A stretch of 64,000 bases of DNA from Massilia atriviolacea (GTDB lineage: Bacteria; Pseudomonadota; Gammaproteobacteria; Burkholderiales; Burkholderiaceae_D): assembly GCF_003953935.1 (NCBI RefSeq), contig NZ_RXLQ01000006.1, positions 186,001 through 250,000 on the forward strand, given 5' to 3'. Position numbers and translations under genes: made by a program. Below the pieces are notes generated by a model, which saw only the letters and a list, made by a program, of their open reading frames with translations, made no database searches and had not been told where the DNA came from. Positions 1 to 64,000 of this stretch are shown one piece after another. The number at the start of each line of letters is the position of its first letter. Within the stretch, counting starts at the first letter, position 1.

Positions 1-202
1 TGCACACCACGTCGGGCGGGCAGCGGCTGTCGTCGACCTTGTCGAAACGCAGCACTGTATCCGGCGCCAGGGTCGTGCTGGTCTGCGGCAACAAGGCCAC
101 GGTGGTGGGGTTCTTGTGATGCATCGGCGGTTCCTTCAGTGGCGCTGCGGTGCACCCGGTAAATACACAGGCGGCGGCGAACGCGAGAATCAGCTGGTTC
201 AT
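1..202 (-). CDS. Putative lipoprotein, 3' end outside window
   Basis: The reading frame runs from an ATG at 202 off the left edge of the window, so only the first 67 residues are visible. The N-terminus is a short hydrophobic stretch ending in FTGC (Cys17), which resembles a lipobox, so the protein is probably an outer-membrane or periplasmic lipoprotein. An AGGAG ribosome binding site lies upstream of the ATG. The visible mature part contains a DSRCP motif followed by another Cys, a pattern I associate with small uncharacterised secreted proteins. The function is unknown and the C-terminus is missing. Confidence 0.7.
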   Translation of the reverse strand, partial: MNQLILAFAAACVFTGCTAAPLKEPPMHHKNPTTVALLPQTSTTLAPDTVLRFDKVDDSRCPPDVVC

Positions 203-357
203 GATGGGCTCCTCATTAGTGGGAAAGCCGATCATAGATCATATCAATTTCGCCACTGTGTGGCCGCGCAATTGACGAGCCGGCGCGCAGCGGGACGGCC
301 GCGCGCCGGTATTGCGGTGGGAACATGCGGAGCCGGCCCGGGCTGGCCCATAGGCAA

Positions 358-1083
358 TTACGCCTGCGCCGTGCCTTCTTGCAGGCGGCGGGTGCGGCGG
401 GTCAGGCCGATCACGGCCAGGCCGAGCGCCAGCATGGCATAGGTTTCCGGTTCCGGCACGGCGCTGGTGTAGACGGTCAGGGTCGGGTTCAGCAGGGCCA
501 GGCCGGCCCAGGAATCCTGGCTATGGACGACGCCGTCCGGCGTGGTCCAGCTGGCCGGCATGGCGAAGACGGTCATGCTGCCGTTCAGGGACATGCTCAT
601 CGACTCCCTGAGCGAGAGGTTGGCGGCGCTGAATACGAAGGCATCGTTCCCGTTGAGCTGGCTGGCCTGGCGGTTGCCGCCGGTGCTCCAGCCGGATGGG
701 GCGCTGGCGAGCAGGCTGACCGAACCGCGGTTGCTGGCCGTGCCGGCCTGGCCGCCCGGCGCCACTGCCGCGTCGAGGGTGCCGGCGAAGGTGGCGGAAA
801 AGGAATAGCCGGTGATGTGGTAGCCCGAGCGCACGGCGAAGTTCAGGTCGCCGCTGTAGGCGTTGCCGTCGGCATCGCTGCTCTTGACGGCCATGCTGCT
901 GGCAAAATCGCTGAAGCGGATCGTGGTCGCGCCATCCGCATCGGACACCAGCACGTCGGCCACCGTCGAATCTGGATTGCTGAAAGTGAAGGCGGTCGCT
1001 TCGATGACGGTTGGTGCCGCTGCGGCGCTGGCCGACGCGAACGCCAGCGCGACGGCGCTCATCTGCAATTTAAGCAAGTTCAT
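358..1083 (-). CDS. PEP-CTERM sorting domain protein
   Basis: The protein has 241 residues, with an N-terminal signal peptide (Ala-rich, ending near AAAAP) and a classic C-terminal sorting tail: VPEPETYAMLALG, a hydrophobic helix, then a basic RRTRR end. Family knowledge: such proteins are exported, processed by an exosortase and linked to the cell surface or exopolysaccharide matrix. The middle is a Ser/Gly/Asp-rich beta-type domain that I do not recognise. I chose the ATG at 1083 because an AAGGA element sits about 9 bases upstream; the in-frame ATG at 1092 would touch that element. It is followed on the same strand side by a second PEP-CTERM gene upstream. No exosortase gene is in the window. 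Confidence 0.88.
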   Translation of the reverse strand: MNLLKLQMSAVALAFASASAAAAPTVIEATAFTFSNPDSTVADVLVSDADGATTIRFSDFASSMAVKSSDADGNAYSGDLNFAVRSGYHITGYSFSATFAGTLDAAVAPGGQAGTASNRGSVSLLASAPSGWSTGGNRQASQLNGNDAFVFSAANLSLRESMSMSLNGSMTVFAMPASWTTPDGVVHSQDSWAGLALLNPTLTVYTSAVPEPETYAMLALGLAVIGLTRRTRRLQEGTAQA

Positions 1084-1242
1084 TGTTCCCATTCCTTTTC
1101 ATGTCATCAACACATCGATGAACGCCCCATGGCGTTTCCAAGCTGACATCATAATCGACGCTTTGCGCGCCTCAAAGGACAACATTGTAAGAAAGATACT
1201 GGGAGCAACATGGGCGCCGGCGCGTGAAGGCGGCGCGACGCG

Positions 1243-1734
1243 CTAGGCGTCGAGACTGTCCTGCAGGCGCTTGCGGGTGCCGCGCGTGAGCACGATGACG
1301 GCCACGCCGACGGCAAGCATGATGTAGGTTTCCGGCTCCGGCACCGACTGCGAGGCCACGCTGGCGCGCGTGCCGGCCGTGCCGTAGGCGCTGCGCTGCT
1401 GCTTGTCGAAGCCGGTGCGCGCGTCCGGGTAGGCCTGGCGCATGGTGGGCGTGCTCCAGGAACCGATATTGTTGTTGGCATACAGGCCCAGGGCGCTGAC
1501 GAGATCGCGTTCGTTCTCGCCGAGTACGTCAGCGGGGCGCAGGTGCATGGCGCGCGTGACGTCGGCCAGGCTGCGGCTGGTGCCGGCGTCGGCCAGCTCG
1601 ATGCCGGCGTGGCTGGCATAGCGCTTGGTCACATTGTTCAGGGCGGGGGACTCGATCAGGGTCGGAGCGGCGCCGGCCAGGCCGGGCGCCAGCAGCAGGG
1701 CGGCCAGATTTCGTGTCCATGTGGAGTATTTCAT
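1243..1734 (-). CDS. PEP-CTERM sorting domain protein
   Basis: This 163-residue exported protein carries an N-terminal signal peptide (hydrophobic core ALLLAPGLAGA) and a C-terminal VPEPETYIMLAVG sorting signal, a transmembrane stretch and a basic RGTRKR tail, as in exosortase substrates. The roughly 100-residue central part is not recognised. It lies 159 bases upstream of another PEP-CTERM gene on the same strand, but the two mature domains are not obviously similar. A weak AGG element precedes the ATG. AT-rich DNA at about 1840-1930 probably holds its promoter. Confidence 0.85.
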   Translation of the reverse strand: MKYSTWTRNLAALLLAPGLAGAAPTLIESPALNNVTKRYASHAGIELADAGTSRSLADVTRAMHLRPADVLGENERDLVSALGLYANNNIGSWSTPTMRQAYPDARTGFDKQQRSAYGTAGTRASVASQSVPEPETYIMLAVGVAVIVLTRGTRKRLQDSLDA

Positions 1735-1929
1735 GTGCAGACTACCTATTCATGTTGAGCTGTGAAAAAGGCTGTGACGGCGCGCAGGGCAGCGCTCGGG
1801 GGCCCCATTGTTATTGCCGCGCCCTGACACCGGCACGGTATGCATGATACGTCAAAGTCGAATTATAAATATGTAATCAAGTGTATTGTCTTGTACAAGC
1901 TTGATGAAACAGAATCCGAATTGTACCGA

Positions 1930-1965
1930 CAAAAAAAATGCCGCCTAGTCTACACCAGGCGGCAT
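1930..1965 (-). terminator. Rho-independent terminator of rpoH
   Basis: On the minus strand a 9-bp perfect stem (ATGCCGCCT / AGGCGGCAT, 10-base loop) is followed by a run of eight T. It lies about 30 bases beyond the rpoH stop codon and before the upstream region of the next minus-strand gene. Confidence 0.85.
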
Positions 1966-1995
1966 CGGCGCGGGGGCGCCAGGCGTGCGCGGGTC

Positions 1996-2895
1996 TCAGA
2001 TAAATGCCGAGAGCGCACCTTTCATCTTTTTCAGCGCGGCGCTTTCGATCTGGCGGATGCGCTCGGCCGAGACGCCGAATTCGTCGGCCAGGGCATGCAA
2101 GGTGGCCCCCGAGCCGTCGTCGTTGGCCAGCCAGCGCGCTTCGACGATGCGGCGCGAACGGGCGTCGAGCTTGCCCAGCGCGGTTTCCAGGCCTTCGGAC
2201 TGCAGGCGCGTGACCTGTTCGGCTTCGAGCACCCTGGTCGGCTCGGACAGGTCCGACGACAGGTAGGCGATCGGCGAGAACTTGTCGTCTTCGTCGTCGG
2301 TCGGCGCTTCCAGCGCGATGTCGCGGCCGGACAGGCGCGTTTCCATCTCGATCACTTCTTCGCGCTTGACGTCGAGCAGCTTGGCCAGCGCATCGATCTG
2401 GGTCGGGCTCATGGCGTCCAGGCCCTGCTTGTTGCTGCGCAGGTTGAAGAACAGCTTGCGCTGGGCCTTGGTGGTTGCCACCTTGACCAGGCGCCAGTTC
2501 TTCAGGATGTATTCATGCATCTCGGCCTTGATCCAGTGCATCGCGTACGACACCAGGCGCACGCCCTGGTCCGGGTCGAAGCGCTTGACCGCCTTCATCA
2601 GGCCGATATTGCCTTCCTGGATCAGGTCGGCGTGCGGCAGGCCGTAGCCGAGGTAGCCGCGCGCGATCGACACCACCAGGCGCAGGTGCGACAGCACCAG
2701 CTCCTGGGCGGCGCCGAGGTCGTTGTTCTTTTGCAGGCGCTGGGCCAGGGAAATCTCTTCATCGTGGGTCAGCATCGGCAGGCGGTTCACCGCCGAGATA
2801 TAGGCGTCGATATTGCCCAGGTTGCCGGTGAAACCGAGTCCTAAAGCACGATTGCCGGTCGGAACCAATGCGGATTGTGCGGACAACGTCATCAT
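1996..2895 (-). CDS. rpoH: RNA polymerase sigma-32 factor RpoH
   Basis: The heat-shock sigma factor directs RNA polymerase to chaperone and protease promoters. The 299-residue protein has the usual length. Region 2 is seen as DLIQEGNIGLMKAVKRFDP, followed by SYAMHWIKAEMHEYIL. The RpoH-specific box QRKLFFNLR follows around residue 143, and region 4 near the C-terminus has a helix-turn-helix (LADEFGVSAERIRQIE). A GAGGAA ribosome binding site precedes two consecutive ATG codons; I take the first. The gene is monocistronic, with its own promoter (3016-3045) overlapped by a CIRCE element and its own terminator. This implies HrcA repression in addition to any post-translational control. Confidence 0.97.
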   Translation of the reverse strand: MMTLSAQSALVPTGNRALGLGFTGNLGNIDAYISAVNRLPMLTHDEEISLAQRLQKNNDLGAAQELVLSHLRLVVSIARGYLGYGLPHADLIQEGNIGLMKAVKRFDPDQGVRLVSYAMHWIKAEMHEYILKNWRLVKVATTKAQRKLFFNLRSNKQGLDAMSPTQIDALAKLLDVKREEVIEMETRLSGRDIALEAPTDDEDDKFSPIAYLSSDLSEPTRVLEAEQVTRLQSEGLETALGKLDARSRRIVEARWLANDDGSGATLHALADEFGVSAERIRQIESAALKKMKGALSAFI

Positions 2896-3015
2896 GTATT
2901 TCCTCTTAGAGTCTGTGCTGCATCATCGAATGCCCGGGCCGGATGCCGGTCCGGGGCGACTGTTGCGGTCTGATGCCAGCGGTGGCTTCGGGGATTCCCC
3001 GCCATGCAAGACCCT

Positions 3016-3045
3016 ATATTAGCACTCTCTTGTTGGGAGTGCCAA
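3016..3045 (-). promoter_or_regulatory. Sigma70-type promoter of rpoH
   Basis: Read on the minus strand, TTGGCA is followed by an 18-base spacer and TAATAT, a good housekeeping promoter upstream of rpoH. The -35 and -10 hexamers fall inside the two arms of the CIRCE inverted repeat, so an HrcA dimer bound there would block polymerase. Confidence 0.75.
3019..3045. promoter_or_regulatory. CIRCE element (HrcA operator)
   Basis: TTAGCACTC, nine bases, GAGTGCCAA. The published CIRCE consensus is TTAGCACTC-N9-GAGTGCTAA, so 17 of 18 arm positions match. It coincides with the rpoH promoter. The sequence match is direct; HrcA control is inferred from the known role of CIRCE. Confidence 0.92.
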
Positions 3046-3354
3046 TGTGCAGAATGTATGGCAGCGATAGCGAAATGTTATTACTTAGAGGCAACCATAA
3101 AATGGCAAGCTTCACTCTAGTGGAGGACTGCATTCACGCCTTGATACGGATCAAATACCCTGCGTGCCGAATCGCCATGCAGTTGCGCCAGCGCTGGTGT
3201 CGATGCCAGCCGACAGTGTCGCGCAAGCCGCTGCGGGCTTCTGTACGCTCGCACACGCTGCGCTTGCGTACCGTGCCTGACAGGTGCCTGCGCTCCCGCC
3301 GCGCCACCCGGGTTGCATGGCGGCGACGATGCCATCCAAATGTAAGGACATGCG
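3046..3354. other. Intergenic region between rpoH and the first RTX gene
   Basis: About 310 bases between divergent promoters. Several frames stay open here but none has codon usage, a ribosome binding site or a product I recognise. I see no RNA gene or terminator-like hairpin. Confidence 0.5.
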
Positions 3355-3383
3355 TTGACAATACGCAAAGATTTCCTTAAAAC
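3355..3383 (+). promoter_or_regulatory. Promoter of first RTX gene
   Basis: TTGACA, 17-base spacer, TAAAAC, located 31 bases before the start codon. The same arrangement (TTGACG, 17 bases, TAAAAC, with similar spacer bases) precedes the second RTX gene, which supports it as a conserved functional element. Confidence 0.65.
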
Positions 3384-3413
3384 AATGATATTCCAACATT
3401 TTTTAAGGACATC

Positions 3414-6400
3414 ATGGATCCCATTCTGATCATCGACGGCGACGACAACAATAATCACCTGAGCGGCGGCGCGGCGCCAGAAGCAATGAATGGCAAGGGC
3501 GGCGACGACTTCCTGTTCGGCAGCGACGGCAACGACACCCTGGACGGCGGCGCCGGCAAGGATATCCTCGACGGCGCGCGCGGCGACGATACCTATCTGT
3601 GGGGGCGCGGCGCCGGGCAGGACATCATCGTCTACGGCGGGCCGGCGGGTGCGGGAATGAACGTGCTGCAATTGACCGAGGGCGTGGCCCCGTCCGACCT
3701 GCGCCTGGTGCGGCAAAACGATCACCTGGTGTTCGGCATCGCCGGCACCGAGGACACGCTGACCGTGCATGGCTTCTTCATGCAGGACCTCTCGTATACA
3801 GGCGGCATGGCGTGGGGCTACCCGATCAGCGACATCCGCTTCGCCGACGGCACGCGCTGGGACATGCTGGCCATCCAGACCCAGGTCAGGCTGGCCAGCT
3901 CGCCGCTGCTGGTGCTCGGCGAGCAGGACGACCAGATGGGCGGACCGGCGCTGGACGGCGCCGGTGGCAACGACGATCTCTTCACCGGCGGGGCCGGGGT
4001 GCTGTTCGGCGGCAGCGGCAACGATACCCTGCATGGCGGCTGGCAGGCCGATGTCCTGCAAGGCGGCAGCGGCGACGATCTGTTGCTCGGCGGCGAAGGC
4101 AACGACTTCCTCGACGGCGGCGCCGGCAACGATGTGCTGGACGGCCAGGGCGGCTTCGATACCTACCGCTTCGGCTACGGCAGCGGCCAGGACCTCATCG
4201 CCCCGTCCCGGTTCGGCCAGGGCGACGTGCTGACCATCGTCATGGGGCCCGCCGTGCAGGCCGGCACGCTGACGGTCTTGCGCACCAGCCCGGACAGCCC
4301 GGACCTGGTGCTGGAACTGCCGCTGAGCGGAGAGCGCCTGACGCTCAAGGAGTATTTCAGCAGTCCGCGCCAGGTCGCGATCCAGTTCGCCGACGGCAGC
4401 AGCATGGATAGATCGCTGATCGACATGAAAGCCAGCGGCGCCATGCCTGTCAACAACGTGACCGGCACCGAGGGCGGCGACTATCTGTACGGCACCTACA
4501 TGAGCGACATCCTGCGCGGCGGCGGCGGCGACGACAACCTGGTCGGCGGCGGCGGCGACGACCTGCTGATCGGCGGCCAAGGCAACGACATGCTCGACGC
4601 CTTCCAGGGCAACGATGTCGTCGATGGCGGCGCCGGCGACGACCGCGTCATGAGCGGCGAGGGCCATGCCGTCTTGCTGTTCGGGCGCGCTTCCGGCCAC
4701 GACGATGTCTTCGTGCCGCGCGCCGGCGGTTCCATGACGGTCTTGCTGGAAGCGGGGATCGGCGCCGCCGATATTGCGCTCAGCCGCAGCAACGGCGGCC
4801 AGGGGGCAGACCTGCTGGTCGAGGTCGGCGGCCAGCAGGCGGGCATCCGCCTTCCCGGCTACTTCATGCCGGCGCCGGACGGGGCGGTGCCGGCCTTCGC
4901 GCTGCAGTTTGCCGATGGCGCGCTGTGGAATAGCGCCCTCATCAACAATCTCCTCCTCACCGGAAACGACGACAACAATACCCTCGACGGCACGGTCGGC
5001 AACGACCGCCTCGACGGCCGTGGCGGCAACGACATGCTGCATGGCCTGCAGGGCAATGACCTGCTGCTGGGCGGCCAAGGCAGCGACGTGCTGATCGGCG
5101 GGGAAGGCGACGACACCCTCTACGGCGGCCAGGGCAACGATTTCCTCGACGACAGTGTCGGCAACAATACCTATGTGTTCGCGCGCGGCGACGGGCGCGA
5201 CATGATCTTCAACAACCAGAAGCTGCAAGAAGCGCGCTACCAGAGCATCGCGTTTGCCGACGGCATCAGCCCCGAGCAGGTGCACCTGCAGCGCGTTCCA
5301 CGCGGCACCTGGGACGACCTGGTGCTGACGCTCGACGGCGCGCCGGACCAGGAAATCACGGTGCAGGGCTACGTCTACAACGACCCGATGTACGCCACCA
5401 ATATGTCCCTGAAAGAGATCCGCTTCGCCGACGGCAGCGCATGGGACGCGGCGGCCATCGCCCGGCGCCTCACCACCGGCACCGAGATCGGCGAAACCAT
5501 CCCCGGCACCGAGGGCAACGACCTCATCGACGGCAAGGGCGGCGACGACATCCTGGCCGGGCAGGGCGGCAACGACACCCTGATCGGCGGGCGCGGCCAC
5601 GACCGGATCGACGGCGGCGCCGGCGCCGACACCTATGTATTCAACCTGGGCGACGGGCCCGACACGCTGGCCGACACCTACGCCGGCAGCGGCGCGGCGG
5701 GCAATATCATCCGTTTCGGGGCCGGCATCGTGGGCAAGGATGTGCGCTTGACCGAGCGCGGCAGCGATGTGGAGATCGTCTACGGCAGCGGCGCCGACCG
5801 CATCGTGCTGCTCAACAACCGCGCCGACCTGCCCGCCTTCGACCGCATCGAGTTTGCCGACGGCAGCCTGGCCAGCGTCGCCAGCTACCTCAACCATGCG
5901 CCGGTGCTGGCCAAGCCGCTGCCGGACATGGCGGCGGCGCGCGGCCAGCTGTTCAAGCAGAGCCTGTGGGGTACCTTCTCCGACCCGGACGCGGGCGACA
6001 CGCTCAGCCTGACGGTGAGCCAGGCCAACGGCCAGGCGCTGCCCGCGTGGCTGGTCTACGACGCGCGCGAAACCACCCTAGCGGGCTACGCGCCGCTCAG
6101 CCCATCGGCCGTATACCAGCTGCGCGTGACCGCCACCGACCGCGGCGGACTGCAGGTGTCGGATGAATTCACCCTGACCCTGGACGCCCCCAACATGGCG
6201 CCGTACGTCAAGTTGTCGAGCGGCGGGGCGCGCGTGAACGAAAACACCTCCTTCGGCTTGCGCACGCCCACCTTCGCCGACGCCGATGCCGGCGACGCGC
6301 TCACCATCAAGGTCGGCATGGCCGACGGCAGCGCGCTGCCCGGCTGGATGTCGTTCAACGGCAGCGATTACCTGCGCGGCATGCCCGGCTACGCCAACGC

Positions 6401-7904
6401 CGGCACCTACCAGCTCAGTGCGACGGCCACCGACAAGGGCGGCCTGTCGGTGTCGAGCACTTTCCAGGTGGTGGTCGACAACGTCAACCGCGCGCCGCTG
6501 CCGGCCCAGGCGGTCGGCACCCTGAACGCGGCCCAGGGGACGCCGTTTGCCGGGGTGCTGCCGGCCAGGACCCTGGTCGACCCGGATGGCGACGCCATCG
6601 CCTACCAGCTGGTCCAGGCCGATGGCAGCCCCCTGCCGGCCTGGCTGGCGTTCGACGCGGCCACCCGCACCCTGTCCGGCACGCCGCCGGCGGGCGCGGC
6701 GCCGCTCCTGTCGCTGCTGCTCACGGGCACCGACAGCGCCGGCCTGGCCGGCAGCGCCAGCTTCAAGCTGGCGGTGGCGGCCGATGCGGTCCGGATCCTC
6801 AACGGCACGGCCGACGGCGATGTGCTGAACGGCCTGGCGGCCGGCGACACCCTGCTCGGCCTGGCCGGGAACGACCAGTTGAACGGATTTGCCGGCAACG
6901 ACCTGCTCGACGGCGGCCTGGGCGCCGACCGCATGGCCGGCGGCGCGGGGGACGACCGCTACCTGGTCGATGTCGCCGGCGACGTGGCGCTGGAACTGGC
7001 CAATGACGGGCGCGACACCATCGTCGCCACGGTCGGGTATACCTTGCCGGCCAATACGGAGGTGCTGGTGCTGGGCGGCACAGGCGCGCTGTCCGGCTAC
7101 GGCAACGGCGCCGACAACATCTTGTCCGGCAACAGCGCGAATAATTTCCTGAGCGGCAATGGCGGCAACGATGTGCTGCAGGGCGGCGCCGGCAACGACA
7201 GCCTGGTCGACAGCCTGGGCAAGAACCTGTTCGACGGCGGCAGCGGCGTCGACACCCTGTCCGGTGGCAGCGGCAACGAACTGTTCATCGGCGGCGGCGG
7301 GAACGACGTCATCAACCCGGGCAGCGGGATCGACATCATCGCCTTCAATCGCGGCGACGGCAGCGACGCGCTCAACCCGAGCACGGGACTGGACAATGTG
7401 ATTTCGCTGGGACGCGGCATCGCCTACGCCGACCTGACGTTCAGGAAGGTGGGCACGGACCTGGTTCTCGGCACCGGCGCCGGCGAGCAGATCAGCCTGA
7501 AGAGCTGGTACGCGTCGGCCTCCAGCCATAGCGTGGCCAGGCTGCAGATGTTCATCGAGGGCGGCAGCGATTACCAGACCGGCTCGACTCTGCCGATGAA
7601 GAACGAGAAGATCCAGCTGTTCAACTTCGATGCGCTGGCCACCAGGTTCGACCAGGCCTTGCTGGCCGATCCCGCGCTGTCCAGCTGGGCCCTGGCGCCG
7701 GAACTGGCCGCCGTCTGGATCAAGGCCGGCGCCAGCACGGCGCTTGGCGGCGACCTGGCGCAGCAGTATGCGAGCACAGGCGCCCTGGCCAACGTGGCCC
7801 AGGTGCCGGCGCTGGCGATCATCGGCAGCCCCGCCTTCGGCGACGCCGGCCAGGCGCTCGGTTCGGCGCTCGGCCTGGCCGACGGCTCGGCCTTCCTGAT
7901 GTAA
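3414..7904 (+). CDS. Large RTX calcium-binding repeat protein with He_PIG domains
   Basis: The 1,496-residue acidic protein has blocks of RTX nonapeptides (GGxGxDxLx, e.g. GGAGNDVLDG) at roughly residues 20-60, 180-250, 345-410, 520-580, 695-745 and 1135-1300. They alternate with HCBP-like stretches ending in FADG. Three immunoglobulin-like He_PIG/cadherin-like domains follow one another at about 825-1120. RTX repeats fold on binding calcium outside the cell, and most such proteins leave by a type I secretion system; no signal peptide is present. The C-terminus ends in ADGSAFLM. No lipase, protease or toxin domain is visible, so I infer a surface or matrix protein. AAGGA precedes the ATG. A close paralogue follows directly. 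No type I exporter is in the window. Confidence 0.9.
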   Translation: MDPILIIDGDDNNNHLSGGAAPEAMNGKGGDDFLFGSDGNDTLDGGAGKDILDGARGDDTYLWGRGAGQDIIVYGGPAGAGMNVLQLTEGVAPSDLRLVRQNDHLVFGIAGTEDTLTVHGFFMQDLSYTGGMAWGYPISDIRFADGTRWDMLAIQTQVRLASSPLLVLGEQDDQMGGPALDGAGGNDDLFTGGAGVLFGGSGNDTLHGGWQADVLQGGSGDDLLLGGEGNDFLDGGAGNDVLDGQGGFDTYRFGYGSGQDLIAPSRFGQGDVLTIVMGPAVQAGTLTVLRTSPDSPDLVLELPLSGERLTLKEYFSSPRQVAIQFADGSSMDRSLIDMKASGAMPVNNVTGTEGGDYLYGTYMSDILRGGGGDDNLVGGGGDDLLIGGQGNDMLDAFQGNDVVDGGAGDDRVMSGEGHAVLLFGRASGHDDVFVPRAGGSMTVLLEAGIGAADIALSRSNGGQGADLLVEVGGQQAGIRLPGYFMPAPDGAVPAFALQFADGALWNSALINNLLLTGNDDNNTLDGTVGNDRLDGRGGNDMLHGLQGNDLLLGGQGSDVLIGGEGDDTLYGGQGNDFLDDSVGNNTYVFARGDGRDMIFNNQKLQEARYQSIAFADGISPEQVHLQRVPRGTWDDLVLTLDGAPDQEITVQGYVYNDPMYATNMSLKEIRFADGSAWDAAAIARRLTTGTEIGETIPGTEGNDLIDGKGGDDILAGQGGNDTLIGGRGHDRIDGGAGADTYVFNLGDGPDTLADTYAGSGAAGNIIRFGAGIVGKDVRLTERGSDVEIVYGSGADRIVLLNNRADLPAFDRIEFADGSLASVASYLNHAPVLAKPLPDMAAARGQLFKQSLWGTFSDPDAGDTLSLTVSQANGQALPAWLVYDARETTLAGYAPLSPSAVYQLRVTATDRGGLQVSDEFTLTLDAPNMAPYVKLSSGGARVNENTSFGLRTPTFADADAGDALTIKVGMADGSALPGWMSFNGSDYLRGMPGYANAGTYQLSATATDKGGLSVSSTFQVVVDNVNRAPLPAQAVGTLNAAQGTPFAGVLPARTLVDPDGDAIAYQLVQADGSPLPAWLAFDAATRTLSGTPPAGAAPLLSLLLTGTDSAGLAGSASFKLAVAADAVRILNGTADGDVLNGLAAGDTLLGLAGNDQLNGFAGNDLLDGGLGADRMAGGAGDDRYLVDVAGDVALELANDGRDTIVATVGYTLPANTEVLVLGGTGALSGYGNGADNILSGNSANNFLSGNGGNDVLQGGAGNDSLVDSLGKNLFDGGSGVDTLSGGSGNELFIGGGGNDVINPGSGIDIIAFNRGDGSDALNPSTGLDNVISLGRGIAYADLTFRKVGTDLVLGTGAGEQISLKSWYASASSHSVARLQMFIEGGSDYQTGSTLPMKNEKIQLFNFDALATRFDQALLADPALSSWALAPELAAVWIKAGASTALGGDLAQQYASTGALANVAQVPALAIIGSPAFGDAGQALGSALGLADGSAFLM

Positions 7905-7917
7905 GCGCACGGAAAAA

Positions 7918-7937
7918 GGGGCCGCCAATGCGGCTCC
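7918..7937 (+). terminator. Hairpin after first RTX gene (possible weak terminator)
   Basis: GGGGCCGC, CAAT loop, GCGGCTCC forms an 8-bp stem with one G-U pair, 14 bases beyond the stop codon. There is no immediate T run, so termination would be weak and read-through into the second RTX gene is possible. Confidence 0.4.
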
Positions 7938-8015
7938 AGCGCTGTAAAAATGGCGACGCGAGCGGCCATTCGCGTCTGCGCCAGGCGCTTGTCGCGCCGG
8001 TTGACAAAACCGGTG

Positions 8016-8044
8016 TTGACGATAAGTAAGCATTTCTTTAAAAC
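8016..8044 (+). promoter_or_regulatory. Promoter of second RTX gene
   Basis: TTGACG, 17 bases, TAAAAC, 31 bases before the start codon. It is the duplicated counterpart of the promoter at 3355-3383, with the same spacing to the ATG and matching blocks such as GTTGAC and TTAAAAC. Confidence 0.6.
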
Positions 8045-8075
8045 GTACTCCTCAACAACTTTTTCTGGATATCCC

Positions 8076-11000
8076 ATGACACCCATCCTCATCGACGGCG
8101 ACGACACCAACAATTCCCTGTACGGCACGGCGGCGCCGGAAGCGATCAACGGAAGGGGCGGGGACGACTTCCTGTATGGCGGCGAGGGCAACGACACGCT
8201 CGACGGCGGGACCGGCAAGGACGTGCTGGACGGCGGCGCCGGCAACAATACCTACCGCTGGGGCATCGGCTCCGGCCAGGACAGCATCCAGCGCGGCGTC
8301 CAGGTGGCCGCCGGCCATAGCGTGCTGGAACTGGGCGAGGGCGTGTTCCCGTCCACGCTGAACCTGCTGCGCATGGGGCAGGACCTGGTGCTGAGCATCG
8401 CCGGCAGCGGCGATACGCTGAGGCTGCCGATGTTTTTCATGCAGGGCGGCGGCAGCGACGGCCTGGTGTGGAACTACCCGGTCAGCCTGATCCGCTTTGC
8501 CGACGGCAGCGCCTGGGATGTCGACGCGATCCACACCCGGGCCGCGCTGGGCACGCCGGCCCTGCTGCTCGGCGGCAGCGGCAACGATACCCTGCAAGGT
8601 TCGCCGGAACACGATGTGTTGCGCGGCGGCGCAGGCGACGATGTGCTGCGCGGCGGCGGCGGCGACGACTGGTTCGATGGCGGCGCCGGCAACGACCTGC
8701 TCGACGGCGGCAGCGGCGGCGGCTACGACACCGTGCGTTTCGGCTACGGCAGCGGGCAGGACACCGTGGCCGCGCCGGCCGGCGGCCTGGGCGACGTGCT
8801 GACGGTCGACCTGGGCGCCGGCGTGCAGGCCGCCACCCTGGTCTTCCTGCGCGCCGGCGCGGCCAGCGCCGACCTGGTCATCGAACTGCCGCTGAGCGGG
8901 GAGCGCCTGACCGTCAAGGACTACTTCAGCGCCCAGCGCCACGTCACGCTGCACTTCGCCGACGGCGGCGCCATGTCCAAGGCGACCATCGACCAGCGCG
9001 CCGGCGATGCGCTGGCGCCGCGCCAGTCGAACGGCACGGCCCTCGCCGACACCCTGTACGGCGGCTCGAACAGCGACATCCTGCGCGGCGGGGCCGGCGA
9101 CGATGTGCTGCTCGGCTACTTCGGCGACGACCTGCTGGTCGGCGGCGAGGGCAACGACCTGCTCGATGCCAGCGAGGGCAACGACTATGTCGACGGCGGC
9201 GCCGGCGACGACCGCATCCAGACCGGCAGCGGCGCCACCGTGGTGCTGTTCGGGCGCGCCTCCGGCCATGACGAAGTGGCCGTGGCGCCGGCCGGCGGCC
9301 CCCTCACGGTCCTGCTGGAGGCGGGCATCGGCCTGGCCGACATCACGCTCGCGCGCAGCGAGAACGGGCACGACCTGCTGGTGGGCGTCGGCGGCCAGCA
9401 GGCCGGGCTGCGCGTTGCCTTCTATTTCGCCGAGCTGCCGGGCAATCCGGTGGCGCCGTTTTCCCTGCAGTTCGCCGATGGCGTGGTGTGGGACGGCGCC
9501 CTGATCGAACGCGTCCTGGCGGGCGGCGACGGCGGCGACAATCTGCTCGATGGCACGGCCGGCAACGACCGTCTCGACGGCGGCGCCGGCAACGACCAGT
9601 TGCGCGGCTTGCAGGGCAACGATGCCTTGCTGGGCGGCGCCGGCAACGACCTGCTGCTCGGCGGCGAAGGGGACGACACCCTCGACGGCGGCCAGGGCGA
9701 CGATTTCCTGGACGATGGCTTCGGCAACAATACCTATGTGTTCGCGCGCGGCGACGGCCGCGACACGATCCTCAACAACACCCCATTGCCGCAGATGCGC
9801 TACCAGAGCATCGCCTTCAGCGACGGCATCCGTCCGGAGCAGGTCCATCTGCAGCGCGTCGGCTACGGCACCTGGGACGACCTGGTGATCACCATCGACG
9901 GCCAGCCCGAGCAGGTGATCGAGGTGCGCGGCTTCATCTATAACGATCCGCTGTACGCAACGAACCAGCACCTCAACGAGATCCGCTTCGCCGACGGCAG
10001 CAAGTGGGACAGCGCCGCCATCTTCGCGCGCCTGAACCTCGGCACGGAAGCGGGCGAGAGCATCGGCGGCAGCGCGCTGGCCGACCGCATCGAAGCGAAG
10101 GGCGGCAACGATACCCTGACCGGCGGACGCGGCGACGACCTGCTGGACGGCGGCGCCGGCGCCGACACCTATGTGTTCAAGCTGGGCGACGGGCGCGACA
10201 CCCTGGTCGACACGCGCGAAGCGGGCGGCCCTGGCAACACGGTACGCTTCGGGGCAGGGATTACGCAGCAGGACGTGCGCGTCGAGCAGGCCGGCGCCGG
10301 TCTGCAGATCGCCTACGGCACGGGCGGCGACCTGATCGTGCTGGCCAACAGCGGCGCCGGCCAGCAGCCGGTCGAACGCCTCCAGTTCGCCGACGGCAGC
10401 ACGCGCCTCCTCGGCGACTACAGCAATCACGCGCCGCAGCTCAAGCTGGCGCTGCCGGACCAGCACATCGCGCCGGGCCAGGCATTCAAGCTGACCCTGC
10501 CGGCCGGCATGTTTGTCGATCCGGATGCGGGCGACCTGCTGCGCCTGTCGGTGTCGCAGAGCGCCGAGGCGCTGCCCTCCTGGCTCAGTTTCGATGCCGC
10601 CAGCAACACCCTGCAAGGCACCGCCCCGCCCGGCCTGCAGACCAGCTACCAGCTGCGCGTGATGGCGAAAGACCTGGCCGGCCTCACGGCCACCGACGAC
10701 TTCACCCTGACCGTGGGCGGCAGCAACAGCACGCCGTACGTGAAGGCGCCGATCGGTCCCATCGCCGTGAACGAAAACGGCCGCTTCGGCGTGCGCACGC
10801 CGACCTTCGGCGACGCCGACGCCGGCGACACCCTGAGCGTGAAAGTGACCCTGGCCGGCGGCGCCGCGCTGCCGTCCTGGCTGTCGTTCGACGGCAAGGA
10901 GCTGCTCGCCGGCGCGCCCGGCTTCGAGCATGCCGGCAGCTACAAGCTGAGCGCCACCGCCACCGACCAGGGCGGGCTGTCGGTCTCGAGCAACTTCGAC

Positions 11001-12437
11001 CTGGTGGTCAAGAATGTCAACCGCGCACCGCAGCCGACCCAGGCGCTGGCACCGCTGGAAGCGGCGCAGGGCACGCCGTTTTCCGGCGTGCTGCCGGCCA
11101 GGCTGCTGGCCGATCCGGACGGCGACGCCGTGAGCTACAAGCTGGCGCTGGCGGGCGGCGCGCCGCTGCCGGCCTGGCTGGCCTTCGATCCGGCCACCCG
11201 CACCCTGTCCGGCACGCCGTCGGGCGCCGACGCGCCGGCGCTCTCGCTGCTGCTCACCGGCACCGACAGCGCCGGCCTGTCCGGTTCCAGCAGCTTCAAG
11301 CTGAACGTGGCGGCGGACGCCGTGCAGGCCTTGAACGGCACGGCCGGCGCCGACGCGCTGAACGGCCTGTCGGCGGGCGACACCCTGCTCGGCCTGGCAG
11401 GCAACGACCAGCTCTACGGCTTTGCCGGCAACGACCTGCTCGACGGCGGCCTGGGCGCCGACCGCATGACTGGCGGCACGGGCAACGACCGCTATATCGT
11501 CGATGCCTCGGGCGACGTGGTGGTCGAACTGGCCAATGAAGGGCGCGACACGGTGGTCGCCACGGTCGTCACCAACCTGGCGGCGAATGCCGAAGTGCTG
11601 GTGCTGGGCGGCAGCGCCGCGCTGGCCGGTTACGGCAATGCCGGCGACAACATCCTGAACGGCAATAGCGCCAGCAATATGCTGAACGGCAATGGCGGTA
11701 ACGATATCCTGCAGGGCGGGGCCGGCAACGACACCCTCACCGATACCCTGGGCAAGAACGTCTTCGACGGCGGCCTGGGCGCCGATATCATGAACGGCGG
11801 CAGCGGCGCCGAGCTGTTCATCGGCGGCGCCGGCAACGATACCATCACGCCCGGCAGCGGCATCGACATCATCGCCTTCAACCGCGGCGACGGGCTCGAT
11901 GCGGTCAACCAGAACAGCGGCCTGGACAACGTGATTTCGCTGGGCGGCGGGATCGGTTTCGGCGACCTGACGTTCAAGCGCACGGGCAGCGACCTGGTGC
12001 TGGGCACCGGCGCCGGCGAGCAGATCACCCTGCGCGCCTGGTACACCTCGAACGTGCACACGGTGGCCAGGCTGCAGATGTTCATCGAAGGGACCAGCGA
12101 CTACCAGAGCGCCGCGCCGCTGTCGCTCAACAGCCAGAAGATCCAGCTGTTCAACTTCGACGCGCTGGCCGCCAAGTTCGACCAGGCGCTGGCCGCCAAT
12201 CCGGACCTGGGCAGCTGGAGCCTGGCGCCCGAGCTCGCTGGCGCCCTGATCCGCTCGAGCGGGAATACCGCGATCGGCGGCGACCTGGCGCAGCAGTACG
12301 CGAGCACCGGCACGCTCGGTAATGTGGCGCAGGTGCCGGCGCTGGCCATCATCGGCAGCGCCAGCTTCGGCGACGCCAATCAATCTCTGGCGGGCTCGCC
12401 GCTCGGACTGGCCGACGGTTCGGCCTTCCTGATGTAA
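8076..12437 (+). CDS. Large RTX calcium-binding repeat protein, tandem paralogue
   Basis: The 1,453-residue protein is colinear with the preceding RTX protein. It opens with MTPILIDGDDTNN (MDPILIIDGDDNN in the neighbour), has the same alternation of RTX repeats and FADG-ending segments, three He_PIG-type domains (roughly residues 785-1085), a second RTX block, and the same end, ADGSAFLM. An open frame extends upstream to 7950, but I chose the ATG at 8076 because it aligns with the neighbour's start and lies at the same distance from the duplicated promoter. Its Shine-Dalgarno is poor (CTGGAT). Predicted to be exported by an unseen type I system and to bind calcium; function inferred only. Confidence 0.9.
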   Translation: MTPILIDGDDTNNSLYGTAAPEAINGRGGDDFLYGGEGNDTLDGGTGKDVLDGGAGNNTYRWGIGSGQDSIQRGVQVAAGHSVLELGEGVFPSTLNLLRMGQDLVLSIAGSGDTLRLPMFFMQGGGSDGLVWNYPVSLIRFADGSAWDVDAIHTRAALGTPALLLGGSGNDTLQGSPEHDVLRGGAGDDVLRGGGGDDWFDGGAGNDLLDGGSGGGYDTVRFGYGSGQDTVAAPAGGLGDVLTVDLGAGVQAATLVFLRAGAASADLVIELPLSGERLTVKDYFSAQRHVTLHFADGGAMSKATIDQRAGDALAPRQSNGTALADTLYGGSNSDILRGGAGDDVLLGYFGDDLLVGGEGNDLLDASEGNDYVDGGAGDDRIQTGSGATVVLFGRASGHDEVAVAPAGGPLTVLLEAGIGLADITLARSENGHDLLVGVGGQQAGLRVAFYFAELPGNPVAPFSLQFADGVVWDGALIERVLAGGDGGDNLLDGTAGNDRLDGGAGNDQLRGLQGNDALLGGAGNDLLLGGEGDDTLDGGQGDDFLDDGFGNNTYVFARGDGRDTILNNTPLPQMRYQSIAFSDGIRPEQVHLQRVGYGTWDDLVITIDGQPEQVIEVRGFIYNDPLYATNQHLNEIRFADGSKWDSAAIFARLNLGTEAGESIGGSALADRIEAKGGNDTLTGGRGDDLLDGGAGADTYVFKLGDGRDTLVDTREAGGPGNTVRFGAGITQQDVRVEQAGAGLQIAYGTGGDLIVLANSGAGQQPVERLQFADGSTRLLGDYSNHAPQLKLALPDQHIAPGQAFKLTLPAGMFVDPDAGDLLRLSVSQSAEALPSWLSFDAASNTLQGTAPPGLQTSYQLRVMAKDLAGLTATDDFTLTVGGSNSTPYVKAPIGPIAVNENGRFGVRTPTFGDADAGDTLSVKVTLAGGAALPSWLSFDGKELLAGAPGFEHAGSYKLSATATDQGGLSVSSNFDLVVKNVNRAPQPTQALAPLEAAQGTPFSGVLPARLLADPDGDAVSYKLALAGGAPLPAWLAFDPATRTLSGTPSGADAPALSLLLTGTDSAGLSGSSSFKLNVAADAVQALNGTAGADALNGLSAGDTLLGLAGNDQLYGFAGNDLLDGGLGADRMTGGTGNDRYIVDASGDVVVELANEGRDTVVATVVTNLAANAEVLVLGGSAALAGYGNAGDNILNGNSASNMLNGNGGNDILQGGAGNDTLTDTLGKNVFDGGLGADIMNGGSGAELFIGGAGNDTITPGSGIDIIAFNRGDGLDAVNQNSGLDNVISLGGGIGFGDLTFKRTGSDLVLGTGAGEQITLRAWYTSNVHTVARLQMFIEGTSDYQSAAPLSLNSQKIQLFNFDALAAKFDQALAANPDLGSWSLAPELAGALIRSSGNTAIGGDLAQQYASTGTLGNVAQVPALAIIGSASFGDANQSLAGSPLGLADGSAFLM

Positions 12438-12443
12438 ATGAAC

Positions 12444-12470
12444 AAGGGCCGCGTCAGCGGCCCTTTTTTT
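12444..12470 (+). terminator. Rho-independent terminator after second RTX gene
   Basis: AAGGGCCGC, GTCA loop, GCGGCCCTT with a run of seven T. It sits between the convergent RTX and ftsX genes; on the minus strand the T run is poor, so it mainly serves the plus strand. Confidence 0.92.
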
Positions 12471-12474
12471 GCTT

Positions 12475-13395
12475 TCAGCGCAGGCGCGCCAGATGGCGGC
12501 GCACCGACAGCACCGCCCCGGCCAGTCCCAGCGCCGTGCTGACCGCCAGCAGCAATCCCATGAACAGCGGATTGAGCGGCGCCAGCTGGAACGAGGAGCC
12601 GTACAGGCGCGCGAATTCGCCGATGGCGGTATTGAGCGGCTGCAGCGACAGGGTCACCGCAGCCAGCGCCACGCCGCCGGCGCACAAGCCCAGCAAGCCG
12701 CCCGTGTAATAGAAGGGGCGGTGGATGAAGCCGTCGGTCGCGCCGATCAGCTTGCTGACGGCGATTTCGTCGCGCTGGGTCAGCACCTGCAGGCGGATGG
12801 TATTGAACACCACCGCGATGACCACCATGCCGAGCGTGGCGGCCAGCAGCAGCAGGATCAGGCGCAGCACGCGCAGCAGGGCGGCCAGGCGCTTGACCCA
12901 GGCCGAATCGACCTGCACCGCGTCCACTCCCGGCAAGGCGCGCAGGCGCTCGGCGATGGCGTCGACGCTGCCGGCCTCGTTGACGCTGCGGAAACTGTCG
13001 AGTTTCAGCACATAGCCGTCCGGCAGGGGATTCTCGCCCAGGGTGGCCAGCACGTCGGTCAGCCCGGTCTTGCTGTTCAGGCTTTCCAGCGCCTGTTCGC
13101 GCGGCACGAACACGATGCGCGCCCTGGGATCGGCCAGGATGGCGCGGATGGCCGGCTCCATCGCCAGCGCCTGTTCGCGCGTGGTCGCGGCCTTGGCGAA
13201 CACGCTGATTTCGGGCTCGACCGAGAGCTGTTCGGACATCGGACGCACATTGTCGAGCAGGGTCAGGCCGGCGAACGGCAAGGTCAGCGCAATCGCGACG
13301 ACGACCACATTGAACAGGAAACTGAGCGGCGACTTGCCCAGGGTGCCGAGGGCCGAGCCGATGGCGAAACCGTGTTGGCGGAACCAGCGCTTCAT
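12475..13395 (-). CDS. ftsX: Cell division protein FtsX
   Basis: Permease-like membrane subunit of the FtsEX complex, which couples ATP hydrolysis in the cytoplasm to activation of cell-wall hydrolases at the septum. The 306-residue protein has one N-terminal transmembrane helix (about residues 27-47), a periplasmic domain to about residue 175, then three helices, as is typical. Its ATG overlaps the ftsE stop codon by four bases, so the two are translationally coupled. It is the last gene of ftsY-ftsE-ftsX. Confidence 0.96.
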   Translation of the reverse strand: MKRWFRQHGFAIGSALGTLGKSPLSFLFNVVVVAIALTLPFAGLTLLDNVRPMSEQLSVEPEISVFAKAATTREQALAMEPAIRAILADPRARIVFVPREQALESLNSKTGLTDVLATLGENPLPDGYVLKLDSFRSVNEAGSVDAIAERLRALPGVDAVQVDSAWVKRLAALLRVLRLILLLLAATLGMVVIAVVFNTIRLQVLTQRDEIAVSKLIGATDGFIHRPFYYTGGLLGLCAGGVALAAVTLSLQPLNTAIGEFARLYGSSFQLAPLNPLFMGLLLAVSTALGLAGAVLSVRRHLARLR

Positions 13396-14066
13396 GCGGC
13401 GTCTCCCACCACGCTGCCATGGTCGAGGCGGATCACGCGCGCCTTGCCCTGGCGCGCGGCGTCGTACAGCACCAGTTCGTCATGGGTGGCGATCAGGCAG
13501 GTCACGCCCACCGCATGAAAGGCGCGCAGGGCGTCGAGCACCTTGTCGGCGCTGGCGCGGTCCAGGTTGGCGGTCGGTTCGTCGGCCAGGATGATCTGGG
13601 GCCGGTTGACGATGGCGCGCGCGATCGCCACGCGCTGCTGCTCGCCGCCCGACAGTTCGAGCGGCTTGGCCAGCGCGCGTCCCTCCAGCCCGACCTTGTC
13701 GAGCGCGGCGCGGGCGCGCAGTTCGGCCTCGGCCTTCGAGGCGCCGGTGACCAGCAGCGGCAGCATGGTGTTGGCCAGGATCGAACGGTCGGTCAGCAGG
13801 CGCTGCTGCTGGAAAATCAGGCCCAGGTTGCGCCGCAGGAAGGGCAGGCCGGCGTTTTTCATGCGCCCGATATCCTGCTCGTTGACCAGCACGCTGCCCG
13901 AGGTGGGGCGTTCCATGGCGGCGATCATCTTCAGCAGGGTCGACTTGCCGGCGCCGGACGGGCCGGCCAGGTAGACCAGCTCGCCGCGCGCGATGTTCAG
14001 GGTCACTTCACGCAGGGCGGTGGCGTCGCCCGGATAGGTTTTGGAGACACACCGGAATTCGATCAT
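13392..14066 (-). CDS. ftsE: Cell division ATP-binding protein FtsE
   Basis: ABC-type ATPase partner of FtsX. The 224-residue protein has Walker [10 protein letters not shown] near residue 35, the signature [14 protein letters not shown], Walker B IILADEP and the switch His in IATHD. It follows ftsY with a six-base gap and overlaps ftsX by four bases. The order ftsY-ftsE-ftsX is conserved across many proteobacteria. Confidence 0.97.
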
Positions 14067-14072
14067 GGACGC

Positions 14073-15239
14073 TTATCCCAGCAAGGCCTCGACGAATTCG
14101 TCGGCGCTGAACGGTTGCAGGTCTTCGATCTTTTCGCCGACGCCGATGAAGTACACGGGAATCGGACGGGTGCGGGCGATCGCGGCCAGCACGCCGCCCT
14201 TGGCGGTGCCGTCCAGCTTGGTGATGACCAGGCCGGTCAGCTGCAAGGCGTCGTCGAAGGCCTTGACCTGGGCCAGGGCGTTCTGGCCGGTGTTGCCGTC
14301 GATCACCAGCAGCACTTCGTGCGGGGCGCCATCCATGCCCTTGCCGATGACGCGCTTGATCTTCTTGAGTTCTTCCATCAGGTGCAGCTGCGTCGGCAGG
14401 CGGCCGGCGGTGTCGACCATGACCACGTCCATCTTGCGCGCCTTGCCCGACTGCACGGCGTCGAAGGCGACGGCGGCCGGGTCGCCCGACTCCTGGGCGA
14501 TCACGGTGACGTTGTTGCGCTGGCCCCAGACCATCAATTGCTCGCGCGCGGCGGCGCGGAAGGTGTCGCCGGCGGCCAGCAGCACCGATTGCTCGTACTT
14601 CTGCATGTGCTTGGCGAGTTTGCCGATGGTGGTGGTCTTGCCGGCGCCGTTGACGCCCGCGATCATCATCACCAGCGGTTCGTGGCGGCCCAGTTCGAGC
14701 GGCTTGACCAGCGGGCGCAGCATGTCGGTCATGAGCACCTTGAGCGCGGCCTTGACGGCGGCGGCGTCGAGCAGCTTGTCTTCCTTGACCTTGCGCCGCA
14801 GTTCGGTGAGCAGGTAGTCGGTGGCGTCCATGCCGGCGTCGGACATGAGCAGGGCCGCTTCGAGTTCCTCGTACAGGTCTTCGTCGATGCGCGCGCCCAC
14901 GAACAGCAGGCTCAGGTTACTGGAGGTTTTCGACAGGCCGGCTTTCAGGCGCGCCATCCAGGAACTCTTGCTGTCGGCCTCGTTGCCGAGGCGTTCGGCG
15001 GTTTCGGGAATCAGCCCGGTGCCGAAGGCCGGGACGGCCGGGGCGACGAAGGTCGAGGTGCTGCCGTAGCGGCGCGATGGCGCGGCGGGGGTGGCTGGCG
15101 CGGCGTCGGCCAGCGGCGCCGGCGGCACTGGTGACACTGGTGGCACTGGTGATACAACGGGCGCGGGCGGAGCGGAAGCGGGCGGCGTTGGCGGCGGAAG
15201 ATCGGGTGTTGGCGGTTTTTTCTTAAAAAAACTAAACAT
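14073..15239 (-). CDS. ftsY: Signal recognition particle receptor FtsY
   Basis: GTPase that docks the signal recognition particle with its ribosome at the membrane for co-translational insertion of membrane proteins. The 388-residue protein starts with MFSFFKKKPP and a Pro/Ala/Val-rich linker (about residues 8-55). The NG domain follows, with the SRP-GTPase P-loop GVNGAGKTTTIGKLA, DTFRAAAREQL, DTAGR and TKLDGTAKGG. The acidic A domain of enterobacterial FtsY is replaced by this short proline-rich linker. It is the first gene of ftsY-ftsE-ftsX. Confidence 0.97.
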   Translation of the reverse strand: MFSFFKKKPPTPDLPPPTPPASAPPAPVVSPVPPVSPVPPAPLADAAPATPAAPSRRYGSTSTFVAPAVPAFGTGLIPETAERLGNEADSKSSWMARLKAGLSKTSSNLSLLFVGARIDEDLYEELEAALLMSDAGMDATDYLLTELRRKVKEDKLLDAAAVKAALKVLMTDMLRPLVKPLELGRHEPLVMMIAGVNGAGKTTTIGKLAKHMQKYEQSVLLAAGDTFRAAAREQLMVWGQRNNVTVIAQESGDPAAVAFDAVQSGKARKMDVVMVDTAGRLPTQLHLMEELKKIKRVIGKGMDGAPHEVLLVIDGNTGQNALAQVKAFDDALQLTGLVITKLDGTAKGGVLAAIARTRPIPVYFIGVGEKIEDLQPFSADEFVEALLG

Positions 15240-15349
15240 GGGAATGTGGTGGAGGGCGCAGCATGCTGATGCCCGGCGGCGCCGGGCACGACGAAATCGA
15301 TGCCGCGTATTTTACCAGAGCAGGGCCGGGTTTCCCCGCCCGAGCGGGG

Positions 15350-16291
15350 CTAACTGGCAACGGCCGCGTTCTGGGCCCGCCAGCGCGCCACCGAGGTATC
15401 GATGTCGTCCAGGTCGAGCACGCAGTTCGGACCGAGCTGGCGCCGCGCCAGCGCCGCGCAACTGCCGCCGGCCCACACCTGCACGTGCGGGCCCAGGCGG
15501 CTTTGCAGCTCGATCACATTGTCGACCGCCGCGCGCGGCGACATCACGCTCGAAAACGACAGCGCCACGATGTCGGCGCGCTGCACCCGCGCCGCTTCGA
15601 CGATGTCGGCCAGCGGGGTCTGCACGCCGAGCGAGACGCAGTGCGCCCCTTCCAGCGCGAACAGCGCTTCGGCCATCAGCAGGCCCAGGCCGTGGCGCTC
15701 CTGGGGCACGGTGGTGAGCAGGATGCGCGGGATGGCATCGGCATGGTTGACCTGCTGGTTGGCCGCGAAGATCGCATTGCGCATCACGCTTTGCAGCAGT
15801 TCGGCGAACAGGTGTTCTTCGAAAATGGCCAGGCCGCCGGCGGCCCAGGTGTCGCCCACCAGGGTGGTCAGCGGCGCCACCACTTCCAGCACGAAGCGGC
15901 GCAGGCCCAGCTGCAGCAGGGACTGCGCCATTTTCAGGCGCAGCTCGTGCATCTGGTGCGCCTTGATCATGGCCAGGCACTGGCGCAGCAGCGGATCGTC
16001 GGCGTCGCCGGCGATCGAGCCGGTGCCGGACTTGCTGGCCATGCTGTTCAGCTCATCCGTACTCAACTGCATGATCTTGCCGGGGCGGTAGCCCATGTCG
16101 AGCAGGCGCTTGACCACGCGCAGGCGCGCCACCTGCTCGAACGGATACAGGCGCTCGCCGTTGGCGTCGCGCTCGGGCTGGGGAAAGTTGTAGCGCCGCT
16201 CCCACACGCGCAGGGTTTCCTTGGGGACGCCGGTCTCCCGTTCGACGTCGCTGATGCTGCTGAAGACGGCAGTGGTCGGTGCTTGGCTCAT
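15350..16291 (-). CDS. MerR-family regulator with B12-binding domain (CarH/LitR-like)
   Basis: The 313-residue protein has an N-terminal MerR winged helix-turn-helix (VERETGVPKETLRVWERRY, residues 16-34) and a C-terminal cobalamin-binding module. It contains the photoreceptor-type motif W149-x9-E159-H160 and E198-x-H200-x-x-G203, matching the W-x9-EH and (D/E)xHxxG signatures of CarH/LitR proteins. In that family adenosylcobalamin in the dark makes a DNA-bound tetramer, and light breaks it and derepresses target genes. It is divergent from a membrane-lipid operon whose promoter carries two TTTGTC-N3-GACAAA palindromes, its probable operators. An in-frame GTG at 16303 is an alternative start; neither has a clear ribosome binding site. 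Light response is inferred. Confidence 0.88.
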   Translation of the reverse strand: MSQAPTTAVFSSISDVERETGVPKETLRVWERRYNFPQPERDANGERLYPFEQVARLRVVKRLLDMGYRPGKIMQLSTDELNSMASKSGTGSIAGDADDPLLRQCLAMIKAHQMHELRLKMAQSLLQLGLRRFVLEVVAPLTTLVGDTWAAGGLAIFEEHLFAELLQSVMRNAIFAANQQVNHADAIPRILLTTVPQERHGLGLLMAEALFALEGAHCVSLGVQTPLADIVEAARVQRADIVALSFSSVMSPRAAVDNVIELQSRLGPHVQVWAGGSCAALARRQLGPNCVLDLDDIDTSVARWRAQNAAVAS

Positions 16292-16495
16292 TGTCGCATT
16301 CACGGTTTGTTCAGGACATCATCCTGATTGTAAGTTGAAATCATAGGGAGAAAACTACTCTTTGTATCAGCTTGTTTCGGCGGCGCTCCCCGAGGGCGAC
16401 ATCATGCCATGCCTCGGGAGGTGCACGCTTCGCCATTCATCGCGTTTCTTGAATCCAATTTCATACCCATGACGTATAAATCCATGGTGACCCGT

Positions 16496-16510
16496 TTTGT
16501 CATGGACAAA
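16496..16510. promoter_or_regulatory. Palindromic operator 1 of the lipid operon
   Basis: TTTGTC ATG GACAAA, a perfect 6-bp inverted repeat immediately upstream of the TTGACA -35 hexamer. It matches a second palindrome centred 62 bp downstream. Likely bound by the divergent MerR/B12 protein; that assignment is inference from position. Confidence 0.65.
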
Positions 16511-16513
16511 TCG

Positions 16514-16542
16514 TTGACAGATTCCATTATTTCACGGATTAT
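16514..16542 (+). promoter_or_regulatory. Candidate promoter of the lipid-modification operon
   Basis: TTGACA, 17 bases, GATTAT. The -35 is perfect and the -10 matches 4 of 6. It lies between the two palindromes at 16496 and 16558, the arrangement expected for a repressed promoter, and gives a leader of roughly 45 bases. Confidence 0.55.
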
Positions 16543-16557
16543 CCGTCAGGTGGTGAA

Positions 16558-16572
16558 TTTGTCCTGGACAAA
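16558..16572. promoter_or_regulatory. Palindromic operator 2 of the lipid operon
   Basis: TTTGTC CTG GACAAA, the same arms as operator 1, located just downstream of the expected transcription start and 22 bases before the first start codon. Binding here would block initiation or early elongation. Confidence 0.65.
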
Positions 16573-16594
16573 ACAAAGAAAACAGGTGGATCTG

Positions 16595-17893
16595 ATGAAA
16601 ATAGCAGTGATCGGGGCGGGGATTTCGGGTTTGTCGTGCGCCTACAAGCTTGTCCATGGCGGGGCGGACGTGACCCTGTACGAGGCGGGCGCTTACTTCG
16701 GCGGCCACAGCAACACGGTGGACGTCACCCTGGACGGCGTCACGCACGGGGTGGACACGGGCTTTTTGGTGTTCAACGAGCGCACCTACCCCAACCTGAT
16801 CGCCCTGTTCGCCGAGCTGGGCGTGGAAACGGCGCCCAGCGACATGTCGTTTTCGGTCAAGCTGCCGCTCGCGCAGGAAGCCGGCGCGCGCGTGCTGGAA
16901 TGGGCCGGCAGCAACCTCGATACCCTGTTCGCCCAGCGCGGCAACCTGCTGCGCCCGCGCTTTTTGCGCATGGTGCGCGACATCCTGCGCTTCAACCGCC
17001 ACGCCACCGGCCTGGCCACCGCCCAGCGCATGCCCGCCATCTCGCTCGGCGAATTCCTCGACCAGCACCATTACAGCGAGCAGTTCCGCGCCTGGTACCT
17101 GCTGCCGATGGCCGCCTGCATCTGGTCGTGCCCCTCGGACCAGATGCTGGCCTTCCCGGTGGCGACCTTCATCCGCTTCTGCCACAACCACGGCCTGCTG
17201 CAAGTGAGCGACCGGCCGCAGTGGAACACCGTGCGCGGCGGCTCGCGCAACTATGTCGAGAAGCTGCTGGCGGCGATTCCCCAGCGCCGCCTGGGCACGC
17301 CGGTGACGGCGGTCACGCGCCATCCGGCCGGCGGCGCGCGCTCGGTGCGGGTCGATACCGCGCATGACACCGAACAGTTCGACCACGTGGTCATGGCCTG
17401 CCACAGCGACCAGTCGCTGGCGCTGCTCGCGGACGCGCGCGCCGACGAGCGCTCGGTGCTGGCGGCGGTGCGCTACCAGCCCAACCGCGCCGTGCTGCAC
17501 ACCGACGCCAGCTGCCTGCCGCGCAGCCGCAAGGCCTGGTCGGCCTGGAATTACCAGAGCACGGCGTCGGCCACGCCGCAGGTGTGCGTGCACTACCTGC
17601 TCAACCAGTTGCAGCCGCTGCCTTTCAAGACGCCGGTGATCGTCTCGCTCAATCCGATCGACGAACCGAACCGCGCGCGCGTGATCCGGTCGTTCGACTA
17701 CGCGCACCCGGTGTTCGACGATGGCGCCGTGGCCGCGCAGGCGCGCCTGGCCGGCTTCCAGGGGCAGCAGAACACCTGGTTCGCCGGGGCCTGGACCGGC
17801 TACGGCTTCCATGAAGATGGCCTCAAGTCCGGCCTGGCCGCCGCCGCCGCCTTGACGCGCCTGATGCGGGGACAACAGCATGCAGCGGCCTGA
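16595..17893 (+). CDS. FAD-dependent oxidoreductase (COG2907-type, amine-oxidase-like)
   Basis: The 432-residue flavoprotein begins with a Rossmann dinucleotide motif, IGAGISGLSCAY, and has a C-terminal FAD-contact segment (GAWTGYGFHEDGLKSG). It resembles phytoene-desaturase/amine-oxidase-fold proteins annotated as NAD/FAD-binding protein. The substrate is not known from sequence; next to a fatty-acid-modifying methyltransferase I infer a desaturation or oxidation of lipid acyl chains. The frame is open from 16409, but the ATG at 16595 has AGGTGG upstream and directly starts the FAD motif. The upstream part lies in promoter and operator DNA. It is first in an eight-gene operon and overlaps DUF1365 by 14 bases. 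Confidence 0.88.
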   Translation: MKIAVIGAGISGLSCAYKLVHGGADVTLYEAGAYFGGHSNTVDVTLDGVTHGVDTGFLVFNERTYPNLIALFAELGVETAPSDMSFSVKLPLAQEAGARVLEWAGSNLDTLFAQRGNLLRPRFLRMVRDILRFNRHATGLATAQRMPAISLGEFLDQHHYSEQFRAWYLLPMAACIWSCPSDQMLAFPVATFIRFCHNHGLLQVSDRPQWNTVRGGSRNYVEKLLAAIPQRRLGTPVTAVTRHPAGGARSVRVDTAHDTEQFDHVVMACHSDQSLALLADARADERSVLAAVRYQPNRAVLHTDASCLPRSRKAWSAWNYQSTASATPQVCVHYLLNQLQPLPFKTPVIVSLNPIDEPNRARVIRSFDYAHPVFDDGAVAAQARLAGFQGQQNTWFAGAWTGYGFHEDGLKSGLAAAAALTRLMRGQQHAAA

Positions 17894-18686
17894 CCCGGCG
17901 CCCGAGCCACGCGCGCAGCTGTGCTTCGGCCAGGTGCGCCACACGCGCCTGCGGCCCGTGGTCAACGCCTTCGCCTACGCCACCTATTACGTGCGCCTGC
18001 CGCTGCGCGCCATCGGCACGCAGCGCTTCGGCTGCGCCCTGTTCTCGCGCAACCGCTTCAACCTGCTCTCGTTTGCCGACGCCGACCATGGCGACGGCAA
18101 GCAGCCGCTGGTCGACTGGATCGACGCCCTGCTGTTGCGCGAAGGCATCACCGATGCCGATGGCGAGGTCTGGCTGCAAACCATGCCGCGCGTGCTCGGC
18201 TACGTGTTCAATCCGGTTTCGTTCTGGTTTTGCCACCGCCGCGACGGCGCCCTGCGCGCGCTGGTGTGCGACGTGCGCAATACCTTCGGCGAGCGCCACT
18301 TCTATTTGCTCGATACCGGCGCCGACATCGCCAACGGCCAGGAACTGCGTGCGCGCAAGGTGTTCCATGTCTCGCCCTTCTGCCAAGTGCAGGGCGGCTA
18401 CCGCTTCCGCTTCACGCACCTGCTGCGCATGAACGATGGCCGGGCCCAGGACAGCACGCTGGCCTGCATCGACTACGACGACGCCGACGGTCCGCTGCTG
18501 CAGACGAGCCTGTCCGGCAATGCGGTGCCGATCACTTCGGGCAGCGTCGCCCGCGCGTTCTTCGGCTTTCCGCTGATGACGGCCGGCGTGGTGGCGCGCA
18601 TCCATCTGCAAGCGCTGCGCCTGTGGCTGCGCCGCGTTCCCTTCTTTTCCAAACCGACTCCACCCCAACATAAGGTAACCCGATGA
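17880..18686 (+). CDS. DUF1365 family protein
   Basis: A 268-residue protein of the DUF1365 (COG3496) family, recognisable by VRHTRLRPVVNAFAY near the start, NPVSFWFCHR in the middle and KVFHVSPF. The biochemical role is unknown. The gene is almost always found beside COG2907 oxidoreductases and cyclopropane-synthase-like enzymes, including in singlet-oxygen-response loci of photosynthetic alphaproteobacteria. It overlaps the preceding stop by 14 bases and the next start by 4 bases, so it is part of one translationally coupled operon. Confidence 0.88.
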   Translation: MQRPDPAPEPRAQLCFGQVRHTRLRPVVNAFAYATYYVRLPLRAIGTQRFGCALFSRNRFNLLSFADADHGDGKQPLVDWIDALLLREGITDADGEVWLQTMPRVLGYVFNPVSFWFCHRRDGALRALVCDVRNTFGERHFYLLDTGADIANGQELRARKVFHVSPFCQVQGGYRFRFTHLLRMNDGRAQDSTLACIDYDDADGPLLQTSLSGNAVPITSGSVARAFFGFPLMTAGVVARIHLQALRLWLRRVPFFSKPTPPQHKVTR

Positions 18687-19915
18687 GCTCCCAATCCCTG
18701 CCATCGCTCGTTCCGGCCGCGCCCCGTCTTGGCGCCGCCACGCCCGCGCCATCGTCCGCCAGGCTCATTCTCACGCTGCTGGAGAAGCTCAAGCACGGCG
18801 CGCTGACCCTGATCACCCCGGACGGCGCCCAGCGCCATTTCGGCGACGCGTCGGTGCCGGTGATCCTGGAGCTGAATAACTGGAACTGCTTTGCGGCCGC
18901 CATGCGCTCGGGCGACATCGGCTTTGCCGAAACCTATATCGCGGGCGACTGGCAGACCAACAACCTGACCGGCCTGATCGCGCTGCTGGCGCGCAACCGC
19001 GCCGCCATCGAAACGCTGGTCTACGGCAGCTGGTGGGGCAGCCTGGCCTACCGCATCAAGCATCTCCTGAACCGCAACAGCAAGGCCGGCAGCCGCAAGA
19101 ACATCCATGCCCATTACGACATCGGCAACGCGTTCTACCAGCTGTGGCTGGATCCGTCGATGACCTATTCGAGCGCCCTGTATACGGAAGCGAGCGGGCG
19201 CGACCTGGAACAGGCGCAACAGGCCAAGTACCGCAGCATCCTGCGCGAGCTGGCGCTGTCGCCCGGCCAGAAGGTGCTGGAAATCGGCTGCGGCTGGGGA
19301 GGATTCGCCGAACTGGCCGCGCGCGACGGCGGGGTGCATGTGACCGGCCTGACCCTGTCCGAGCAGCAGCTGGCCTACGCCAGGGCGCGCATGGAAAAGG
19401 CCGGCCTGCTTGACAAAACCGACCTGCGCCTGTGCGACTACCGCGACAGCGCCGGCCAGTACGACGCGATCGCCTCGATCGAGATGTTCGAAGCCGTGGG
19501 CGAGAGCTACTGGCCGAGCTACTTCGAGTGCCTGGCGCGCAACCTGAAGCCGGGCGGGCGCGCCTGCATCCAGACCATCGTCATCGCCGACGAACTGTTC
19601 GAGCGCTATCGCAAGGGGACGGACTTCATCCAGCAGTTCATCTTCCCGGGCGGGATGCTGCCGTCGCCATCGGCCTTCGAGCGCATGGCCTTCGAACATG
19701 GCCTGGCGGTGACCAACGAATACCGCTTCGGCATCGACTACGCCGACACCCTGGTCGAATGGCGCCAGGCCTTCCACGCGCGCCTGGACGAGGTGCGCGC
19801 GCAGGGCTTCGACGAGCGCTTCATCCGCACCTGGGAGTTCTACCTGTGCTACTGCGAGGCCGCCTTCCGTGAAAAGAACACGGACGTCATGCACTTCACC
19901 CTGACGAAAGCCTGA
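18683..19915 (+). CDS. Cyclopropane-fatty-acyl-phospholipid synthase family methyltransferase
   Basis: The 410-residue protein is a class I SAM-dependent methyltransferase that in this family modifies double bonds of membrane phospholipid acyl chains (cyclopropanation or methylation). The SAM site EIGCGWGGFAE is near residue 198, preceded by HYDIGNAFYQLWLDPSMTYS, a diagnostic stretch, and followed by SIEMFEAVGE. It is close in length to E. coli Cfa. The context (COG2907, DUF1365) suggests either cyclopropane lipids or an acyl-methylation step of furan-fatty-acid type; sequence alone does not decide. The start overlaps DUF1365 by four bases. Confidence 0.92.
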   Translation: MSSQSLPSLVPAAPRLGAATPAPSSARLILTLLEKLKHGALTLITPDGAQRHFGDASVPVILELNNWNCFAAAMRSGDIGFAETYIAGDWQTNNLTGLIALLARNRAAIETLVYGSWWGSLAYRIKHLLNRNSKAGSRKNIHAHYDIGNAFYQLWLDPSMTYSSALYTEASGRDLEQAQQAKYRSILRELALSPGQKVLEIGCGWGGFAELAARDGGVHVTGLTLSEQQLAYARARMEKAGLLDKTDLRLCDYRDSAGQYDAIASIEMFEAVGESYWPSYFECLARNLKPGGRACIQTIVIADELFERYRKGTDFIQQFIFPGGMLPSPSAFERMAFEHGLAVTNEYRFGIDYADTLVEWRQAFHARLDEVRAQGFDERFIRTWEFYLCYCEAAFREKNTDVMHFTLTKA

Positions 19916-19916
19916 G

Positions 19917-20447
19917 ATGCGGCGCCGCCAGCTGCTGCTATCGGCCTGCGCCCTGGCCCTGGTCGGCCCGGCCGGCGCGGCCCCCGGCCATATCGACCAG
20001 CACCTGACGCAGGCGCGGGTGGCGGGCAGGGGCACGTTTACCTGGTTCGCTCTGGCCATCTACGACGCCGAACTGTGGGTGGGCGAAAAGGGCTACCGGC
20101 CCGACGCGCCGTTCGTGCTCGACCTGCGCTACGCGCGCAAGCTCGATGGCATCAAGATCGCCGAGGCCAGCGCCGAGCAGATGGAAAAGATCGGCGCCGG
20201 CACGCCGGCCCAGCGCGCCCAGTGGCTGGCCAGGATGAAGACCATCTTCCCCGACGTGAAAGAGGGCACCCATATCAGCGGCGTGTTCCTGCCCGGCGCC
20301 GGCGCCCGTTTCTACCTCGATGGCAAGGCCCTGGCGACGGTCCCCGACCCCGAATTCGCACGCGCGTTTTTCGGCATCTGGCTCGACCCCGCCACCAGCG
20401 CGCGTTCGCTGCGCACGGCCTTGCTCAAAGACGCCGCGCCGCGATGA
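19917..20447 (+). CDS. Chalcone-isomerase-like exported protein
   Basis: The 176-residue protein has a signal peptide (RRRQLLLSACALALVGPAGA) and resembles the chalcone-isomerase-fold family of bacterial periplasmic proteins (TFTWFALAIYDAELWV, a strongly conserved block). In bacteria these are not flavonoid enzymes; some relatives of the fold bind fatty acids, so a lipid-binding role is plausible here. The start lies one base after the methyltransferase stop, and its stop overlaps the next ATG by four bases. Confidence 0.78.
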   Translation: MRRRQLLLSACALALVGPAGAAPGHIDQHLTQARVAGRGTFTWFALAIYDAELWVGEKGYRPDAPFVLDLRYARKLDGIKIAEASAEQMEKIGAGTPAQRAQWLARMKTIFPDVKEGTHISGVFLPGAGARFYLDGKALATVPDPEFARAFFGIWLDPATSARSLRTALLKDAAPR

Positions 20448-21679
20448 GCCGCCTGTCGCTGGCGAAGCTGCTCGCGTACGGCGTGTTCGGGCTGCCGCTG
20501 GCGATGGTCGCCTTGCCGATCTATGTGTACCTGCCCCAGTTTTACGCCGAGCGCGCCGGCCTGTCGCTGGCGCTGATCGGCACCGTGCTGCTGGCCGCGC
20601 GCGTGGCCGCCGCCTTCATCGACCCGCTGCTCGGCTGGTGGATCGAGCGCGGGCAGGGCGCCTATCCACGTTACGTGGGGCTGGCGCTGCCGCTGCTGCT
20701 GGCCGGCTTCGTGGCGCTGTTCCATCCGCCCGCCCTTGGCAGCCTGGCGACCATGGCCTGGTTTCTCGGCACGCTGATGCTGGTCTACCTGGGCTTCAGC
20801 ATCGCCACCATCGCGCACCAGAGCTGGGGCGCGGCCCTGACCCAGGCGCCGCAGGAGCGCGCACGCGTGACCGGCGTGCGCGAAGCCTGCGGCCTGGCCG
20901 GCGTGGTGCTGGCGGCGGCGGTGACCGGCGCGGCCGGCTACGACGCCCTGAGCATCGCCTTTGGCGCCACCCTGGCGGCGGGCGGCGCGCTGCTGCTGCT
21001 GCGTGCTCCGCGTCCGCTGGTGAACCTTGCGGCCGCAGCGCGGCCCGGCTGGCGCGCCATGGCCGCGCCGTTTCGCGAAGCGCCGTTCCGCTCCCTGTTC
21101 GCGGTGTTGATCGTGAACGGCATCGCTTCATCGATCCCGGCCACGCTGTTCCTGTTTTTTGCGTCCGACCGGCTGCGACTGGGCGCCCTGTCGGCCCTGT
21201 TCCTGATCGTTTATTTCGCCGCGGCGGCGTGCTCGATGCCGCTGTGGATCGCCGCCGCGGCCCGCTTCGGCGAAGCGCGCGCCTGGGCCGGCGCCATGCT
21301 TCTGGCGGCCGCCGTGTTCGTCTGGGCCTATTGGCTGGGGGCGGGCGCCAGCATGGCCTTCGGCCTGATCTGCCTGCTCTCCGGACTGGCGCTGGGCGCC
21401 GACCTGGCGCTGCCGCCGGCGCTGCTGGCCGGCGTGATCGCCGGCGCCGGCCACGCGGGCGGGCGCGAAGCGGCTTATTTCGGCGTGTGGAACTGGGGCG
21501 TGCAAATGACCCTGGCGCTGGCCGCCGGCATCGCCCTGCCGCTGCTGGCGTGGCTCGGCTACGTGCCCGGCGCCGGCGGCGGCACCGGCGCGCTGGCGGC
21601 GGCCTACGCGCTGCTGCCGTGCGCCCTCAAATTGCTGGCCGCCGCCATGTTGTGGCGCGCGCCGCTTCGTCATTGTTAA
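20444..21679 (+). CDS. MFS transporter, GPH sugar:cation-symporter-like
   Basis: The 411-residue membrane protein has about 12 hydrophobic segments and resembles the MFS_2/GPH family (LLAARVAAAFIDPLLGWW near residue 45 is the family signature region). The substrate is unknown; MFS_2 includes lysophospholipid carriers as well as sugar symporters, and the neighbours point to a lipid-related cargo. I chose the ATG overlapping the previous stop (ATGA). The open frame upstream is the shadow of the chalcone-isomerase-like gene. Confidence 0.82.
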   Translation: MSRLSLAKLLAYGVFGLPLAMVALPIYVYLPQFYAERAGLSLALIGTVLLAARVAAAFIDPLLGWWIERGQGAYPRYVGLALPLLLAGFVALFHPPALGSLATMAWFLGTLMLVYLGFSIATIAHQSWGAALTQAPQERARVTGVREACGLAGVVLAAAVTGAAGYDALSIAFGATLAAGGALLLLRAPRPLVNLAAAARPGWRAMAAPFREAPFRSLFAVLIVNGIASSIPATLFLFFASDRLRLGALSALFLIVYFAAAACSMPLWIAAAARFGEARAWAGAMLLAAAVFVWAYWLGAGASMAFGLICLLSGLALGADLALPPALLAGVIAGAGHAGGREAAYFGVWNWGVQMTLALAAGIALPLLAWLGYVPGAGGGTGALAAAYALLPCALKLLAAAMLWRAPLRHC

Positions 21680-21696
21680 CCGAGAAGGAAAGTCCC

Positions 21697-22251
21697 ATGA
21701 AACTGCACAAGATCTTTGCCGCCGGCGCGCTGGCGCTGGCCGTCGCCGGCTGCAGCACGCCCACGCCGGAAACCTACGCCAAACAGACGCCGGCGCTCGA
21801 CATCACCAGGTACTTCAACGGCACGCTGGACGCGCACGGCATGTTCCAGGACCGCTCCGGTGAAGTCATCAAGCGCTTCGTGGTGCAGATGCGCTGCACC
21901 TGGAACGGCGATACGGGCGTGCTCGATGAAGATTTCGTGTATGCGGACGGCACGCGCCAGAAGCGCGTCTGGACCCTGACCCGCACCGGGCCCGACACCT
22001 TCAGCGCCACCGCGGCCGACGTGGTCGGTACCGCGCGCGGCACGGTGTCGGGCAATGCGCTGCGCTGGCAGTACGTGCTGGCGCTGCCGGTCGACGGCAA
22101 GGTGATCAATATGGACATGGACGACTGGATGTTCCTGATCGACGACAAGGTCATGCTGAACCGCACGGCGATGAGCAAGTTCGGCGTGAACCTGGGCAGC
22201 GTGACGCTGTCGTTCACCAAGCGGTCCGCCACGGGCGCGGCGCCGCAATGA
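21697..22251 (+). CDS. DUF3833 lipoprotein
   Basis: The 184-residue protein has a lipoprotein signal peptide with lipobox VAGCS (Cys19). The DUF3833-like body contains ITRYFNGTLDAHGMFQDRSG, a lipocalin-like pattern. It is probably anchored in the outer membrane facing the periplasm and may bind or move lipid. GAGAAGGAAAG provides a good ribosome binding site. It ends overlapping the SDR start by four bases. Confidence 0.85.
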   Translation: MKLHKIFAAGALALAVAGCSTPTPETYAKQTPALDITRYFNGTLDAHGMFQDRSGEVIKRFVVQMRCTWNGDTGVLDEDFVYADGTRQKRVWTLTRTGPDTFSATAADVVGTARGTVSGNALRWQYVLALPVDGKVINMDMDDWMFLIDDKVMLNRTAMSKFGVNLGSVTLSFTKRSATGAAPQ

Positions 22252-23015
22252 ACCCGCGCATCGAGGAGTGGCGCGGGCGGCGCGTGTGGATGATCGGGGC
22301 GTCGACCGGGATCGGCGAAGCGGCCGCGCATCTGCTGCTCGACCTGGGCGCGCGCGTGGCGTTTTCCGCGCGCAGCGCCGGCAAGCTGGAACAGACGGTG
22401 GCGGGCGAGCCGCGCGCGCTGGCGCTGGCGCTCGATGTCACCGACCGCGCCAGCGTGGACAAGGCGTGCCAGCGCATCGTGGCCGAGTGGGGCGGGATCG
22501 ACCTGGTGCTGATCGTCGCCGGCGGCTACAACGAGATGCGCGCCGATGCGATCGACCTGGCGGCGGCCAACGCGATGATCGACCTGAACCTGCGCGGCGC
22601 CTTCAACTGCCTCGACGTGGCGCTGCCGCTGCTGCTCAGGCAGGGCGCGGGCGGGATCGGCATCGTCGCCTCGGTGGCCGGCTACGGCGGCCTGCCCAAG
22701 GCGCTGGTGTACGGGCCGACCAAGGCGGCGCTGATCAACCTGACCGAGTCGCTGTACCTCGATCTGCGCGCGCGCGGGATCGCGGTGTACCAGATCAATC
22801 CGGGCTTCGTCGATACGCCGCTCACCGCCAGCAACGACTTCAAGATGCCGGCCCTGATGAGCGCCGCCGACGCCGCGTATGCGATGGTGGACGGGATCGA
22901 GCGCGGCCAATTCCATATTCATTTTCCCAAGCGCTTCACCAACAGCCTGCGGCTGGCGCGCCTGCTGCCGTACCGGCTGTACTTCTGGCTGATCCACAAG
23001 GTGACCGGCTTATGA
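22248..23015 (+). CDS. Short-chain dehydrogenase/reductase (SDR)
   Basis: The 255-residue classical SDR has the NAD(P) motif GASTGIG (residues 18-24), a catalytic Ser in the SVAGYGG strand and YGPTK (YxxxK), and ends in a hydrophobic, basic tail. It reduces or oxidises a carbonyl/alcohol of unknown substrate. It is coupled to both neighbours by four-base overlaps, so it belongs to the same lipid-modification operon. Confidence 0.88.
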   Translation: MNPRIEEWRGRRVWMIGASTGIGEAAAHLLLDLGARVAFSARSAGKLEQTVAGEPRALALALDVTDRASVDKACQRIVAEWGGIDLVLIVAGGYNEMRADAIDLAAANAMIDLNLRGAFNCLDVALPLLLRQGAGGIGIVASVAGYGGLPKALVYGPTKAALINLTESLYLDLRARGIAVYQINPGFVDTPLTASNDFKMPALMSAADAAYAMVDGIERGQFHIHFPKRFTNSLRLARLLPYRLYFWLIHKVTGL

Positions 23016-23446
23016 ACCGCGCGCCCGAACTGGCACGGCTGGTGCGCTTTTACGAAGGCATCGAGCGGGCGTCGCTGCGCGCCCGGCTGGAGCTGATCTA
23101 CGCGTCCGACGCGCAGTTCAAGGATCCGTTCAACGAGGTGCGCGGGGTCGAAGCGATCGTGCGCATCTTCCAGCATATGTTCGAGCAGGTCGACCAGCCG
23201 CGGTTTGTGGTGACCTCGACCGTGCTGCAGGGCGACGATGCCTTCCTGACATGGGAATTCCTGTTCCGGATGAAGCGCTTTTCCGGCGAAGCGCAATGCA
23301 TTCGCGGCGCCACCCACATCCGCTTCGATACGAACGGGGCGGTCATGACGCACCGCGATTATTGGGATGCCGCCGAGGAGCTTTATGAGAAGCTGCCGAT
23401 AATAGGAAGCGTGATGCGCTGGCTCAAACGAAGGGCAAATAAATAG
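23012..23446 (+). CDS. SnoaL/NTF2-like protein
   Basis: The 144-residue protein of the cone-shaped NTF2/SnoaL fold, recognised by the pattern FYEGIE...LIYASDAQFKDPFNEVRG and the closing HRDYWDAAEELYEKLP. The fold hosts small isomerases, cyclases and ligand-binding proteins; the activity here is unknown. It is the last gene of the eight-gene operon, overlapping the SDR by four bases. No terminator hairpin follows immediately. Confidence 0.82.
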   Translation: MNRAPELARLVRFYEGIERASLRARLELIYASDAQFKDPFNEVRGVEAIVRIFQHMFEQVDQPRFVVTSTVLQGDDAFLTWEFLFRMKRFSGEAQCIRGATHIRFDTNGAVMTHRDYWDAAEELYEKLPIIGSVMRWLKRRANK

Positions 23447-23548
23447 CCTGTCGGGACCGGCCCACATATGCATCAATCAGCCACAAGATTCGCTGGGCTT
23501 TTATCAGAAAAGGGTATAAATTATGACAAAACGATGACAGGAGGCAGT

Positions 23549-23779
23549 GTGAAAAGCCCAGACAATTTCAGCTTGTTGATTTCGCCGGAGACGATTCACG
23601 TGGCGGGGTCGATGTGGATACGCAATGTCATCGGACTGGCGTTCATCGCCACGGTGGCTTGTTTCTTTACAGCACCGGTTACCACCGAAACCAAGAGCGC
23701 TTACGACCGCCCGCTGCCTCTGCCAGCCGAGCTTGGTCTTGAACTGCTGCCGCAGGCGCCCTTGCTCACTTCCCAATAA
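23549..23779 (+). CDS. Small hypothetical protein with one membrane segment
   Basis: A 76-codon frame starting at GTG with a perfect AGGAGG four bases upstream. The frame extends upstream to an ATG at 23468, but that has no ribosome binding site. One hydrophobic segment (VIGLAFIATVACFF) suggests a membrane or exported peptide. No similarity is recognised. It could be a real small gene or chance; the ribosome binding site is the main support. Confidence 0.4.
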   Translation: MKSPDNFSLLISPETIHVAGSMWIRNVIGLAFIATVACFFTAPVTTETKSAYDRPLPLPAELGLELLPQAPLLTSQ

Positions 23780-23786
23780 ACATCCG

Positions 23787-23814
23787 CCTCGTTCCCGCCT
23801 GCGCGGGAACGAGG
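23787..23814. repeat. REP-like palindromic hairpin
   Basis: CCTCGTTCCCGC, CTGC loop, GCGGGAACGAGG: a perfect 12-bp stem between convergent genes. A related hairpin in reverse orientation (core TCCCGC, loop GCAG) lies at 49260-49279 after lpxC, so it is probably one copy of a dispersed repeat that may also stop transcription. Confidence 0.7.
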
Positions 23815-23822
23815 TGCCGTCT

Positions 23823-25526
23823 TTATTTTCCGCTTCTTGCCGCTTCGGCCGTCTTGCGAATGGTTTCCAGGGTCGCATTCGGGGTAATCAGATTCCCGTC
23901 GTAACGCAGCTCGATGACCGCCGGCAGCGATTGCTCCCGGGTGTGCGCCAGCGCGCGCGCCAGCGCCGGGCCGAATTCCGCCGTCGCATTGACCACTTCG
24001 CCATGCGCGCCGTAAGCCTTGGCCAGTTCCGCAAAGTCCGGGTTATGCAATCCGGTGCCCGATACGCGGCCCGGATAATCCCTTTCCTGGTGCATGCGGA
24101 TGGTGCCGAACATGCCATTATTAAAAACAATCATAATCACGCCCGCTTTATATTGCACTGCGGTTGCCAGTTCCTGGCCGTTCATCATGAATTCGCCATC
24201 GCCGGCAAAGGTCACCACCGTGCGGGACGGGTCGACGATCTTGGCCGCGATCCCGGACGGCACGCTGTAACCCATGGCGCCATTGGTCGGCGCCAACTGG
24301 GTGCGCATGCCGCCGTAGCGGTAGAAACGGTGCGCCCAGGAGGCGTAATTGCCGGCGCCATTGGTAATGATCGTGTCGCGCGGCACTTGCGCCATCAATT
24401 CCTGCACCACTTGCCACAGGTCCAGCGGGGCCTTGCCATCCTTGAAAATCGGCGGCTGCTCCTGGTAGGCGGCCAGTTCGGCCTTGGCCTCGGCCACCGT
24501 GCCGCGCCAGGCCGACGCATCGACCGGCTCCATCGCGGCCAGCATGGCGCAGGCTTGCGCGGCGCCGCTGTTGATCATCAGGTCGGCCTGGTAGACGCTG
24601 CCCAGTTCCTCGGCGTCGGCGTGGACATGCACCAGGCGCTGCTTCGGCACGGGGGAGTCGAGCAGGGTGTAGCCGCCGGTGGTCATTTCGCCCAGGCGCG
24701 GGCCGATGGCGATGACCAGGTCGGCGTTCTTGACGCGCGCGGCCAGTTTCGGATTGATGCCGATGCCGACGTCGCCGATATAGTTGGGGTGGGCGTTGTC
24801 GAGCAAGTCCTGGAAGCGGAAGGTGCAGCCGACCGGCAGCGCGTTGGCTTCGGCGAATTGCTGCAGGTCGGCGCAGGCCTGGGCGTTCCAGCTGGCGCCG
24901 CCGAGCAGCACCACCGGGCGGGTCGCGCCGGCCAGCATCGTGCGCAGGGTGGCGATCTGGGCGGCGGAGGGCGACGCCTGCACCGGCTGGTAGCGGCGGG
25001 TGTCGGCCACGGCGGCGGTGTCGATCAGCATGTCTTCGGGCAGCGCCAGCACCACCGGGCCGGGGCGGCCGCTGGTGGCGACCTGGAAGGCGCGCGCGAT
25101 GTATTCCGGAATCCGGTCGGCGCGGTCGATCTGGGTCACCCATTTGGCCATCTGGCCGTACATGCGGCGGTAGTCGATCTCCTGGAAGGCTTCGCGGTCG
25201 ATGAAATCGTTGCCGACCTGGCCGATGAACAGGATCATCGGGGTCGAATCCTGGTAAGCCGTGTGCACCCCGATCGAGGCGTTGGTGGCGCCCGGGCCGC
25301 GCGTGACGAAGCAGATGCCGGGCTTGCCGGTCAGCTTGCCGTAGGCTTCGGCCATGAACGCGGCGCCGCCTTCCTGGCGGTTGATGATGAAGCGGATGTC
25401 GGAATCGTGCAGGGCGTCGAGTACGTCGAGGTAGCTTTCGCCGGGAACCCCGAAGGCGGTGTCGACGCCGTGAATGTTGAGCGCATCGACCAGAATCTGG
25501 CCGCCACTGCGGGAAGGGTGCGTCAT
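23823..25526 (-). CDS. Thiamine-pyrophosphate enzyme, acetolactate-synthase-like
   Basis: The 567-residue protein has the three-domain TPP-enzyme layout. The N-terminal pyrimidine domain contains the catalytic Glu in NRQEGGAAFMAEAYGK (about residue 47), a central domain follows, and a C-terminal PP domain contains GDGEFMMNGQEL...NNGMFG, the Mg/TPP site, near residue 443. It resembles acetolactate synthase large subunits but has no small-subunit gene beside it, so it may be a stand-alone 2-oxo-acid decarboxylase or carboligase rather than a biosynthetic IlvB. I chose the ATG at 25526 (MTHPS) because TPP enzymes start close to this domain; the longer frame has no support. Confidence 0.85.
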   Translation of the reverse strand: MTHPSRSGGQILVDALNIHGVDTAFGVPGESYLDVLDALHDSDIRFIINRQEGGAAFMAEAYGKLTGKPGICFVTRGPGATNASIGVHTAYQDSTPMILFIGQVGNDFIDREAFQEIDYRRMYGQMAKWVTQIDRADRIPEYIARAFQVATSGRPGPVVLALPEDMLIDTAAVADTRRYQPVQASPSAAQIATLRTMLAGATRPVVLLGGASWNAQACADLQQFAEANALPVGCTFRFQDLLDNAHPNYIGDVGIGINPKLAARVKNADLVIAIGPRLGEMTTGGYTLLDSPVPKQRLVHVHADAEELGSVYQADLMINSGAAQACAMLAAMEPVDASAWRGTVAEAKAELAAYQEQPPIFKDGKAPLDLWQVVQELMAQVPRDTIITNGAGNYASWAHRFYRYGGMRTQLAPTNGAMGYSVPSGIAAKIVDPSRTVVTFAGDGEFMMNGQELATAVQYKAGVIMIVFNNGMFGTIRMHQERDYPGRVSGTGLHNPDFAELAKAYGAHGEVVNATAEFGPALARALAHTREQSLPAVIELRYDGNLITPNATLETIRKTAEAARSGK

Positions 25527-25931
25527 GGAGTCTCTGCCTGGATGGTTGAGTATGCGCCATTCTATGCGAGCCGATTCCGGCAAGCTTTTGAAATTACGAC
25601 ATTAAATATCACAATTTCTATCCCCGCCGGACCGCGCGCGGCATTGTGCCGCCGCAAACCCGCGATTGGGCCGGACTTGCGGGGTCAGACCGTGTTGTGT
25701 GGGAACGCGATCGGTTCGAGATGTCGATGGGGAGCGGCACCGGACCTGCACCGGACCGGCAGCGGATTTGCAGCGGATTTGCAGCGGATCGCCCCGCTGC
25801 TGGTGACGGCGCTGGAGGAGGCCGGCGGCGCTGCGCCGGCCCTGGCGTGCGCGATGGCGCGCACGCAAACGCTGCTGCAATCGGCGCCGCAGCCGGGGGC
25901 GGGCTGCGGCGCGATGCGGGACTTGCCCGGA
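25527..25931. other. Intergenic region with a short 11-bp tandem repeat
   Basis: About 400 bases between two minus-strand genes. An AT-rich stretch at 25590-25620 may hold the promoter of the TPP enzyme. At 25759-25789 the unit GCAGCGGATTT is repeated 2.8 times. Frames stay open here because of GC content, but I find no gene I can support. Confidence 0.5.
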
Positions 25932-27401
25932 TTACCTGACGCTGAGCTTGCCGGCGCCGGCGTTGCGCAGGACCGATTCGCGCACCTTGGATGCGTCGAG
26001 CAAGGCTGGGGTGTACGGCAGGGTCCAGCCGACCGCGTTGCTGAACTTGCAGCTCGCGCCGCCCAGGCCCAGCGCCGCGCCGTTCAGCAGCGATCCGCTG
26101 TCGACGATGGCGCCGGTTTTGCTGGACGAGCCCGACGCTTCGATCGCATCGCCGCATTCGGTGGCGCCGATGATGTCGAAGGCATTGTTCTGCGACACGA
26201 TCTTGGCCTTGTAGCCAACCCCGATGCTGTAGTGGTGTGCGTACAGCTTGGCGTTGCGGTCGCCCTCATAGTAATTGTTATATACGTGAACTTTGCCGAA
26301 ACGCACGCGCGGGGCGCGGCTGGTCACCTGCTTGTAGTGGTTGCCATGGAAGGTCACGGTCAGATGGCCGTCGTCGGCGGTGGTGCTGTCGGAGGAGCCG
26401 ACCAGGGTATTTTTCTCGTGCAGTTCGAACACATTGTTCGACACGGTCACGTAGTCCGAACCGTTCTTGACGTCGAGCGCGCCATCGTGGCACTGCTTGA
26501 GTTTGCCGTTTTCTTGCGGGAACTGATCATCGGTGCGCGGCGCATCGGTGAAAGTATTGTGGTCGATCCAGACGTGGGTCGACTTGTCGACGTTCAGGCC
26601 GTCGTATTCGGAGTTCCAGTTGCCGCTGCTGCCGTCTTTCGGGTCCCATTTCGGCGCGATGTCGCAGGGATTGGCGATGGTCAGGTTGCGCACGATGACG
26701 TTATCGACGCCCTTGATCATGATGCGGCCGTTGACGATGCGCGCATCGCTGCCCACGCCGATCACGGTGGTGTTCGACGGAATCGAAATCAGGCTGCGCG
26801 CGGCCTGGTCGCTGGCGCTCTTGAAAGCGCCGCCGTTGTCGCTGGCCGCCATGTCGATGGTGCCGTAGACCTTGATCTGCGCCGGTTTGCCGGCCTGGGC
26901 TTTGAGCGCCGCCAGCAGTTGTGATGGCGAGCTGACCAGGTAGGTCTCTTTCTGGGTCGCCGCCGCGCCGCCGCGGGTGCCGCTGCTGTAGCTGGCCCAG
27001 CCGGTTGCCGGCGCTGCCTGCGTGAGCGGGTCGGTGCCTGCCGGCGGGGTGACGGGGGGCGTCACGGGTGGGGTGACCGGCGGGGTGACCGGTGGCGTCA
27101 CAGGCGGGATGACCGGCGGCGTGGTGCCGCTGTCCAGCGGGCCTAGCGCGCATTTCTTGTCGATGCCGGGATACGGATCGCTGCCGAAGGTGGCGGCGCT
27201 GCAGGCCACTTTGCCGCTGAACGACTTGAGCACCCATTTGTTCTTGATGCCGAACGACACCTGGCGCCTGGCGCTGCCGGCGTCGCAGGCACCGCCCTGG
27301 GCCGCGCATTTCGAAAAACCCTCGGGCCAGTCCGCTGCATGGGCGGCGGAAGCGGCGAACAGGGTGGTGCTGATCAGTGCGGCAAGAGGTAACAGTTTCA
27401 T
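25932..27401 (-). CDS. Secreted pectate lyase (polysaccharide lyase family 1)
   Basis: The 489-residue exported enzyme cleaves polygalacturonate by beta-elimination, using Ca2+. Order: signal peptide (residues 1-22); a Cys-rich module of about 65 residues (CAAQGGACD ... FGSDPYPG); a TPPV-repeat linker (about 90-125); a right-handed beta-helix catalytic domain with WIDHNTF (about residue 280) and SRAPRVRFG (about 364, the RxPxxR catalytic Arg). The N-terminal module resembles small domains appended to secreted carbohydrate enzymes, so I infer substrate binding. The ATG at 27401 has AAGGAAAG upstream; the longer frame is not needed. Family PL1 suggests plant-matter degradation. Confidence 0.92.
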   Translation of the reverse strand: MKLLPLAALISTTLFAASAAHAADWPEGFSKCAAQGGACDAGSARRQVSFGIKNKWVLKSFSGKVACSAATFGSDPYPGIDKKCALGPLDSGTTPPVIPPVTPPVTPPVTPPVTPPVTPPAGTDPLTQAAPATGWASYSSGTRGGAAATQKETYLVSSPSQLLAALKAQAGKPAQIKVYGTIDMAASDNGGAFKSASDQAARSLISIPSNTTVIGVGSDARIVNGRIMIKGVDNVIVRNLTIANPCDIAPKWDPKDGSSGNWNSEYDGLNVDKSTHVWIDHNTFTDAPRTDDQFPQENGKLKQCHDGALDVKNGSDYVTVSNNVFELHEKNTLVGSSDSTTADDGHLTVTFHGNHYKQVTSRAPRVRFGKVHVYNNYYEGDRNAKLYAHHYSIGVGYKAKIVSQNNAFDIIGATECGDAIEASGSSSKTGAIVDSGSLLNGAALGLGGASCKFSNAVGWTLPYTPALLDASKVRESVLRNAGAGKLSVR

Positions 27402-27429
27402 TAAACTTTCCTTTTTAAAAATTGTCGAT

Positions 27430-27459
27430 ATTATAAGAGTGTGTATGTATGCCGGGTAA
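27430..27459 (-). promoter_or_regulatory. Candidate promoter of pectate lyase gene
   Basis: On the minus strand TTACCC, 18-base spacer, TATAAT: a perfect -10 and a weak -35, about 28 bases upstream of the start codon. The weak -35 suggests an activator is needed. Confidence 0.55.
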
Positions 27460-27490
27460 GGCAACTGCGATCACTTTTTTTGCATGATCG

Positions 27491-27506
27491 ATATCGAAAA
27501 CGATAT
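27491..27506. promoter_or_regulatory. Inverted repeat between pectate lyase and rnpB promoters
   Basis: ATATCG, four A, CGATAT: a perfect 6-bp palindrome upstream of the pectate lyase promoter and the rnpB promoter. It could be an operator for the lyase gene; the regulator is not identified. Confidence 0.4.
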
Positions 27507-27531
27507 GGCTCGCCGGGGAAAAAGCGGAAAG

Positions 27532-27561
27532 TTGGTCCTGTGGGTCGCGGCGCGGTACAAT
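27532..27561 (+). promoter_or_regulatory. Promoter of rnpB
   Basis: TTGGTC, 18-base spacer, TACAAT, ending nine bases before the first base-paired nucleotide of RNase P RNA, as expected for a stable RNA start. Confidence 0.75.
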
Positions 27562-27569
27562 GCCGGGGT

Positions 27570-27920
27570 GAAGCGGGTCAGACAGTCGCTGGCTGGCGTG
27601 TAATGCGTCGGCGGGAGGAAGGTCCGGACTCCATAGAGCAGGGTGACGGTTAATGGCCGTCCGCCGAAAGCCGACCGGCGCAAGCCGGGGAGTATAAGGC
27701 GAGGAATAGGGCCACAGAGACGAGCGTATTGAGTTACGGTGAAACGCGGTAACCTCCACCTGGAGCAATCCCAAATAGGCACGCGTTGAGGCGGCTCGCG
27801 GAGCGTGCGGGTAGGGAGCTTGAGCGCAGGAGTAATTCTGCGCCTAGAGGAATGGCTGTCATAGCGATTGCCCGCAAGGGTCGTCGCCGTAACAAAATCC
27901 GGCCTATCGGCCCGCTTCAC
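27570..27920 (+). ncRNA. rnpB: RNase P RNA (bacterial class A)
   Basis: The catalytic RNA of RNase P, which matures tRNA 5' ends. Visible landmarks in order: GAAGCGGGTCAGACAGTCGC (P1 strand and P2), GGAGGAAGGTCCGGACTCC (P3/CR-I), AGGGTGACGGTTAATGGCCGTCC, GCCACAGAGACGAG, GGTGAAACGCGGTAACCTCC, the tRNA CCA-binding side and CACCTGGAGCAATCCC. Then AGAGGAATGGCTGTC near the 3' part, ACAAAATCCGGCCTATC, and CCCGCTTC closing P1 with the first strand. About 350 nt, normal length. Ends are estimated from P1 pairing. Confidence 0.96.
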
Positions 27921-27977
27921 ACTGATTATCCGGCGCGCAAGGCGCCGCTGCCTGCCTGCGCGCCTCCGGGCCGGGCA

Positions 27978-28198
27978 CCGCCGGCGCTGAGCTTCACGTT
28001 TGCGGATGGCACAGTGCACGAGCGGTGATCGACGCGCTGGCCCTGGGCGTGCAGCATCAGCACCCGATCCACATGGCAAGCCTGGCGGACGTGGCGACCG
28101 ACGATTCCTTGCGCTTCACCCTGGTTCTTTACGGCGGTCTGTTTTTCGACATGGACGACGGCGCCAGCCTGTACGACGCCCCGCCGCTGCGCTATTGA
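27978..28198 (+). pseudogene. Possible gene remnant with frameshift downstream of rnpB
   Basis: Two abutting reading frames with the codon bias of the host: one reads PALSFTFADGTVHER and stops at 28028. The other begins with GTG at 28025 and codes 57 residues (VIDALALGVQHQHPIHMASL ... PPLRY). Adding one base near 28024 would join them. No start codon precedes the first part, so this looks like a decayed fragment; alternatively the GTG frame is a small real gene. The product is not recognised. Confidence 0.4.
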
Positions 28199-28479
28199 TC
28201 CTTGCCTCATCCCGCGGCGCCGGTCCGGCCGCGGCTTCCTAGCACACTGCGCCGTCCGCGCAGGACAAATCACTCATCCGTTGCGTAAAAGTAAGCAGAT
28301 GTAATTATTTTAAGTCTTGTTGTGCCTCGCAAACCCATGTGTATAGATGAGGTTGAACATTCACTGTCTTATCTAAGTCTCTAATTTTTCGACATATTTT
28401 ACTTTGAAGATCCTTCAAGGTAATGCGCTAAGTCCTTGACTTCATTAACAAAATTCCCTTTTGGCACGATTGAAAGCGC

Positions 28480-28508
28480 TTGACCGTCCAGATGGCTTCA
28501 TCTAAAGT
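28480..28508 (+). promoter_or_regulatory. Promoter of the dcw cluster (upstream of mraZ)
   Basis: TTGACC, 17-base spacer, TAAAGT, about 98 bases upstream of the mraZ start codon. The 28200-28480 stretch before it is AT-rich and has no gene. The predicted start of transcription falls inside the MraZ-like repeats. Confidence 0.6.
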
Positions 28509-28542
28509 GGGCAACTGTGTGAAAAAGTGTAGTTTTGTGGGA
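28508..28542 (+). promoter_or_regulatory. MraZ-box-like repeats
   Basis: Four 5-base units at exact 10-base intervals: TGGGC, TGTGA, TGTAG, TGGGA, each separated by five bases. MraZ is known to bind TGGGN repeats with five-base spacers upstream of its own gene. Two units fit the consensus fully and two fit partly, so autoregulation of the dcw operon is probable. Confidence 0.6.
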
Positions 28543-28605
28543 GATAAAATGAGCTCCTGGCGCCAAAACACCGACTTCATAATAACTTTTCCAAGTAGGT
28601 AACTC

Positions 28606-29034
28606 GTGTTTCAAGGCGCGTCCGCAATCAATCTCGATGCGAAAGGCAGGATGTCCATTCCCGCCAAGCATCGCGACGCACTCGCAGTCCAGTGCGAAGG
28701 CCGCCTCACGCTCACCCGCCACCCGCACGGGTGCCTGCTGTTTTTTCCGCGTCCGGTGTGGGAATCGCACCGCGAGCAAATCGCCGCCTGGCCGATGTCG
28801 GCCCGCGCGTGGCAGCGTATTTTCCTCGGCAACGCTTGCGATGTCGAGCTCGATTCCGCCGGCCGCATCCTGATCTCGCCCGAGTTGCGCAGCGCCGTCG
28901 GCCTCACCCGTGAGGTCATGCTGCTCGGCATGGGCAGCCATTTCGAAATCTGGGATGCCGCCAGACTGGCCGAGGACGAGCAAGCCGCCGTCGCCGGCGG
29001 CATGCCCGATGTCTTATCTAATTTTTCCTTCTGA
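28606..29034 (+). CDS. mraZ: Transcriptional regulator MraZ
   Basis: A 142-residue protein with two AbrB-like/SpoVT halves, recognised by [20 protein letters not shown] at the start and [16 protein letters not shown] in the second half. It is the first gene of the division and cell-wall cluster, and MraZ proteins repress their own operon. It starts at GTG, with AAGTAGGT upstream. Nine bases separate it from rsmH. Confidence 0.96.
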
Positions 29035-29043
29035 GGCGCGCCG

Positions 29044-30009
29044 ATGATGAATGTGGTGGCGGTGCCGGAATTTCAGCACCGGACGGTGTTGCTGGACGAA
29101 GCGGTCGATGCGCTCGACCTGACCGGTCTGCGCGCCGACGGTACTTATATAGACGGGACCTTCGGTCGCGGCGGACATAGCCGCCTGATCCTGTCGCGCC
29201 TTGGCCCGAAAGGGCGCCTGTTTGCTTTCGACAAGGACTTGCAGGCGATCGCCACGGCCGGCCAGATCGGCGACGCGCGCTTCGAGATCGTGCACGACAG
29301 CTTCGCCACCATGGGGCAGGCGCTGCGCGCGCGCGGCGTGACCCAGGTCGACGGCATCCTGCTCGACCTCGGCATTTCCTCGCCCCAGGTGGACGACGCC
29401 GCGCGCGGCTTCAGCTTCCGCAACGACGGCCCGCTCGACATGCGCATGGACACCACGCGCGGCGTTTCCGCCGCCGAATGGCTGGCCGGCGAGACTGAAC
29501 AACAATTGGAAAGGGTCATTCGCGACTATGGGGAAGAACGGTTTGCTTTTCAGATTGCAAAGGCGATTGTTGCTCGCCGGGCAGTCGAACCAATTTCAAG
29601 CACACGACAGCTTGCCGGCATCGTGGCAAACGCGGTCAAAACCCGGGAGAAGGGCAAGGATCCGGCCACACGGACCTTTCAGGCTATCCGGATTTTCATC
29701 AATAAAGAGCTTGAAGACCTTGAAACAGGCTTGAACGAGGCCTATGCCATGCTCGCGCCCGGCGCCCGCATGGCCATCATCAGCTTCCATTCGCTGGAAG
29801 ACCGCATGGTCAAGCAGTTCCTGGCCAGCAAGGTGAAGGTCGAACAGCCCGACCGCCGCCTGCCGATCCGCGCGGTCGACCTGCCGCAGCCGCTGATGAA
29901 ACTTATCGCCAAGATGAAGCCGTCCGACGCCGAAGTGGACGCCAATCCGCGCGCCCGCTCGGCCGTGATGCGCGTGGCCGAACGCTTGCCCGCCCGGAGC
30001 GCTGCGTGA
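29044..30009 (+). CDS. rsmH: 16S rRNA (cytosine(1402)-N4)-methyltransferase RsmH
   Basis: A SAM-dependent methyltransferase of 321 residues acting on C1402 of 16S rRNA. Motifs: [13 protein letters not shown] near the N-terminus, [10 protein letters not shown] for [24 protein letters not shown] in the middle, and [13 protein letters not shown] near the C-terminus. A central stretch (about 29495-29740) uses A/T-richer codons than its neighbours. The start follows mraZ closely, and its stop overlaps ftsL by four bases. Confidence 0.97.
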
Positions 30010-30278
30010 ACAGCAAGATCAACATCGTGCTCGCCGTCCTGCTGGTCGGCTGCGCCTTGTCGCTGGTTAACGCCCAATTCCAGGCGCGCAACCTGTTCAT
30101 CGAACTGGGCAAGCTGGAGCAGCAGGCGCGCCAGCTCGACATCGACTGGGCCCAATTGCAGCTGGACCAGTCGACCCTGGGCACCAACGCGCGCATCGAA
30201 CAGATCGCGCGCGACAAGCTCGACATGACGCCGCTGACCCCGGCGCGCACGCAATACCTGACGGAAGGGGCCAAATGA
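30006..30278 (+). CDS. ftsL: Cell division protein FtsL
   Basis: A 90-residue bitopic membrane protein: a short N-terminus, one transmembrane helix (about residues 5-22) and a periplasmic coiled coil ([20 protein letters not shown]). It forms the FtsQ-FtsB-FtsL complex and helps activate FtsW-FtsI at the septum. Identified by size, topology and its fixed position between rsmH and ftsI, with four-base overlaps on both sides. Confidence 0.92.
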
Positions 30279-32059
30279 AACGCGGTAGCAATGGTGCGGC
30301 AGGCGCGCGCGTAGCGGCCTCGAAAGGCGTATCGTTCTCGAAAAGCCCGGTGCTGGCGGTCAGCCTGCCCACCTGGCGTTCGCGCGTCGTGCTGTTCGTG
30401 CTGTTCGCCGCCTTTGTCGCGCTGGCCGGACGCGCCGTGTGGCTGCAAACCGTGACCGACGAGGTCCTGATCAGCTACGGCAAGCAGCGCTACGAGCGCA
30501 CCATCGAACTGCCGGCCACGCGCGGGCGCATCCTCGACCGCAACGGCCAGGTGCTGGCCTCCTCGGTGCCGGTCAAGGCGGTATGGGCGATTCCCGAAGA
30601 CGTGCTGGCCTCGCCGCCGGAAAAACTGCACGCCCTGGCCTCGCTGCTCAAGATGAGCGATGCCGAACTGCGCAAGAAACTCGATTCCGACCGCACCTTC
30701 GTGTATCTCAAGCGCCAGGTGGAAATGCCGGTGATCGAGCAGATCGCCAAACTCGGTATCAAGGGCCTGGACACGCGCAAGGAATACAAGCGCTTCTACC
30801 CGCAGGGCGAAATCGCGACCCACCTGGTGGGCTTTACCAACGTCGAGGACGCCGGCCAGGAAAGCATGGAACTGGCGCAGCAAAAGACCCTGGTCGGCAC
30901 CACCGGCAGCCGCCGCGTGATCAAGGACCGCCTCGGCCAGATCGTCGAAGACGTGGGCCTGTCGAAGGAGCCGCACGACGGCAAGGATCTGACCCTGTCG
31001 GTCGACAGCAAGCTGCAGTACATCGCCTTCACGCAGATCAAGGAAGCCGTGGCCAAGTTCAAGGCCAAGGCCGGCGCCGCCGTGGTGCTGGACGTGAAGA
31101 CCGGCGAAGTGCTGGCGCTGGCCAACTGGCCCACCTACGACCCGAACGACCGCAAGGGGCTGACCGGCGCGCAGCTGCGCAACCGCGTCATCACCGATAC
31201 CTTCGAGCCGGGATCGACCCTGAAACCGTTCACCGTGGCGCTGGCGCTCGACACCGGACGCGTCACCCCGGCCACCCGCATCGATACCGGCGCCGGGCGC
31301 CTGGTGATCAACGGCGCGCCGATTTCCGACACCAAGCCGCACGGCGTGATCACGGTGTCCGAGATCGTCGAGATGTCGTCCAACATCGGCACCTCCAAGC
31401 TGGCGCTGTCGATGCCGCCGCGCGAGATGTGGGAGATGTTTACCGAAGTCGGTTTCGGCCAGCAGCCCAAATTCGGTTTCCCCGGCGCGGTGGCGGGGCG
31501 CGTGCGTCCGTACAAATCGTGGCGTCCGGTGGAACAGGCCACCATGAGCTACGGCAACGGCATCTCGGTCTCGCTGCTGCAGCTGGCGCGCGGCTACATG
31601 ATGTTCGCGCGCGACGGCGACACGATTCCGCTGTCGTTCCAGAAGGTCGGCGAGCTGCCGGTGGGGCGCCAGATCATCAAGCCGAAAACCGCGCGCGAGA
31701 TGCGCGAGATGCTCGAACTGGTGGTCTCGGGCGCGCACGGCACCGCCAAGCAGGCGCGCGTGGCCGGCTACCGCGTGGGCGGCAAGACCGGTACCGCCTA
31801 CAAGGTCGAAAACGGCAAGTACGCCATTCCGCGCAAGTACATCGGTTCCTTCGTCGGCATGGTGCCGATGTCGAATCCGCGCTTCATCATCGCCGTCATG
31901 ATCGACGAACCGACCGCCATCGGCCATTTCGGCGGCATCGTGGCGGCTCCGACGTTTGCCGCGCTGGCCGCCAACTCGCTGCGCGCGCTGAATATTCCGC
32001 CGGATTCGGATGTGACGGAAATCGTCGCGCCGAACGATGGCTCCGGGGAGGTCATGTAA
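30275..32059 (+). CDS. ftsI: Peptidoglycan D,D-transpeptidase FtsI (PBP3)
   Basis: The septal transpeptidase cross-links new peptidoglycan during division. The 594-residue protein has one N-terminal membrane helix (VVLFVLFAAFVALAGRAVWL), a dimerisation domain with RGRILDRNG, and the penicillin-binding domain. The active-site motifs are STLKPF (SxxK), SSN (SxN) and KTGTA (KTG). It overlaps ftsL by four bases and shares one base with murE. It works with FtsW, encoded further down the cluster. Confidence 0.97.
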   Translation: MKRGSNGAAGARVAASKGVSFSKSPVLAVSLPTWRSRVVLFVLFAAFVALAGRAVWLQTVTDEVLISYGKQRYERTIELPATRGRILDRNGQVLASSVPVKAVWAIPEDVLASPPEKLHALASLLKMSDAELRKKLDSDRTFVYLKRQVEMPVIEQIAKLGIKGLDTRKEYKRFYPQGEIATHLVGFTNVEDAGQESMELAQQKTLVGTTGSRRVIKDRLGQIVEDVGLSKEPHDGKDLTLSVDSKLQYIAFTQIKEAVAKFKAKAGAAVVLDVKTGEVLALANWPTYDPNDRKGLTGAQLRNRVITDTFEPGSTLKPFTVALALDTGRVTPATRIDTGAGRLVINGAPISDTKPHGVITVSEIVEMSSNIGTSKLALSMPPREMWEMFTEVGFGQQPKFGFPGAVAGRVRPYKSWRPVEQATMSYGNGISVSLLQLARGYMMFARDGDTIPLSFQKVGELPVGRQIIKPKTAREMREMLELVVSGAHGTAKQARVAGYRVGGKTGTAYKVENGKYAIPRKYIGSFVGMVPMSNPRFIIAVMIDEPTAIGHFGGIVAAPTFAALAANSLRALNIPPDSDVTEIVAPNDGSGEVM

Positions 32060-33606
32060 TGCCGTCTATGAATCAGCACAATCCGCACGACATCTGCGCC
32101 TGGATCGCCCGCGAGGCTGGCGACGGCAAGCCGGTCTCCGACTCGCGCCGCGTCAAGCCGGGCGATGTGTTCTTCGCCTACCCGGGCGACGCCGCCGACG
32201 GCCGCGCCTACATCGCCAGGGCCATCGCGCAGGGCGCCGCCGCGGTCGTGTACGACGAGCGCGATTTCGCCTGGGACGCTGCCTGGAACGTGCCGCACCT
32301 GGCCGTGGCAGAGCTGAAAGCGAACGCCGGTCCGATCGCGCACGCCTGCTACGCGATGCCCGACAGCGCCATGTTCACCGTGGGCGTCACCGGCACCAAC
32401 GGCAAGACCTCGTGCGCGGTCTGGCTCGGCCAGGCCTTTGCGCGCCTGGGCGAAACGGCCGCCGTCATCGGCACGCTCGGCGTGGGCCTGTTCGGCGGAC
32501 GCGGCGAAGTCGAGTACGACGTCACCGGGTACACGACACCCGACGCGGTGCTGCTGGCCGAGAAACTGGCCAGCGTGCGCGATGCGGGCGCCACCGCCCT
32601 GGCAATTGAGGTAAGCTCCATCGGTCTGGGGCAAGGCCGTACCCTGGGCATGCATTTTGACGTTGCGCTGTTTACCAACCTGACGCGCGACCACCTCGAT
32701 TATCACGGCACCATGGAATGCTACGAAGCGGCGAAGGCCAAGCTGTTCGCGTGGCCAGGATTGAAAACAGCAGTGCTTAACCTCGACGACCCGGCAGGAC
32801 AGCGCCTGGTCCATCAACTCGTCTCCCAGCCCGGCGGCCCGTCCGTCACCGGCTACACCCTGCGCGATGTGGCGGCCCAGCCCGACATCGCCGGCGTGAC
32901 CATGCTGCGCGCCTCGCAATTCCGCAGCCGCCACGCGGGCACCGAATTCCATCTCGATTCGCCGCTCGGCAGCGGCCAGGTCAAGACCCGGCTGGTCGGC
33001 CACTTCAATATCAGCAATGCGCTGGCGGTACTCGGCGCGCTGCTGGCCAAGGGCGTGGCCTTGCGTCCTGCGCTCGACGCCATCGAAGCGCTCACGCCGG
33101 CCCCAGGCCGCATGCAGCAGATCGGCGGCCAGGATGCGCCGATGGTGGTGATCGATTACGCGCACACGCCGGACGCGCTGGAACAGACCCTGGGCGCGCT
33201 GCGCCAGGTCGCGCACGAACGCGGCGGCCAGCTGTGGTGCGTGTTCGGCTGCGGCGGCGACCGCGATCCGGGCAAGCGCCCGCAGATGGGGGCCATTGCG
33301 CAGATCGCCGAGCATGTGCTGGTCACCAGCGACAATCCGCGCAGCGAAGACCCGGCCGCCATCATCGGGCAGATCGTGGCCGGCATGGACGCGGCCCATC
33401 CGACGTCGCGCTTCCAGGCCATCGAAGACCGCGCCGCCGCGATCCTGTCGGCGGTCAAGCACGCGGCCAAGCCGGACGTGATCCTGCTGGCCGGTAAAGG
33501 CCATGAACCGTACCAGGAAATCAAGGGCCGCAAGATGCCGTTTTCCGACGCCGACCACGCCGCGCTGGCGCTGGCCGCGCGCGTGACCATGATGAGGACC
33601 AACTGA
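32059..33606 (+). CDS. murE: UDP-MurNAc-tripeptide synthetase MurE
   Basis: Cytoplasmic ATP-dependent ligase that adds the third amino acid to UDP-MurNAc-dipeptide. The 515-residue protein has the Mur-ligase ATP motif GVTGTNGKTSCAVW and the DNPR motif (VTSDNPRSEDP), which marks meso-diaminopimelate as substrate, as expected in Gram-negatives. The ATG at 32059 shares its A with the ftsI stop; the frame is open further upstream within ftsI only as a shadow. It is followed at once by murF. Confidence 0.97.
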   Translation: MPSMNQHNPHDICAWIAREAGDGKPVSDSRRVKPGDVFFAYPGDAADGRAYIARAIAQGAAAVVYDERDFAWDAAWNVPHLAVAELKANAGPIAHACYAMPDSAMFTVGVTGTNGKTSCAVWLGQAFARLGETAAVIGTLGVGLFGGRGEVEYDVTGYTTPDAVLLAEKLASVRDAGATALAIEVSSIGLGQGRTLGMHFDVALFTNLTRDHLDYHGTMECYEAAKAKLFAWPGLKTAVLNLDDPAGQRLVHQLVSQPGGPSVTGYTLRDVAAQPDIAGVTMLRASQFRSRHAGTEFHLDSPLGSGQVKTRLVGHFNISNALAVLGALLAKGVALRPALDAIEALTPAPGRMQQIGGQDAPMVVIDYAHTPDALEQTLGALRQVAHERGGQLWCVFGCGGDRDPGKRPQMGAIAQIAEHVLVTSDNPRSEDPAAIIGQIVAGMDAAHPTSRFQAIEDRAAAILSAVKHAAKPDVILLAGKGHEPYQEIKGRKMPFSDADHAALALAARVTMMRTN

Positions 33607-34991
33607 TGCACGGCACGCTCGCACAACTGGTGGCGTCGATTCCGGGCGCGCGCATGACGGCCGACGCCACGTTCGGCAGCGTGTCGACCGACAGCCGCAG
33701 CGCCGGCGCCGGCGCGCTGTTCGTCGCCCTGCGCGGCGACACCTTCGACGCCCACGACTTCCTGGCGCAGGTGGCCGCCGCCGGCGCCGCTGCCGTGGTG
33801 GTGGACCGTCTGCCCGACGGCTGGACCCTGCCGGCCATCGTGGTGCCCGACACCCTGGTGGCCCTGGGCCGCATCGCCAACCACTGGCGCGCGAAATACG
33901 CCATTCCCGTCATCGGCGTCACCGGCAGCAACGGCAAGACCACGGTCAAGGAAATGATCGCCGCGATCCTGGCGGCCGGCCTGTCGGACGATGCGCGCCT
34001 GGCCACGCGCGGCAACCTGAATAACGAAATCGGCGTGCCGCTCACCCTGATGCGCCTGACGGACGCGCACAAGGCGGCCGTGATCGAACTGGGCATGAAC
34101 CACCCGGGCGAGATCGCGCGCCTGAGCGCGATCGCCGAACCGACCATCGCCCTGGTGAACAACGCCCAGCGCGAGCACCAGGAATTCATGCATACGGTCG
34201 AAGCGGTGGCGCGCGAAAACGGCGCCGTGCTGGCCGGCCTGCCGGACGACGGCGTGGCCGTGTTCCCCGGCGACGACGCGTACACGGCGCTGTGGCAAGG
34301 CATGGCCGGCGGACGCAAGACGATCACCTTCGGCCTGGACGCCGCGTCCAACGTGCGCTGTACGCACCGCGCCGCCGATTTCGGCAGCGAACTCGATGTG
34401 ACAGTGCAGACCGACGGCGCGCCGCCGCACGCCTTCAGCGTCAGGCTGGCCGCGGCCGGCCTGCACAATGTGCGCAACGCGCTCGCGGCGATTGCCTGCA
34501 CCATCGCCGCCGGCGTTGGCGCGGATGCCGTGGCGCGCGGCCTGGCCGCCTTCGAGCCGGTCAGCGGGCGTCTGCAGCGCAAGCGGGCCGCCTGCGGCGC
34601 CACCGTCATCGACGACACCTACAACGCCAATCCGGATTCGGTGCGCGCCGCCATCGACGTGCTGGCGCAGGCCGCCGCGCCGCGCATCCTGGTCCTGGGC
34701 GACATGGGCGAAGTCGGCACGCAGGGGCGCGAGTTTCACGAAGAAATCGGCGCCTACGCGGCCGCGCGCGGCATCGAAACGGTGCTGGTCACCGGCGAGC
34801 TGGCGCGCCACATGGCCGGCGCCGGCGCAAGGCATTACACGCAGTTCGACGAATTATTGGCAGCACTCGATACACAATTGGGCAGCACCTCTGACGCGAC
34901 TGTACTGGTGAAGGGCTCCCGTTTCATGAAAATGGAACGGGTCGTCGCTCACCTGGTCGGATCAATCATCACAAGTAAGGAAGCCCACTAA
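33606..34991 (+). CDS. murF: UDP-MurNAc-pentapeptide synthetase MurF
   Basis: ATP-dependent ligase adding D-Ala-D-Ala to UDP-MurNAc-tripeptide. The 461-residue protein has [16 protein letters not shown] for ATP, followed by the conserved [10 protein letters not shown] and [10 protein letters not shown] segments. The start overlaps the murE stop by one base and its stop overlaps mraY by one base, giving tight translational coupling. Confidence 0.97.
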
Positions 34992-36160
34992 TGCTGCTTT
35001 GGCTCGCACAAATGTTCCAGGACGAATTCGGTCCTCTGCGAATCTTCAACTTCATCACCTTCCGCGCGGTGTTCGCCACCATCACGGCGGTGCTGATCGG
35101 CCTGGTCGCCGGTCCGGCCGTGATCCGCAAGCTGACCTCGATGAAGGTCGGCCAGGCCGTGCGCCCGGACGGTCCGCAGACGCACCTGAAAAAACACGGC
35201 ACCCCGACCATGGGCGGTGTGCTGATCTTGATCGCCATCGGCATCTCGACCCTGCTGTGGTGCGACCTGTCGAACCGCCTGGTGTGGCCGGTGCTGGTCG
35301 TCACGCTCGGTTTCGGCGCCATCGGCTGGGCCGACGACTACCGCAAGGTGGTCTACCAGGACCCGGAAGGCATGCGCTCGGGCGAAAAGTACTTCTGGAT
35401 GTCGCTGATCGGCATCGCCGCCTCGTTGTACCTGGCGTTCTCGGTGTCGGCGCCGACCCCCGGCAAGGTATGGGACCTGTTTTACGCATGGGTGCAGTCG
35501 GGCTTTTCGATGGATCTGCCGCCCAAGGCCGACCTGATCGTGCCCTTCGTGAAGACCATCAGCTATCCGCTCGGCGTGTGGGGCTTCATCGCACTGACCT
35601 ACTGCGTCATCGTCGGCACCAGCAATGCGGTCAACTTCACCGACGGCCTCGATGGCCTGGCGATCATGCCGACCGTGATGGTCGGCTCGGCCCTCGGCCT
35701 GTTCGCCTACCTGACCGGCAGCGCCACCTATTCGAAGTACCTGCTGATCCCGCACATTCCGGGCGCCGGCGAACTGCTGATCTTCTGCGGCGCGATGGCA
35801 GGCGCGGGCCTGGCCTTCCTCTGGTATAACGCGCATCCGGCCCAGATGTTCATGGGCGACGTCGGCGCGCTGGCGCTCGGCGGCGCGCTCGGCACCATCG
35901 CCGTCATCGTGCGCCAGGAGATCGTCCTGTTCATCATGGGCGGCGTGTTCGTGGCCGAAACGGTCTCGGTAATCATCCAGGTCAGCTGGTTCAAGTACAC
36001 CAAGAAGCGTTACGGCACCGGACGCCGCGTGTTCCTGATGGCGCCTTTGCACCACCATTTCGAACAAAAAGGCTGGAAAGAGACCCAGGTCGTCGTGCGT
36101 TTCTGGATCATCACGATGATGCTGGTGCTGGTCGGCCTGTCTACCCTGAAGCTGCGCTGA
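34991..36160 (+). CDS. mraY: Phospho-MurNAc-pentapeptide transferase MraY
   Basis: Integral membrane enzyme that moves phospho-MurNAc-pentapeptide from UDP to undecaprenyl phosphate, giving lipid I. The 389-residue protein has about ten transmembrane segments and the conserved patterns [15 protein letters not shown] (DD catalytic pair), [13 protein letters not shown] and MAPLHHHFE. Length is normal. It overlaps both neighbouring genes by one base. Confidence 0.98.
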
Positions 36161-37668
36161 TGAACCACCTCGAACAATACGCCGGCAAGCACGCCCTGGT
36201 CCTCGGACTGGGCGAGTCGGGTCTCGCCATGGCCCAGTGGCTGGCGCGCTGCGGCGCGCGCGTGCGCGTGGCCGATACGCGCGAGGCGCCGCAGCGCCTG
36301 CAGGCGCTCAAGGAAGCCGTCCCAAGCGCCGATTTCATCGGCGGCGAACTGGGTGAAGCACTGCTCGACACCATCGACTTCGTGGCGGTCAGCCCGGGCC
36401 TCGCACCCGAGCGCGAACTGGCGGCCATCGTGCCGGCAGCCGGCGCGCGCGCCATTCCGGTCTGGGGCGAGATCGAACTGTTCGCCCAGGCCCTGGCCGC
36501 GTTGAAGGAAGAACGCGCGTATGCGCCGAAAGTCGTCGCCATCACCGGCACCAACGGCAAGACCACCGTCACCAGCCTGACCGGTCTGCTGTGCCAGCGC
36601 GCCGGCCTGTCGACCCGCGTGGCCGGCAATATCAGCCCGGCGGCGCTGGACGTGCTGCGCGACGTGCTCGATAGCGGCGAGCTGCCGCAAGCCTGGATCC
36701 TGGAGTTGTCCAGCTTCCAGCTGCATTCGACCTTCAGCCTGGACGCCGATGCCGCCACGGTGCTCAACATCACCCAGGACCACCTGGACTGGCATGGCGA
36801 CATGGCCGCCTACGGCGCGGACAAAGCGCGCATCTTCGGCCCGTCCACCGTGCGCGTGCTCAATCGCGACGATGCGGCGGTGATGCGCATGGCCGCGCAG
36901 GGCAGCGTGGTGCGCACCTTCGGCACCGACGAACCGCAGGAAGCCGACTGCTTCGGCCTGCACAACGAACGCGGCGTGCTGTGGCTGACCGTGGCAGTGG
37001 CCGGCGAAGAAAGCGAAAAGAAGCGCAAGAAGAACGAAGCGGCCGAAGTCGTGCCGTGCACCACCAGCCGCCTGATGCCGGCCGATGCGCTGCGCATCCG
37101 CGGCCTGCACAACGCCGCCAATGCGCTGGCCGCGCTGGCCCTGTGCCGCGCCATCGGCCTGCCGTTCGCGCCGCTGCTGCACGGCCTGCGCGACTACCAG
37201 GGCGAACCGCACCGGGTGGAACTGGTGGCCGCCATCGATGCGATCGACTACTACGACGACAGCAAGGGCACTAATGTGGGCGCGACCGTGGCCGCGTTGA
37301 CGGGCCTGGGCAAGGCCTTCGGCGGCGAAGAACAGAAGATCGTGCTGATCGCCGGCGGCGACGGCAAGGGCCAGGAGTTCGACCCGCTGGTCGAACCGTG
37401 CTCGCGCTACGTGCGCGCGGTGCTGCTGATCGGACGCGACGCGCCGCTGCTGCGCGCCGCCATCGAGCCGTCCGGCGTTCCCGTGTTCGACTGCGCGACG
37501 CTGCCGGAAGCGGTGCGCCGCGCCTCCGGGCTGGCCAAGGCCGGCGACGCCGTGCTGCTCTCGCCGGCCTGCGCCAGCTTCGACATGTTCACCGGCTACG
37601 GCCAGCGCGCCCAGGTGTTCGTCGACGCCGTGCGCGAACTGGCGCTCGACAAGGGACAGGATCTCTGA
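36160..37668 (+). CDS. murD: UDP-MurNAc-L-alanine:D-glutamate ligase MurD
   Basis: Cytoplasmic ATP-dependent ligase adding D-glutamate to UDP-MurNAc-L-Ala. The 502-residue protein contains [14 protein letters not shown] at the N-terminus (UDP-binding domain), [13 protein letters not shown] (ATP site), the HxxNxxAALAL-type hinge [13 protein letters not shown] and DDSKGTN in domain 3. It has an unusual lysine/glutamate-rich insertion ([15 protein letters not shown]) around residues 282-297, which makes it longer than typical MurD (about 440). It shares one base with mraY and ftsW. Confidence 0.96.
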
Positions 37669-38879
37669 TGGCCTTCCAGTTTCCATTCAAGTTCGCCGGC
37701 TCGGCTTCGGACGCATTGTCCGGGGACCGCACACGCCCGTCGAAAATGATGGAATACGACCAGTTGCTGGTCTGGGTCACGGTGCTGCTGATGCTGTTCG
37801 GGATGGTGATGGTGTACTCGGCCTCGATCGCGCTGCCCGATTCGCCCAAGTACGCCAACTACAAGACCACTTATTTCCTGCAGCGCCAGGCGATCTTCAT
37901 CGGCGTCTCGATGCTGGCCGCGTACTTCGTGTTCCGCATCCCGGTCGCGATCTGGCAGCGCTACGCCTCGCTCATGTTCGTCGGCAGCCTGGCGCTGCTG
38001 GTGCTGGTGCTGGTCCCGCACATCGGCTTTTCGGTCAACGGCGCGCAGCGCTGGATCGACCTGAAGCTGTTCAAGCTGCAGCCGTCCGAAGTGATGAAGA
38101 TCGCCGCCGTGATCTACGCGGCCGACTACACGGTGCGCAAGCAGGAATACATGCACAAGCTGACCAAGGGCTTCCTGCCGATGGCCGGCGCGATCGGCCT
38201 GGTGGGCCTGCTGCTGCTGCTCGAACCCGACCTGGGCGCGTTCGGCGTGATCGTCTGCATCGCCATGGGCATCCTGTTCCTGGGCGGGATCAACGCGGTC
38301 TGGTTCGGCGGCATCGGCGCGCTGCTGGTGGCCATCTTCGCCTCCATCATCATCTTTTCGCCCTTCCGGCGCGCGCGCATTTTCGCCTACCTCGACCCCT
38401 GGAAGGAAGGCAATGCGCTCGACAAGGCTTACCAGCTGACCCACTCGCTGATCGCCTTCGGGCGCGGCGAATGGTTCGGCGTGGGCCTGGGCGCCAGCGT
38501 CGAAAAACTGCACTACCTGCCGGAAGCGCACACCGACTTCCTGATGGCCGTGATCGGCGAAGAACTCGGCCTGGCCGGCGTGCTGGTGGTGATCGCCATG
38601 TTTTACTGGCTGGTCAAGCGCGCCTTCGACATCGGCCGCCAGGCCATCGCCATCGACCAGATCTTCGCGGGCCTGGCCGCCAAAGGCATCGGCATCTGGA
38701 TCGGGGCGCAGACCTTCATCAACATGGGCGTGAACCTGGGCATCCTGCCGACCAAGGGATTGACCCTGCCGCTGATGAGCTACGGCGGTTCGGGCGTCTT
38801 GATCAACTGTGTGGGATTGGCGATTTTGCTGCGTATCGATTATGAGAACCGGGTGTTGATGAGGGGGGGACGGCCATGA
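37668..38879 (+). CDS. ftsW: Septal peptidoglycan glycosyltransferase FtsW
   Basis: SEDS-family polymerase that makes septal glycan strands with FtsI. The 403-residue protein has about ten transmembrane segments and SEDS landmarks [28 protein letters not shown] and the C-terminal [13 protein letters not shown]. The ATG at 37668 overlaps the murD stop by one base; an open frame further upstream is inside murD. It overlaps murG by four bases. Confidence 0.97.
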
Positions 38880-39973
38880 AGCGTTTGATGATCATGGCGG
38901 CTGGCACCGGCGGACATATCTTCCCGGGGGTCGCGATCGCGCAGACCATGCGCCAGCGCGGCTGGGAGGTAAGCTGGCTGGGCACCTCGCACGGCATGGA
39001 ACAGGACCTGGTGCCGAAGAACGGCATCGCCATCGACAGCATCGTCTTTTCGGGCATGCGCGGCAAGGGCATCAAGCACAGCATCGGCGGCGCCTTCAAG
39101 ATGGTGGCCAGTTTCTTCGCCTGCCGCCGCTTCATCAGGCAGCGCAAGCCCGATGTGGTGCTCGGCATGGGCGGCTATGTGTGCGTCCCCGGCGGCCTGA
39201 TGGCGCGCCTGGCCGGCGTGCCGCTGGCCCTGGTCAATGCCGACGCCGCGCTGCTGTTGTCGAACAGGACGCTGGCGCCGCTGGCCGACAAAGTGATGTT
39301 CGGCTTTCCCGCCGATTTCGGCAGCGCCGCCGCCAAGGCCATCGTCACCGGCAACCCGGTGCGCAAGGAGATCCTGGCCATGCCGGCGCCGCAGCAGCGC
39401 TTCGATGGCCGCGGCGGCCCGCTGCGCATCCTGGTCGTCGGCGGCAGCCTGGGAGCGAAGGTCCTCAACGACAGCGTGCCGGCGGCGCTGGCGCTGCTGC
39501 CGGCCGGGGAGCGTCCGCGCGTGACGCACCAGTCGGGCAAGAAGAATATCGATGCGCTGCGCGAGGCGTATGCCAAAGCCGGCGTGACGGCCGACGTGGT
39601 CGACTTCATCGACGACATGGCCGGCGCCTATGCCGCGGCCGACGTGGTGATCTGCCGCGCCGGCGCGATCACGGTGTCGGAACTGACGGCGGCGGGCGTG
39701 GCCAGCGTGCTGGTGCCGTTCGTGGCCAGCACCACCAGCCACCAGCGCGACAATGCGCAGTGGATGGAAAGGCAAAAGGCGGCAATCCATTTGCCGCAGA
39801 CGGAATTGAGCGCGCAGCGCGTGGCGCAGCTGCTGCAAGGCCTGAGCCGCGCCACCTGCCGCGCGATGGCCGACGCCGCGCTGGCGGCCGGCAAGCGCGA
39901 CGCCAATGAAGCAATCGCGGATGTACTCGAACAACTGGCAGGATCGACAGACAGAATTGAAACAAGAACATGA
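38876..39973 (+). CDS. murG: Undecaprenyl-PP-MurNAc-pentapeptide GlcNAc transferase MurG
   Basis: Peripheral membrane glycosyltransferase converting lipid I to lipid II. The 365-residue GT-B protein has the N-terminal [15 protein letters not shown] (GGTGGH-type glycine loop), [12 protein letters not shown] in the second domain, and [11 protein letters not shown] with VPFVAS for UDP-GlcNAc binding. It overlaps ftsW and murC by four bases. Confidence 0.97.
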
Positions 39974-41361
39974 AACATAAAATCAAGAACATCCACTTCG
40001 TCGGCATCGGCGGCAGCGGCATGAGCGGCATTGCCGAGGTGCTGCTGAACCTCGGCTACAGCGTGTCCGGCTCGGACCTGGGCACCAACGCGGCCAGCCA
40101 GCGCTTGTCCAGCCTGGGCGCGCAGGTGATGCTCGGCCACGCGGCCGACAATATCCTCGGCGCCGACGTGGTGGTCACTTCGACCGCCGTCAAGGAAGAC
40201 AACCCGGAAGTGGTGGCGGCGCGCGCAGCCCAGATTCCCATCGTGCCGCGCGCGATCATGCTCGGTGAATTGATGCGCCTCAAGCGCGGTATCGCGATTG
40301 CCGGCACCCACGGCAAGACCACCACCACCAGCCTGGTGGCATCCGTGCTGGCCCAGGGCGGGCTCGATCCGACCTTCGTGATCGGCGGACGCCTGAACAG
40401 CGCCGGCGCCAACGCCAAGCTGGGCACCGGCGAATACATCGTGGCCGAAGCCGACGAATCGGACGCCTCCTTCCTGAACCTGACGCCGATGATCGAAGTG
40501 ATCACCAACATCGACGCCGATCACATGGAAACCTACGAGCACGATTTCGAAAAGCTCAAGCAGGCCTTCGTGCACTTCACCCACCGTCTGCCGTTCTACG
40601 GCCGCGTGATGCTGTGCATCGACGACCAGCACGTGCGCGACATCATCCCCTTCGTGACCAAGCCGATCACCACCTACGGCTTCTCCGAAGCGGCCCAGGT
40701 GCGCGCCATCAACGCCAGCGCCATCGGCCTGCAGATGCACTTCACGGTAGTCCAGGAAGGCTATCCGGACACCCAGTTCATCCTCAACCAGCCCGGCATG
40801 CATAATGTGCAGAATGCCTGTTCGGCGATTGCCATCGCGCGCGAAATCGGCATCGAGGACAGCGCGACCCAGCAGGGCCTGGCGGAATTTCATGGCGTGG
40901 GGCGCCGCTTCACGCGCTACGGCGACGTCGCCATTCCCGGCGGCGGCAGCTTTGCGCTGGTGGACGATTTCGGCCACCATCCGGTCGAAACCGAAGTCAC
41001 GCTGGCGGCCGCGCGCGGGGCTTACCCCGGCCGCCGCCTGGTGCTGGCCTTCCAGCCGCACCGCTATTCGCGCACGCGCGACCTGTTCGAAGATTTTGTG
41101 AAGGTGCTGGCCACGCCCGACGTGCTGCTGCTGTCCGAAGTCTACGCCGCTGGCGAAGCGCACGTGGTGGCCGCCGACGGCCGCGCCCTGTCGCACGCGC
41201 TGCGCGTGGGCGGCAAGATCGAGCCGATCTTCGTCGAGGCGATTGCCGACATGCCGGCCGCGATCATGAACGTGGTGCGCGACGGCGACGTCGTGATCAC
41301 CATGGGCGCCGGCTCGATCAGCGGCATTCCGAACAAACTGGTTAACTCTGTGGAGGCTTGA
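39970..41361 (+). CDS. murC: UDP-MurNAc:L-alanine ligase MurC
   Basis: First of the four Mur amino-acid ligases; it adds L-alanine to UDP-MurNAc. The 463-residue protein begins with [15 protein letters not shown] (UDP-binding), has the ATP motif [22 protein letters not shown] and the C-terminal DDFGHHPVE. It overlaps murG by four bases and ends two bases before ddlB. Confidence 0.98.
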
Positions 41362-41363
41362 GC

Positions 41364-42332
41364 ATGAGTGTATTCAATTCCGGCGACGCCGGCGCACTGG
41401 GCAAGGTCGGCGTGCTGTTCGGCGGCCGTTCGGCAGAACGCGAGGTGTCGATCATGTCCGGCACCGGCGTGCACCAGGCGCTCCTGAGCAAGGGCATCGA
41501 CGCCCATCTGTTCGACACCGGCGAGCGCAGCATCGCCGAGCTGGCGGCCCAGGAATTCGACCGCGTGTTCATCGCGCTGCACGGCCGCTTCGGCGAAGAC
41601 GGCAGCCTGCAGGGCGCGCTCGAACAACTCGGCATTCCCTACACCGGCAGCGGCGTGATGGCCTGCGCGATCGGCATGGACAAGATCTACACCAAGATGA
41701 TCTGGCTGATGCGCGGCCTGCCGACCCCGCGCTACGCCTCGCTCGACGCCAGCACCGACCTTGCGCAGGTTGTCGGCGAACTTGGTCTGCCGCTGATCGT
41801 CAAGCCGCCGCACGAAGGCTCGAGCATGGGCATCACCAAGGTGCGCGCCGGCGCCGACCTGAAAGCGGCCTACGACATCGCGGCCGGTTTCGACGAGATC
41901 GTGCTGGCCGAGGAATTCGTCACCGGGCGCGAGCTGACGGTGGCGGTGCTGGGACGCGGCGCCGGTGCGCGCGCGCTGCCGATCGTCGAAATCGTGGCAC
42001 CGGACGGCAACTACGATTACCAGAACAAGTACTTCACCGACGACACCAGGTATTTTTGCCCGGCGCAGCTGGACGACGCCACCAGCGCCGAAGTGGCGCG
42101 CCTGGCGGTGGAAGCCTACCGCGCCATCGATTGCGAAGGCTGGGGCAGGGTCGACGTGCTGCTGCGCGCCAGCGACAACAAGCCCTTCCTGATCGAGGTC
42201 AACACCTCGCCGGGGATGACCAGCCATTCGCTGGTGCCGATGGCGGCGCGCGCGCTCGGCATCAGCTATGAAGACCTGTGTGTCGAGATTGTTCGTTCGG
42301 CACGCTTGAAAATGGCCCAGGGCCAGGGTTAA
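41364..42332 (+). CDS. ddlB: D-alanine--D-alanine ligase
   Basis: ATP-grasp enzyme that makes the D-Ala-D-Ala dipeptide used by MurF. The 322-residue protein has VLFGGRSAEREVSIMSG, HGRFGEDGSLQG, KPPHEGSSMGITK and IEVNTSPGMTSHS motifs. I chose ATG 41364, with GGAGG seven bases upstream; an in-frame TTG six bases earlier overlaps murC but is less likely. It lies between murC and ftsQ as in other proteobacterial clusters. Confidence 0.97.
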   Translation: MSVFNSGDAGALGKVGVLFGGRSAEREVSIMSGTGVHQALLSKGIDAHLFDTGERSIAELAAQEFDRVFIALHGRFGEDGSLQGALEQLGIPYTGSGVMACAIGMDKIYTKMIWLMRGLPTPRYASLDASTDLAQVVGELGLPLIVKPPHEGSSMGITKVRAGADLKAAYDIAAGFDEIVLAEEFVTGRELTVAVLGRGAGARALPIVEIVAPDGNYDYQNKYFTDDTRYFCPAQLDDATSAEVARLAVEAYRAIDCEGWGRVDVLLRASDNKPFLIEVNTSPGMTSHSLVPMAARALGISYEDLCVEIVRSARLKMAQGQG

Positions 42333-42339
42333 TACAGTA

Positions 42340-43191
42340 ATGTGGCATGACGTACGCGCTTTGAATGCAACCGCCAGCGGCCTGATGGCCGCCGTGGTGA
42401 TCGCCTGCCTGGCGTCGGGCGTGTGGTGGCTCTCGCAGCTGCCCATGTTCACGCTGCGCACGGTGCGCGTGGACAGCGTGTTCGGGACGGAACTCAAGCA
42501 TGTGAACAAGCTCACCCTGCGCGCCGGCGTGGTGGGCCGCATCAAGGGGAATTTTTTCACGACCAACCTGGAACAGGTGCGCACCGCCTTCGAAGCGGTA
42601 CCCTGGGTCAGGCGGGCCACGGTGCGGCGCGAATGGCCGGACCAGCTGATCGTGGAAGTCGAAGAGCACGAAGCGCTCGGCACCTGGGGCGAAGACGGGC
42701 GCCTGCTGTCGATGAAGGGCGATGTCTTCACCGCCAACCTGGCCGAGGCGGACGAGGATCATCCCTTGCCGGCGCTGGACGGGCCGGAAGGCAGCGAGAA
42801 GGAAGTGCTGGCCCGCTTCCTGGAATTGCGCGCGATGTTTGCGCCGATCGGGCTGGTGCCGGAAAAGCTGGACCTGTCGAACCGCTATGCCTGGACCGTG
42901 AAACTCGATAACGGCACCAGCGTGGCGCTGGGACGGGAGCAGGACAAGACCACGCTCAAGGAGCGGGTGCAGCGGCTGGTGGGGATTTATCCGCAACTGG
43001 CCAGCCGCCTGCAGGACGGCATCGACACGATCGACATGCGTTACCAGAACGGCCTGGCGCTTTCCGCCGCCGCCCTGGTACTGCCCGACGATCCGCACAA
43101 GCCTGTGAAGCCGGCGGCAAAGCCGGTGGTAAAGAAAACAGAAAAGACAACAAGCAGATCAACCAGTAACAAACCAAAGCAAAGACAGTAG
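42340..43191 (+). CDS. ftsQ: Cell division protein FtsQ
   Basis: Bitopic divisome protein that holds FtsB and FtsL. The 283-residue protein has one N-terminal transmembrane helix (GLMAAVVIACLASGVWWLS), a POTRA domain (FTLRTVRVDSVFG...) and the FtsQ beta domain (ATVRREWPDQLIVEVEEHEALGTW). A Lys/Pro-rich C-terminal tail of about 30 residues (KPVKPAAKPVVKKTEKT) is longer than usual. It lies between ddlB and ftsA. Confidence 0.95.
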   Translation: MWHDVRALNATASGLMAAVVIACLASGVWWLSQLPMFTLRTVRVDSVFGTELKHVNKLTLRAGVVGRIKGNFFTTNLEQVRTAFEAVPWVRRATVRREWPDQLIVEVEEHEALGTWGEDGRLLSMKGDVFTANLAEADEDHPLPALDGPEGSEKEVLARFLELRAMFAPIGLVPEKLDLSNRYAWTVKLDNGTSVALGREQDKTTLKERVQRLVGIYPQLASRLQDGIDTIDMRYQNGLALSAAALVLPDDPHKPVKPAAKPVVKKTEKTTSRSTSNKPKQRQ

Positions 43192-43201
43192 GCGACAGCA
43201 C

Positions 43202-44434
43202 ATGACAAAAGACGCGAAAAACCTGATCGTCGGCCTCGACATCGGCACCTCGAAAGTGGTGGCGGTGGTGGCCGAGGTCATGTCCGACGGCCGCCACGAG
43301 GTGATCGGACTGGGTCAGCACGAGTCGCGCGGACTGAAAAAAGGGGTGGTCGTCAACATCGAGGCGACCGTCGAATCGATCCAGCGCGCGCTCGAAGAAG
43401 CCGAGCTGATGGCCGACTGCAAGATCCGCAATGTGTACGCGGGCATCGCCGGCAGCCATATCCGTTCCTTCAATTCGAGCGGCATGGTCGCGATCAAGGA
43501 CAAGGAAGTCACGGCCACCGACGTGGCGCGCGTGATCGAAACGGCGAAGGCGGTCAACATCCCGACCGACCAGCAACTGCTGCACACGGTGCCGCAGGAA
43601 TTTATCGTCGACAGCCAGGAAGACGTGCGCGAGCCGATCGGCATGAGCGGCATCCGGCTGGAGGTGCGGGTGCACATTGTCACCGGTGCGGTGTCGGCGG
43701 TGCAAAACATTGTAAAGTGCGTGCGCCGCTGCGGCCTCGAAGTGTCGGACCTGATCTTGCAGCCGATGGCCTCGGCCGACGCGGTGCTCACGCTCGACGA
43801 AAAGGAACTGGGCGTGGTGCTGATCGATATCGGCGGCGGCACCACCGACATTGCGGTGTTCTCGGACGGCGCGATCCGGCACACGGCGGTCATTCCGATC
43901 GCCGGCGACCAGATCACCAACGACATCGCGATGGCGCTGCGCACGCCGACTTCGGAAGCCGAAGAGATCAAGATTCGCTACGGCGTGGCCAAGCAGGTGC
44001 TGGCCGATCCGCACGAATCGCTCGAAGTGCCGGGACTGGGCGACCGCGGGCCGCGCAACCTGTCGCGCCAGGCGCTGGCGGCGGTGATCGAGCCGCGCGT
44101 CGAGGAATTGTTCGCGATGGTGCACCAGGTGGTGCGCGAATCGGGATACGAAGGGGTTCTGTCGTCGGGCATCGTGCTCACCGGCGGCACCGCGATCATG
44201 CCCGGCATGGTCGAAATGGCGGAAGATATTTTCCTCAAGCCGGCGCGCCTGGGCACGCCGGACTATCGCGGCCAGCTGGCCGACGTGGTGCGCAGTCCGC
44301 GCTATGCCACGGTACTCGGGCTGCTGCTCGAAGCGAAAAAGCAGTATCTGCGCGGGCACATCGTGACACGCCAGGATGGGTCGGTGAAAGCGGTCTGGCA
44401 GCGCATGAAGGAATGGTTTTTAGGGAATTTTTAG
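43202..44434 (+). CDS. ftsA: Cell division protein FtsA
   Basis: Actin-like ATPase that anchors FtsZ to the membrane. The 410-residue protein has IVGLDIGTSKVVAVV (phosphate 1), the 1C-domain region, VLIDIGGGTTDIAVF (phosphate 2), SGIVLTGGTAIMPGM (adenosine) and a C-terminal amphipathic helix (VWQRMKEWFLGNF) for membrane binding. It starts ten bases after ftsQ. Confidence 0.98.
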   Translation: MTKDAKNLIVGLDIGTSKVVAVVAEVMSDGRHEVIGLGQHESRGLKKGVVVNIEATVESIQRALEEAELMADCKIRNVYAGIAGSHIRSFNSSGMVAIKDKEVTATDVARVIETAKAVNIPTDQQLLHTVPQEFIVDSQEDVREPIGMSGIRLEVRVHIVTGAVSAVQNIVKCVRRCGLEVSDLILQPMASADAVLTLDEKELGVVLIDIGGGTTDIAVFSDGAIRHTAVIPIAGDQITNDIAMALRTPTSEAEEIKIRYGVAKQVLADPHESLEVPGLGDRGPRNLSRQALAAVIEPRVEELFAMVHQVVRESGYEGVLSSGIVLTGGTAIMPGMVEMAEDIFLKPARLGTPDYRGQLADVVRSPRYATVLGLLLEAKKQYLRGHIVTRQDGSVKAVWQRMKEWFLGNF

Positions 44435-44564
44435 GTCGGCACGGTTTGGAATACAACGCACACGGGTTCTTGTTATTTAACGGTTAACGCAGTTTTCAAC
44501 CTCCAGGTTTCATACGACTATGAGTCCTGGCGCTTGGAAACCGCACTTTGATTAGGAGTTCATC
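44435..44564. other. ftsA-ftsZ intergenic region
   Basis: This 130-base gap is the widest inside the cluster. It is AT-richer than the genes (TTGTTATTTAACGGTTAACG near 44472), so it may carry a separate ftsZ promoter, but I cannot define -35/-10 boxes with confidence. Confidence 0.4.
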
Positions 44565-45770
<1,206 letters not shown>

Positions 45771-45786
45771 TCGGATCGACATGTTG

Positions 45787-45816
45787 AAAAAGCCGGGGAT
45801 TCCCCGGCTTTTTTTT
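45787..45816 (+). terminator. Rho-independent terminator of the dcw cluster
   Basis: AAAGCCGGGG, ATT loop, CCCCGGCTTT followed by T residues, 17 bases after the ftsZ stop codon. Perfect stem. Confidence 0.95.
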
Positions 45817-46061
45817 GTCCACTTCAGTGCCTGTCCACTTCGGTGCCAGGTCTGACTTTCGGACACGGGCTCATCAAAAATGTCCGCTTCTGTCCACTTC
45901 GGTGCCAGGTCTGACTTTCGGACACGGGCTCATCAAAAATGTCCGCTTCTGTCCACTTCGGTGCCAGGTCTGACTTTCGGACACGGGCTCATCAAAATGT
46001 CCACTTCGGTGCCTGTCCACTTCGGTGCCAGGTCTGACTTTCGGACACGGGCTCATCAAAA
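45817..46061 (+). repeat. Tandem repeat block, forward orientation (59-bp unit)
   Basis: Units begin at 45832, 45891 and 45950 (exact 59-bp period); partial copies lie at 45817 and about 45999 and a shortened copy at 46014-46061. Each unit contains CACTTCGGTGCCAGGTCTGA, then TTTCGGACACGGGCTCATC, AAAAATGTCCGCTTC. Open frames cross it but have no gene character. The block faces the inverted block at 46086-46269. Confidence 0.93.
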
Positions 46062-46085
46062 GGGAGGCTTGCTTGAATAGCTCAC

Positions 46086-46269
46086 CATTGTTCAGTTCGT
46101 GTCCGAATGTCAGACCTGGCACCGAAGTGGACAGAAGTGGACATTGTTCAGTTCGTGTCCGAATGTCAGACCTGGCACCGAAGTGGACAGCAGTGGACAT
46201 TGTTCAGTTCGTGTCCGAATGTCAGACCTGGCACCGAAGTGGACAAATGTCAGACCTGGCACCGAAGTG
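46086..46269 (-). repeat. Tandem repeat block, inverted orientation (56-bp unit)
   Basis: Units begin at 46086, 46142 and 46198 (exact 56-bp period), with a truncated fourth core at 46246-46269. Each holds the reverse complement of the forward core (GTCAGACCTGGCACCGAAGT) followed or preceded by related but diverged spacer (CATTGTTCAGTTCGTGTCCG). Together with the forward block it can form a very long imperfect hairpin. Confidence 0.93.
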
Positions 46270-46378
46270 CACACGAACTCGACGGCACGCGGGGACGCGC
46301 CGCTTGGGCGCTGCCTGCAAGATTGATGAGGATCAGGCATACTAGCCGTCTTATCAACCTCATACTATGGAGCCTCGA

Positions 46379-46885
46379 ATGACTATTAAAATCGGCGACC
46401 GCCTGCCGGAAGGCACCCTCTCTGAATTCGTCGAGACCGAAACCGAAGGCTGCTCGCTCGGCCCGAACACTTTCCAGGTAGCCGACCTGGTCAAGGGCAA
46501 GAAGATCGCGATCTTCGGCCTGCCGGGCGCCTACACCCCGACCTGCTCCGCACAGCACGTGCCGGGCTACGTCAAGCTGGCCGACGAACTCAAAGCCAAG
46601 GGCGTCGACGAAATCTGGTGCATCTCGGTCAATGACGCTTTCGTCATGGGCGCCTGGGGCCGCGACCAGAAAGCCACCGGCATCGTACGCATGATGGCCG
46701 ATGGTAATGCCGCCTACAGCAAGGCCCTCGGCCTGGACGCCGACTTCTCCAAGTTCGGCATGGGCACGCGCTCGCAGCGCTACTCGCTGCTGGTCGACGA
46801 CGGCGTGGTCAAGCAGCTGAACGTGGAGCAGGGCGGCGCTTTCGAGGTATCGAACGCCGAAACGCTGCTCAAGCAAGTCGCTTAA
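46379..46885 (+). CDS. Peroxiredoxin (Prx5/type II family)
   Basis: Thiol peroxidase of 168 residues that reduces hydrogen and alkyl peroxides. The peroxidatic Cys is in PGAYTPTCSAQHVPG (about residue 53), the Prx5 signature, and a second conserved stretch WCISVNDAFVMGAWG follows. ATG 46379 has GGAG upstream; an in-frame ATG at 46367 has none. It is flanked by the repeat array and a terminator, so it is probably a single-gene unit. Confidence 0.93.
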   Translation: MTIKIGDRLPEGTLSEFVETETEGCSLGPNTFQVADLVKGKKIAIFGLPGAYTPTCSAQHVPGYVKLADELKAKGVDEIWCISVNDAFVMGAWGRDQKATGIVRMMADGNAAYSKALGLDADFSKFGMGTRSQRYSLLVDDGVVKQLNVEQGGAFEVSNAETLLKQVA

Positions 46886-46912
46886 GCCGCCGCTGTCATT
46901 CCAGTCGCACAA

Positions 46913-46935
46913 ACGGCGCCGCGGCGCCGTTTTTT
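46913..46935 (+). terminator. Rho-independent terminator of the peroxiredoxin gene
   Basis: ACGGCGCCGCGGCGCCGT is self-complementary and runs into six T residues, about 28 bases after the stop codon. Confidence 0.88.
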
Positions 46936-46945
46936 ATATATCGCC

Positions 46946-47395
46946 ATGCTTATTCAAACCGAATCCCCGCGCCAGCCCGACATCATCGCCATGCTCGAAC
47001 GGCTGGACGCCTATTTTGCCGGCCTCTATCCGGCCGAGAGCAACCACCTGATGGACGTCGATTCGCTGTGCCAGCCCGGCGTGGTGTTCCTGGTGGCGCG
47101 CGACGCCGCCGGCAGTGCGCTCGGCTGCGGCGCCTACGTCGTGCGTGACGGCTACGGCGAAGTCAAACGCATGTACGTCGATCCGGCCAGCCGCGGCCAG
47201 GGCGTGGGCGGCAAGCTGCTGGCCGAGCTCGCGCAGCGCGCGGCCGCCGCCGGCCTGCCTTGCCTGAAACTCGAAACCGGCATCAGCCAGCCGGAAGCCA
47301 TCGGCCTGTACGAGCGCGACGGCTTTCTGCGCTGCGCCCCGTTCGGCGACTATCGGGCCGACCCGCTGAGCCTGTTCATGGTCAAGCGCCTGTGA
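46946..47395 (+). CDS. GNAT family N-acetyltransferase
   Basis: A 149-residue acetyl-CoA-dependent transferase with the GNAT core: EVKRMYVDPASRGQGVGGKLL (acetyl-CoA loop RGQGVG) and LETGISQPEAIGLYERDGF. Substrate not known. The stop overlaps the GTG start of the following transporter gene (GTGA), so the two are probably co-expressed. Confidence 0.9.
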   Translation: MLIQTESPRQPDIIAMLERLDAYFAGLYPAESNHLMDVDSLCQPGVVFLVARDAAGSALGCGAYVVRDGYGEVKRMYVDPASRGQGVGGKLLAELAQRAAAAGLPCLKLETGISQPEAIGLYERDGFLRCAPFGDYRADPLSLFMVKRL

Positions 47396-48273
47396 CGGCC
47401 CGCAGCGGCAACCTGCGCGCCATCTATGCGATGCTGATCGCGGTGGCCATGTTCTCGCTGATGGACACGGTGATGAAGCTGCTGTCGGCGCATTATCCGG
47501 CGCTGCAGGTGGCGTCCCTGCGCGGCCTGTCCTCGCTGCCGCTGGTGTTCGCGTACGTGGGCTGGCGCGGCGCCTTCGCGAGCGCCTTGCAGGTGCGCTG
47601 GCCGCTGCACCTGCTGCGCGCGGGCCTGAGCATCACCATGCTCGGACTGTTCGCCTTCGGCCTGCGCAACCTGTCGCTGGCCGAAGCGTATTCGATCTTC
47701 TTCATCGCCCCCGCGCTGATTACCGCCTTGTCGGTGGTGTTTTTGAAGGAAAGCGTCAACCTGGCGCGCTGGATCGCCATTGCGGTCGGCCTGGGCGGGG
47801 TGCTGGTGGTGCTGCGCCCGAGCGGCGAGGGCATGCTGACCCTGGGCGGGCTGGCGGTGCTGGGCGCGGCCGGCTGCTACGCGGTGTCGGCGATTACCAC
47901 CCGCATCGTCGGACGCACCGACCGCGCCGAGCACATGGTGCTGTGGCTGATGGTGTTCCTGGCCATCGGCGCGACCACCCTGGCCGCGCCCGACTGGGTG
48001 CCGGTGCGCCCAAGCGATGTCTGGCTGCTGTGCGGCCTGTCGCTCAGCGGTTTCCTGGGCCAGCTGGCGGTGACGGAAGCGTTCAATTCGGGCGAAGCGT
48101 CGCGCGTGGCGCCGTTCGAGTATTCGGGACTGGCCTGGGGCGTGGGCCTGGACTGGATCCTGTGGCGCACCCTGCCCGACGAGTACACCCTGGTCGGCGC
48201 GGCCATCATCATCGGCAGCGGCATGTACCTGGTGCGCCACGAGCGCACCCATGCCCAGGCCGAGCATCCCTGA
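47392..48273 (+). CDS. EamA/DMT-superfamily transporter
   Basis: A 293-residue protein with ten predicted membrane segments in two EamA halves (the second ends TLVGAAIIIGSGMYLVRHERT). It resembles RhaT/YdcZ-type drug/metabolite exporters; the substrate is unknown. I chose GTG 47392, overlapping the GNAT stop; the longer open frame is a shadow of that gene. It is followed by lpxC, with its own promoter in between. Confidence 0.88.
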   Translation: MTARSGNLRAIYAMLIAVAMFSLMDTVMKLLSAHYPALQVASLRGLSSLPLVFAYVGWRGAFASALQVRWPLHLLRAGLSITMLGLFAFGLRNLSLAEAYSIFFIAPALITALSVVFLKESVNLARWIAIAVGLGGVLVVLRPSGEGMLTLGGLAVLGAAGCYAVSAITTRIVGRTDRAEHMVLWLMVFLAIGATTLAAPDWVPVRPSDVWLLCGLSLSGFLGQLAVTEAFNSGEASRVAPFEYSGLAWGVGLDWILWRTLPDEYTLVGAAIIIGSGMYLVRHERTHAQAEHP

Positions 48274-48303
48274 GCGTGCGGAGCGCCAGCCCATCAAGTT
48301 CGC

Positions 48304-48309
48304 TATAAT
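48304..48309 (+). promoter_or_regulatory. -10 element of lpxC, close to the start codon
   Basis: A perfect TATAAT ends seven bases before the lpxC ATG, with no -35 of quality at 17 bases and no ribosome binding site between. Transcription would start at or next to the ATG, implying a leaderless mRNA. Confidence 0.55.
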
Positions 48310-48315
48310 CGCCCG

Positions 48316-49251
48316 ATGTTAAAACAAAGAACCGTCAAACAACTGGTGCGCACCATCGGCGTGGGGCTGCACTCCGGGACCAAGGTCGAGCTGACCCTGC
48401 GCCCGGCCGCGATCGATACCGGCATCGTGTTCCGCCGCGTCGACCTCGACCCGGTGGTGGAGTTCCCGGCCAGCGCCGGCGTGGTCGGCGATACGCGCAT
48501 GGCCTCGGTGCTGGTCAAGGACCAGGCGCGCGTGTCCACCGTGGAGCACCTGATGTCGGCCTGCGCCGGGCTCGGGATCGACAATCTGTATGTGGACGTG
48601 TCGGCCGAAGAGATCCCGATCATGGACGGCTCGGCCTCGTCGTTTGTCTTTTTGCTGCAACAGGCGGGCGTGCAGGAGCAGGGCGCGGCGAAAAAATTCA
48701 TCCGCGTGCTGAAGGACGTGGAAGTTCGCCAGGGCAGCGGCGCCAACGAAAAGTGGGCGCGCCTGACCCCGTACGACGGCTTCAAGCTCGATTTTTTCAT
48801 CGAATTCAATCATCCCGCCGTCGATGGCACCACCCAGCGCGCTTTTGTGGACTTCGGCGACGTCTCGTATGTGCACGACGTGGCGCGCGCGCGCACCTTC
48901 GGCTTCATGCAGGACGTGGAAAGCCTGCGCGGCATGGGCCTGGCGCGCGGCGGCTCGCTCGAAAACGCGATCGTGATGGACGAGTACCGCATCCTCAATT
49001 CGGACGGCCTGCGCTACGACGACGAATTCGTGCGCCACAAGATCCTCGACGCGATCGGCGACTTGTACCTGGTCGGCCATCCGCTGCTGGCCGGCTACGA
49101 GGCGCACAAGTCGGGCCATGCGCTCAACAACCTGCTGCTGCTCGAACTGCTCAAGCATCCGGACGCCTACGAGATCGTCGCGTTCGACAAGCCCGGCACC
49201 GCCCCGGCCTCGTACGTGCGCCAGATGGCGCGCGAGTGGGCGCTTACCTGA
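48316..49251 (+). CDS. lpxC: UDP-3-O-acyl-N-acetylglucosamine deacetylase LpxC
   Basis: Zn2+-dependent enzyme for the committed step of lipid A synthesis. The 311-residue protein has [12 protein letters not shown], the Zn-binding His in [24 protein letters not shown], and the C-terminal Zn ligands in [15 protein letters not shown] and the catalytic HKSGHALNN. Length is normal. It has its own TATAAT immediately upstream and no Shine-Dalgarno, so translation may be leaderless. It is followed by a REP-like hairpin and dciA on the other strand. Confidence 0.98.
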
Positions 49252-49259
49252 CCACCGTC

Positions 49260-49279
49260 GCTCCCGCGCAGGCGGGGGC
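49260..49279. repeat. REP-like hairpin between lpxC and dciA
   Basis: GCTCCCGC, GCAG loop, GCGGGGGC. It is the reverse-orientation relative of the hairpin at 23787-23814 (both have TCCCGC arms and a GCAG/CTGC loop) and lies between convergent genes, where it may limit read-through. Confidence 0.55.
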
Positions 49280-49320
49280 ATGACGGCGCCCGGTGTAGCG
49301 GCGATCGATTCCTGCCGTGC

Positions 49321-49797
49321 CTAGCGCTGGCGCGCCGCCATCGCCTTGATGGCGGCGATCAGGGTGGCGTTGGCCTTGGTATCTGGCAGCGCGTCGCCGA
49401 GCGCTTCGAACGCCGACACGGCGCTGCCGGGCAGGATCAGCTGGTGCGTGTGCACCACCGGCGCGATGCTGCGCGTGACCTGCACCTTCAGCTTGATGTC
49501 GTCGATATGCCAGCCGCGCTGCTGCAGCGCGCCCTGCAGCTTGGGCAGCTGCTGTTTGAGCTTGGCGGCGACGGCCGAACTGGGCACGGCCAGCACCAGC
49601 CGCGCATCCTCGAAGGAGAGCACGTCGCAGTTGCCGAACATCGGCGGCAGCGCCCTGGCGCAGTCGCTTTGCAGGCTGGCCATGCGCATCGCGGTCGGCA
49701 GCAGGGCCGCGATCTTGTCGTTGCGCTTTAAAAAATCGGTGGCGACGATCGAGGTGCGGCGCGTCTTGGTTCCGTAGATATGCATAAGGCGCAACAT
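49321..49797 (-). CDS. dciA: DUF721 protein, DciA-like
   Basis: A 158-residue protein of the DUF721 family, whose members (DciA) load or help the replicative helicase DnaB in bacteria lacking DnaC. The conserved N-terminal helical part (ATDFLKRNDKIAALLPTAMR) and the KH-like segment (LAVPSSAVAAKLKQQLPKL) are visible. It sits between lpxC and secA, a typical betaproteobacterial position. Start choice is uncertain: ATG 49797 or ATG 49785, neither with a ribosome binding site. Symbol assigned by family resemblance and context. Confidence 0.8.
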   Translation of the reverse strand: MLRLMHIYGTKTRRTSIVATDFLKRNDKIAALLPTAMRMASLQSDCARALPPMFGNCDVLSFEDARLVLAVPSSAVAAKLKQQLPKLQGALQQRGWHIDDIKLKVQVTRSIAPVVHTHQLILPGSAVSAFEALGDALPDTKANATLIAAIKAMAARQR

Positions 49798-50010
49798 AGC
49801 ACAGCGCGCGGCGCCCCGCCAGAAGCGCTACGCGAAGTCATTTTATTAACTTTGTTTTGCCCCTGCCCCTTGAGTTCCGGGCCAATATCCCCAAGTGTGG
49901 CCGGATCGCATGATAAAATCACAGTCTTTTTTGCATAGTCGGCCGTTCGATGATATGTTTTTGCTATCATTGCGGCTTCTTTTTGCGGCGTTTTTTTCAA
50001 GAATTCAAGC
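49798..50010 (+). other. secA upstream region with inverted repeat
   Basis: This 213-base AT-rich region probably holds the secA promoter (TAAAAT near 49914 and other candidate -10 boxes). ATGATA (49950-49955) and TATCAT (49965-49970) form a small hairpin before the T-rich leader. No secM-like gene is seen. Confidence 0.4.
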
Positions 50011-52761
<2,751 letters not shown>

Positions 52762-52783
52762 AGCTGCCGGCATGACCGACGAG

Positions 52784-52818
52784 GGGAGGCGGAACGCAAT
52801 GTCCGGCCTCCCTTTTTT
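52784..52818 (+). terminator. Rho-independent terminator of secA
   Basis: GGGAGGC and GCCTCCC form a 7-bp stem, extended by GGA/TCC with one unpaired G, followed by six T residues, 22 bases after the stop codon. Confidence 0.8.
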
Positions 52819-52864
52819 ACGCCCGCGTCAATCGCGCCCCAGCCATTCATCCAAGGAGTCCCCC

Positions 52865-53701
52865 ATGCGCAATCGCCTACCGCGCAACGTCCCGGCGGCG
52901 TGCGCGCTGTCATTCACGCTGTCACTCACGCTGTCACTCACGCTGCCGGCGCCGCCGGCCTGGGCCGCGGCTGCGCCGGCGCCGGCGCTGGAACAGGGTT
53001 TGCCGCCGCCGGGCTGGTACCGGCTCGATGCGGCCTCGACCAGCAGCGTGGCGGCGCCGGCGCCGGCCAACCGGGTCGACACCCGCGTCGATGGCGCCAG
53101 CGGCGACATCGTGCGGCGCGCACGGGTGGCCGGGGCCGACTCGGGCGAGCAGGTCTACCAGGGCAAGGGGCTCGTGACGCACTGCATTCGCCCGCGCCGG
53201 ACTGCGGACGCGCTGTATTCGTCGGCGCTGGCGCTGGCGTCCTGTCCCGATCAATCGAGCCGGGTCGGCGCGGACGGGGTGCTGGTGCATACGGCGAACT
53301 GCCCGTCGGGCGTGGTGACGCTGACGATCCGCCGCATCGACACGCGCACGTGGGAATACGATACCGTCAGCGCCACCCGGGCCGGCGATCCGGCGGCCGA
53401 TCTGGCGTGGATGCGCCCCGTGCTCGAACGCGAGGCGGCCCAGGGCAAGACGCCCGAAGCGCGCGCCAGGGCGGCGCAGCAGTTGCGCGACCTGCCACGC
53501 CTGCAGCGCGAGCTGGCGCAAAAGCAGGCGGCGGTCGATATGGCATTTGCCAAAGCGCTGCGCAACGCCAGGACGCCCGGGGAGGCGGACGCGCTGCGCG
53601 CGGCGATGGCGAAGTCGGGCCAGTCGGCGGCGACCGAGACGCGCCAGCGGGTGCGCTGGACGCGCATCGGCGACCGCTGCGGCGCCGCTGCCGCCAGATA
53701 G
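52865..53701 (+). CDS. Exported hypothetical protein
   Basis: The 278-residue protein has a signal peptide whose hydrophobic core (LSFTLSLTLSLTL) is coded by three copies of a 12-base unit, and a mature part ending in an alpha-helical, Arg/Ala/Gln-rich region (about residues 195-265). Two to four Cys are spread along the mature part. AAGGAG precedes the ATG. It may be related to DUF3617-type secreted proteins (PGWYRLDAASTS near the start of the mature part), but I am not certain. It is the first gene of the accessory stretch between secA and argJ. Confidence 0.75.
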   Translation: MRNRLPRNVPAACALSFTLSLTLSLTLPAPPAWAAAAPAPALEQGLPPPGWYRLDAASTSSVAAPAPANRVDTRVDGASGDIVRRARVAGADSGEQVYQGKGLVTHCIRPRRTADALYSSALALASCPDQSSRVGADGVLVHTANCPSGVVTLTIRRIDTRTWEYDTVSATRAGDPAADLAWMRPVLEREAAQGKTPEARARAAQQLRDLPRLQRELAQKQAAVDMAFAKALRNARTPGEADALRAAMAKSGQSAATETRQRVRWTRIGDRCGAAAAR

Positions 53702-53830
53702 GCGGCGCGTCGCGCGGACGCCACGTTGTTGGCATTGCCGATAGGTAAGAATAAGGAGGTTGACGGAGCGCAACAATAGGCGGAACGCTTCCTGCCATGG
53801 TGAGGTTTCATCGCCATTCAGGAGAACCTC

Positions 53831-54142
53831 ATGAAAGCCATCGTTGCCGCTGTCGCCGTGTTTGCAGGTTTGCTGCTTGCATCGTTATGGAGTGCGCCGC
53901 GCCATCTGCCCGGCGGGCCGGGCCTGGTCGTGCAGCGCGCCGACAAGCCGTGCCCCGCCAACAGCGTGCTGGCGGGCGCGCACTGCGTCTGCCCGGAAGC
54001 GACCAGCTGGACCGGCGCCGAATGCATGCAGGTGTGGTCGAATTCCGAACGCGGGGTGGTCAAGCTGGCCCCGCCAGCGCCGCGCCTGGCCGTGTCAGGC
54101 AGCCCGCAGCAGGGGAATGGAAAGAAAGCGGAGATGTATTGA
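53831..54142 (+). CDS. Small exported or membrane-anchored Cys-rich protein
   Basis: A 103-residue protein with an N-terminal hydrophobic segment (KAIVAAVAVFAGLLLASLW) and a compact four-Cys cluster (CPANSVLAGAHCVCPEATSW plus a further Cys), which suggests a small disulphide-bonded domain. A strong CAGGAG ribosome binding site precedes the ATG. Function unknown; no homologue recognised. Confidence 0.7.
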   Translation: MKAIVAAVAVFAGLLLASLWSAPRHLPGGPGLVVQRADKPCPANSVLAGAHCVCPEATSWTGAECMQVWSNSERGVVKLAPPAPRLAVSGSPQQGNGKKAEMY

Positions 54143-54224
54143 GGCGGGCGCCGCACGGGCCCGCCTTGGGAGGCGGCGGCCATCGAGGATGGCCGCCGCT
54201 CGATGCTGCTTGCTGATGTGCAGA

Positions 54225-55529
54225 TTACTTGGCGCGGCGCGCCGGCTTCCTGGCGCCGGCGGCAGGCTTCTTGCCGGCATCGCCCGGCAGCGCGATGGCC
54301 TTGCCGTTGACAGTCAGCTTGCCCGCCTTGTAGTCGACCAGCGACACCAGCACGCCGTCTTCCAGGCGCGCATAGCCATCGCCGATGGCCTTGCCCACGG
54401 CCATGTCGGTCAGGTTCTTGGCGGTCGCTTCCGTCACCTCGGGCGATTGCGTTTCGCCCTTCTTGGCGGCCTGCGAGAGCGTCATCTTGCGCGCGACGGC
54501 GGTCACCAGCGCGACCGGCACGCGCATTTCGAAGCGCGCGTTGACCTTCTTGAGGAAGGCCGCGCCCGAGGCGAAGTCCTTGTCGACCGTCTTGCCGATG
54601 GTGAAACGGCCCTTGATCAGCGCGCGGTGGCCCAGGTAGCCCACGCTCATGTCGCTCAGTTCGATGGCCGAGCCGCGCGTCGACATGCCCTTGGCGAAGG
54701 CCTTGACCTGCGGGCCGATTTCGTCGAGCGTCGGGGTCTCGCCCGGCTTGGTCTTGCTCTTGAGCGAACGGCTCAACTGCTCGAAGGCCTTCAGGTCGAT
54801 CTTGCTCATCCGCATGGACATGCGCAAGTCGTCGATCTTTTCATCCATGACCGTGATCAGCTTGATGCCGAAGTCGGTGCCGATGTCGTAATCCTTGCCG
54901 TTGCGGTCAACCTGGGAGGTGACGCTCAGATTCTCCATTTTCACGGTGACCGATTTTTCCTTGTCGGTGAACTCGGCCAGCTTGATATCCCCGCGCGCCG
55001 AGCCGATCCAGACATCGTCGCTGGTACGGCTTTGCTTGCCTTCCATGCTCATGTTGTTGAACACGATCTTGGAGGCCTTGCTGTCGATCGCCAGCGCCGG
55101 CCAGCTGCCGCTGCTGGTCGTGTTGCGGCCGGCGTCGTCGATCAGCATATTGAGCTTGATCGCGCTCCACGACCAGTTCTGCTCGTTGACGTCGGCGTAA
55201 TTGCGCGCCGGGAGCGAGAAATCGACGTTCTGCATGCCGCCGGCGGCGGGCGTGCGCAGCACGGTGAATGGACGGGCCGTGCCGAAGACTCTGGTCACTT
55301 TCTCGGCGGTCGGCGCGGAAAATTCGTAGACCGCCAGCTTGTCGAGGATCGGCAGGGGATTGCCCTTGGCCGTACCGAAACTCTGTTCGAGTTCGCTTGC
55401 CATGGCTTCGACGGCCTGGGCCATGTTGGACTGCGGCTTGACGGCCGGCGCTTCAGGGGTCTCGGGAGCCGATGTCGCCATGGCCGGGAAGGAGGCCATC
55501 AGGGCCGCGCACAGGAGAAGTTTTTTCAC
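54225..55529 (-). CDS. DUF945 family protein (YdgA-like)
   Basis: The 434-residue exported protein resembles the DUF945/YdgA family: signal peptide (KKLLLCAALMASFPAMA), a long beta-rich body with repeated amphipathic strands, and ALIKGRFTIGKTVDKD near the C-terminus. Function unknown; YdgA relatives are periplasmic or inner-membrane-attached. It ends in a basic tail (KKPAAGARKPARRAK). I chose GTG 55529, which opens the signal peptide with VKKLLL; a longer frame starts at TTG 55574. A perfect palindrome lies just upstream. Confidence 0.8.
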   Translation of the reverse strand: MKKLLLCAALMASFPAMATSAPETPEAPAVKPQSNMAQAVEAMASELEQSFGTAKGNPLPILDKLAVYEFSAPTAEKVTRVFGTARPFTVLRTPAAGGMQNVDFSLPARNYADVNEQNWSWSAIKLNMLIDDAGRNTTSSGSWPALAIDSKASKIVFNNMSMEGKQSRTSDDVWIGSARGDIKLAEFTDKEKSVTVKMENLSVTSQVDRNGKDYDIGTDFGIKLITVMDEKIDDLRMSMRMSKIDLKAFEQLSRSLKSKTKPGETPTLDEIGPQVKAFAKGMSTRGSAIELSDMSVGYLGHRALIKGRFTIGKTVDKDFASGAAFLKKVNARFEMRVPVALVTAVARKMTLSQAAKKGETQSPEVTEATAKNLTDMAVGKAIGDGYARLEDGVLVSLVDYKAGKLTVNGKAIALPGDAGKKPAAGARKPARRAK

Positions 55530-55549
55530 AGGAGATAGATTGGTAAATA

Positions 55550-55568
55550 GATAATGCCAAGCATTATC
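55550..55568. promoter_or_regulatory. Palindrome upstream of the DUF945 gene
   Basis: GATAATGC, CAA, GCATTATC: a perfect 8-bp inverted repeat 21 bases upstream of the GTG. It resembles an operator; the binding protein is unknown. Confidence 0.45.
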
Positions 55569-55730
55569 GGGCAAATGTGTTTACTTGTCATTAAGCATTT
55601 TTCGTGGTGGCAAATATGCAACGGGAATGGCGGCGGCCCGGCACTTGCCGATGGCCCGGGCCGCTTGCCAGGGATGTTAAACTTGCATGGTTTATCCATC
55701 GCACCCCGTTCACCCTCACCGAGACGCGCC

Positions 55731-56507
55731 ATGCCCCCGACCCGATCCACCCTCGCCATGGCGCTGCTGCTGGCCTGCTGCACCGCCTGCGGCCGCACCC
55801 CGGCGAATGACGCGCCCAAGCCCTTCAACCGCTACATTGCCAGCATGCTGCCGCTGTTCGCCGGCGCCTACCAGGGCCACTGCAAGCGCGGCGGCGAAGC
55901 GCCGCGCAAGGGCGCCGTCACCGTCAGCGGCGCCGGCCTGGCCAGCGGCGGCCCCTGGCAGCACGACCTGATGCGCGAGCAGGGCGTGCTGTCCATGCAG
56001 CGCATCCTCAAGGCGGGCAAGCCGGAATTGTCGGTTGTCATGTTCGAAGGCAAGTCGCCGGACTGGACGTTCATGCTGTCGTCGCTTGCGAAGCCGGATG
56101 CGGCGCCCAGCGCATCGGCCTCACTCGGCGAGGGCGAGGACCTCGTCATGTGCGAGGGCATCGCGCCCGCCACCGGCTTCGGCCAGCGGGCCCTGTATCC
56201 GGCCGTGGCGGCGCACTTCAGCGCCGCCTCCGCGCCCATGAGTTGCGAGGCCGTCAACAAGGGCAAGCCGGAAAAGACCACGGTGCGGATCGGGCCGCGC
56301 GGCGTCAAGGCCGACGAGTATGCCGTCGCGTTCGACCAGAACGTCGGGACCGAGCGCCTGATCGCCGATGCGGCGGCGAACACCCTCGGCTACGCGGTCA
56401 ACTACGACAATGGCGACGAATTCACCATGTTCATCGATGGCGCGGGGGCCCTGCTCAGCGCCAGCTTCCTGGGCCAGTCCGGCCTGTGGGTCTGCAAGCG
56501 GCCGTAG
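55731..56507 (+). CDS. Putative lipoprotein of unknown function
   Basis: The 258-residue protein begins with a signal peptide and a CTAC lipobox-like sequence (Cys23). The body has two or three further Cys and ends in GLWVCKRP. ATG 55731 lies directly before the signal peptide; the frame is open further upstream without support. The last 387 bases (from 56121) lie antisense to the 3' end of the open frame of the convergent DUF4034 gene. Not recognised. Confidence 0.72.
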   Translation: MPPTRSTLAMALLLACCTACGRTPANDAPKPFNRYIASMLPLFAGAYQGHCKRGGEAPRKGAVTVSGAGLASGGPWQHDLMREQGVLSMQRILKAGKPELSVVMFEGKSPDWTFMLSSLAKPDAAPSASASLGEGEDLVMCEGIAPATGFGQRALYPAVAAHFSAASAPMSCEAVNKGKPEKTTVRIGPRGVKADEYAVAFDQNVGTERLIADAAANTLGYAVNYDNGDEFTMFIDGAGALLSASFLGQSGLWVCKRP

Positions 56508-57590
56508 CGCCGCCTGGATGACGCGCGGCGCCGCGCCGGGCGCCCGGTGCGCCAGGCAGCGCGCCTGGGTGGCCTCGCCATCGGCGCCCCACACCTCGGG
56601 CAGCAGCGCGCTGCCGATCCGCGCCACGATCGCGTCCATCGCCGCGAAGTCGCCGGCCATGCAGGCAAAATAGGCAAACGCGTTCAGGTTCCACGCGGCC
56701 GGGTACAGCCTGACCAGGTGCTCGAAGCTGGTGCGCATGGTCGGCCAGTCGGCGCGGCCGGCATCGAACAGGCGCCCGTGATACTCGCTCTGGTCCATGA
56801 ACCAGTAGATGCGCGCGTACATCGACGGCGGTTCCTTGCCGGCGGCATGGCTGGCGTCGTAGGCCAGGCGCGCCACGCCGTCGGGCGTGCCGCCCCAGCG
56901 CGGGTGCGAGTAGAGGGCGGCGGTGAAGTAGGCCGCGTGATAATTCGGATGGCGCGCCAGCGCCTGGCGCACCCTTTTGCGGTAGCCCTCGGCCGACATG
57001 CCGTCCACGTAGGGCGCCACGCTGAGCATGGCGCGGTGCCATTCGGGATCGTTGGCTTTGCCGGCCAGGACGCGCGTCTGTTCGAGCATGCGCATGGCCA
57101 CGTCGGCGCCGTACGAGACGGCATGGCGCTGCTGTTCCGGCAGCTTGCTGAACAAGCCGCCGCCGCGCGCCACATGCAGGCGTCCCAGTTGCAGGTACAC
57201 GCCGAACAGGCGCGCCGGCACCGACTTCGGATAGCTGGCCTGCCACTGGCGCGCCAGGCCTTCCACGCTGTCCCAATAATCGGCATCCGTGGTGAGGGTG
57301 CCGAAGCGGCGCAGGTAATTGTAGAAGATGGCCAGTTTCCACAGTCCGCTGGGGGTGCGCTGGCCGGCGTGGTTCAGCGAGCGGTACAGCGCTTCGAGGC
57401 GGCCGAAGTCGCCCGCCGCCAGATGGCGCGCGGTCTCCTGCCTGATCGCTTCGTGGGTGCGCAGTTCGGCATCGCCGCCCTGGCTCGCGCGCGCGTCCGG
57501 GACGGCGGCATGGGCGCACAGGGCTGCCGACAGGCAGGTCAGCGCGAGGAAGCGGCGGGCGCCCGGGAAAATGCTGGCGAATGTGCTCAT
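56121..57590 (-). CDS. DUF4034-type exported protein with antisense 3' overlap
   Basis: The 489-residue frame has a signal peptide (FLALTCLSAALCAHA) and a helical, TPR-like body with LWKLAIFYNYLRRFG and RRVRQALARHPNYHAAYF-like segments typical of DUF4034. The recognisable domain ends near residue 350 (about 56540). The next roughly 140 residues are low-complexity and read across the antisense of the convergent lipoprotein gene until a stop at 56121. Either the real gene ends earlier through a lost stop or frameshift, or the proteins truly overlap. Function unknown. Confidence 0.65.
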   Translation of the reverse strand: MSTFASIFPGARRFLALTCLSAALCAHAAVPDARASQGGDAELRTHEAIRQETARHLAAGDFGRLEALYRSLNHAGQRTPSGLWKLAIFYNYLRRFGTLTTDADYWDSVEGLARQWQASYPKSVPARLFGVYLQLGRLHVARGGGLFSKLPEQQRHAVSYGADVAMRMLEQTRVLAGKANDPEWHRAMLSVAPYVDGMSAEGYRKRVRQALARHPNYHAAYFTAALYSHPRWGGTPDGVARLAYDASHAAGKEPPSMYARIYWFMDQSEYHGRLFDAGRADWPTMRTSFEHLVRLYPAAWNLNAFAYFACMAGDFAAMDAIVARIGSALLPEVWGADGEATQARCLAHRAPGAAPRVIQAALRPLADPQAGLAQEAGAEQGPRAIDEHGEFVAIVVVDRVAEGVRRRIGDQALGPDVLVERDGILVGLDAARPDPHRGLFRLALVDGLATHGRGGGAEVRRHGRIQGPLAEAGGGRDALAHDEVLALAE

Positions 57591-57765
57591 GATGTCCCTT
57601 TCAATGCCGGAAGACGCCGCGCGCCACTGCTACGGCAGGGAAATAATGACATTGTGCAACTCTTTGCGGTCTGCGCAAGCGCAAGGAAAGCCGCCAGGCG
57701 AATCCGTACGGAAAGTATGTTCCCTGTCCGCGCTGCCCTTGCATCCCGCACATCGTTTCAAGCGT

Positions 57766-57771
57766 TACAAT
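57766..57771 (+). promoter_or_regulatory. -10 element of argJ
   Basis: TACAAT, 34 bases before the argJ start codon. No clear -35 at 17 bases; TTGCAT lies 21 bases upstream of it. Confidence 0.4.
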
Positions 57772-57805
57772 AGCGCCTTCCCACTTCACTGCTAGAGAAT
57801 CCGCC

Positions 57806-59044
57806 ATGGCCGTTAATTCCCCTCTGCCCGTCGCCGCCGACCTGAAGCCCGTCAACGGGATCGAGATCGGTTTTGCCGAAGCCGGCATCAAGAAGCCCAA
57901 CCGCAAGGACATCCTGGTGATGAAGCTGGCCGATACGGCCACCGTGGCCGGCGTGTTCACCACCAACCGCTTCTGCGCGGCGCCGGTGCAGGTCAGCAAA
58001 GCCAACCTCGCGGCGGTGGCCGCCGGCGGCGCGCCGATCCGCGCGCTGGTGGTCAACACCGGCAACGCCAACGCCGGCACCGGCGAAACGGGACTGGCCA
58101 GCGCCAACGCCACCTGCGCCGCGCTGGCCAGGCTGCTCGCTTGCGAGCCGCACCAGATCCTGCCGTTTTCGACCGGCGTGATCCTCGAACCGCTGCCGGT
58201 CGAGAAAGTCGTCGGCGCGCTGCCGGCCGCCATCGCCAACCTCAAGGCCGACAACTGGTTCAACGCCGCCGAGGCGATCATGACCACCGACACCCAGCCG
58301 AAGGCGGCCTCGCGCACGGTCGATATCTGCGGCCACAGCGTGACCATGACCGGCATCAGCAAAGGGGCCGGCATGATCCGCCCGAACATGGCCACCATGC
58401 TCGGCTACCTGGCGATCGACGCCAGGGTCTCGCAAGAGGTTCTCAATGAACTGGTCAGGCACGCGGCCGACCATTCGTTCAACTGCATCACCATCGACGG
58501 CGACACCTCGACCAACGATTCCTTCATGCTGATCGCCACCGGTACCGGCAGCCTGGCCATTGCCAACACCGATTCGACCGAATACGCCGAACTGAAAACG
58601 GCGGTCACCGACATCGCCCGTTCGCTGGCGCAGATGATCATCCGCGACGGCGAAGGCGCCACCAAGTTCATCACCGTCACGGTGGAAGAGGGCGCCAGCA
58701 TGGAAGAATGCCGCAAGATCGCCTACTCGATCGCCCATTCGCCGCTGGTGAAAACCGCCTTCTTCGCCTCCGACCCGAACCTGGGCCGCATCCTGTGCGC
58801 GATCGGCTACGCCGGCGTGGACGACCTGGACGTGACCAAGCTCGATCTCTACCTCGACGACGTGCTGGTGGCGAAAAGCGGCGGGCGCAATCCGGCCTAC
58901 CAGGAAGCCGACGGCCAGCGCGTGATGCAAAAGAGCGAGATCACGGTGCGCGTGCGCCTGGGACGCGGCGCCCACAGCGCCACCGTCTGGACCTGCGACC
59001 TGTCGCACGAGTACGTGACCATCAACGCCGACTACCGTTCCTGA
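57806..59044 (+). CDS. argJ: Glutamate N-acetyltransferase/N-acetylglutamate synthase ArgJ
   Basis: Enzyme of arginine synthesis that transfers acetyl from N-acetylornithine to glutamate. The 412-residue precursor is cut autocatalytically between Ala and Thr in the motif [14 protein letters not shown] (Thr at about residue 200 becomes the nucleophile). Earlier conserved segments include [18 protein letters not shown] and [11 protein letters not shown]. Length is normal. It lies between the accessory stretch and the DUF815 ATPase gene, as in many betaproteobacteria after secA. Confidence 0.97.
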
Positions 59045-59052
59045 GCCGCGCC

Positions 59053-59931
59053 TTGAGCACGCCACTCGAACAATTCCTGCGGCGCGCCGAGGCGCTGCTG
59101 CAGCGGGTCGAGGCAGTCCTGCCGCCGGCCCACCTGCGCACGCCCGACTGGCGTTCCGGCACCGCTTTCCGCTGGCGCAAACGCCCCGGCAGCAACGTCA
59201 ATTACCTGCAGCCGGTGCTGCATGCGGCCACCATTGCGCTGTCGGACCTGCATAATGTGGGGCCGCAAAAGCAGCAGATCGAACGCAACACGCGCCAGTT
59301 CGTGCAGGGCCGCCCGGCCAACAACGTGCTGCTGACCGGCGCGCGCGGGACCGGCAAGTCGTCGCTGATCAAGGCTTGCCTGAACCAGTTCGCGGCCGAC
59401 GGCCTGCGCCTGATCGAAGTCGACAAGGCCGACCTGGCCGAACTGCCCGACATCGTCGACCTGGTGGCCGGACGCCCTGAGCGCTTCATCATCTTCTGCG
59501 ACGACCTCTCCTTCGAAGAAGGCGAGGCCGGGTACAAGGCGCTCAAGGTGGCGCTGGACGGCTCGATCGCGGCCCAGTCGGACAATGTGCTGATCTACGC
59601 CACCTCGAACCGGCGCCACCTGCTGCCGGAAAAAACCAGCGACAACGCCGGCTACAGGCACGGCGCCGACGGCGACCTGCATCCGGGCGAGACGGTGGAA
59701 GAGCGCATTTCGCTGTCCGAGCGCTTCGGCCTGTGGCTGTCGTTTTATCCGTTCAAGCAGGACGACTACCTCGACATCGCGGCGCACTGGCTGGCCAGTT
59801 TCGGCTGCACCGCGCAGCAGATCGAGGCGGCGCGTCCGGAAGCGCTGCAATGGGCCCTGCAGCGCGGTTCGCGTTCGGGCCGGGTGGCCTGGCAGTTCGC
59901 GCGCGACTACGCGGGAAGGCTGCCCGAATGA
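59053..59931 (+). CDS. DUF815-family AAA+ ATPase
   Basis: The 292-residue protein has Walker A TGARGTGKSSLIKA (about residue 95), Walker B FIIFCDDLSF and the sensor-like YATSNRRHLLPE, typical of DUF815 proteins. Cellular role unknown. It probably starts at TTG 59053, eight bases after the argJ stop; no ATG fits the conserved N-terminus. Its stop overlaps the NUDIX gene start (ATGA). Confidence 0.85.
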   Translation: MSTPLEQFLRRAEALLQRVEAVLPPAHLRTPDWRSGTAFRWRKRPGSNVNYLQPVLHAATIALSDLHNVGPQKQQIERNTRQFVQGRPANNVLLTGARGTGKSSLIKACLNQFAADGLRLIEVDKADLAELPDIVDLVAGRPERFIIFCDDLSFEEGEAGYKALKVALDGSIAAQSDNVLIYATSNRRHLLPEKTSDNAGYRHGADGDLHPGETVEERISLSERFGLWLSFYPFKQDDYLDIAAHWLASFGCTAQQIEAARPEALQWALQRGSRSGRVAWQFARDYAGRLPE

Positions 59932-60338
59932 GCGAAGCGACAGGCAAGAAGCCGATCGATGTCGCGGTCGGCATTCTGATGAAACCGAATGGCGATGTGC
60001 TGCTCGGCCAGCGTCCGGCCGGCAAACCGTACCAGGGCTATTGGGAATTCCCGGGTGGGAAAGTGGAAAGCGGCGAAGCCATCCTCGACGCGCTCAAACG
60101 CGAATTCGTCGAGGAGCTTGGCGTTCATATCCTGAGCGCGAGCGCATGGTGCGGGGTCGAGCACGTGTACGAACACGCGCACGTGCGCCTGCATTTCTTC
60201 ATCAGCCGCGAGTGGCAGGGCGAGCCGCAAAGCCTGGAGGGGCAGGCGTTTGCGTGGCAGGGCGCGGTGGGCGTGTCGCCCCTGCTGCCGGCCACCATTC
60301 CGCTGCTCGCATGCCTCGACCAGCTGCGCTACCCCTGA
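59928..60338 (+). CDS. mutT: NUDIX hydrolase, MutT-like
   Basis: A 136-residue NUDIX protein with a complete Nudix box (GGKVESGEAILDALKREF, then VEELGV), matching GX5EX7REUXEEXGU. MutT removes oxidised 8-oxo-dGTP from the nucleotide pool; the length and the YWEFPGGKVE stretch favour MutT over other NUDIX hydrolases. ATG overlaps the ATPase stop by four bases. Specificity is inferred. Confidence 0.85.
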   Translation: MSEATGKKPIDVAVGILMKPNGDVLLGQRPAGKPYQGYWEFPGGKVESGEAILDALKREFVEELGVHILSASAWCGVEHVYEHAHVRLHFFISREWQGEPQSLEGQAFAWQGAVGVSPLLPATIPLLACLDQLRYP

Positions 60339-60389
60339 GTTTTTTCGTCCCTTGCCGCTCCGGCAAGCAAACGCACCGCAAGGAAGTCC

Positions 60390-61646
60390 GTGAAGATTAT
60401 CGTGCTGGGTAGTGGCGTGGTCGGTACCACGTCGGCTTATTTTCTGGCCAGGGCCGGCCACGAAGTGACCGTCATCGAGCGCCAGGACGGCGCCGCGCTG
60501 GAAACGAGTTTCGCCAACGCCGGCGAAGTCTCGTCCGGCATGGCCGCACCCTGGGCCGCGCCCGGCATTCCGATGAAGGCGCTGCGCTGGCTGGCCATGC
60601 AACACAGCCCGCTGGTGATCCGCCCGTCCTTCGATCCGCGCATGTGGCGCTGGCTGTTCCAGATGCTGGGCAACTGCAATCCGGCCAGCTACGCCGTCAA
60701 CAAGAGCCGCATGGTGCGCCTGGCCGAGTACAGCCGCGATGCGCTGATCGCGCTGCGCAAGGAGACCGGCATCGCCTACGACCATCGCAGCAAGGGCACC
60801 TTGCAGGTGTTCCGCAATCCGCGCCAGCTGGACGAGGCGCAGGGCGATATCGCGGTGCTCAAGCGCTACGGCGTGCCGCATGCGCTGCTCGACGCCATCG
60901 GCTGCGAAGCGGCGGAACCGGCGCTGGCGCGGGTGCGCGGCAAGATCGTCGGCGGCCTGCACCTGCCGGGCGACGAAACCGGCGACTGCTTCAAGTTCAC
61001 CCAGGCGCTGGCGCGCATGGCGGCCGACCTGGGCGTGGTGTTCCGCAACCAGGTCGAGATCCGGCGCCTGCTGCACGCGGGCGAGGCCATCGAGGCGGTC
61101 GACACTTCGCTCGGGGAACTGAAGGCCGATGCCTTCGTGATGGCGCTGGGGAGTTATTCGCCGCTGATGCTGGCGCCGCTGGGGATCAGGATTCCGGTGT
61201 ATCCGGTCAAGGGTTATTCGATCACGCTGCCGATCGTCGATGCGGCCAGCGCGCCCGAGTCGACCATCATGGAAGAGACCTACAAGGTCGGCATCACGCG
61301 CCTGGGCGAGCGCATCCGGGTCGGCGGGACGGCCGAACTGGCCGGCTACGACCTGCGCCTGCACGCGTCGCGCCGCGCCACCCTGGTGCACGCGGTGAGC
61401 GAGCTGTTTCCGGGCGGGGGCGACGTGGACAAGGCGAGCTTCTGGTGCGGCCTGCGGCCGATGACGCCGGACGGCACGCCGCTGATCGGGGCAACGCGCT
61501 ACCGCAACCTGTTCCTCAATACCGGGCATGGCACGCTGGGCTGGACCATGTCCTGCGGTTCGGCGCGGGTGCTGGCCGACCTGGTGTCGGGCCGCCCGCC
61601 GGAGATCGATACCGAGGGGCTGTCGATGAGCCGCTACCGGGCCTGA
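60390..61646 (+). CDS. dadA: D-amino acid dehydrogenase (DadA-like)
   Basis: A 418-residue membrane-associated flavoprotein that oxidises D-amino acids and passes electrons to the respiratory chain. The FAD motif [20 protein letters not shown] is at the N-terminus, with [20 protein letters not shown] next and the closing [15 protein letters not shown]. It starts at GTG 60390, with AAGGAAG upstream. It appears to be a stand-alone gene between the NUDIX gene and the convergent histidine kinase gene. Confidence 0.92.
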
Positions 61647-61653
61647 CGCCGTC

Positions 61654-62814
61654 TCAGGCCTTCGGCGTGCGCGGCAAATGCGCGGTGAAGGTGGTGCCGG
61701 TGCCGGCGCTGGAGGTCACCCTCAGGCTCCCGCCATGCGCCGCCGCGATTTCGCGCGCGACGAACAAACCCAGTCCCAGGCTGGTGCGCGGGCGTTCTTC
61801 GCTGTCGCCGTCGCCAGGCAACTGGATCAAGGGACTGAAAATGCTCTCCAGCGAGGCCGCCGGTATCACCGGGCCGTCGTTGGTCACGGCCACCGTCACC
61901 GCGTCCGGATGGGCGCGCGCTTCGATGCGCACGGCGGCGCCGCGCGTGCCGTACTGGGCGGCGTTGACCATCAGGTTGGTAAACAACTGGTGCAGGCGCA
62001 CGGGATCGTACTGGCCCGCGAGGGCGGCGTCGGCCTCGAGCTCGAAGCGCGTGGCCGGATGCGTGGCATGGGCGTCTTCCATCGCCGCGCGGCACACCTC
62101 GCCGACGTCGGCCTCGCGCCGCACGGTCGGCATGCCGCCGCCGAGCTGGGTGCGGGTGTAGCCGATCAGGTCGTCGACCATGCTGCCCATCAGGCGCGCA
62201 CCGCGCTTGACGCGCGCGCCGATCTCGCCGGCGTCGGCCGCCGTGCGGATGAGCAGCTCGCCCGCCATCGACATGCTCGACAGCGGCGCGCGCAGGTCGT
62301 GCCCGAGGATCGCCAGGAACAGTTCGCGCATGTGGTCCGCGCGCGCCGAGTAGGTCACCACCGACTCGGCCAGGGCCTGGTCGATGGCTTCGTTGAAGCG
62401 CACCATTTCGTCGGCCACGTCGGCCGTCATGCGCCGCACCTGCGGCAGCCACAGGCGCAGCACGGTGGCGCGCAGGGCGCGGAACTCGGCGCTCAGCTGG
62501 AGCAGGGAAAAATTGCTGGCCTGGCGCAGCGCGCCATGGATCGAGGCCGCGCTGTCGCCAGCGCTGGTGTCGGGCGCCAGGCCCTGCGACTTGGCGATCT
62601 GCTGCTGCGGATTCTGATGCGTTTCGATATCGAGCGCGATCGCCTGCAGGATCTGGCGCGCATGGTCGCGCAGCGCCAGGTCGCTCATCTGGCTGGCGGC
62701 GGGCAGCAAGGTCTGCGCGAAGCCTTCCCACTCGGTCAGGATGTCTTCCATGCGCTCGTTGATGAAACGGTCGAGTCTCATCGGATGGCCCGTCGTGTCG
62801 GCATGCTGTGTCAT
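61654..62814 (-). CDS. Sensor histidine kinase with RsbRD-like N-terminus
   Basis: The 386-residue cytoplasmic kinase has an N-terminal all-helical domain (about residues 10-150; RsbRD-like), an H box ILGHDLRAPLSSM (phosphorylated His near residue 169), then HATPase: NLMVNAAQYGTRG (N box), SLGLGLFVAREIAAAHGG (G boxes). No membrane segment is seen, so it is probably a soluble sensor. I prefer ATG 62814; ATG 62781 is possible. No response-regulator gene lies next to it. Confidence 0.85.
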   Translation of the reverse strand: MTQHADTTGHPMRLDRFINERMEDILTEWEGFAQTLLPAASQMSDLALRDHARQILQAIALDIETHQNPQQQIAKSQGLAPDTSAGDSAASIHGALRQASNFSLLQLSAEFRALRATVLRLWLPQVRRMTADVADEMVRFNEAIDQALAESVVTYSARADHMRELFLAILGHDLRAPLSSMSMAGELLIRTAADAGEIGARVKRGARLMGSMVDDLIGYTRTQLGGGMPTVRREADVGEVCRAAMEDAHATHPATRFELEADAALAGQYDPVRLHQLFTNLMVNAAQYGTRGAAVRIEARAHPDAVTVAVTNDGPVIPAASLESIFSPLIQLPGDGDSEERPRTSLGLGLFVAREIAAAHGGSLRVTSSAGTGTTFTAHLPRTPKA

Positions 62815-62871
62815 CCTTCGCAAGGTAGGCGGTCACCCATTGTAAGCGCTCGGCCGCGGCTGCGGCGAATG

Positions 62872-63057
62872 CTATTGCGGCAGATTATCGTCGTCCAGCA
62901 GGGGATCGGACGGGGCGGCGCCGGGAATGGTGTATTTTTCTTCGGCCCAGGCGCCCAGGTCGATCTGTTTGCAGCGCTCGGAACAGAAGGGACGGAACTT
63001 GTTGGCCTCGGTCCATTCGACTTTTTTGGCACAGGTGGGGCAGCTGACTACGGTCAT
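62872..63057 (-). CDS. yacG: DNA gyrase inhibitor YacG
   Basis: A 61-residue zinc protein with four Cys ligands (CPTC and FCSERCK), the YacG signature, and a C-terminal acidic tail. It binds GyrB in E. coli. It follows zapD on the minus strand with a 13-base gap. Confidence 0.95.
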
Positions 63058-63070
63058 GGCAACATCGATT

Positions 63071-63826
63071 TCAGAAATTACAGAGCGTGAGCTCGAACGG
63101 GACGTCTTCTTCCAGCGGCTTGGGCTTGAGATCCCCGCCCTGCGTGGTGAAACGCACCCACAGCATGTACTTGTTGGCGGAAATCTCGGGAATCGCCCCC
63201 ATCGCCTCGTCCATGGTCAGGCGCAGCATCTGGTATACCTTACCCTGAAGCATTTGCTGATAACTGCCGGCGATGGCGATCATCTTGACCGGGCCGCCCG
63301 AGTCGCGCAGCAGGCGCAGCACCAGGGCCAGGGCGTCGAACAGGGGCGCCAGCGGGGCGAACCAGTTGACGATATCGTTGAAGCGCTGTTCGGCCGGGCG
63401 CTTTTGCCAGGCGTAGTAGGACGGCAGGTCGAATTCGCAGGCGCCGCCCGGAATGATGGTGCGGCCGCGAATGCTCATCAGCCATTCGTTGTCGCGCACG
63501 TTCTGGCCGGTCTTGCCCTGGGCCGCGACCAGCGCGGCGCTGACGGTTTCGACCTCGGCCAGGACGGCGTCGAGCATGTCGGCGGCCACGTTCGGATTGG
63601 ACCGGTAGCTCAGCAAGCTTTGCTTCTGGCGTTCGAGTTCCTGCAGCAGGTCGCTCTTGAGATCGGCGCGGCCGGCCACTTCGAGCATGTCGAAAATGGT
63701 GGCCAGGGCGACGTGATGCTGCATTGCATGTTCCTGGTGCACAAAGAACTTGAACTTCTCATACAGGTCTTCCAGCCGCAACAACGTGCGTATGCGCTCG
63801 TTGAAAGGGTATTCGTAGACGATCAA
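63071..63826 (-). CDS. zapD: Z-ring associated protein ZapD
   Basis: A 251-residue cytoplasmic protein that bundles FtsZ filaments by contacting the FtsZ C-terminal peptide. Typical segments: [19 protein letters not shown] at the N-terminus, an alpha-helical domain, then the beta-rich domain ([16 protein letters not shown]). It lies in the coaE-zapD-yacG order found across betaproteobacteria and gammaproteobacteria. Its partner ftsZ is in the same window. Confidence 0.96.
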
Positions 63827-63905
63827 AATGACATCCCTTTACATGGCAGGAGAAGAATCCCGTGATTCTGAACCAAGCGAGGCAAAATTACAAACGCCGC
63901 ACCCC

Positions 63906-64000
63906 TTATCGTGCCATTCTCCCGGAAAATGCCAGATATTGTGCATGCAATAGAGCAATTTGCGCGTCGAGCGCTTCCAGGCTGCCATCGTTATGCAGCA
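63906..64000 (-). CDS. coaE: Dephospho-CoA kinase CoaE, C-terminal end only
   Basis: Only the last 31 codons are visible before the window edge. They read HNDGSLEALDAQIALLHAQY and a short tail, matching the NxGSLxxLxxQIxxLHxxY pattern at the end of CoaE, which phosphorylates dephospho-CoA in coenzyme A synthesis. The position directly upstream of zapD on the same strand supports this. Confidence 0.82.
   Translation of the reverse strand, partial: LHNDGSLEALDAQIALLHAQYLAFSGRMAR

Follow-up and report, generated by a model that had tools for sequence, protein, structure and literature searches.

A LitR/CarH-family regulator with an intact cobalamin-binding domain and twin predicted operators faces a putative furan fatty acid operon in Massilia atriviolacea

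The locus lies in a 64,000-nucleotide stretch of the Massilia atriviolacea genome (contig NZ_RXLQ01000006.1, positions 186,001 to 250,000), hereafter called the window. A regulator gene faces eight genes spanning 16595-23446, with a predicted promoter and two palindromes in between (Table 1). The eight genes are tightly packed, with successive gaps of -14, -4, +1, -4, +17, -4 and -4 bp; because we place the start of the DUF3833 gene at the ATG at 21697 rather than at the frame start at 21685, its gap to the MFS_2 gene is 17 bp and not +5. The initial annotation had described an eight-gene operon of these families, a MerR protein with W-x9-EH and ExHxxG motifs, and twin palindromes 62 bp apart flanking a TTGACA promoter. 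All of these parts are present, and the CarH/LitR-type B12 domain is upheld by both Pfam and motifs. The COG2907 label on the ufaD-like protein is a putative assignment carried over from that annotation.

Table 1. Features of the regulator-operon locus, in window coordinates.
Feature	Position	Strand	Details
LitR/CarH-family MerR regulator	15350..16303	minus	317 aa, GTG start; alternative ATG 16291; complete cobalamin-binding domain
Third operator-like site, degenerate	16306..16320		TTTGTTCAGGACATC; 3 mismatches; beside regulator start codon
Operator 1 (predicted)	16496..16510		TTTGTC-ATG-GACAAA, TTTGTCATGGACAAA; 3 bp gap to -35 hexamer
Sigma-70 promoter of ufa operon (predicted)	16514..16542	plus	TTGACA-17-GATTAT, 10/12 matches; between operators
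Operator 2 (predicted)	16558..16572		TTTGTC-CTG-GACAAA, TTTGTCCTGGACAAA; 15 bp past -10 hexamer
ufaD-like FAD-dependent oxidoreductase	16595..17893	plus	432 aa; Pfam Amino_oxidase/NAD_binding_8; gene order as RPA2571-2569
ufaO-like DUF1365 protein	17880..18686	plus	268 aa; Pfam DUF1365 3.5e-79
ufaM-like SAM-dependent fatty acyl methyltransferase	18683..19915	plus	410 aa; Pfam CMAS
Chalcone-isomerase-like protein (Chalcone_3)	19917..20447	plus	176 aa; Pfam
MFS_2 transporter	20444..21679	plus	411 aa; Pfam
DUF3833 lipoprotein-like protein	21697..22251	plus	ATG 21697; AGC resembles lipobox (by eye); Pfam
Short-chain dehydrogenase/reductase (SDR)	22248..23015	plus	255 aa; Pfam
SnoaL_2-like protein	23012..23446	plus	144 aa; Pfam

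The regulator matches the Pfam families MerR_1, B12-binding_2 and B12-binding, and consists of an N-terminal MerR domain followed by a C-terminal helical bundle and Rossmann B12 domain. Its cobalamin ligand motifs are intact (WAAGGLAIFEEH for W-x9-EH and ERHGLG for ExHxxG). The SignatureFinder motif set for CarH/LitR is given in PMC11796333 as GxxW, EH, GxxH and GxxxP; by eye, GDTW, EH and GVQTP are present in the regulator, and the GxxH position reads QERH. Against the CarH equivalog model NCBIfam NF052513 the protein scores 117.2 bits, below the cut-off of 400, and we therefore class it as a CarH/LitR relative and not as CarH proper. The counterpart of His132, the light-switch residue of Thermus thermophilus CarH (TtCarH), is Ala154, and a His at this position was found in none of 59 motif-bearing regulators. 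A FastTree phylogeny of the regulators, used for coarse grouping only given its 21 open forks and long branches, separates the B12-type regulators from the class II-like rows L175 and L177 and the other-class row L200. By sequence, the genome encodes both cobalamin adenosyltransferase families. On sequence comparison, the regulator is probably a vitamin-B12-binding, light-sensitive repressor.

By family and gene order, the first three genes of the operon match ufaD-ufaO-ufaM as arranged in Rhodopseudomonas palustris RPA2571-2570-2569, whose role in making furan fatty acids is proven; UfaO of that pathway contains DUF1365. This match leads us to favor a furan over a cyclopropane product for the putative gene set; the initial annotation's proposal of a lipid pathway is supported, and the choice it left between cyclopropane and furan fatty acids is narrowed to furan. 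The alternative, that the operon makes cyclopropane fatty acids, draws on the membership of the methyltransferase in the Cfa/CMAS family. Yet in 56 of the 59 DUF1365 loci that we fetched, the methyltransferase comes after homologues of UfaD and UfaO, and in an alignment to 6bqc its residues S164, A271 and Q297 occupy the positions of Cys139, the His beside Glu239, and His266 of Escherichia coli Cfa, replacing the bicarbonate-site Cys139 and His266. Ala271 and Gln297 recur in 173 of the 175 loci with a match (251 loci scanned); one exception is truncated, and the other, L202, carries the Cfa-like His and is a copy that does not lie in the ufa order. PMC3132707 describes the five residues as strictly conserved in non-plant cyclopropane synthases and reports that, of three cotton cyclopropane synthase genes, some encode Gln in place of His266 and Ser in place of Cys139. 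Because cotton enzymes share the same Gln and Ser, the Cfa-site residues alone are not decisive, and we dropped them as sole proof of furan chemistry. On balance, we consider a cyclopropane product quite unlikely.

The two predicted operators lie 62 bp apart, about six helical turns. The exact 15-bp operator sequence occurs only in these two copies in the 7,355,158-base genome, and sites with at most one mismatch occur at 12 places, compared with 3 for the backward control. Promoter-like sites number four in the 8.5 kb scanned, against a shuffle mean of 1.0. Among relatives, 70 distinct operator-pair sequences, from a looser set in which each site has at most 3 and both together at most 5 mismatches, have spacings of 59-65 bp (62 bp in 41 of the 70), and in 47 of the 70 the best TTGACA match lies 3 bp after site 1. 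Chance controls, namely the backward pattern and 50 mononucleotide shuffles, cover the stricter pairs. Of 68 regulator-bearing genomes, 22 contain the strict twin pattern, against 0 of 127 genomes without the regulator. Since the exact pair is unique in the genome, its spacing is conserved in relatives and the strict twin pattern is limited to regulator-bearing genomes, the sequence comparison indicates that the twin operators are not a product of chance. The third site, overlooked in the initial annotation and weaker than operators 1 and 2, has a counterpart with 1-3 mismatches in loci L043-L051; autoregulation of the regulator through this site is possible.

We compared the locus with those of related bacteria. 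Besides the window's own, 72 regulator matches were listed and 60 loci fetched, and DUF1365 was found in 153 of 398 genomes searched, with 59 loci fetched; the two sets partly overlap (e.g., L057 and L218) and are uncorrected for kinship, and one further set of matches consists of the best 80 of 570. In this sequence comparison, the pairing of regulator and ufa operon, together with the twin sites, is often common to related bacteria. Strict twins adjoin the regulator gene, by position, in 21 of the 22 genomes that have them, and where the ufa operon is remote from the regulator, by 13.5 kb in one genome and by 380 kb in another, the operon itself is preceded by twin sites. The proposed link between regulator and operon is supported by comparison, as is an operator geometry resembling that of a repressor. 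Counting against the proposed role as light-released repressor of the ufa operon, 15 of the 24 named loci with twin sites have no ufa operon in the stretch. The group without a nearby LitR comprises 46 ufa loci, scanned over the 500 bp upstream of ufaD, and includes L166 despite a weak MerR match about 8 kb away. Two more loci without a nearby LitR, L173 and L174, fall outside this group; scanned over the whole stretch at no more than one mismatch, L173 shows a single 1-mismatch site, some 5.7 kb upstream of ufaD, and L174 shows none.

The ten further 1-mismatch sites in the genome were considered as a wider regulon, but each overlaps some open frame 100 aa or longer. Frames of this kind can be spurious in this genome, and three of the sites (L004, L006 and L008) may lie between genes, although they are unconvincing. 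The sole photolyase-family PF03441 match (L217) has no operator site at up to 3 mismatches in 3.6 kb. Because of these overlaps and the site-free photolyase locus, we claim no regulon beyond the operon. The initial annotation had set the regulator class apart from the sigmaE/ChrR regulon, which agrees with our search: the best genome match to the ChrR model TIGR02451 scores 25.9 bits against a cut-off of 124.5, while a control match was obtained in Caulobacter. Three PF12973 cupin matches were rejected as ChrR, the ChrR model being below its cut-off and L299 reading by eye as a secreted cupin.

Building on the sequence-based domain make-up, ligand residues, fold, gene packing, operators with their conservation, and adenosyltransferase families, we infer adenosylcobalamin (AdoCbl) binding, oligomerization, site binding, repression, light release and a lipid product. 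We consider it likely that the regulator is a dark AdoCbl-LitR repressor of the ufa operon that is released by light. In the dark, the regulator would bind AdoCbl and oligomerize, and the oligomer would sit on both palindromes, so that the -35 and start regions of the ufa promoter are covered. Light would cleave the Co-C bond of the cofactor, causing the repressor to leave the DNA, and the derepressed operon would supply UfaM, UfaD and UfaO, which may convert unsaturated phospholipid chains to methylated furan fatty acids, either ahead of photooxidative stress or while it lasts. Furan fatty acids have been tied elsewhere to defense against light-generated oxygen damage. The absence of a His132 counterpart counts against release by light.

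That same absence bears on a different reading, in which the repressor reports the supply of AdoCbl or another corrinoid and light is of little natural importance. The cobalamin site is intact even though the light-switch position is Ala, and H132A TtCarH retains AdoCbl binding and the dark tetramer while largely failing to disassemble. However, CtMerR, with Arg at the His132 position, still photoresponds according to PMC11796333, the Pseudomonas counterpart is light-induced, and the neighbors found in related loci (glutathione peroxidase, FolE2 and, rarely, photolyase) point to photooxidative stress; we regard a pure B12-level sensor as unlikely.

We also considered whether the protein is a classical MerR-type activator sensing redox or singlet oxygen. 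It has a MerR DNA-binding domain, and according to PMC6852236 the core targets of sigmaE-ChrR, a system that responds to singlet oxygen, include the genes for furan fatty acids. The sensor domain here is nevertheless a cobalamin domain, and the palindromes lie on either side of the promoter and not within its spacer, a geometry like that of the repressor PmlR2. MerR-activated promoters have a 19-20 bp spacer, whereas the spacer here is 17 bp, and activation of this kind appears very improbable. That the palindromes belong to an unrelated regulator and the neighborhood is coincidental seems extremely improbable: some loci lack sites, but all 22 strict-twin genomes carry the regulator, and the position of the twins beside its gene, their absence from the other genomes and the pairs at distant ufa operons likewise speak against it.

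Among known systems, the class II LitR proteins PmlR2 and PplR1 of Pseudomonas mendocina and P. putida resemble the preferred repressor model in being MerR/LitR repressors of a light-induced cluster with SDR, FAD-oxidoreductase and ufaM genes, with two operators, one over the -35 and one after the start. Class II LitR, in contrast, is described as not binding B12 and as having a short LOV protein partner, and its operator is TGTACA-N12-TGTACA. The Massilia regulator, with its complete B12-binding domain and its TTTGTC-N3-GACAAA operator, thus falls outside class II; TGTACA-N12-TGTACA sites occur in five ufa loci that belong to other orders within the class (L175, L178, L179, L190 and L191) and in two that belong to the same order (L159 and L172). 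CarH/class I LitR (T. thermophilus, Bacillus megaterium and Myxococcus xanthus) shares domain order, AdoCbl ligand residues and fold, with only the T. thermophilus protein compared, but its known targets are mainly carotenoid genes, and His132 of TtCarH is missing here. The core targets of the Rhodobacter RpoE(sigmaE)-ChrR regulon likewise include genes for furan fatty acids, but this regulon is run by a sigma/anti-sigma pair responding to singlet oxygen. The UfaM-UfaD-UfaO pathway of R. sphaeroides and R. palustris matches in gene families and, for R. palustris, in gene order, whereas here the genes share one operon with Chalcone_3 and SnoaL-like genes, under a putative LitR-type regulator. 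In the Vibrio cholerae system of a MerR protein (VCA0056) with ChrR, blue-light genes including phr are likewise under MerR-family control, and blue light induces a cfa-like gene; VCA0056 differs in reportedly acting via ROS and in its predicted operon with phr, and class IV LitRs, those of Vibrio, are described as having no B12 domain.

The proposed control resembles that of Pseudomonas class II LitR and ufaM, but with a B12-type regulator and a different operator sequence. Our search by titles and beginnings of abstracts, which covered few subscription papers, found no report of ufa genes under a B12-type LitR, and the available part of PMC7947762 names CarH only within a method. More tentatively, with somewhat less than even confidence, we suggest that Burkholderiales contain a distinct clade of B12 photoreceptor-repressors, without His132 and with their own TTTGTC-N3-GACAAA twin operator, that light-induces furan fatty acid synthesis as a further sensor alongside sigmaE-ChrR and LOV/class II LitR and leaves DNA in another way after photolysis. 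If so, a vitamin-B12 photoreceptor would be tied to a defined membrane-lipid pathway beyond carotenoids, and the same lipid operon would stand under three light/singlet-oxygen sensors in different proteobacterial groups. The missing His132 would offer a natural case for testing DNA release by B12 photoreceptors that have no such ligand, and the operator and spacing rule would make the targets of such regulators predictable across Burkholderiales.

The lipid-carrier function that the initial annotation suggested for the MFS_2, DUF3833 and chalcone-isomerase-like proteins is a conjecture. In R. sphaeroides, deleting RSP1087, RSP1088 or RSP1089 singly left the fatty-acid profile unchanged, as reported in PMC7380195. 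Locus L208, with the order ufaD-ufaO-MFS_2-DUF3833-SDR, suggests through gene order and protein length that these three genes correspond to SDR, DUF3833 and MFS_2.

These sequences give good support to the prediction that a LitR regulator of the B12 type represses a furan fatty acid (ufa) operon, an arrangement recurrent in Burkholderiales. The divergence of the regulator from an eight-gene operon, described in the initial annotation, was borne out: the gene families were confirmed, and the operon genes overlap or almost touch one another, a spacing like that of a single transcript. Its twin palindromes with an intervening promoter were also all seen in the sequence. Both operators have the same six-base arms (TTTGTC-N3-GACAAA) and are spaced 62 bp apart, and operator 2 can also be read as seven-base arms flanking one base. 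The predicted sigma-70-like promoter between them (10/12 matches) has its TTGACA beginning 3 bp past the end of operator 1. Operator 2, separated from the -10 hexamer by 15 bp, would therefore lie just past the inferred transcription start. A search of the whole 7.36-Mb genome found the exact operator sequence only at these two sites. Through the third, weaker site, the regulator could possibly control its own expression.

Features of the regulator-ufa locus, in window coordinates
Feature	Position	Strand	Remarks
Regulator gene	15350-16303	minus	Open frame; family as in the initial annotation
Third, weaker operator-like site	16306-16320		Adjoins regulator start codon; also in nearest relatives
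Operator 1	16496-16510		
Operator 2	16558-16572		
Eight-gene operon	16595-23446	plus	Open frames; families as in the initial annotation

Twin operators exceed chance among relatives. Upstream of the regulator in 80 named loci (best 80 of 570), a site with ≤1 mismatch occurs in 58 (backward pattern, 1; shuffles, mean 0.06), and a pair spaced 58-66 bp in 24 (backward pattern and shuffles, 0); ufaO is also present in 9 of these 24 and absent from the stretch in 15. A survey pooling both locus sets, with ≤5 mismatches together, yielded 70 distinct pair sequences, spaced at 62 bp (41), 63 (19), 64 (6), 59 (2), 60 (1) and 65 (1). The best TTGACA match starts 3 bp past site 1 in 47 of the 70, with at least 4/6 bases in 46 of these. 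Janthinobacterium loci (e.g., L236, L237, L240, L241) combine a single site with the ufa operon. In Duganella, Pseudoduganella and Rugamonas loci such as L220, L221, L224, L229 and L235, twin sites at 62 bp are kept in fetched stretches without ufa genes, and a porin-looking gene, judged only by its MKKSLI-type signal start, begins 364-1300 bp away.

The operator also tracks the regulator across genomes. Regulator relatives (E ≤ 1e-20) are present in 68 of 195 family genomes. The strict twin pattern occurs in 22 of the 195 (backward control, 0), all 22 with the regulator, and in 0/127 regulator-less genomes (Fisher P = 6e-12, kinship ignored). It adjoins the regulator gene in 21/22; the lone exception (L135, G151:C1:3354471-3354545) precedes a methyl-accepting chemotaxis gene ~1 Mb from the regulator, and this chemoreceptor may possibly be under light or B12 control. 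From the genomes that lack ufa beside the regulator, 20 were selected; 8 of them encode DUF1365 at another position, and in two of these a pair precedes the distant ufa operon: in G039, 13.5 kb from the regulator (64 bp; L305), and in G023, 380 kb from a regulator copy on the same contig (63 bp; L306). No pair was found at the distant operon in the other six (L301-L304, in which the start of UfaD resembles a different subtype, and L307-L308, whose source genomes have only distant regulators). A site lies ≤500 bp from ufaD in 50/92 regulator loci and in none of the 46 ufa loci examined where no LitR is close by (L173 and L174 left out; L166, with a weak MerR match ~8 kb away, included). Five B12-type regulators near ufa come from outside the family; the stretches of three (L155, L162, L182) contain a 1-mismatch site, and those of two (L161, L167) do not.

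A regulator beside COG2907-DUF1365-Cfa, the combination that the initial annotation proposed seeking in other genomes, was found in 35 of 60 regulator loci fetched from family genomes, with the set divergent from the regulator; 37 of the 60 stretches hold a COG2907-like gene. The named loci (best 80 of 570), mostly Burkholderiales by title (Massilia, Duganella, Janthinobacterium, Noviherbaspirillum, Polynucleobacter, Rubrivivax and others), have ufaO downstream in 52/80, and glutathione peroxidase, FolE2 and, rarely, photolyase (query from L217) in the cluster in 24, 18 and 3, respectively. These additions fit a photooxidative-stress regulon. In several Burkholderiales loci (L075, L246, L252, others), the glutathione peroxidase and FolE2 genes lie between the regulator and ufaD. 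A Massilia genome (G011) carries a second LitR-like paralogue without either B12 motif (L097) as well as a motif-bearing regulator adjoining ufa (L056).

In R. sphaeroides, UfaM, UfaD and UfaO homologues, the last containing DUF1365, are reported to be sufficient for the methylated furan fatty acid (PMC7380195). The R. palustris order ufaD-ufaO-ufaM (RPA2571-2570-2569; PMC7380195) is identical to that of the window's first three genes. Across the phylum, all 59 fetched DUF1365 loci have a COG2907-like gene, and 56 have the methyltransferase in this order. Aligned with E. coli Cfa, the window methyltransferase has Ser in place of Cys139, Ala in place of the His following Glu239, and Gln in place of His266. 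That Ala and Gln are kept in 173/175 loci with a methyltransferase match; one exception is truncated, and the other (L202), which has His, is a copy that does not sit in the ufa order. Non-plant cyclopropane synthases conserve Cys139, Glu239, His266, Ile268 and Tyr317 around a bicarbonate ion, but cotton enzymes share the Gln and Ser seen here (PMC3132707), so these substitutions support furan chemistry, short of proof.

Furan fatty acid genes belong to the core set controlled by sigmaE-ChrR in Rhodobacter and related bacteria (PMC6852236), whereas a ChrR model search of the window's genome gave no match above cut-off, in line with the different regulator class initially proposed. LitR-linked light control of ufaM has already been reported in Pseudomonas: PmlR2 is a repressor and ufaM is light-induced, and PmlR2 and PplR1, class II LitR proteins judged incapable of B12 binding, have two operators, one over the -35 and the other after the start (PMC9758184). 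The window's operator architecture is similar, but its sensor and operator sequence differ; what would be new here is a predicted B12 sensor lacking the His132 of T. thermophilus CarH, with an operator code of its own. Class II-type sites (TGTACA-N12-TGTACA) occur at ufa loci both in other orders of the class (five) and in the window's own order (two, L159 and L172). In this latter pair the site reads TGTACA-N12-TGTATA or its reverse, and the stretches fetched for them showed no LitR gene.
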